From IMG/VR virus record IMGVR_UViG_3300000272_000003, positions 1-25,595 of that record: 25,595 nucleotides of DNA; one strand, written 5' to 3'. Below the pieces are notes generated by a model, which made no database searches, was not told the origin of the DNA, and was given only the letters and a program-made list of their open reading frames with translations. The position numbers were made by a program, and so were the translations under genes. Below are positions 1 to 25,595 of this stretch, in pieces. The DNA is from a virus. Within the stretch, counting starts at the first letter, position 1, and every line of letters begins with the position of its first letter.

Positions 1-413
<413 letters not shown>

Positions 414-414
<1 letters not shown>

Positions 415-1010
415 CAGCGCACGGACCTCAACACATGCCGCACGGCACGCTCCATCTCCACCGGCAGCTCGCGCCGGATGCGCGCGATGACGCGGACATT
501 GATCCGCCGCGCGTTGAACATCTGCGGCACATCAATCGTCTGCACGGGCTCGATCGGCAGGCGTGTGCGCCCGACACGGCGGAACACCGTGCGGCCGCGG
601 TTGCCGATGAAGGCGCCGGGGATGGTCTTCACCCCGCCGCGCCTCTTGATCCTGAAGCGCAACACGTTCTGCGTGCCGGATCGACGCCGGCGCCGCGCCT
701 CGGCCAATGTCACCTTGCGTTCCAGGAAGCGGATGACATTCATCGAGCGCCCGGGCCGACCGCCCGCGAATGGATCGAGCTGCGCCACCAGCCGCCCGCG
801 ACGAGCGCGCAGGATGCGCAGCCTCGCCCGCACCTCGCTGGCGCGCAGGTTATACTCGGACGTGATCGCGCGCGTCATCTCGGTGCGCGCCTTGGAAGCG
901 GTTTTATTCAGCGCCATCGCCGCCGCGCGATCGCCCAGCCCGCGCTGGATGCGATTGAGCTTGCGGGTGATCCGCTCCACGCCCTCGATTCTGATCGAGA
1001 TCAGGCCCAT
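414..1010 (-). CDS. Minor tail protein Z-like (tail completion)
   Basis: The product has 198 residues, close to lambda gpZ (192). In lambda, gpZ acts in tail completion so that tails can join heads and DNA can be ejected. The C-terminal half shows the family pattern: a PGAFIGNRGRTVFRRVG stretch, then RLPIEPVQTIDVPQMF, then a basic helix ending in VRHVLRSVR. The N-terminus is rich in Arg/Lys helices. I chose the ATG at 1010 because an upstream TTG at 1022 only adds four residues. The position is odd: Z normally lies between the FII-like and U-like genes, but here those two genes (16.9 kb) overlap directly and Z is beyond the integrase, coupled to a primase-like gene. It may be a relocated gene of this phage or part of a neighbouring element. 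Confidence 0.8.
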
Positions 1011-1123
1011 GCGTTCACCCAATCCGCCGCGCTTCTCCTAGCGCCATTTCGCGCCGTTTCGTACCCGCATCCGAACATCTCAAGAAGGACCCGCAACACA
1101 TGGATGACGATCCACTCAAGCAT
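1001..1123 (-). CDS. Possible small ORF upstream of the Z-like gene
   Basis: A 40-codon ORF starts MLEWIVIHVLRVLLEM and ends in WVNAWA. Its stop overlaps the ATG of the Z-like gene by 10 nt, which would allow coupling. The first 16 residues are hydrophobic and could form a short membrane or amphipathic helix; the rest is basic. There is no clear Shine-Dalgarno sequence before the ATG. I do not recognise it. It may be a real coupled leader peptide or chance. Confidence 0.25.
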   Translation of the reverse strand: MLEWIVIHVLRVLLEMFGCGYETARNGARRSAADWVNAWA

Positions 1124-1221
1124 CAGAGCTGGCGTGTAGATGAATCGGTGAACGATCGATCGCGCTCTTCCCTCATAAAGGGGGAACGGGGATTCACTGT
1201 GCCCTAACTGTGCCGCACTTT
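1124..1221. promoter_or_regulatory. Non-coding gap after integrase: candidate attachment-site region
   Basis: About 100 bp without a convincing gene follow the integrase stop. They contain two direct copies of ACTGTGCC (1196-1203 and 1207-1214), 11 bp apart, about one helical turn, as expected for arm-type integrase sites. A palindrome CGATCGATCG lies near 1155-1164. No tRNA is visible. Temperate phages often keep attP beside the 3' end of int, so this is the best place to look, but no core can be defined from one copy. Confidence 0.3.
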
Positions 1222-2262
1222 TTACTTCACGCGGCGCAGCGGCGGAGCATCGCGGGCCGCCAGCTCGGCGTAGCCGGCCAGGTGTTCGACGCCGAAATGC
1301 GCATAGCGCAACACCATCTCCATCCGTTGCCATCCGCCGAGCTTCTGCAGCACCTCCAGCGGGCAGCCGGCTTGCACCATCCACGATGCCCAAGTGTGCC
1401 TCAGATCGTGCCAGCGGAAGTCCGCGATGCCGGCGCGAGACAGCGCACGACGCCAAGCTGTGTTGTTCAGGCGTGTCAATGGCCGGCCGCGATGGGTGAA
1501 GACATAAAGAGGATGCTGTCCACGTCGCCGATGCAGCACGGCCATGGCGTCGCGATTGAGGGGTGTTCCGAGCGGCTTGCTGTTCTTGGTCCGGTAGACG
1601 TGCAGCACGCAGCGATCCAAGTCGATCTGCGTCCATTGCAGCCGGCAGACGTTCTGCTCGCGCAGGCCCGTGTTGAGCGTGAACTCGGCCGCATCGGCGA
1701 TGTGTGGCGCCGTAGCTCGCAGGATATGCAGCAGCCGCTCGGCTTCGGCGCGCGTCAGCCAGCGTATGCGCTGGTTGTTCTCCGGCCGCATGCGCACATT
1801 CGGCGCCCGCTCGATCCAGCCCCAGCCGGCGGCGGCCCGCAGGATCGCACGCAACAGCGCAGCATGCCGGTTGACCGTGGCCGGGCTGACGCCCTCGGCC
1901 GCCTTGGCCTGGAGGATGTCCTCGATCATGTCCGCATCGATGGCATCCAGCATCATGCCGCGCAGGTGTGCATCCAGCCAGCGGAGACGGATGATATCCA
2001 CCCGCAGCGAGCGCTTGTGTTCGTGCTCGCTCAGCCATCGGACGACGGCCTCTTCCCACGTGCGCCTGGGGCGCTCTTTGAGCTTTGCTTGTCGCCAGAT
2101 CTCGGCGCGGCGGCGGTCGTGGTATTCGCGCGCAAGCTGCCGCGCGCCCGGTTGGTCCGATCGAATCCCAGTGCTTTCGCGTATTCGCGCGAAACCCGGG
2201 ATGGTGATGTCGATGTAGGCCGTGGCCGTGCCGTCGCCGTTTTTCCGCCAGCGGATGGACAT
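1222..2262 (-). CDS. int: Tyrosine recombinase / phage integrase
   Basis: The product has 346 residues and catalyses site-specific integration and excision between attP and attB. The catalytic set of the family is visible: R201 in TGLREQNV, K226 in RTKNSKP, H285 and R288 in WHDLRHTWAS, W311 replacing the second His in GGWQ, and nucleophile Y320 in VLRYAHF. Residues about 60-150 form the core-binding SAM-like domain. The first 50 residues resemble a short N-terminal arm-binding domain. The ATG at 2262 is preceded by a strong GGAGGAGG, which decides the start although the frame stays open to 2454. It is the last gene of the leftward early cluster, and an HTH gene overlaps its 5' end. Confidence 0.93.
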   Translation of the reverse strand: MSIRWRKNGDGTATAYIDITIPGFARIRESTGIRSDQPGARQLAREYHDRRRAEIWRQAKLKERPRRTWEEAVVRWLSEHEHKRSLRVDIIRLRWLDAHLRGMMLDAIDADMIEDILQAKAAEGVSPATVNRHAALLRAILRAAAGWGWIERAPNVRMRPENNQRIRWLTRAEAERLLHILRATAPHIADAAEFTLNTGLREQNVCRLQWTQIDLDRCVLHVYRTKNSKPLGTPLNRDAMAVLHRRRGQHPLYVFTHRGRPLTRLNNTAWRRALSRAGIADFRWHDLRHTWASWMVQAGCPLEVLQKLGGWQRMEMVLRYAHFGVEHLAGYAELAARDAPPLRRVK

Positions 2263-2669
2263 CGCGCACCTCCTCCAGCGCGCATGCGCCGGCGCAGCCA
2301 TCCGAGCAGCTCGCTGGGGAGGAATCGCCAGCGGCCACGCCCGCGGCCAACACGCGCGGCCGGTATGATGCCATCGGCGGCGAGCCTGCGCACCGTCTCC
2401 GTGTGCATGCCGAGGATGGATGCGGCCTCGGCTAGAGTGATTGCACATCTGCATTCCAGCAACGGCATATTGAGCTGAATCGTCTTGTGGCCGTTGGCGC
2501 GGACCTCTGCCGCGGCTCGGACAAGATCATCGGGCGCCTGGCGGAGAAAGGATTTGCATCGCCGCCGTCGCCGGCATTCGATGCATGAAACGCATGCCTC
2601 CAAGGGCAGCGTGAATGCCCGCTTCGTGCCATGGCGGATGCATGCAAGCGTGATCATTCCACGATCCAT
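2031..2669 (-). CDS. Cys-cluster plus MerR/excisionase-type HTH protein (C-terminus doubtful)
   Basis: The ORF has 212 codons. Residues about 1-35 contain a cysteine cluster, C-x2-C-x2-C-x5-C (CVSCIECRRRRRC), suggesting metal binding. Residues about 75-130 contain an excisionase-like winged HTH: ITLAEAASILGMHTETVRRL followed by GRWRFLPSELLGWLRRRM. Such proteins bind DNA and, beside int, usually direct excision. The last 76 codons overlap the integrase 5' region in another frame and look like shadow coding, so the true end may be near 2265. The ATG at 2669 is badly spaced from AGGAG. The well-spaced ATG at 2677 opens only MKKWIVE*, whose stop overlaps the internal Met at 2657. One extra A in the A6 tract at 2669-2674 would put the 2677 start in frame. 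It could also be two fused proteins. Confidence 0.5.
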   Translation of the reverse strand: MDRGMITLACIRHGTKRAFTLPLEACVSCIECRRRRRCKSFLRQAPDDLVRAAAEVRANGHKTIQLNMPLLECRCAITLAEAASILGMHTETVRRLAADGIIPAARVGRGRGRWRFLPSELLGWLRRRMRAGGGARCPSAGGKTATARPRPTSTSPSRVSREYAKALGFDRTNRARGSLRANTTTAAAPRSGDKQSSKSAPGARGKRPSSDG

Positions 2670-2759
2670 TTTTTCATATGTCTCCTCAAGCTGGCGGCCT
2701 ACTCACGGTGCTGGCCGGGCGCCATTCCGGCAAGGTGCGTTTCTCACTTGCCCCGTCCC

Positions 2760-2858
2760 TTAACGGAACAGAAGCAGCATTTGCAGGGTGATGAGGATGA
2801 TGATCATCACCGCCGCAACGACACAAAGTGTCAGAAACTCTTTGGTATTCTCAGACAC
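2760..2858 (-). CDS. 32-residue single-span membrane peptide
   Basis: The peptide starts at GTG with MSENTKEFLTL and continues as a hydrophobic run, about residues 10-31, ending LLLFR. This is one predicted transmembrane segment with a short polar N-terminus. The GTG overlaps the stop of the zinc-ribbon gene by 8 nt, so coupling is likely. No homologue is recognised. Small membrane peptides of this kind are common in phage early operons and sometimes act on the host envelope or in superinfection exclusion; that role is only a possibility here. The 90 bp on its left, up to the next gene, show nothing clear. Confidence 0.5.
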   Translation of the reverse strand: MSENTKEFLTLCVVAAVMIIILITLQMLLLFR

Positions 2859-3051
2859 CGAGGCCGGCTCCCTGGGCCTCGGCCTCGGCGCGCACGCTCT
2901 CGGCGTCGCTCAGATCCACATCTTCGGACGGCAACGCCTCCTCGCAAGGCCGGCACAGGCCTGCGGCATTCAGGCCGCCGCCGGTCACCGTGAAATAGCG
3001 CCCGCAGCGGATGCATTCACCCGCCCCGGCCCCGATGTTCATTCGTTTCAT
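2851..3051 (-). CDS. Small zinc-ribbon-like phage protein
   Basis: The product has 66 residues. It contains CIRCGRYF (about residues 14-21) and CRPCEEAL (about 33-40), giving C-x2-C...C-x2-C, the ligand arrangement of a treble-clef or zinc-ribbon module. The C-terminus is acidic. A very good ribosome binding site, GAGGAGGAG, lies just before ATG 3051, inside the 3' end of the DUF3310 gene; a second ATG three codons later is an alternative. Such small metal-binding proteins are frequent in phage early regions. The molecular role is unknown. Confidence 0.65.
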   Translation of the reverse strand: MKRMNIGAGAGECIRCGRYFTVTGGGLNAAGLCRPCEEALPSEDVDLSDAESVRAEAEAQGAGLGV

Positions 3052-3400
3052 TTGCTCCTCCTCTGCGTTTGATCTCCCATTTGAGGTACCAGATCGCCTT
3101 GTTCAAGTCCTCGATATCCGTGCCCTTCAGGTCCGCGCGCCATATGTATTTGACGGCGTTGCCGAGACAGAAATTCATGTGCTCTGTGATTTCGATGCAT
3201 TCGATGCCAGAGGGGTGCGCGGTGTAGTGGCGCGGATGGTCCACAGGGTCGTGATCGTCGGTGCGGGCGTCGTGCTGGACCGCATAGGCGATATCCACCA
3301 TGGATTCCACCAGCGAGGTGTCGCCATCCATGATATCCGGCTTGCCGATCATCTCGCGGATGGCCTCGACCGCAATGACACGCACGGCTTCAGGCGTCAT
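3017..3400 (-). CDS. DUF3310 protein with an acyl-carrier-protein-like N-terminal segment
   Basis: The product has 127 residues. Residues about 50-115 match the DUF3310 pattern: DHPRHYTAHPSGIECIEITE, then FCLGNAVKYIWRADLKG and DLNKAIWYLKWEI. DUF3310 is a phage domain of unknown function often found near nucleotide-metabolism genes. The first ~34 residues are not part of that domain. They read MTPEAVRVIAVEAIREMIG, then KPDIMDGDTSLVE, and resemble helix I and loop of an acyl carrier protein up to the point before its DSL motif. The DSL half lies in the preceding gene, whose TGA overlaps this ATG. An internal ATG before VDIAYAVQ would give a normal short DUF3310 protein. Confidence 0.8.
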   Translation of the reverse strand: MTPEAVRVIAVEAIREMIGKPDIMDGDTSLVESMVDIAYAVQHDARTDDHDPVDHPRHYTAHPSGIECIEITEHMNFCLGNAVKYIWRADLKGTDIEDLNKAIWYLKWEIKRRGGANETNEHRGRGG

Positions 3401-3594
3401 GCGGGATTCACCGCCCTCTCCACCTGGACGTAGGTGTCCCCGACGGTAATGAGGAGAGAGTCTGCGATGGCGTTGTATTGCAGGCCGAAGGCCTTCTCCA
3501 GGTCCATGCCGATCTCGACCATGTCGAGGGAGTCCGCGCCCAGATCCTGCCATTCCGCGCCGCAGCTGCCATCATGATGGCATGACCTCCGCAC
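3397..3594 (-). CDS. C-terminal half of an acyl carrier protein (ACP-like)
   Basis: The encoded stretch has EWQDLGADSLDMVEIGMDLE, then EKAFGL. GADSLD is the ACP signature, and its Ser would carry 4'-phosphopantetheine. The rest resembles helices II-IV. The usual ~30-residue N-terminal part (helix I) is missing; instead there is an unrelated short lead after a GTG at 3594 that has a GGAGG site. The frame is open further, up to an ATG at 3807, but codon use there does not look coding. The stop overlaps the ATG of the DUF3310 gene, whose first 34 residues look like the missing ACP N-terminus. It may be a functional odd ACP, a degraded gene, or the result of rearrangement. Recognition of the ACP motif itself is firm. 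Confidence 0.55.
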   Translation of the reverse strand: MRRSCHHDGSCGAEWQDLGADSLDMVEIGMDLEKAFGLQYNAIADSLLITVGDTYVQVERAVNPA

Positions 3595-3807
3595 AGCATG
3601 CCCTCCAGGCCTCCAGCCTCGCCCTGGCACGGCGCACGGCACGCATGGCCTGCCAGCCGCTTCCGGCGCTCTGCCAGCGGCACATCCGCCGGCAGCACGT
3701 GCACGATGGCCGCGGCGCCGCTCACGCGGCCTCTCCTGAAGAATGGCCCCCCCTGGGATGGGGTTTTGGAGGGATGGGCGCCCCAAGCCATTGTTTAGTG
3801 CTCTCAT
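3572..3807 (-). pseudogene. Frame-interrupted small early gene(s)
   Basis: Three frames alternate in coding character here. An ATG at 3807 overlaps the HTH stop. A GTG at 3725 with AGGAG upstream opens a GC3-rich stretch encoding AIVHVLPADVPLAERRKRLAG. The best continuation, AVRRARARLEAWRACC, lies in another frame and ends at a TGA (3572-3574). A single-base change near 3645-3655 would join them into a ~50-residue basic protein. A run of seven C (3747-3753) is another likely indel site. I cannot tell sequencing error from real decay. No function is recognised. Confidence 0.35.
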
Positions 3808-4073
3808 GCGGCCTTGTCCTCCGGCCGCTGCATGTACTGGCCTGCGCCAGGGCACAGGTCCAGCGGATGTATATCCTCATTGTGAATGGCGCGAATCAGC
3901 TCGCAGATCACGCCGGCCACACACGTCTTACCAGTCCATTCCGATGCCGGGAAGGCATTGCGTTGTTTCCAGTTGGATATCTGATTTGACGTAATTCTGA
4001 TGCCGCGTGCCCTGCAGGCGCGCACCACATTGCTGTTGCCTCCAGCCTTGTCAATCAGGGTTCGAATATCCAT
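3804..4073 (-). CDS. Cro-like HTH transcriptional regulator
   Basis: The product has 89 residues. The N-terminal half, DIRTLIDKAGGNSNVVRACR followed by ITSNQISNWKQRNAFPASEW, is a lambda-repressor-type HTH in which the Q-I-S-N-W-K helix would read DNA. The C-terminus is short, as in Cro proteins rather than full CI repressors. It is the first gene of the leftward early operon and faces away from a CI-like remnant. A near-consensus promoter ends 6 nt before the ATG and no ribosome binding site is visible, so the mRNA is probably leaderless. The operator palindrome overlapping the -35 box suggests self-repression. Base composition is more AT-rich than in the structural genes. Confidence 0.75.
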   Translation of the reverse strand: MDIRTLIDKAGGNSNVVRACRARGIRITSNQISNWKQRNAFPASEWTGKTCVAGVICELIRAIHNEDIHPLDLCPGAGQYMQRPEDKAA

Positions 4074-4079
4074 GCGCGT

Positions 4080-4109
4080 ATCTTAGCCACAAAGCGTGAG
4101 TGTTGTCAA
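4080..4109 (-). promoter_or_regulatory. Sigma70-type promoter of the Cro-like gene
   Basis: On the minus strand the -35 box is TTGACA (4104-4109), a perfect consensus. After an 18-bp spacer the -10 box is TAAGAT (4080-4085). The predicted start point falls at or next to the ATG at 4073, which implies a leaderless transcript like that of lambda cI from PRM. Confidence 0.7.
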
Positions 4110-4112
4110 CAC
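4100..4112. promoter_or_regulatory. Palindromic operator candidate
   Basis: GTGTTGTCAACAC is a 13-bp perfect palindrome around a central T. It overlaps the -35 box of the leftward promoter. Its size and place fit an operator for the Cro-like or CI-like protein. Confidence 0.55.
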
Positions 4113-4133
4113 CCTGTGAGTAGATCGCACACA

Positions 4134-4154
4134 TAACGTTAATAGGGTGATAAC
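4134..4154. promoter_or_regulatory. Cluster of TAAC/GTTA half-sites before the CI-like remnant
   Basis: TAACGTTA (4134-4141) is a perfect 8-bp palindrome, and GTTA (4138-4141) pairs again with TAAC (4151-4154) across 9 bp, ending directly before ATG 4155. This could be a second operator controlling the rightward gene. No good -10/-35 pair for rightward transcription is visible. Confidence 0.3.
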
Positions 4155-4290
4155 ATGGAAGAAAACGATGCCATCGACAGAATGTCCAGGCTGCTGGGCG
4201 TCTCCAGCTCGCGGTTAGGAAGCTGGAAAACGCGCAGGTCGCATCACCCCGCCAGATGCCGCACGGCCATCGCCACAGGGTTCCCGGTAT
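4155..4290 (+). pseudogene. CI-like repressor N-terminus, apparently frame-broken
   Basis: The ATG follows an AGGGTG-type site and reads MEENDAIDRMSRLLGVSSSR, then LGSWKTR. This resembles the N-terminal HTH of phage CI repressors (AIDR...LGVS.S.L..WK.RG). The expected continuation GRITPPD is in the next frame, and CRTAIATG is back in the original frame. Two small compensating indels would restore a standard HTH domain. No repressor C-terminal (S24 peptidase) domain follows; the DNA is instead antisense to the last gene of the late cluster. This is the only credible rightward gene in the insert. It is either a decayed repressor or a sequencing problem. Confidence 0.4.
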
Positions 4291-4498
4291 CTGGCGACCA
4301 CACAGCTGGCTGGTCCTTCCCACGGATACCTCGGCCACTCAGGAGCCGCTGGCTGAATCGGCGGCGCGGGGGACCAGGAATGCCGTCGCTTCCTTTCTTA
4401 CCAAACACCCTATCCAGTTCCCGATACAGTTCCTTGGCCTCGTCTGTCGTGAGTTCAACTTCCTTCATTCCGATTTTCAGCACATGCTTGAGTTCCAT
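4244..4498 (-). CDS. Small unknown phage protein at the end of the late cluster
   Basis: The product has 84 residues and an excellent ribosome binding site (GGAGGTGATGAG before ATG 4498). Residues about 9-35, KIGMKEVELTTDEAKELYRE then LDRVFG, form a short beta-plus-helix module of a type common in phage hypothetical proteins. The remaining Gly/Pro/Arg-rich part has lower coding quality and runs antisense to the CI-like remnant, so the C-terminus may result from a deletion that fused this gene to the immunity region. Function is unknown. Confidence 0.6.
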   Translation of the reverse strand: MELKHVLKIGMKEVELTTDEAKELYRELDRVFGKKGSDGIPGPPRRRFSQRLLSGRGIRGKDQPAVWSPDTGNPVAMAVRHLAG

Positions 4499-4502
4499 CT
4501 CA

Positions 4503-4595
4503 TCACCTCCGGAACAGCAGAAACACGAGCACCTGGACCATGGCGCAGATGTAACCGACGGCGGCCCCGGCCATCACGAAAAGCAGCGGTGTCAT
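4503..4595 (-). CDS. 30-residue membrane peptide
   Basis: The peptide MTPLLFVMAGAAVGYICAMV, followed by QVLVFLLFRR, is almost entirely hydrophobic with a basic C-terminus, so it is one transmembrane helix. Its ATG overlaps the stop of the holin-like gene (ATGA) and its own stop lies 5 bp from the next start. Tight packing in the lysis-like cluster suggests a helper of membrane lesion formation (antiholin or pinholin-like), but this is only inferred from context. Confidence 0.5.
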   Translation of the reverse strand: MTPLLFVMAGAAVGYICAMVQVLVFLLFRR

Positions 4596-5164
4596 GATTT
4601 ACCCCCTTGCCGCATGCGGCGCGATCCGAACCACCAGGTGGCGCTGGTGGTGGCGATGAACACGATGGCGTCGACCACCATCATGAGCAGTTTCCAGGCC
4701 GCCGCCGGGTTCTCCTTCACCAGCTCCGGCAGCCCGCCCAGGGCGGCGGTGACCATGGCCGCGAGCCAGGTGAGGGTGACGGCACCCCACAGGGTCACGG
4801 CCGGGCGCATCAGGCCGCGGATCACGTCCACAAGCGCCAGCAGGCCGCGCATGATCCGCCCCAGGCCGGCCCAGCGGGAGTAGGTGGCGCGGTCGGACTC
4901 ATGCGAGGCGGCGAAGGCGGCGCCCTCGATCTTGGCCTCGGTGATCTTCAGCTCGCCCTCGATCTTGGCCTCGGTCTCCTGCACCCGCAGCTTGGAGGCA
5001 GCGGTCATCTCCTTCAGGTCCAGCTCGCGCATTTCGCGCTCATGCTCCATGTCCAGACGCTTTTCCTTGAGCTTGGTGTAGGCGTGGATGCCGGTGCCGA
5101 TCAGGCCCGTGATGCCGCCGAAGGCGGCGGAGCCGAGGAAGCCGAGGATGGAGTCGATAATCAT
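4592..5164 (-). CDS. Holin-like membrane protein with coiled coil
   Basis: The product has 190 residues. Residues 1-28 are hydrophobic and glycine-rich. Residues about 31-80 are highly charged and helical, consistent with a coiled coil. Two further hydrophobic segments lie at about 121-142 and 160-180, ending WWFGSRRMRQGGKS. This plan (hydrophobic N-terminus, charged helix, RGLMRP motif, two transmembrane segments) resembles the three-span phage and gene-transfer-agent holins that permeabilise the inner membrane at lysis. It overlaps the DUF5675-like gene by ATGA. The holin role is inferred from topology and neighbours; other phage membrane functions are possible. Confidence 0.55.
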   Translation of the reverse strand: MIIDSILGFLGSAAFGGITGLIGTGIHAYTKLKEKRLDMEHEREMRELDLKEMTAASKLRVQETEAKIEGELKITEAKIEGAAFAASHESDRATYSRWAGLGRIMRGLLALVDVIRGLMRPAVTLWGAVTLTWLAAMVTAALGGLPELVKENPAAAWKLLMMVVDAIVFIATTSATWWFGSRRMRQGGKS

Positions 5165-5583
5165 GGCAGCACCTCCAAGAAGAAGTCGCGGCGGCCGGTG
5201 GCGGCGTGCAGGCGGGCGAGGCCGCCGGCGGAGACGAGGCCGGCGAGCTGGCCCAGCAGGCGCCCGAAGCGCGAGCAGGCGAGCAGGCAGCCCCAGGAGT
5301 CCGTCCGCAGGCCGCGCTCGCGGTCCCCGGCCCAGTTACCACGGTGTATCAGGATCCCGGCGCGATGTGGTATGCCGGTGACATGGTAGACGTCGTGGTA
5401 GTGGCCGCTGGCGGAGCGGGCAAGGTAGCGGCAGACGTAGCGCCCGGGCGGAATGCGGGAGACGTTTGGGCGGTTGTCCCGCCACGGCAGCTCCATCGTG
5501 CGGCAAACCAGCTCGCCGTCCCGGAGCACGAGGCCCGGCGTGCCCTGGTCGCCGCCGGTCAGCCGGCGCAGGGTGAGCACCAT
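5161..5583 (-). CDS. DUF5675-like protein, candidate lysis enzyme
   Basis: The product has 140 residues. It starts MVLTLRRLTGGDQGTPGLVL and shows the DUF5675 landmarks as I know them: CRTMELPWRDN, then IPPGRYVCR, then GILIHRGNWAGD and WGCLL. An IHRGN...GC arrangement recalls the His/Cys active site of L,D-transpeptidase-like (YkuD) enzymes, but homology to them is not shown. It sits between small membrane proteins where an endolysin would be expected, and no classical lysozyme or amidase is present in the window. A cell-wall role is therefore plausible and unproven. The ATG at 5583 overlaps the preceding stop. Confidence 0.6.
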   Translation of the reverse strand: MVLTLRRLTGGDQGTPGLVLRDGELVCRTMELPWRDNRPNVSRIPPGRYVCRYLARSASGHYHDVYHVTGIPHRAGILIHRGNWAGDRERGLRTDSWGCLLACSRFGRLLGQLAGLVSAGGLARLHAATGRRDFFLEVLP

Positions 5584-5717
5584 CACGGGACCGTGTCCCC
5601 TTGGCGCCGGCGCATGGCCTCACGCAGGCGCTTCTGCAGCAGCTCGCTGAACTCGCGCACCTGCTCCTGGAGCCGCATCAGAGCCTCCTCCAGCTCCTCG
5701 AGCTCGTCGACCGTCAT
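5583..5717 (-). CDS. 44-residue coiled-coil protein
   Basis: The product MTVDELEELEEALMRLQEQV, continuing with REFSELLQKRLREAMRR, is a single long charged helix with heptad-like leucines. The ATG at 5717 overlaps the stop of the upstream gene and its own stop overlaps the next ATG, so both ends are fixed by four-base overlaps. It is likely an oligomerising accessory of the lysis-like cluster; no family is recognised. Confidence 0.55.
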   Translation of the reverse strand: MTVDELEELEEALMRLQEQVREFSELLQKRLREAMRRRQGDTVP

Positions 5718-5965
5718 CCGTGGCTCCACGGCGGACGCCATCCGTGCGCAAGCAGGATGACATAGACTAGGGCGCCGAAGGCGGCGTAAAGGATCCAGCG
5801 CAGGCTCCAGCGCCCGAACTCGGCCGCTTTTTCGTCCAGCCACCCCTTCAGGGCCTCGCGCATGGCCTCCTTGACGAGGTCCTTGTCCTCCTCGCGGAAC
5901 GGCGCCCGTCGGCGCTCCTCGCCTTCCCAGGGGCTCACGGGAAGCGCCTTGTTTTGAGCGGCCAC
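5714..5965 (-). CDS. Small single-span membrane protein
   Basis: The product has 83 residues and starts at GTG. Residues 1-50 are charged and helical (EEDKDLVKEAMREALKGWL). Residues about 55-73, SLRWILYAAFGALVYVILL, form one transmembrane segment, followed by a short tail rich in Trp and Pro. It overlaps its upstream neighbour by 31 bp and the coiled-coil gene by 4 bp. By position it may take part in lysis (holin or antiholin type), but nothing diagnostic is seen. Confidence 0.55.
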   Translation of the reverse strand: MAAQNKALPVSPWEGEERRRAPFREEDKDLVKEAMREALKGWLDEKAAEFGRWSLRWILYAAFGALVYVILLAHGWRPPWSHG

Positions 5966-6426
5966 AACAGCATTCGATTCTCGAAGTGATGGCCGATTTT
6001 CACTTTACTGCCCGTCCGGTCGTCGTCGATCAGGGCGTAGCCGAGCCAGAGGTGCAGGCGGCCCCAGAGCCGATACGTCACCATCCAGTAGTCCCTGCCG
6101 CCGATCACGGCGTCCACCCGCCGATAGTGGCCCTTTTCCGTGTGCCGTATGTCCATGACCACGCCGTTGGGGCCATAGGCTCGCAGCAGGTTGTTGATCG
6201 GGTTCCGAAGCTGCGTCCAGCGGAATCTCCGAAACCGCTTGACAGTGGCCCGGTAATGGGCGTCGCCATCAAGACCGTCGATTTTGTTGCCGTAGATCGA
6301 ATCAAGCCAGCGCCACCGCTTCGCGCCTTGGGGCGTGGCCAGGCAGAGCACCGGCACGATGAGAAAACCCAATAAATACCAACCGAGGGCCTTGAGCACA
6401 TTCATGAATAATTCGAACATTCTCAT
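5935..6426 (-). CDS. Membrane-anchored phage protein of unknown function
   Basis: The product has 163 residues. A hydrophobic segment at about 8-30 (LKALGWYLLGFLIVPVLCL) forms an N-terminal anchor. The soluble part contains NPINNLLRAYGPNG, GHYRRVDAVIGGRDYWMVTY and LHLWLGYALIDDD, a beta-rich stretch I have seen annotated as a phage hypothetical family, without known role. It lies between tail and lysis-like genes. The start is uncertain between two ATGs six bases apart (6426 and 6420). Confidence 0.65.
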   Translation of the reverse strand: MRMFELFMNVLKALGWYLLGFLIVPVLCLATPQGAKRWRWLDSIYGNKIDGLDGDAHYRATVKRFRRFRWTQLRNPINNLLRAYGPNGVVMDIRHTEKGHYRRVDAVIGGRDYWMVTYRLWGRLHLWLGYALIDDDRTGSKVKIGHHFENRMLLWPLKTRRFP

Positions 6427-6456
6427 GGTGTCACCGGGTGCCGCTGGTCATACAAA

Positions 6457-6846
6457 TCATGCGAATGCCCCAATCAATTCCGGCGGCGTGTATTGGCCGA
6501 TCACCTGCCCCGTCTCATCCTGGACCGGCACCGGCGTGCGAGGGTACACGCGGTCGTAGATCGTGCGCTCCGCCTGCACCATCGCGGCTAGCAGGTCGCC
6601 GCCGGCGGACACTTGGGCGAGGACTTGCAACGACTTGAGACCCTGGATTACGGCCAGCTCCTCGTCCGTCACGCGCACCACGGCCAGTGTCTCGGTGCCG
6701 TTGCGGATGGTCGGCGTTTTGTCGATGGCGAAGCCCACAGGATTGCTCTGCTCGTCCTTGATTAGACGGTTAGGCACAACCTTGGCAACCTCGGCCATGA
6801 GTGCTTTGGTATCTTTGCAATATGTAATCAAATCCCAGTATGCCAT
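6457..6846 (-). CDS. Unknown protein after the tail fibre
   Basis: The product has 129 residues with a strong AAGGAGA site before ATG 6846. It starts MAYWDLITYCKDTKALM and ends TPPELIGAFA. It has no membrane segment or obvious signature. It follows the tail-fibre gene by 11 bp, a place often used for fibre chaperones or structural accessory proteins, but I do not recognise a family. Confidence 0.6.
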   Translation of the reverse strand: MAYWDLITYCKDTKALMAEVAKVVPNRLIKDEQSNPVGFAIDKTPTIRNGTETLAVVRVTDEELAVIQGLKSLQVLAQVSAGGDLLAAMVQAERTIYDRVYPRTPVPVQDETGQVIGQYTPPELIGAFA

Positions 6847-6857
6847 GTTGTGTCTCC

Positions 6858-8675
6858 TTATGCTGCTGCTATTTCTGCCGAACTTAAAGCGCGGTCGTAG
6901 ATGCGCAGGTTGCGCAAGTGACCGTAAAGCTGGTAGAGGCCGCCGGTAAATGATCCAATGTGCACCGTGGTAGGAATAGCAGGCGCATCCACCGAACCTG
7001 TCCCCTGCAATACACCATCCAACCACAAATCCAATACTCCGTTTGAAACGCGATGTGCAATTCGATGTACTGCATTTGCTGGGATGGCGGCTTGTGTCGA
7101 TGGGTATGGAGTCGTGCCAAAATATGCTGTCCCTTTCCCCGATGAATTGTCGACCGTTAGGCAATTTTGCGAAGCGGCATCCTCACTATAAACATACATG
7201 CCGGTAGCCATGCCGATTGAACCAAACTTATCAAAGTCCATGATGACGGTTCGGCTGGTTACCCCAGCCCAGTTTCCGTTTGCAGCTATCGTCAAAACAT
7301 CCGCCGCCCGCGTCACGGCAGCCGTGGTGGTGGGGATGTAGCTGGAGGCGAAGGGCAACGCCGCTACCTGTGCGCCCCAAAGGTAGATGCCGCTCGCGCC
7401 GTCGCCGGTGTATAGCGTTGTCGTCGCAGGATTTGTGAGTATGAAATCCAACACATGGCTCGTTGATGTTGCTGTGATTGTGAACGAACACCTGACCCAA
7501 CCGTTACTTACAGGCACAACAGACCCAATTGATGCAGTCATCGCCACCAGGTCAAAATCCGCTGCGCCGGGACCGTTTGCGTTGACACGCATAGTTGTCC
7601 GCCCTGCAGGTTTAGCGAAAACGCTGATAGTGTAAACCTGCCCTACTGTCAATCCGCTGACGCTCTGTCTGATATAATGATATGCGTTAGTTGCACTCTC
7701 TACGAGTAAGTCTGCTGAGGTCGCTCCATCAGGCGCCGCCGTAGCGTTCGGCGTGATCGTCGCGGCAGACGCCGACCACGGCGTCACATCCAGGGCCTCG
7801 CTCTGCAATAGCAGATTGGTGCTCGCACCTTCCACTAACAGCCCGATGCCGCCGTCCGCCATGCGCTCAAAGCGTGGCGTATCAATCGCGGCTGTTTTGA
7901 TCAAACCGTCGAGCGGATCGATATAAGTGGCGGTGGAAGCGCGGGTGAAGGTCTGCGTGCCGCTCAACGCCACTTCATCGTTCTGACGTTTGAATGGAAT
8001 GTGGACTAGCGGGGACATGATGTTGCCGATCATGCCGGCTAGGCCCTTGGTCTTGTCGATGACAAACAAGTCCCGCGTGCCGTTGGTCAACGCGAAACGC
8101 GGCTGGCCCGCGCCGCCGTTGATCGCGGCAAGGTCGGCCTCGGCGCCCTGATCGATGGACACGGCCAGCGATTGCCCGGTGACGTTGCTCGGCCCGGTGA
8201 CCGTGCCGCCCGGCAGCCGGAGCACGTCCGCCGCCACCTCACCATCGTTGATGGCCTGTTGCGTCCCAGTGCTTACCCGATCCGCATGGACGTGCTTGTG
8301 CGTGCCGTCGGAATTATGTTCCAGGCTGAAGGGTACAATGTTCGCCCCGCCGGGCGTGCTGTCCAGCATCAGGAGGGCTCGCTTGAGCACCTCGTGCGTC
8401 TCGATATCGCCCTTGGTCGGGTAGGGTAGGCCAGTGAGCGGCGTGAAGTCGCGCACCACCGTATAGCTCTGTGCGCTAGCCGTGCTGCCTGCGTAGTTGG
8501 CCGTGAGCGTGATCTGCGTGTCCGAGTCCACGCTGCCGATGACGTACCAAACACCGCTGCCCACGACCGTAAAAATGTCGCCGGCGGCCAGCTGGCCGGT
8601 CCAGTTTGTACCGTTGCCAATGACGACGGCGCTGCCGTTGGTTACGTCAACTGTTCCACTATTGTATTGACTCAT
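6858..8675 (-). CDS. Tail fibre / receptor-binding protein with lectin-like C-terminal domain
   Basis: The product has 605 residues. Residues 1-75 (SGTVDVTNGSAVVIGNGTNW onward) form the small beta domain common at the start of phage fibre proteins. A middle region, about 230-450, resembles the carbohydrate-binding domain of fibre and spike proteins (GIGLLVEGASTNLLLQSEAL, then GTGD-like turns). The last ~150 residues resemble a concanavalin/LamG fold and end with YGHLRNLRIYDRALSSAEIA. It probably binds the host surface. The ATG at 8675 has a GGAGGAG site. Codons are less GC-rich than in the head genes, as is usual for exchanged fibre genes. Confidence 0.8.
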   Translation of the reverse strand: MSQYNSGTVDVTNGSAVVIGNGTNWTGQLAAGDIFTVVGSGVWYVIGSVDSDTQITLTANYAGSTASAQSYTVVRDFTPLTGLPYPTKGDIETHEVLKRALLMLDSTPGGANIVPFSLEHNSDGTHKHVHADRVSTGTQQAINDGEVAADVLRLPGGTVTGPSNVTGQSLAVSIDQGAEADLAAINGGAGQPRFALTNGTRDLFVIDKTKGLAGMIGNIMSPLVHIPFKRQNDEVALSGTQTFTRASTATYIDPLDGLIKTAAIDTPRFERMADGGIGLLVEGASTNLLLQSEALDVTPWSASAATITPNATAAPDGATSADLLVESATNAYHYIRQSVSGLTVGQVYTISVFAKPAGRTTMRVNANGPGAADFDLVAMTASIGSVVPVSNGWVRCSFTITATSTSHVLDFILTNPATTTLYTGDGASGIYLWGAQVAALPFASSYIPTTTAAVTRAADVLTIAANGNWAGVTSRTVIMDFDKFGSIGMATGMYVYSEDAASQNCLTVDNSSGKGTAYFGTTPYPSTQAAIPANAVHRIAHRVSNGVLDLWLDGVLQGTGSVDAPAIPTTVHIGSFTGGLYQLYGHLRNLRIYDRALSSAEIAAA

Positions 8676-8716
8676 TTCTCCTCCATTTTACCAAGTCAAA
8701 ACATCCAACACAATTT

Positions 8717-9109
8717 TCATACTGGCACCCCCGGCCATTGGATATTGTTTGGATCGGCCTGCTTGGTGATATCACGCAGTGCCTGGCGGTAGGCGGCCCA
8801 CGCCTGCTTCTGCGCCGCCGTCAGCGGGCTGTCGGGGAGCTGGGTCCAGTCGGACTGCGCCAATAGTCCGTTACGTTTTGCCCGCACCTGTGCCCACAAT
8901 TCAGCGGTGGTCGGTGGTGGTGGCGGCGGCTTCTTGTTCAAGCGTTTGGTAGCGATATTGTAAATGTGCTTTGAAGCGTCAACCTGCTCCGCTATCTTGC
9001 CGGTGACGACAAACTCATTAACGCCCGCCTGTAGGTCAGCCATGGACTTAGGGCATACGCCATGGCGCAGGATATTTCCAAGGGTGTCGTGGACGAAGAA
9101 GGCTATCAT
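8717..9109 (-). CDS. Phage tail assembly chaperone (Phage_tail_APC-like)
   Basis: The product has 130 residues. The C-terminal half carries the family pattern: LWAQVRAKRNGLLAQSDWTQ, LPDSPLTA, then WAAYRQALRDI and NNIQWP. Proteins with this domain sit beside fibre or J genes and assist tail fibre or tail tip assembly. A run of six prolines joins it to an N-terminal domain of about 60 residues. The ATG overlaps the stop of the J-like gene (ATGA), and the fibre gene follows after 41 bp. Confidence 0.8.
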   Translation of the reverse strand: MIAFFVHDTLGNILRHGVCPKSMADLQAGVNEFVVTGKIAEQVDASKHIYNIATKRLNKKPPPPPPTTAELWAQVRAKRNGLLAQSDWTQLPDSPLTAAQKQAWAAYRQALRDITKQADPNNIQWPGVPV

Positions 9110-12039
9110 TTCAAAATTTCCAATACATTGATTACTGGGTACGAAATAGTCACATCCGATGTGATGCTGAATATGTGATTGTTGCTATCGAATATGGATA
9201 ACGTTGCCATAACTGTGACTGAATTTTCTACTGCGCCAAAAGATGCATCTTGGCGTGTTCTGTCTATTATAACCCCATCTTTCTTCAGATATAGCCAATG
9301 AGCAGTGCCAACTGATCCTGGGGTTGGAATAGTTGCTTTAGCTACAATCATAACGCTTGACCCACCCACTGAGCCATGAGTAGTGAACACTATTGATGTA
9401 CCGTTGACTGATGCTCGATATGACACGGCATTCCCAGCGATTTTAAGAGATGTGATATTCGCATCTGCGATCTTGGCGCTTGTTATTGCAGCATTGGCAA
9501 TCTTAGTATTTGTAATTGAGGCATCTGCGATTTTGGCATTTGTTATTGCAGCATTGGCAATCTTAGCGTTTGTTACTGCAGCATCTGCGATCTTGGCCGC
9601 GTCCACGGCCAGGTCCGCAATCTGTGCGTTGCCGATGGCTGCATTGGCGATCTTGGCGGTTGTAACAGCCAGGTCTGCAATGAGCGCAGATGTAATAGCC
9701 GCATTTTGGATATGTACCGTACCTACAGCGGCATTGGCAATCTTTGCCGCATCAATAGCTGCGTTTTGAATGGCCGCGTTGCCGATGGCTGCATTGGCGA
9801 TCTTCGTGCTGGTCACAGCTGAATCAGCAATCTTGGCCGCATCCACGGCCAGACTTGCAAGCTTTGTATTATCCACAGCACCGTCTACAAGTTTCTGTGT
9901 GCTAATGACTGCATCCCGAATATCCTGCCCGTCCACCAATAACGTTGTGATAGATATTTCACTGGATTGATTCAGCCCAGTTTTACCAAACGCATCATAT
10001 GGCTCAATGCGCACGTAATAGGTGGTGCCCGCCGTAAGCCCCCCGATCGAATGTTCGTTGTCCGGGCCGTCGTACACCAGGTTACCGCTGCCGGGCGTGA
10101 AGCCGCTGGTGGTGGACAGGTAGATACGCACACCGGCGTAGTCCAGGTCCGCCGGGCGGTCGAACTTGACCCAGATGTGCCGGAAGCTCGCCGCAAGCTG
10201 AAGGTTCGTCGGCAACGCCGGGGCGGGGTTTGACACCGTGATCCGCGCCGGGGCTGAGAGCTGGTTTTGCTTGCCCCGGATGCGCACCTCGATCGTGAAC
10301 GTGCGGTGCGGACCGCCGGTGTCCAGAGCGTTTTTCTCGTAGCTATAAACGTAGGTGTTGGCATGGGTGATCTCGCGCCGAAGCTCCGTGCAGCCGTCTA
10401 GAATGCGCACTTCATACCCGTCGAACCAATCATCGAACGACCCGGAACCGGCGCCGAACAGCTCGCTGCCGATCTCCTGGAAGTCGTAGGCGGTCACGTG
10501 CCGCCAGGCGAATTTGGCGTCCTTGCCGGTGAAGGTGGTGGCGTTGCCCGCGCCCTCAAGCTCCAGGCCATGCACCGTGACCGGAATTGCAGGATTCACC
10601 GTGCCGGTAGGCAGGGCCGGACCAACGGTGGTGGGCACAAACGGTGTTGAGTCCGACCCACTCCATGAATAGATGGTCGAGTCGTCCTCGCGTAGCTGCA
10701 AATCAACTGAGAAGTCCGGGTTGAGTTTCCAACCGATGACGCGGAACGTCTTGTTCGTCCAGCTCATCTCGGACAACGTGACCTGCACAGTGTCCATCGT
10801 GGCCACCTGCAATGGCGTCAGCTTGGCCGGGAATACGAGCGTGCCGCCCTTGCGTGCCCGCTCCAGGTGCATCTTGGCAATGCGTTGGCAGCGCTCGTGA
10901 TCCGTACAGAACGGCAGGTCAAGTTGTTGCTTGATGACGATGCCATTGTCCTGCGTCACATAGGCGCTATTCCCCACCTGCGGATAACTGACCGTCTGCC
11001 AGCCAGTCTCAGGTCCGGCATACATCCCATGCACGGTGTTGAAGACATCTTTCAGCGCCGTGTGCGGCGTGTAGGTGTACTTGTCACGCAGGTCGTCCTC
11101 GGTGAGCGTCACCGTGGGTGTCGAGTATGCTCCGGGGAACAACCTCGCCTTGCCCTCAATCAAAGGGACTAATGCCCCACCGCCTGCTGATAGTAATGCC
11201 TCAATGTTTGTACGCGGGTTTTGGTCAAGTGTAATAACGCCGTTGGCCGTGTACCGCGTTTGCGTGCCGGTGGACGTCGGCACAGTCTCATCAGACATGT
11301 TCGCAGCCGCCGCAAAGAACGTGTCGTCGATCTCCGAGGAGGTCATCCCCAGGCCAAAGTCTGCGGTCAAATAGTCCCGCACGCATAGCGCCCAATTATC
11401 GCTCCATGCTTTCGTACTTGTACGCGGGTCGTATACCTTGCGGCCCTTCACGTCGGCCTGGATATTTTGCAGACCGGACGGGAACAAATTCTTGTTGTAC
11501 TTCAGCCGCAGGTAGATATAGCAGATACCCTTGCCCTGGTGCGCCGTCGTCCACTCGGAGATTTCAGCCACCAAGTCTGAGTCAGCGGCTTGCGTGCTGC
11601 TTCCCAGGTGGATGTTGACGCGCACATAGGGCGTTTCGATTTTGCTTGCGGTATTGGTCAGCACCTCGCCGAACTTGCCATCCAATACCGATTCACCATT
11701 AAGGAGCACATCCGTAACCGCTTCGCACTCATGCCCGGCAAGCGGCACGATCACATGCAGGAACTCATTGTTCTCGCCCGTAGCTCCGACCGGATACAAT
11801 GGGCCGGCCACGCGCGCCTGGCCATAGACGATATTGTGCGGGGCTGCGGAAGCCCTGAACGTATGCCGCAGATCCTGTGAAACCGCCGTGAATGACGGAG
11901 GCTTCGGCTTGCCAAACAGCTTGCCGATGAGGAAGTTCCCCCCGATGGCGATTGCCGTATTGAGCAGCAATGCGCCGATGGTGGTCGTGCCGATTTGTAT
12001 GGCGCCGATGGCTGCGGCTGCGGCAATAACTGGCGGCAT
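9106..12039 (-). CDS. Tail-tip / host-specificity protein J-like
   Basis: The product has 977 residues. In lambda, J forms the central tail tip and contacts the receptor. The N-terminus is hydrophobic (about 4-40), then VSQDLRHTFRASAAPHNIVY and LHVIVPLAGHECEAV match the tip attachment J region. A fibronectin III-like domain lies at about 605-700 (YAGVRIYLSTTSG, TYYVRIEPYD). Residues about 710-870 are sixteen imperfect decapeptide repeats of the type A-[IV]-x-x-x-K-I-A-x-A. A C-terminal domain of about 100 residues ends in NVLEILK and is AT-richer, so it may have been exchanged. It is shorter than lambda J (1132). It overlaps both neighbours by ATGA. Confidence 0.88.
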   Translation of the reverse strand: MPPVIAAAAAIGAIQIGTTTIGALLLNTAIAIGGNFLIGKLFGKPKPPSFTAVSQDLRHTFRASAAPHNIVYGQARVAGPLYPVGATGENNEFLHVIVPLAGHECEAVTDVLLNGESVLDGKFGEVLTNTASKIETPYVRVNIHLGSSTQAADSDLVAEISEWTTAHQGKGICYIYLRLKYNKNLFPSGLQNIQADVKGRKVYDPRTSTKAWSDNWALCVRDYLTADFGLGMTSSEIDDTFFAAAANMSDETVPTSTGTQTRYTANGVITLDQNPRTNIEALLSAGGGALVPLIEGKARLFPGAYSTPTVTLTEDDLRDKYTYTPHTALKDVFNTVHGMYAGPETGWQTVSYPQVGNSAYVTQDNGIVIKQQLDLPFCTDHERCQRIAKMHLERARKGGTLVFPAKLTPLQVATMDTVQVTLSEMSWTNKTFRVIGWKLNPDFSVDLQLREDDSTIYSWSGSDSTPFVPTTVGPALPTGTVNPAIPVTVHGLELEGAGNATTFTGKDAKFAWRHVTAYDFQEIGSELFGAGSGSFDDWFDGYEVRILDGCTELRREITHANTYVYSYEKNALDTGGPHRTFTIEVRIRGKQNQLSAPARITVSNPAPALPTNLQLAASFRHIWVKFDRPADLDYAGVRIYLSTTSGFTPGSGNLVYDGPDNEHSIGGLTAGTTYYVRIEPYDAFGKTGLNQSSEISITTLLVDGQDIRDAVISTQKLVDGAVDNTKLASLAVDAAKIADSAVTSTKIANAAIGNAAIQNAAIDAAKIANAAVGTVHIQNAAITSALIADLAVTTAKIANAAIGNAQIADLAVDAAKIADAAVTNAKIANAAITNAKIADASITNTKIANAAITSAKIADANITSLKIAGNAVSYRASVNGTSIVFTTHGSVGGSSVMIVAKATIPTPGSVGTAHWLYLKKDGVIIDRTRQDASFGAVENSVTVMATLSIFDSNNHIFSITSDVTISYPVINVLEILK
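9436..9915 (-). repeat. Sixteen imperfect 30-bp repeats inside the J-like gene
   Basis: The repeats encode decapeptides such as AVTNAKIANA, AITNAKIADA and SITNTKIANA. Identical or near-identical DNA stretches recur every 30 bp (gcattggcaatctt-type cores on the plus strand). Hydrophobic residues recur at fixed positions, which fits an elongated trimeric shaft. Copy number could change by recombination. Confidence 0.85.
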
Positions 12040-12437
12040 CAGTCCACCGCCCAGGCCGCAGCGATCTCGGACAATGGCAGGAAGGTGAGGCCCTGCGGAG
12101 CCTTGAACGCAGCGCGAACATCCACGCAGATACCAAGCGCCTGCTGACCGTCTACGATGGCCATCACCACATCCCCGCGCATGGGAAAGGGGCGGCGAGG
12201 AAGCAGGGCGTCCATCGTCGCATCAAGCGTGCCCTTGCCATACCGCTTCAGCGCCCGAACAGCGCCCCTAGCCGTGGAGTAGCGGCCCCGGAACGCTGCT
12301 GCATAGTCCATGCCGATCAGGGCCTTCACCACGTCCGCCGCCCACAGGCAGCAGTCGCACGCCCCCCACACGAAAGGCTTGTCACGCGCCGCCTCGATCT
12401 CAGCGTGCAGCACCTCGGGCCAGTCCTCGCGCCTCAT
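12039..12437 (-). CDS. NlpC/P60-like tail protein (DUF6950-type)
   Basis: The product has 132 residues. The stretch KPFVWGACDCCLWAADVV has Cys27 in the place of the NlpC/P60 catalytic cysteine, as in the tail-associated DUF6950 and gpK-like proteins found just before J. The matching block MRGDVVMAIVDGQQALGICV lacks the usual histidine, so activity is uncertain. The ATG at 12437 overlaps the preceding stop, which decides it over an upstream in-frame codon. Likely role: a tail-tip protein, possibly helping local peptidoglycan passage during DNA entry. Confidence 0.75.
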   Translation of the reverse strand: MRREDWPEVLHAEIEAARDKPFVWGACDCCLWAADVVKALIGMDYAAAFRGRYSTARGAVRALKRYGKGTLDATMDALLPRRPFPMRGDVVMAIVDGQQALGICVDVRAAFKAPQGLTFLPLSEIAAAWAVD

Positions 12438-12991
12438 GTCCTGCCCCACAATATCTCCTTGTCCTGATTCACCGGCATGAACTCGAAGAACTTATCACCG
12501 GGGAATCTGCTCTGTTGGTCTTGGTCGGTATAAAGACGCAGCCGTGGCCTATCCCAGTCAGCTAAGGGCGATTCAGCGGTGAGCGTGATGGTGGCCGTCT
12601 CCCCACGTTCCACGACCATCAAGTCCATGCGCCATGTTCCGATAGGATAGGGGTCGGCTATTAACTGGTGGTCAGAATCGAACAGGCATAGCCAAAGCTT
12701 CGCCGCCCGGTTACGGTAGTTATCGTTCAGAGCCACGGAAAGCAATGTCGGATCAATGCCGGAAAGTTGCAGGCTCACGCCTTTGGCAGCAAGCGTCGCC
12801 TCTTCCTCTACGACTGATACGGAACCAAGATTGCCGACGCCAGCATAAGTGTTGCCGCCAATGGTGATTGTGTAGGGGCTGGTGTTGCACCGCACAAAAC
12901 CGCTGGAGAAGTCCAACTCTGCCGCCACCCCATAGACGAAGTTCTCCGCCTGCGAGGCATTCTTCATCGCCGTAGTCAGCGTGCGACTCAT
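12434..12991 (-). CDS. Tail-tip hub-like protein (DUF2163-like)
   Basis: The product has 185 residues, starting MSRTLTTAMKNASQAENF. It is beta-rich and contains FVYGVAAELDFSSG, YAGVGNLGSVSVVEEEATLA and GVSLQLSGIDPTLL, features of the DUF2163/BR0599-type proteins that occupy the position of lambda L. It lies between the Dit-like and NlpC-like genes and overlaps both by four bases. It probably forms part of the ring at the tail tip. Family assignment is moderate. Confidence 0.65.
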   Translation of the reverse strand: MSRTLTTAMKNASQAENFVYGVAAELDFSSGFVRCNTSPYTITIGGNTYAGVGNLGSVSVVEEEATLAAKGVSLQLSGIDPTLLSVALNDNYRNRAAKLWLCLFDSDHQLIADPYPIGTWRMDLMVVERGETATITLTAESPLADWDRPRLRLYTDQDQQSRFPGDKFFEFMPVNQDKEILWGRT

Positions 12992-13587
12992 GCGAAAGCC
13001 TCCACGGCATTGATGGTCAGGCCGTAAATCATGGCCGGGCGCACAGACCAGGTTTGCTTGTCGTCTACCAGCATGAACGTGGCAGTCGGCTTGCTCACGG
13101 TGATGGTTGCGTTATCTGCCGGCGAGGTGCGAATAGGCGGCTCGATTAGCAACGTGGCATTGCCCGACGCATCCGAGTCCGCATCAGCTCGCAGCATGTG
13201 AAGCTCGCTTCCGAATCCAATCCAATCACCAGCCTTGAGGATGCCGGTGGTGCTCACTGTCCAGCCGTCCGTATTCAGACTGCCGCCCGTCTGCCCCGAT
13301 CCGTTTACCAGCGGCGTACCCGTTGCCACACCACGCGGACTCGGCAAGGCGTGATCGTGCAAGGTAAAGCGGTTGGCCCGCCCACGAAGCGACACGAGGA
13401 ACGCAATCAACGTGCGGGCGTTATCCTCGCTGAGCGTGTTGAATCGCAGCGACACATGCCAACGAGCACCGGGCCGCTCAGCCGTCTGTACCGTGCCGTT
13501 GGCCGTCGAAACAAAAGCCTGCGTGTTGCTGATCAGCGCCCACTCGATGGATGCAGGGTTGACGCTCGGAAAGGCGAAGGTGCTCAT
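12988..13587 (-). CDS. Distal tail-like protein
   Basis: The product has 199 residues, starting MSTFAFPSVNPASIEWALIS. RWHVSLRFNTLSEDNARTL followed by GRANRFTLHDHALP and a closing beta domain (WSVRPAMIYGLTINAVEAF) fits the distal tail or gpM-like proteins that follow the tape measure gene. A middle insertion, about 90-150, carries GTPLVNGSGQTGGSLNTDGW and may be a carbohydrate-binding-like module. It overlaps the tape measure stop by ATGA. Confidence 0.65.
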   Translation of the reverse strand: MSTFAFPSVNPASIEWALISNTQAFVSTANGTVQTAERPGARWHVSLRFNTLSEDNARTLIAFLVSLRGRANRFTLHDHALPSPRGVATGTPLVNGSGQTGGSLNTDGWTVSTTGILKAGDWIGFGSELHMLRADADSDASGNATLLIEPPIRTSPADNATITVSKPTATFMLVDDKQTWSVRPAMIYGLTINAVEAFA

Positions 13588-15464
13588 GCAAGTGCCGCCC
13601 GGATCGGCCCGCCGCGCCGGATGTCATCATGCACCATCGCATAGCCTTGATGCGCACCACGCTTGGCGGCCTCGGCCGTCAGCGCCGCGAGCTGGGCATC
13701 CCCGTTGCCGGTGATGGTAATGTGCTGGGTGAAATTGATCGTCGTACCACCGCCAGCCAGGGCATGGGCGGGCACGATGGTGCCGGGACGGTCCGGCACG
13801 AACAGTTCCGGGCCGCGCTCGCCGACGATCGAGGGCCGGCCCACCGGTGGCCGCCCGCCCTCGGCGAAGCCGAACAACTTGCCAAAGGAGAAGCCAGAAA
13901 AGATACTGGAGAAGGCCCCGGCCAGCGGCTCGGTGATCTGTTTGCGCACGAAGATCCGCAGGATGTCCTGCCCCAGGCTGCGCAGCACGTCGGAGAACTT
14001 CCTGCCGCCAATGATAGCATCCTCGAAGGCGCTGGAGAAGGTAATGCCGAGCTGTCGCGCCGCGTCCGAGGCCTGCTTCGTCGCCTTCGGCGTGTCGCCG
14101 ATCGTCTTCAAGAGCTTCTCGTAGCGCGCCTGCGTGCGCTCGATCGCCGTGTTGTACTCCTCCATGCCGCCGAAGGCCTCCGGCCCCAGGTCGGCGATCT
14201 TCTGCAACGCCGCGATCTCTTGCTCCTCGGGCGTGCGCAACGCCTCAAGGATGGCCTGCGCCCGCTTGCGCGAGGACGCGAGCTTGTCCACGGCCGACTT
14301 GGCGCGGACCACCGCACCCGTGTGCCGCTGCAATGCCTGCGTGCGCGCCGGCAGGGCCGCGGATTTGCCGAGCGCCCCGGCCTTGGGCACGGTCACGTCG
14401 CCAAGCAGCTTGTTCAGGTCCTCGGCACCGGTAGCGATGATGCCTTTCTTGAGCTGCGCGATCTCGCCACGGAAGGCGCGGATGTCCGCCGCCGCCTGGC
14501 GGTAGGGCGCGCCGAGCCGACCTGGCAGCAGGCCGAGAACCTCCTCCATCTTCTGCGCCCCAAGCACGATGTCGTCGAACGCCGTCAGCGTGGACAGGGC
14601 CAGGCCGTCGATGAACACACGGATGGCGTCGATGCCATGGGCCACCGGCCGTATCAGGCCGATCAGATTGGCGAAGCCGGAGATAAGCGTGGAGGTGAGC
14701 GTGTCCGCCGCCCGCTGCGTGGCCGGATCCTGCAAAAGTCGGGTCAGGCCCTCGATTCGTCGCTGCGCCTCAGGTAGGCCGGATTTCGCCTCCAGCAGAT
14801 CGCCGAATGCGTTTTTGAGCCCAGTCAGTGCGCCGCCGAAGGTGTCGCGGGCGGCGTGGGCGGCGCCGCCGTAGGATTTCTCAAGCTGTTCGATCAGAAA
14901 TTGCTGCGCGCCGAGCAGGTTACCGGACTCGACCATGGCCTTGATCATGTCCTTCTGGCTCTTGGTCAACGCTACGCCGGCCTGGGACAGGCGGCCGAGG
15001 CCGGCGAGTGGGTCGTTGATCGCCAGGCCCAGCGTGCGCGCCGCCTGCGTCGCGTCGCGGCCGGTGGCGGCGGCGAAGTCGAGCACGGCCTTCAGCGAAT
15101 CCTGGAAGGTCTCACGGGTGATGTTGCGGAAGGACAAAAGCTGGCGCGAAACGCGCAGGACGAACTCGTCGCCGAAGGTGGTCGTGCGCTGGAAGGCTTG
15201 CGCCATTTTCTCGATCTCGGGCGCGGTGAGACCGGCGGCGCCGCCGGTGGCCTTGATGGCCGCCTCCACCTGGCGCATGGCCTGTTCCTGCTCGACCGTC
15301 TTCTGGATGATCTCCCCGAAACCCAAGCCCAAACCGAGGCCGGCCAATGCGCCCTTGAGCGAGAAGACGGAGCGACGCAGGGCAATCATGTTGCCGCGGG
15401 CGGCGCGGAACGCCGCAGCCGTGCGGTCGTGCGCCTCAATGAGAATTCGCGTTCGCTCGGTCAT
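13584..15464 (-). CDS. Tail length tape measure protein
   Basis: The product has 626 residues and is mostly helical. It measures tail length and is ejected with DNA. N-terminal ~30 residues are charged, then LKGALAGLGLGLGFGEIIQK is hydrophobic, followed by long helices (IEKMAQAFQRTTTFGDEFVL) as in minor tail proteins of this class. A hydrophobic Gly/Phe-rich stretch, SSIFSGFSFGKLFGFAEGG, lies at about 510-530. VGRPSIVGERGPELFVPD is the typical C-terminal tape-measure motif. At about 0.15 nm per residue, a tail near 90-95 nm is expected. It starts 28 bp inside the GT reading frame. Confidence 0.92.
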   Translation of the reverse strand: MTERTRILIEAHDRTAAAFRAARGNMIALRRSVFSLKGALAGLGLGLGFGEIIQKTVEQEQAMRQVEAAIKATGGAAGLTAPEIEKMAQAFQRTTTFGDEFVLRVSRQLLSFRNITRETFQDSLKAVLDFAAATGRDATQAARTLGLAINDPLAGLGRLSQAGVALTKSQKDMIKAMVESGNLLGAQQFLIEQLEKSYGGAAHAARDTFGGALTGLKNAFGDLLEAKSGLPEAQRRIEGLTRLLQDPATQRAADTLTSTLISGFANLIGLIRPVAHGIDAIRVFIDGLALSTLTAFDDIVLGAQKMEEVLGLLPGRLGAPYRQAAADIRAFRGEIAQLKKGIIATGAEDLNKLLGDVTVPKAGALGKSAALPARTQALQRHTGAVVRAKSAVDKLASSRKRAQAILEALRTPEEQEIAALQKIADLGPEAFGGMEEYNTAIERTQARYEKLLKTIGDTPKATKQASDAARQLGITFSSAFEDAIIGGRKFSDVLRSLGQDILRIFVRKQITEPLAGAFSSIFSGFSFGKLFGFAEGGRPPVGRPSIVGERGPELFVPDRPGTIVPAHALAGGGTTINFTQHITITGNGDAQLAALTAEAAKRGAHQGYAMVHDDIRRGGPIRAALA

Positions 15465-15938
15465 GCTCTAGCTGCCTCCTGCGCAGGCGGAAAAACGCCC
15501 GCCAGTAGTCAAATTCGGATGCCGGCATGCCGGCCAGCTCGCCCATCGTCTTGTGCAGCGCGGCGGCCAGGGCGAATGCGTCGAGCAGGACGGCATCCGT
15601 CAGGAGTTTTTTTCGGCCGCCTCCACCGCCGCCGCATCGGTACCGGCCAGCCGCAGCACGATCTCCTCCAGCACGTTCGGATCCGCCTCGGTGGCCAGCG
15701 CCTGCCGGTCCTCGGCCGTGAACAGCGGCTTGCCGTCCTTGTCCATGGCCAGTTTGATGATGGCGTAGGCGATCTCGTTGGCGCGATCGAAGCCGCGCTC
15801 GCGGCAGATCGCGTAGCGGCGCAGGCGCTCGGCGAGGTTCTCCCGCTTGGGGTAAACCGTGATTCCCCATTCGGGCACCTCGAAGGGCGCCGGCGCCGAC
15901 CGCGCGAAGTGATCGCGCACCTTGTCGATGGCGCTCAT
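15436..15938 (-). CDS. GT-like frameshift fusion chaperone
   Basis: A -1 shift at A AAA AAC joins the first 110 residues of the G-like protein to a downstream frame. The shifted part reads KLLTDAVLLDAFALAAALHK, then MPASEFDYWRAFFRLRRRQL, and ends at 15436. The predicted fusion is 167 residues. The T-like segment has no good independent start, and WRAFFRLR-type sequence near the end is typical of T domains in this family. The fusion overlaps the tape measure start by about 28 bp. The ratio of G to GT is expected to matter for tail assembly, as in lambda. Confidence 0.8.
15600..15938 (-). CDS. Tail assembly chaperone G-like
   Basis: The product has 112 residues (MSAIDKVRDHFARSAPAPFE onward, ending AAEKNS). 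In lambda, gpG and gpGT coat the tape measure and recruit tube subunits during tail assembly. The gene lies between the tube protein and the tape measure, where G is expected. Its ATG overlaps the tube-protein stop. Codons 109-111, GAA AAA AAC, form a slippery site two codons before the stop. Confidence 0.85.
   Translation of the reverse strand: MSAIDKVRDHFARSAPAPFEVPEWGITVYPKRENLAERLRRYAICRERGFDRANEIAYAIIKLAMDKDGKPLFTAEDRQALATEADPNVLEEIVLRLAGTDAAAVEAAEKNS
15606..15612 (-). promoter_or_regulatory. Programmed -1 frameshift site A AAA AAC
   Basis: The minus strand reads GCC GAA AAA AAC TCC TGA, so the heptamer A AAA AAC is exactly in the X XXY YYZ phase. The zero-frame stop comes one codon later and the -1 frame stays open for 56 further codons. 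A downstream stimulating structure was not identified. Confidence 0.8.
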
Positions 15939-16339
15939 CAGGCCGTGCCGTGGGTCAGCGCGCCGGTACCCTGCACGGAGATCGTGCGCTCAACGATGCC
16001 GTCGTGGGCGACGGCAATGCCGACCTCGGTGACGATGGCCGATCCGTTCAGATCCGCCGAGCCCACGGCCGAGCCCTCGGGCATCAGGTGCACGGTGACG
16101 GACGCGCCGACGGTCAGCGCCTCCTGGCCCGTCGTGTCCGTGTCGTCCCAATAGCAATCCAGCTTGGCCGTCCAGCTCGTCTCGCCGGCCTTGAAGGTGG
16201 CCGCCGGTGCGGCGTTGTTCATCGTCGGCGCGTTCGTGCGGTATGTCGCGGCCTGCTCGTTGACATCGAAGCCCTTGACCTCCGCGACGACATTCGTGCC
16301 GATTTTCACGACACCGTCTGATCCATGAAATTGTGCCAT
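15938..16339 (-). CDS. Major tail tube protein
   Basis: The product has 133 residues. The sequence FHGSDGVVKIGTNVVAEVKG, then WTAKLDCYWDDTDTTGQEAL and ERTISVQGTGALTHG matches a common phage tail tube family. The protein forms stacked hexamer rings of the tail. A good AAAGGAG site lies before ATG 16339. It sits between a 47-residue gene and the G-like gene, the place of lambda V. Confidence 0.88.
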   Translation of the reverse strand: MAQFHGSDGVVKIGTNVVAEVKGFDVNEQAATYRTNAPTMNNAAPAATFKAGETSWTAKLDCYWDDTDTTGQEALTVGASVTVHLMPEGSAVGSADLNGSAIVTEVGIAVAHDGIVERTISVQGTGALTHGTA

Positions 16340-16342
16340 GGC

Positions 16343-16486
16343 TTACTCTCCTTTCCTCGCCTTCTTCGGCGGTGTCTTGGTCCATCCGTTCTGCAGATAT
16401 CGCTCGGCCTTGTCGGCGCGGGCCACGACAGGCTCGCCGCCGCCCGGCGGATACAGGGTCACATACCCGGTTTTTTCATCGCTCAT
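16343..16486 (-). CDS. 47-residue phage protein between tail terminator and tube genes
   Basis: The product begins MSDEKTGYVTLYPPGGGEPV and continues ARADKAERYLQNGWTKTPPK, ending in a basic KKARKGE tail. Short proteins with such an (E)xYLxxGW motif occur beside head-tail joining genes in many phages. The ATG overlaps the upstream stop (ATGA) and the stop lies 3 bp before the tube protein ATG, so both ends are well supported. Function is unknown. Confidence 0.75.
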   Translation of the reverse strand: MSDEKTGYVTLYPPGGGEPVVARADKAERYLQNGWTKTPPKKARKGE

Positions 16487-16920
16487 ACGATCACCTCCGG
16501 TGCGTTTTCCTTCGTCTGGTATTCGATCTCGAAATCCATGTGCGCAATGCCGATCGGCTGATCGCCCTCGCCGACCATCTCGATGGACGTATTCGCCAGG
16601 CGCAGATCCTTGGCGCCGGCCGGCTTCTGGTCGCCGAGCGCCGTCTCCACCTCGGCGCAGATCGCATCCAGCGTGTCGTCCAGGGCGGCCGTGGCCTTGG
16701 CGTGGGCGTCCACGCGCAGGGTGAGAATCCGGCCGAGGGTGCGCGGGCGGGAGATGCCGGAGACCTCGGCCGACTCCTCGAGCGTGTACACGGAGAGGCC
16801 CGGCAGGTCCGCCGCCGCCAGCGGATAGACGCGGCTTGCGAACACGCGCGAGCCGGTCGTGGCCAGCCCCGTCACCAGCGTCACCACGGCGTCGCGGATC
16901 TGCTTGCGCCCGTGCGCCAT
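16483..16920 (-). CDS. Tail terminator U-like protein
   Basis: The product has 145 residues. MAHGRKQIRDAVVTLVTGLA, then VYPLAAADLPGLSVYTLEE and LRVDAHAKATAALDDTLDAI match the lambda gpU-like minor tail proteins. These cap the tail tube and form the tail side of the head-tail joint. ATG 16920 overlaps the stop of the FII-like gene; a GTG one codon upstream is less likely. No Z-like gene lies between the two, unlike lambda. Confidence 0.85.
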   Translation of the reverse strand: MAHGRKQIRDAVVTLVTGLATTGSRVFASRVYPLAAADLPGLSVYTLEESAEVSGISRPRTLGRILTLRVDAHAKATAALDDTLDAICAEVETALGDQKPAGAKDLRLANTSIEMVGEGDQPIGIAHMDFEIEYQTKENAPEVIV

Positions 16921-17195
16921 CACGGAGCCTCCAGGATCAGCGTCGTCATGCCGGTGCCGTCCGGCTCGATGCCGCGCACGGTGTAGGCGGTGCCGCCGAT
17001 GGTGATCGTGTCGCCATGGGCGATGCCGGAAACGTCCGAATCGCGGACGAGCAGCGTCGGATGCAGGCTCTCGACACCTCCGACCTCGACATAGGCGTGC
17101 TCGAAAACCGCATAAATCGACGCTGCTCCGTACGTGACCTGCTCGCCGAGCGCCTGCAACATGGCCAGGCGGTCGGCATCGCTTTCAATGGCCAT
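16920..17195 (-). CDS. Head-tail joining protein FII-like
   Basis: The product has 91 residues. The stretch YGAASIYAVFEHAYVEVGG, then PTLLVRDSDV and GDTITIGGTAYTVRGIEPDG fits the lambda gpFII-like fold (small beta barrel). It joins the completed head to the tail. Its ATG lies just after the preceding stop, and the U-like gene overlaps its end. Confidence 0.83.
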   Translation of the reverse strand: MAIESDADRLAMLQALGEQVTYGAASIYAVFEHAYVEVGGVESLHPTLLVRDSDVSGIAHGDTITIGGTAYTVRGIEPDGTGMTTLILEAP

Positions 17196-17202
17196 CGCTC
17201 AT

Positions 17203-17553
17203 TCATCCTTCATCGTCCGCTTCTTTCGGCTTCTTTTCCTGCTTCTTTTCCTTCTCGGGCTTCTCGGGCGCCTCTTCGGCGAAGGCGTGGGCCACGAGCA
17301 TCCGCGCCGTCGATTCGCGCACGCCGATCGTCTCGCCTTCCTCGCGGTGTGCGCCCTCCACCATGCAGGTACGGAGCATGCGCACGCGCACGGTGCGCTC
17401 GCGCACGGACTTGGCCCGCTTCTCCTTTCCGGCCGCCTCGGCGGATCCGGTCCGGATCAGGTAGCGCGCGTCCTCGTCCGCCGCATCCACCACACTCCCG
17501 GCCTCGCAATGCTCGCCGCGAATGCGGCAATCCCTTAACAACTTGATCTTCAT
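17203..17553 (-). CDS. Two-repeat protein between capsid and FII-like genes
   Basis: The product has 116 residues. Residues 2-40 (IKLLRDCRIRGEHCEAGSVV onward) and about 56-93 (VRMLRTCMVEGAHREEGETI onward) can be aligned along their length, sharing L-R-x-C, G-x-H-x-E-x-G and an A-R-x-L turn. It is thus an internal duplication. The last 24 residues are a Glu/Lys-rich tail. The AAAGGAG site before ATG 17553 is good. Its position fits a head completion or decoration protein, but no family is recognised. Confidence 0.65.
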   Translation of the reverse strand: MKIKLLRDCRIRGEHCEAGSVVDAADEDARYLIRTGSAEAAGKEKRAKSVRERTVRVRMLRTCMVEGAHREEGETIGVRESTARMLVAHAFAEEAPEKPEKEKKQEKKPKEADDEG

Positions 17554-17583
17554 CTCGCTCTCCTTTTGCGTTTCATGCGACCG

Positions 17584-17609
17584 GGGAGGGACGCCGGAGC
17601 GTCCCTCCC
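17584..17609 (-). promoter_or_regulatory. Perfect 11-bp hairpin after the capsid gene
   Basis: GGGAGGGACGC and GCGTCCCTCCC pair perfectly around a 4-base loop, 7 bp after the capsid stop. There is no T run, so it is not a classical intrinsic terminator. It may protect the capsid mRNA 3' end or lower transcription into the next genes. Confidence 0.65.
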
Positions 17610-17616
17610 GAGGTCA

Positions 17617-19536
17617 TCAGGCCACGATGTCGGTGATGGCTGCGAACGACTGCGCATGGCGCACGCCGAGGTCGACGAATTGCAGCACCGAAATCTTGAT
17701 ATTTCCGATGCCGGCCGTGTACGGATCGACCTGGACGTTCAGCGCGCCCCACTCGCCGATGATCAGCTCCTCCCAGACGCCGAACAGGGCGGCCGACAGG
17801 TTCGTGCCGGTGCCCTTGGTGAGGTTCTTCGGCACTTGGTTCGAGCGGGCGAGGTTGTAGCCGTTGACGCTGCCGACGGCGCTCGGCAGATCTCGGATCG
17901 GCTCCTTGAACAGATATTCGCCGGTCGTCGTCTTGAGCTTCTTCAACGCGCCGACCACCTTGGCATTGGTCAAGTAGTTCATGGTGCCGATGTCGGCGTT
18001 GGCGTCGGCGACGGCCGTCTCCAGATCGACGAAGGGATCGACATCGGAGAGCGCAGCGCCGTTCGTGCCCATGGCCACGGAGCCGATGCCGGTCGTGTTC
18101 AGGATGCCCGTCGGCTGGTTGCCGGTGCCGCTGCCGTTGATGGCGGCGAGATCGATCGCCAATGCGATCACCTTGGCCAGATCGGAACGGATGAAAGCCT
18201 CCATGTCCAGGCTCGACTGCATGATGTTCTGCAGGGTCGTCTGGGTCAGGGCCGCCACGCCCTTCGGCGACAGGGACAAATTGTCGAAGGTCTGATCGGC
18301 CTCGGTCGGCTGGCCGCCTTCGGCAACCCAGTAGGCCGTGCCTCCGCCGGTTTGCCGCGGGATGCTGATGTTGCCGTCCAGGCCGCCGAGCACGGTGGCC
18401 CCGAGAGAACGGACAACCATGCGGTTGCGCAGCAGGTCGATGAACGACTGCGCCAGCACGTCGGTCTGGATCGTGGATGCGGCCACCGTGGTGGTCACGG
18501 CACGGGAAAGCACGTCCGTCGGAATCAGGGCCCCGTCGATCTTCTGGCCCTTGAAACGCTTGGCCGTCTCGGCGCACACCTCCAGCTCGAAAGCGGCGTC
18601 ATCACGGAACGCGGCGTTCGACGGATGCACGAGGGCGCGCAACAGGCGATTGAAGCGGAAGCCGGCGGCCTCCTGTTCCGTGAGGCCGATCGGCCGGCGC
18701 GCCTCGGCGGCGGCCTCGTGCGCGGCCTCGAGCAGGCGCAGACGGAACTCGTCCACGCCCTCGCCAGCGGCGATGGCCTCGCGGGCCAGGGCGTCGGCCT
18801 TGTCCGGCAGGAATCGCACCGCCAGCTTGGCGGCGGCCTCGATCTCCCGCACTCGGTCGCGCTCGGCGGCGAGGGCTTCTTCCCGCGCCTTCTTGCGCTC
18901 GGCGGCGAGATCGATCGGCGCCGCCTGGTTTTCCTTCTTCTTGGTGTCAGGCATGACAACCTCCTTTTTTGCTGATTGAACGGCGGCGGCGCCACCGTCC
19001 CTTTCCGCTTGCGCGGAATCCGGTTTGTCGCGGCCGACGCCGACCGTGGCATCGGCCGGCACGGCGACGATCGAGACCTCGAACGGTTCCCAATCTACGA
19101 TGCGATAGACATCCGCCTCGTCGCTGGACTCCTCGAGCACGGCGCGGTGGATCTGATAGCCGACGGACACGTGCCGGCGGATGCCGTCCACGATGTCCTG
19201 GAACACCTCCTGCGCCTGCTGCGAGCGGCCGAAGCGGACCTTCGCGCGCGCCACGCGGTCCTTGCCGATGCGCACCTCCTCGACGACGCCGACATGGGCG
19301 CGGGAATCGTGGCCGACCAGGACCGCGGCGCCATCACGCATGCGATCCAGGCGCATGGCCTGGCGCGTCACGTCCAGGATCTCCTGGCCGAACCAGCGCT
19401 CGACCGGCGTTTCCGAAGCGAACGCCAGATCGACGGTACGCGCCTCCTCGTCAATGGCGCGGCGGTCGATCGTGATCTCCCGCGCCAGGGTTTCGGCGCG
19501 CATGCGCCGCAACATCTCCTTGCTGATCTCAGGCAT
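17617..19536 (-). CDS. Prohead protease fused to HK97-type major capsid protein
   Basis: The product has 639 residues. Residues 1-170 are a prohead protease of the HK97 gp4 (S78) type, with His76 in VGHDSRAHVG and Ser124 in RRHVSVGYQI as likely catalytic residues. Residues about 195-300 are charged and helical, a scaffold/delta-like region. From about 320 the HK97 capsid fold follows (GGLDGNISIPRQTGGGTAYW, AEGGQPTEADQ, LAAINGSGTGNQPTGIL). An internal ATG at codon 195 has a near-perfect AAGGAGG site, so a separate 445-residue capsid protein is probably made in large excess. The start overlaps the portal stop by 8 bp. Confidence 0.92.
   Translation of the reverse strand: MPEISKEMLRRMRAETLAREITIDRRAIDEEARTVDLAFASETPVERWFGQEILDVTRQAMRLDRMRDGAAVLVGHDSRAHVGVVEEVRIGKDRVARAKVRFGRSQQAQEVFQDIVDGIRRHVSVGYQIHRAVLEESSDEADVYRIVDWEPFEVSIVAVPADATVGVGRDKPDSAQAERDGGAAAVQSAKKEVVMPDTKKKENQAAPIDLAAERKKAREEALAAERDRVREIEAAAKLAVRFLPDKADALAREAIAAGEGVDEFRLRLLEAAHEAAAEARRPIGLTEQEAAGFRFNRLLRALVHPSNAAFRDDAAFELEVCAETAKRFKGQKIDGALIPTDVLSRAVTTTVAASTIQTDVLAQSFIDLLRNRMVVRSLGATVLGGLDGNISIPRQTGGGTAYWVAEGGQPTEADQTFDNLSLSPKGVAALTQTTLQNIMQSSLDMEAFIRSDLAKVIALAIDLAAINGSGTGNQPTGILNTTGIGSVAMGTNGAALSDVDPFVDLETAVADANADIGTMNYLTNAKVVGALKKLKTTTGEYLFKEPIRDLPSAVGSVNGYNLARSNQVPKNLTKGTGTNLSAALFGVWEELIIGEWGALNVQVDPYTAGIGNIKISVLQFVDLGVRHAQSFAAITDIVA
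18954..18970 (-). promoter_or_regulatory. Internal ribosome binding site and slippery A-tract for the capsid protein
   Basis: The minus strand reads GCA AAA AAG GAG GTT GTC ATG. AAGGAGG lies 6 bases before ATG 18954. The same bases contain an in-phase A AAA AAG heptamer; a -1 slip would stop within six codons and release the protease. Internal initiation is the simpler reading. Confidence 0.6.
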
Positions 19537-21094
19537 TGGCTTGCCCTCCTTGTCCCTGCGCCGGCGCGGCCGGCGTGATGCCGAGCGCGGCCAGGCGTTC
19601 GTTCTCGCGCTTGATTTCGTCCCACACGTCGTCCGGATCGCGGCCCATGTCGCGGATGATTTCGGACCGGGACTTGATGCCGAGCGCCACGGCGCTCTCG
19701 TTCGCGGTCATGTCCTTCTGCGGGTCGACCCAGGCCCAGCGCCGGCCCTGGAAGGCGGCACGGCGGAACTTGTCGTAGCGATCCGCCGGCAGGGCCTTCA
19801 TGACCCCGCCCTTGCCGGGCACGCGGATCGTCCCCAAGGCGAGCTGCTGCTGCAGCCAGGTCTCGAACACCGGACGCACGAAGGAGCCGATGAACCACTG
19901 CTGCAGGGTGATCCACACATCGCGGTCGGAAAGCTCGCCCTGGCGGATCGAGGAGAAGTTCACGCCCTCCAGATCCGAGGCCAGCGAGTGGTAGGACACG
20001 CCGAGGCCGGCGGCGATGCCGCGCAGGGTGGACTTGACGAAGGCGCCGAATTGCTCATGCGGGTAGTCGGGATTGAACGGGGTGAAATCGTAGCCCTCGG
20101 GCAGCACGTCGAAGGTGCCCGGCTCGGCCTCCTGGATCAGTTCGCCGGTGGTGTCGTCCTCGTCGTCGGCGAGCGGCTGCGCGCCCTCGCCCTCGGCCGT
20201 CTTGAAAAATCCCATCTTCGAGGCGCCGACTCTTGCGGCGACGACGGCTGCCTCCTCGTAGCCGTGCAGGTTTTTCATCCGCGGCAGGGCGGTGGTCATC
20301 CACGGCACACCGCGCACCTGGTCGATATCGTCCTGGATATAGAGGTGCAGGATCTCGTCGGCCGGCACGCGGATGTGCTTGCCGGTGTAGTAGCTGGCCT
20401 GGAAGAGGTCGCTCGGGGCCTCGCGCAGGTGGTAGGCGACCGGGCGCTCGTCGGCGTCCAGTTCCACGCCCATGCGGATGCGGCGGCCGCCGGGCAGGGT
20501 AGCGTTCAGTCGGATGTCCAGAAGCTCGGGATCGATGAGCCGGAGCTGGAAACCGAAGGGGCCGGAGGTCATGCGCCGCACCAGGCACTCGCCGTCCTTG
20601 GCCACGGTGGCGATGATCAGCCGCTGCATCTCCGGCCAATCCAGGCGGCCGGAGACATCGCAGAAACGCGACCAGTCGGTCCACGCCTGTTCGATGGCGT
20701 TGCGGGCGAGCGTGTCCGGCGTGCCATCCGGATCGGTGACCCGGCTTTGCATGCGAATGCCGTGCGGGCCGATCACGTTCGTGCGCAACAGGCGCAGGAA
20801 CTGGCGCGCGTGATCGTCGTTGCGGGCGCGTTCGCGCGAACGCGCCCTAAGCGCCTGCAGGCCCTGCCAGATGTGCCAGTTCGGCGGGGTCGGCACCATC
20901 GTCCAACCGCTGTTGATGCGGCCGGCGGCGGCGGCGGCGTAGTTTCGGCGCCGGCGGACGGGTCGGCTCCGCGCCTGCTCATAGCGGCGCTTGGCCAGCC
21001 AACGGTTCAGAATGCGCGAGCCGTACTCCCGCTCCGGATTCTCGCGCCCGATGGCGAGGTCCTCGGTCAGCCGCACCGGCGCCGGGGCGCTCAT
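19529..21094 (-). CDS. Portal protein (lambda family)
   Basis: The product has 521 residues. NYAAAAAGRINSGWTMVPTP at the start, then LRTNVIGPHGIRMQSRV, EQAWTDWSRFCDVSGRLDW and DVWITLQQWFIGSFVRPVFE are typical of the lambda gpB portal family. Twelve copies form the ring through which DNA enters and leaves the head. RPGQ-like features near EILHLYIQDDIDQVRGVPWM are well conserved. The C-terminus (PAAPAQGQGGQANA) is flexible. Its ATG overlaps the preceding stop, and its own stop overlaps the protease start. Confidence 0.95.
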   Translation of the reverse strand: MSAPAPVRLTEDLAIGRENPEREYGSRILNRWLAKRRYEQARSRPVRRRRNYAAAAAGRINSGWTMVPTPPNWHIWQGLQALRARSRERARNDDHARQFLRLLRTNVIGPHGIRMQSRVTDPDGTPDTLARNAIEQAWTDWSRFCDVSGRLDWPEMQRLIIATVAKDGECLVRRMTSGPFGFQLRLIDPELLDIRLNATLPGGRRIRMGVELDADERPVAYHLREAPSDLFQASYYTGKHIRVPADEILHLYIQDDIDQVRGVPWMTTALPRMKNLHGYEEAAVVAARVGASKMGFFKTAEGEGAQPLADDEDDTTGELIQEAEPGTFDVLPEGYDFTPFNPDYPHEQFGAFVKSTLRGIAAGLGVSYHSLASDLEGVNFSSIRQGELSDRDVWITLQQWFIGSFVRPVFETWLQQQLALGTIRVPGKGGVMKALPADRYDKFRRAAFQGRRWAWVDPQKDMTANESAVALGIKSRSEIIRDMGRDPDDVWDEIKRENERLAALGITPAAPAQGQGGQANA

Positions 21095-21660
21095 GCGCTC
21101 ACCCTCACGTGCAACTTACGCCGCGGCGGCTTGCCGGAAAGGATGCGCTCGGCGGCCAGCTCCTGGCGGTAGAGCTTGGAGTAGTAGGAATGGAGCTTGA
21201 TCAACTCGGCCTTCGGAAACTGGCTCAATCGCCGGCTGCCGCCGCCGGGCGTCGAGATTTCCACCTGCGCCAGCTTCAGGTTGTTGGAATCCAGCATGTA
21301 GGCCTCGATGGCATCGAGCGTTTTCTTGACATTGCTGCGGGCGTCCGTCGCGGACGTGAGATTGGGGCGGATCCTTACCCGCCCGGAATAGACCGTATGC
21401 CGCTCGGAGCCCTTGACGGCGGCGAGAACAAGGTTGTATTCGCCGGCGGCCATGGATCCGGTGGTCGTCGAGTCGATCGTGATGCGATGGCGGCCGTCGC
21501 CGTAGTCGGTGGAAGTCTGGGTGTAGCTGTTCGATGCGTTGGTGATGTAGAGCTTCAGCGACCAGCCGTCGGCCGGGCGGTAGTCCGCCCCGGCGTCATA
21601 GAGGAAATCGACGGTGTCGCCCGCGAAGAACGATTCCGGCGGCAAAACAGGGAGTCCCAT
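21091..21660 (-). CDS. Head-tail joining-like protein with extra N-terminal beta domain
   Basis: The product has 189 residues. The last ~80 (NVKKTLDAIEAYMLDSNNLK, then LSQFPKAELIKLHSYYSKLY and PPRRKLHVRVS) resemble the small gpW-type proteins found before the portal gene. The first ~105 residues are a beta-rich domain (FFAGDTVDFLYDAGADYRPA, GEYNLVLAAVKGSERHTVYS) resembling an Ig-like fold. This makes it much longer than lambda W (68). It is the first gene after a terminator and a dyad, so it probably begins a new transcript. No strong ribosome binding site is seen before ATG 21660. Confidence 0.6.
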   Translation of the reverse strand: MGLPVLPPESFFAGDTVDFLYDAGADYRPADGWSLKLYITNASNSYTQTSTDYGDGRHRITIDSTTTGSMAAGEYNLVLAAVKGSERHTVYSGRVRIRPNLTSATDARSNVKKTLDAIEAYMLDSNNLKLAQVEISTPGGGSRRLSQFPKAELIKLHSYYSKLYRQELAAERILSGKPPRRKLHVRVSA

Positions 21661-21683
21661 GCCGCCGATCGTGCGGCCATCCG

Positions 21684-21714
21684 GGCGGAAATGTTAAGGC
21701 AAGGAATTTCCGCC
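21684..21714. promoter_or_regulatory. 9-bp inverted repeat, candidate operator before the head genes
   Basis: GGCGGAAAT (21684-21692) and ATTTCCGCC (21706-21714) are perfect inverse copies separated by 13 bp. They lie between a terminator and the first head gene, with a weak leftward -10-like TAACAT between the arms. It could be an activator or repressor site, or an RNA hairpin in a leader. Confidence 0.5.
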
Positions 21715-21725
21715 TGCGGACCAAC

Positions 21726-21751
21726 AAAAAAAGCCGGCCCGAAGGCCGGCT
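21726..21751 (-). terminator. Intrinsic terminator after the Mor-like gene
   Basis: On the minus strand AGCCGGCC-TTCG-GGCCGGCT forms a GC-rich stem with a stable tetraloop, followed by six or seven T. It lies 4 bp after the stop of the Mor-like gene. It should end transcripts from the terminase block, so the head genes need read-through or their own promoter. Confidence 0.9.
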
Positions 21752-21755
21752 CGTT

Positions 21756-22022
21756 TCAGCCATGGACGATCTGCCGGATGCGGCGATGCGTGAGCCGGTA
21801 TTTGTTCGCAAGCTCGGTGATGCCGGCCCCGGAGCGGTAGTCGCGGCGGATCGCCTCGTTGCGCGCCTTCACGTTTTGCCGCCGCGCGATGTAAACACGC
21901 TCGCCACCCCAGTATCGCCGGGCCTCGCGCTCGACCGCAGCCAACATCGAATCGATGCCGTCGATGCCCAGCGCCCGCTGCACACGCATCAGGATGTCCA
22001 GGATGGGATCGTCGTCGGCCAT
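21756..22022 (-). CDS. Mor-like transcription regulator
   Basis: The product has 88 residues. The C-terminal half, YIARRQNVKARNEAIRRDYR, then SGAGITELANKYRLTHRRIR and QIVHG, matches the HTH of the Mor/C transcription activator family. In phage Mu, Mor and C bind dyads upstream of promoters lacking a -35 box and activate middle and late genes. The N-terminal part (about 7-35) is helical, fitting Mor dimerisation. I chose ATG 22022; an upstream TTG at 22040 would overlap the previous gene. It is followed directly by a terminator and an inverted repeat, suggesting control of the head-tail operon. Confidence 0.75.
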   Translation of the reverse strand: MADDDPILDILMRVQRALGIDGIDSMLAAVEREARRYWGGERVYIARRQNVKARNEAIRRDYRSGAGITELANKYRLTHRRIRQIVHG

Positions 22023-22029
22023 GGCCGGG

Positions 22030-22377
22030 TTACAGATCAACTTTCAATTTGGAGGCCACGATCTTGCGCATGTCCTGCAGGTGCTTTTCCACGGCGCGCA
22101 TGGCGCCGGCGGAGCCTGCGCCCTCCGTCGGGCGGATGCCGCATTGCCACAGTGAGTCCATCAGTTCCTGCGCCTGCTCGCACTTCAATCGCACGAACGG
22201 CTCGAACAACTGGCCTTCCTGGATCTCCTGCATCGTCAGCGGCAGTGCCACGCTGGTCTTCGTCGGCGTCGCCGCATAGCACCTGAGCGAAACCGATCGC
22301 ATCCAGGGATCGTCGAGCCCAGCATAGATTCGAAAGACATCCGGATGCAGGTCGGTCAATTCCTTGATTTCATTCAT
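22030..22377 (-). CDS. Unknown protein after large terminase
   Basis: The product has 115 residues: MNEIKELTDLHPDVFRIYAG onward, ending KHLQDMRKIVASKLKVDL. A GGGGGAATGAG site fixes ATG 22377, just outside the terminase stop. It is soluble and largely helical, containing LTMQEIQEGQLFEPFVRLKC and AQELMDSLWQCGIRPTEG. It resembles small phage proteins of this location, but no function is known to me. Confidence 0.7.
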   Translation of the reverse strand: MNEIKELTDLHPDVFRIYAGLDDPWMRSVSLRCYAATPTKTSVALPLTMQEIQEGQLFEPFVRLKCEQAQELMDSLWQCGIRPTEGAGSAGAMRAVEKHLQDMRKIVASKLKVDL

Positions 22378-22378
22378 C

Positions 22379-24418
22379 TCATTCCCCCTTCCATCGCGTG
22401 ACGAATCCGCCGCGCTTTTTCGCTCGCCGCCGGCGCGGCCGCACCTTCGGCTCGGGTTCCTTTTCGGTCTTCTCCGTTTTCTCGGCCTCCACCGCCGGCG
22501 CCTGGTCCTCCGGCTCCAGCACGCGGGCGAGGGCATCCCAGTCCCGCCGGCGCTTGCGGTGCACGCGCACCTCCGGGTGCTGGCTGGCGGCAACGGCGTA
22601 GACCGCCGTGTCCAGCGCCTCGTTGCGCCGGCCGCGGCGCTTCACCCAGCGGTTTTTCTCGGGGTCGAACACCTCGGCCAGCAACTGCTGGTAGTAGTCC
22701 TCGTCCAGGTCGGCGGGGAAGCGCAGCCGGCGCTCGGCCGGCTCCACGCCGGCATCCGCCGAGAGACGGTTGTGTACCCAGTGCTTGCCGGTATCGGCGC
22801 CCACCATCCACAGGTGCACGCCGCGCTTGATCGTGCGCCCGCGCATCGTCACGTCCTGCGGCCGCGGCCGCGGCGCCAGGATCGGCCGGCCGGCCGTGCT
22901 CGCGCCCTTGACGGCCATCAGCCGCGGCAGGCAACGGGAGCGCACGAAGGCATAGACCTCGTGCGTGAAGTGGCCGCCGGAGTCGATGGCGATGGCGGAG
23001 ATGCGCATGTCGCGCCCCCAGGCGTTGCGATATGGGCGCGTGAGATAATCGTACAGCGGCGACACCATCGCCTCCGCCTCGGCCCGGGCCCGCTCCGGAG
23101 CATCGGCGCGGCGCGCCTCGATCATGGCCCGGGCCTTGCGCTCGCAGGCTCGCAGCATGCGCGCCGGGTCGCCCGGAAGTTCCAGCCAGTCGATCACCCA
23201 ACATCGTTCCTCGCGGCCCCAGCCGAGCACCTGGATGGCCAGACGGTCGTCCTGCGTGTCGATGCCGGCCGTGAGCACCAGGCAGCCGGGCGGGATCTCG
23301 CCGCATTTGTATTCCTCGGCGCGCTGGCGGATCACCTGCGGCTTCAGGTCGCGCGAGCGGTCCTCCCAGCATTCGGCCAGGCGCGTGTTGATGAAGCGCT
23401 TGAGCTTGGCCGGATCGGACTGCGAATCGAGCCATTCCTGCGCCAGTTCCATCCAGGTGAGCCCGAGTCCGACCGGATAGTAGAGGGCGTTGATGTGGTA
23501 GGAGCGCCATCCGCGCACGCGCGGCTTCGCGGTCGGCCGCCAGCGGCCGGCGGCGAGCATGGCCGGCTTGTGGCTCTCGTTGATCTCCGCGCCGCAATGC
23601 TCGCAAACATACCAGGCGGCGGTGACGACGCCGTCAGGCGAGCGCGTCCATTGCAGCTGCTTCCATTTCAGCACAATCCATGCGCCGCAATGCGGGCAGG
23701 GGACGAAATACTTGCGGCGGTCGCCGTGATCATGGTCCTCCTCGATGCGCGAGGCGTCCTTGATGGTGGGCGTGGAGATCTCCAGCGTCTTCCGCCGCGG
23801 GAAGGTGGTCTGGCGCACGTCGATGAGGCCGGCCGGGTCGCCCTCGCCGCCGACGTCCCAGGGGAACGCGTCCGCCTCGTCCAGAATCACGTACCGGATC
23901 GACATCTGGCGGAGGCTCGCGGCGGAATTCGCGCCGCCAAGGATGAGCACGCCGCCGGGGAAGAGCTTGAGGTCCTGCGTGTTGCTGCCGTCGCGCGTCT
24001 TGCGCTCGCCGAGCAGCTCGCGCAGCGCCGGCGTTTCCTCGATCATCGGCTTGAGGCGCGTCTTCTCGATCTTGTCGCGCAGATCCAGCGTCGGCTCGAT
24101 GAACAGCGTCGGCGCCGGGGCGTGGTCCATGATGTATCCGAGCCAGTTCAGCGCCACTTCGGTGACGCCGATCTGCGAGCATTTCATCACCACCACGCGG
24201 CGAACCGGCGAGTGCAGGGATAGCGCGTCCATGATCTCGCGCAGGAACGGGGCGCGGCTCGTGCGCCAGCGACCGGCCTCGCCGGAGGCGACGGCGGAAA
24301 GCACGCGGTGCTCGTCCGCCCACTCGGATACCGTGCGCCGGGCCCGCGGCCGGCACGCGGCCGCCATGGCACGGAAGATGACGACGGCTGCGGTCGGGCG
24401 GGCGAGGGTTTCGGTCAT
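22379..24418 (-). CDS. Terminase large subunit (GpA family)
   Basis: The product has 679 residues. It packages DNA with an ATPase and cuts it with a nuclease. A degenerate Walker A (CSQIGVTE, 80-87), Walker B (VILDEADAF, 177-185) and motif III (STPT, 215-218) are visible. Four cysteines (241, 244, 272, 275: CPHC...CEHC) form a zinc finger. The nuclease part has AGIDTQDDRL (about 390), AIDSGGHF (about 485) and LDTAVYAV (about 615) as acidic motifs. The C-terminus is basic. Family and length (lambda gpA 641) suggest cos-type packaging. ATG 24418 overlaps the preceding stop. Confidence 0.95.
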   Translation of the reverse strand: MTETLARPTAAVVIFRAMAAACRPRARRTVSEWADEHRVLSAVASGEAGRWRTSRAPFLREIMDALSLHSPVRRVVVMKCSQIGVTEVALNWLGYIMDHAPAPTLFIEPTLDLRDKIEKTRLKPMIEETPALRELLGERKTRDGSNTQDLKLFPGGVLILGGANSAASLRQMSIRYVILDEADAFPWDVGGEGDPAGLIDVRQTTFPRRKTLEISTPTIKDASRIEEDHDHGDRRKYFVPCPHCGAWIVLKWKQLQWTRSPDGVVTAAWYVCEHCGAEINESHKPAMLAAGRWRPTAKPRVRGWRSYHINALYYPVGLGLTWMELAQEWLDSQSDPAKLKRFINTRLAECWEDRSRDLKPQVIRQRAEEYKCGEIPPGCLVLTAGIDTQDDRLAIQVLGWGREERCWVIDWLELPGDPARMLRACERKARAMIEARRADAPERARAEAEAMVSPLYDYLTRPYRNAWGRDMRISAIAIDSGGHFTHEVYAFVRSRCLPRLMAVKGASTAGRPILAPRPRPQDVTMRGRTIKRGVHLWMVGADTGKHWVHNRLSADAGVEPAERRLRFPADLDEDYYQQLLAEVFDPEKNRWVKRRGRRNEALDTAVYAVAASQHPEVRVHRKRRRDWDALARVLEPEDQAPAVEAEKTEKTEKEPEPKVRPRRRRAKKRGGFVTRWKGE

Positions 24419-24615
24419 TGCCTGGCCGTCGGCATGGGCATGACATTCGGCTGCTGGATATCCACGACATCGCAAAGCCAGTCCATGATCTCCTCGGCGC
24501 GCGCCTTGAGATCCGCGATGGATGCTCCACCCTGCCCGGCGGACGCCACCGCCAACTGCATGCATGCATGCCTGTTCTGGATGTTGTTGCGAAAAACACT
24601 CTTGATGTCAGCCAT
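24415..24615 (-). CDS. Small unknown protein between terminase genes
   Basis: The product has 66 residues (MADIKSVFRNNIQNRHACMQ onward) with a clear AAGGAGA site before ATG 24615. It is soluble and helical (ASIADLKARAEEIMDWL) and lacks known motifs. Its stop overlaps the large terminase ATG. The site and spacing are much like those of the neighbouring DUF5662-like gene. Confidence 0.65.
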   Translation of the reverse strand: MADIKSVFRNNIQNRHACMQLAVASAGQGGASIADLKARAEEIMDWLCDVVDIQQPNVMPMPTARQ

Positions 24616-24625
24616 TGTTTTCTCC

Positions 24626-25105
24626 TTAACTTTCGTCTGCTTTGTGATATACACGCTGGCCGTTTATCCATTCAGCCGTATTCCTGAATATCTGTGTCAG
24701 TTCGTCAGAAAAACCGAACCTGTCCCTGTTGATTTCAATGCTTCTCATCAGATTCCCGTCATCGTGTCGGAGACCGGCCGCCTTCCAGTCGCAAAGCATT
24801 TCTATCAGGTCAATGAGGTTCATTCCTCGTATGCTGTTCTCATGATATTCCGGGTGATGCCTGTTGTGCGCATTATGATGCTCAACCATTGGACGCATCT
24901 TTCTCATGCATTCACGATATTCCTCAGAACCATATGTAATCCCTCTCAACTTGGAGGTATAAACCTCAAGAATCTCCACTTCGGGAGATTGTAATTTCGA
25001 TTGGTCATGCATTTCTTGCCGATAAAGTAATTCACGGATCACTGCATTGAGATAGTTCCGTAGGGTCTCGATATGTCGCATGGTCTTAAATTTCGCGTCA
25101 CTCAT
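24626..25105 (-). CDS. DUF5662-like protein, cargo gene within the terminase block
   Basis: The product has 159 residues. MHDQSKLQSPEVEILEVYTS, GITYGSEEYRECM, HHNAHNRHHPEYH and GMNLIDLIEMLCDWKAAGL, then NRDRFGFSDEL match the DUF5662 pattern as I recall it. The clustered His and Asp residues suggest metal binding, perhaps HD-hydrolase-like, but this is unproven. DNA and codon use are clearly more AT-rich than the surrounding genes, typical of a recently acquired cargo gene. An AAGGAGAAAATA site lies before ATG 25105. It separates the small and large terminase genes, which are adjacent in lambda. Confidence 0.75.
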   Translation of the reverse strand: MSDAKFKTMRHIETLRNYLNAVIRELLYRQEMHDQSKLQSPEVEILEVYTSKLRGITYGSEEYRECMRKMRPMVEHHNAHNRHHPEYHENSIRGMNLIDLIEMLCDWKAAGLRHDDGNLMRSIEINRDRFGFSDELTQIFRNTAEWINGQRVYHKADES

Positions 25106-25115
25106 TATTTTCTCC

Positions 25116-25595
25116 TTATTTGTTTTCCTTCGATTTTCCGGACAGGGCGCGGCTGGTCTCGGCCAGGGCGTGCTCGATATGCTCGGCCAGCAGAGCGTGG
25201 ATCTCCTCGCGATCGCGCATCGTCGAGAGCTGCGGCGCCAGTTGGTCCGGGATGGATTCCATGACCGCGCGCAGCGTGGCGCCGGCATCCAGCGCCGCGC
25301 GCCGCACGTCCTCGGCGTCGAGCAGCTTGCCGATGAGCTGCTCGTATTCGACCTTGGCCTTGAGCGCGTTGTAGCGTTCGCGCACGGCCCGGGCCTTGGC
25401 GAAGGTCTGGCCGACCGTTTCGGCCGGATCGATCGCCGGCGGCGTAGGCGGCGAGGGCGGCTGTTCCTGCCGCGGCATCCCCGTCTCGGCGATGCGGGCC
25501 AGGCTCGCCCGCACGTCCACCAGCTCGCTGCGGCCGCGGCGCACCATCACCAGCCGCCCGGCCTGCTTGAGCTTGGTCACATACGACTTCGCCCA
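25116..25595 (-). CDS. Terminase small subunit (Nu1-like), 5' end outside window
   Basis: About 159 codons are present. The start lies beyond the window edge: the frame is open to 25595 and reads WAKSYVTKLKQAGRLVM there, the HTH-like end of the N-terminal DNA-binding domain of Nu1. Then come a Pro-rich linker, a long helix (AKARAVRERYNALKAKVEYE) and RRAALDAGATLRAVMESIP and LAPQL, as in the oligomerisation half of small terminases. It recognises phage DNA ends and recruits the large subunit. The stop is 10 bp before the DUF5662-like gene. Confidence 0.85.
   Translation of the reverse strand, partial: WAKSYVTKLKQAGRLVMVRRGRSELVDVRASLARIAETGMPRQEQPPSPPTPPAIDPAETVGQTFAKARAVRERYNALKAKVEYEQLIGKLLDAEDVRRAALDAGATLRAVMESIPDQLAPQLSTMRDREEIHALLAEHIEHALAETSRALSGKSKENK

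Follow-up and report, generated by a model that had tools for sequence, protein, structure and literature searches.

At the Mu promoter Pm, Mor acts on a 16-bp element composed of two 5-bp repeats and a 6-bp spacer, its centre being at −43.5 relative to the RNA start; Pm is devoid of a −35 element and combines this dyad with a partial UP element 5′ of it (PMC4390567, PMC4287176). Pm drives the gene for C, and C serves the late promoters Plys, PI, PP and Pmom (PMC4287176). A Mor-like protein is also encoded by Pseudoalteromonas phage HS6, a Mu-like transposable phage, within its early/middle gene block. Phages VP882, phiHAP-1, PPpW-3 and Mano share with the phage described here a gpA-type terminase large subunit (TerL), a head-tail joining protein (joiner), a lambda-family portal and a protease-capsid fusion, encoded in the same order. 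They differ in having neither Mor nor an intergenic dyad: TerL overlaps the joiner gene or ends within 3 nt of it in VP882, phiHAP-1 and PPpW-3, the gap in Mano is 27 nt, and no Mor match was found for any of the four, either in the examined region or on searching the phage collection. In the literature searched (partial coverage), we found no account of a gpA/lambda-portal virion operon under Mor control, nor one of late gene control in Zetaproteobacteria phages.

The locus analyzed here lies in a window of 25,595 nt (the whole stretch of DNA under study), which is part of a 33.4-kb virus record. All genes discussed are located on the minus strand. A preliminary description had distinguished a Mor-type gene, a terminator, a perfect 9-bp inverted repeat and the first head gene, and all four are present on this strand:

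22379–24565, minus strand: gpA-type TerL gene (Pfam GpA_ATPase and GpA_nuclease), 5′ of the Mor gene
21756–22022 including the stop codon (21759–22022 without it), minus strand: Mor-family activator gene, 88 aa (Pfam PF08765 and phrog_532)
21731–21752, minus strand: intrinsic terminator 3′ of the Mor gene, then a run of seven U; not kept in relatives
21684–21714, minus strand: dyad GGCGGAAAT-TCCTTGCCTTAAC-ATTTCCGCC, putative operator, centred 39 nt 5′ of the joiner ATG
21693–21702, minus strand: conserved spacer core TTGCCTTAAC, with variants in relatives
21668–21673, minus strand: CACGAT, a tentative, weak −10-like hexamer 7 nt before the ATG; not significant alone
21091–21660, minus strand: joiner gene, ATG at 21660 (phrog_5774, E 9e-22); no Shine-Dalgarno sequence
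19529–21094, minus strand: portal protein gene, lambda family (Pfam Phage_portal_2, E 2e-100)
17617–19536, minus strand: protease/major capsid fusion gene (Pfam/PHROG profiles); its relatives in L110, L045 and L152 carry a second dyad

An ORF of 116 aa without assigned function separates the TerL and Mor genes, and the joiner gene is the first gene 3′ of the dyad. Judging from the comparisons presented below, the dyad is probably a DNA operator/promoter of the virion operon, which the Mor-like protein would bind to start the virion transcript; as such, it very probably serves to switch on the production of virions.

Profile comparisons place the 88-aa protein in the Mor/C family of transcription activators. 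It matches Pfam PF08765 (E 3e-9; 37.3 bits against a curated cut-off of 24.9) and the PHROG phrog_532 "late transcriptional activator" (E 3e-10), and the family profile finds the solved structures of Mu Mor (1rr7, E 1.3e-5) and Mu C (9l0x, E 1.5e-4). The predicted model (pLDDT 83.6) contains five helices, and a Foldseek search with this fold ranks C and Mor at the top, with E values of only about 0.15–0.2. Used alone as a query, the window protein retrieved no close relative from viral contigs, and a two-member Mor alignment retrieved only the contig of L003; among phage records, the sole match was the "late transcriptional activator" of HS6. The Mor protein of L003 is 69–70% identical to that of the window, and those of the remaining relatives 31–46%. 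The L003 gene (5672–5941) carries an in-frame TAG at the codon of a nearly invariant tryptophan, and is either a pseudogene or affected by a sequence error.

Relatives with the same gene order were obtained by a portal search (L003, L037, L039, L040, the Zetaproteobacteria MAG L044 and the Gammaproteobacteria MAG L045) and by a joiner search, which added L072/L087, L074, L075, L076, L084, L110 and others, together with two more Zetaproteobacteria genomes, L130 and L131. The arrangement TerL-Mor-[cargo]-dyad-joiner-portal is found in the window, L003, L037, L039, L040, L044, L045, L072, L074, L076, L110, L130 and L131/L152. Dyad-bearing records have Mor 5′ of the dyad wherever the contig is long enough. 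Conversely, nearly all relatives with Mor 5′ of the joiner gene keep the dyad there, so that relatives retaining Mor without it, which would speak against the proposed switch, are rare: L088 and L104 have no dyad despite a Mor match further 5′. The Mor match of L042 is located towards the other end of its record, and linking it to the dyad therefore assumes circularity. Most relatives without Mor also lack the dyad, among them four records of 36–43 kb (L079, L081, L095 and L108). A dyad score of at least 6 was associated with the presence of Mor (Fisher p=0.0097, hand-entered counts), a value that is conservative because the group with the dyad CTGACA-N15/16-TGTCAG (L097; L099-L107) was counted as Mor-less before a Mor-like protein turned up there. 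In this group the dyad lies about 25 nt before the joiner gene, with no TerL directly 5′, and the divergent Mor-like protein is encoded about 11 kb 5′, in the longest contig only.

The terminator behaves differently from the other elements. The window hairpin GAGCCGGCC-UUCG-GGCCGGCUUUUUUU (21752..21731; −20.3 kcal/mol, z −3.9) has terminator-like counterparts 5′ of the dyad in L040 and L044, and no such hairpin was found before the dyad in L003, L039 or L072; it is therefore not part of the conserved unit. Of the co-conservation anticipated for Mor, terminator and dyad, the pairing of Mor with the dyad is borne out, while the terminator proved particular to the window phage. Where the hairpins occur (window, L040, L044), the head genes would need a start of their own. 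A match to Rfam SorX/SorY over the terminator hairpin and the end of the Mor gene fell below the gathering score and was rejected.

Cargo of about 0.7–1.8 kb separates Mor from the dyad in L037, L040 and L044, and the dyad is still tied to the joiner gene. Since cargo is inserted between the two, the dyad travels with the start of the head genes and not with the end of Mor. The inserted genes (L040:1026-1715, L044:2601-4400, L037:3507-4390 and L152:3271-4680) are unrelated; one resembles a PemK/MazF-type toxin by eye, and others have promoter-like sequences of their own. Insertions of this kind recur, which makes the Mor-dyad interval a hot spot for cargo.

The window dyad, GGCGGAAAT-N13-ATTTCCGCC (21714..21684), is a perfect 9-bp inverted repeat, and a dyad of equal quality at the same position has p=0.005, the lowest value that 200 dinucleotide shuffles can give. 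By our own estimate, a few perfect 9-bp repeats are expected by chance in a GC-rich window of 25 kb, so the window by itself is insufficient to settle the matter, which is settled by comparative evidence. With a matrix built from the relatives, the window being left out, the window site ranks first among 66,810 positions across the entire 33.4-kb genome. When about fifteen lineages are aligned on the ATG without gaps, the dyad centre falls at −37 to −39.5 from the joiner ATG, with the exception of L084, where the same kind of dyad lies at about −72 from the annotated start. The shared layout comprises an A-rich tract (in most phages), GTGAAAY, the spacer core, RTTTCC, about 26 nt and the ATG; the core is TTGYCTTAAC in L003, L045, L084 and L131, and of the CCCTAAAA / TTTTACCCTAAAA type in others. 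The arms measure 5–9 bp and the spacer mostly 12–17 bp, as in the following examples:

L003: CGGACAT-N12-ATGTCCG
L040: AAAGTGAAA-N16-TTTCACTTT
L042: GCGACATTT-N10-AAATGTCGC
L045: TTGTAAA-N17-TTTACAA
L110: TGACATC-N12-GATGTCA

Arm sequences vary between phages and are self-complementary within each phage, with imperfect dyads in L039, L072, L074 and L130. Pairing with the phage's own arm reaches 5.4/7 vs 3.6/7 with the arms of other phages (p<5e-5; p=0.006 for the homologous type only). DNA pattern searches were less discriminating: the spacer-based pattern gave 22 chance matches besides the L003 contig, and the arm-based pattern returned the known loci and a conserved coding stretch of another gene.

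Each genome was also scanned with its own dyad site. A single site was found in the window, L003, L037, L044, L042 and L130, and two sites in three distant lineages, L110 (second site 23/26 with identical arms; best of shuffles 16), L045 (26/31; best of shuffles 20) and L131/L152 (26/26). The second sites precede the protease-capsid gene, whose product is 43–46% identical to that of the window, and their distances to the ATG match those of the joiner copies (the two copies compared: L110 24/24, L045 21/22 and L131/L152 22/20 nt). Both copies in a genome have the same orientation and each stands before a virion gene, which argues for a trans-acting DNA-binding protein. Two of the second sites have GGAG, resembling a ribosome-binding site, before the capsid ATG; it may be of use to transcripts that read through, or speak against the mRNA being leaderless at these sites. 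In L152 a 250-aa ORF between the portal and capsid genes (6973-7725), whose start is DNA methylase-like by eye, has the duplicated dyad just 3′ of it.

Conserved, covarying and locked in position, the dyad is by these comparisons not a product of chance, and the evidence supports its role as a conserved, sometimes duplicated putative operator of virion genes to which the terminator does not belong. As at Mu Pm, the dyad lies 5′ of its presumed target gene and is linked to a Mor-family protein, probably of HTH type; it would overlap the −35 region, no −35 hexamer is recognisable, and an A/T-rich tract lies 5′ of the dyad in most relatives. The exact geometry differs: the spacer is about 13–14 bp (mostly within 12–17 bp) instead of 6 bp, and the centre is about −38 from the ATG. 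The earlier idea of a Mu-style control element is supported, with the correction that the dyad has a greater width than in Mu. The operator would work like Pm without being a copy of it. Pm drives the gene for C, whereas the dyad described here precedes the head genes and is proposed to act on virion genes directly. With the Mu late promoters served by C it would share the use of several dyads per genome by one Mor/C-family activator at late or virion genes. Mu employs Mor and then C, whereas one Mor-like protein seems to suffice in these phages, acting in one step at one site (window) or two (L110, L045 and L152).

In the proposed mechanism, the terminase region and Mor would be transcribed from further 5′, in the window phage as far as the terminator. 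The Mor-like protein would then occupy the dyad as one dimer or as two; half-sites 22 bp, or about two helical turns, apart could suit two dimers. Among the PDB matches of the family profile are four chains of C (9l0x) and five of Mor (1rr7 and 9l0y together). The bound protein would recruit RNA polymerase to a promoter without a −35 element, and transcription of the joiner, portal, capsid and tail genes would start at the joiner ATG or a few bases away. The data show the position-locked, covarying dyads, their tie to Mor and the duplicates before capsid genes; from these we infer that Mor itself binds, that it activates and does not repress, and where the RNA starts.

The operator of a repressor would be expected to show much the same pattern. 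It is unlikely that the dyad is the operator of a different phage regulator, such as the lysogeny repressor, silencing the virion operon, with the Mor-like gene a mere neighbour. A symmetric operator just 5′ of a start codon would suit a repressor too, and L088 and L104 have a Mor match without the dyad. However, dyads track Mor across lineages, including the CTGACA group with its divergent Mor-like protein, the position fits a Mor/C-type activator site, and in the window phage and L040 a terminator stands before the head genes, so that these require their own start.

Less probable still, and rejected here, is an RNA hairpin that would control translation or serve in antitermination (as a put/nut-like site). 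The nearly constant distance between the dyad and the start codon would suit it, and for the window, L003, L040, L042 and L110 the predicted folding energies are −8 to −13 kcal/mol. Yet four phages that keep the DNA site (L039, L072, L074 and L131) have only a weak predicted RNA stem or none, G-U pairs account for only 5/23 mismatched arm positions, and the spacer varies from 12 to 17 nt; moreover, the site is 3′ of the terminator in the window and L040, so no antitermination is possible there. As the RNA stems are not conserved, the dyad would act as a DNA operator. A chance repeat, or a remnant of terminator or cargo insertion with no regulatory role, is highly improbable: 25 kb often holds perfect 9-bp repeats, but covariation, the position lock, the first rank genome-wide and the duplicates before capsid genes contradict this explanation.

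Under the activator reading, the transcript should begin with the first codon of the joiner gene or close to it. The window joiner has no Shine-Dalgarno sequence, while most other genes in the window have one, and this, together with the nearly constant dyad-ATG distance, suggests a leaderless or very short-leader mRNA; we place the RNA start at or a few bases from the ATG with moderate to low confidence. No sigma-70 promoter was found. For 6 of the 15 phages the best −10-like hexamer lies at −13/−14 (binomial p 0.003, or 0.011 without one near-duplicate), none of the 15 having an individually significant −10 element, and with TTGCCT set as the −35 no −10 was found 17 bp away. Counting against the proposed mechanism are the lack of a significant −10, a geometry unlike Mu Pm, the imperfect dyads and the L088/L104 exceptions, as well as the circularity assumed for L042, the site at about −72 in L084 and the in-frame TAG in the L003 Mor gene.

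If activation by Mor is true, control of the Mu type extends to packaging and head genes of the lambda-like kind in phages from the environment, among them phages of iron-oxidising Zetaproteobacteria, and the Mor proteins, each matched to an operator of its own, would form a natural series from which DNA recognition by the family could be read out. It is possible, if somewhat short of probable, that this represents a widespread one-step early-to-late switch outside Mu phages, in which private Mor/operator pairs with co-evolving half-sites act at a dyad before the joiner gene, with a further copy before the capsid gene in some phages, the −35 element is replaced by a wide Mor site of two turns, and virion mRNAs are leaderless or nearly so.

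Two further features of the record were observed. A DUF5662 gene occupies the TerS-TerL gap in the window (24626-25111) and the TerL-Mor gap in L003 (5033-5632); by its positions, it is relocated inside the packaging cluster. The ends of the record repeat each other (window 162-1538; record G000 31461-33056), with 1054 bp at 99.4% and 342 bp at 100% identity and a break between them, which suggests terminal redundancy, permutation of the ends or the merging of two strains.
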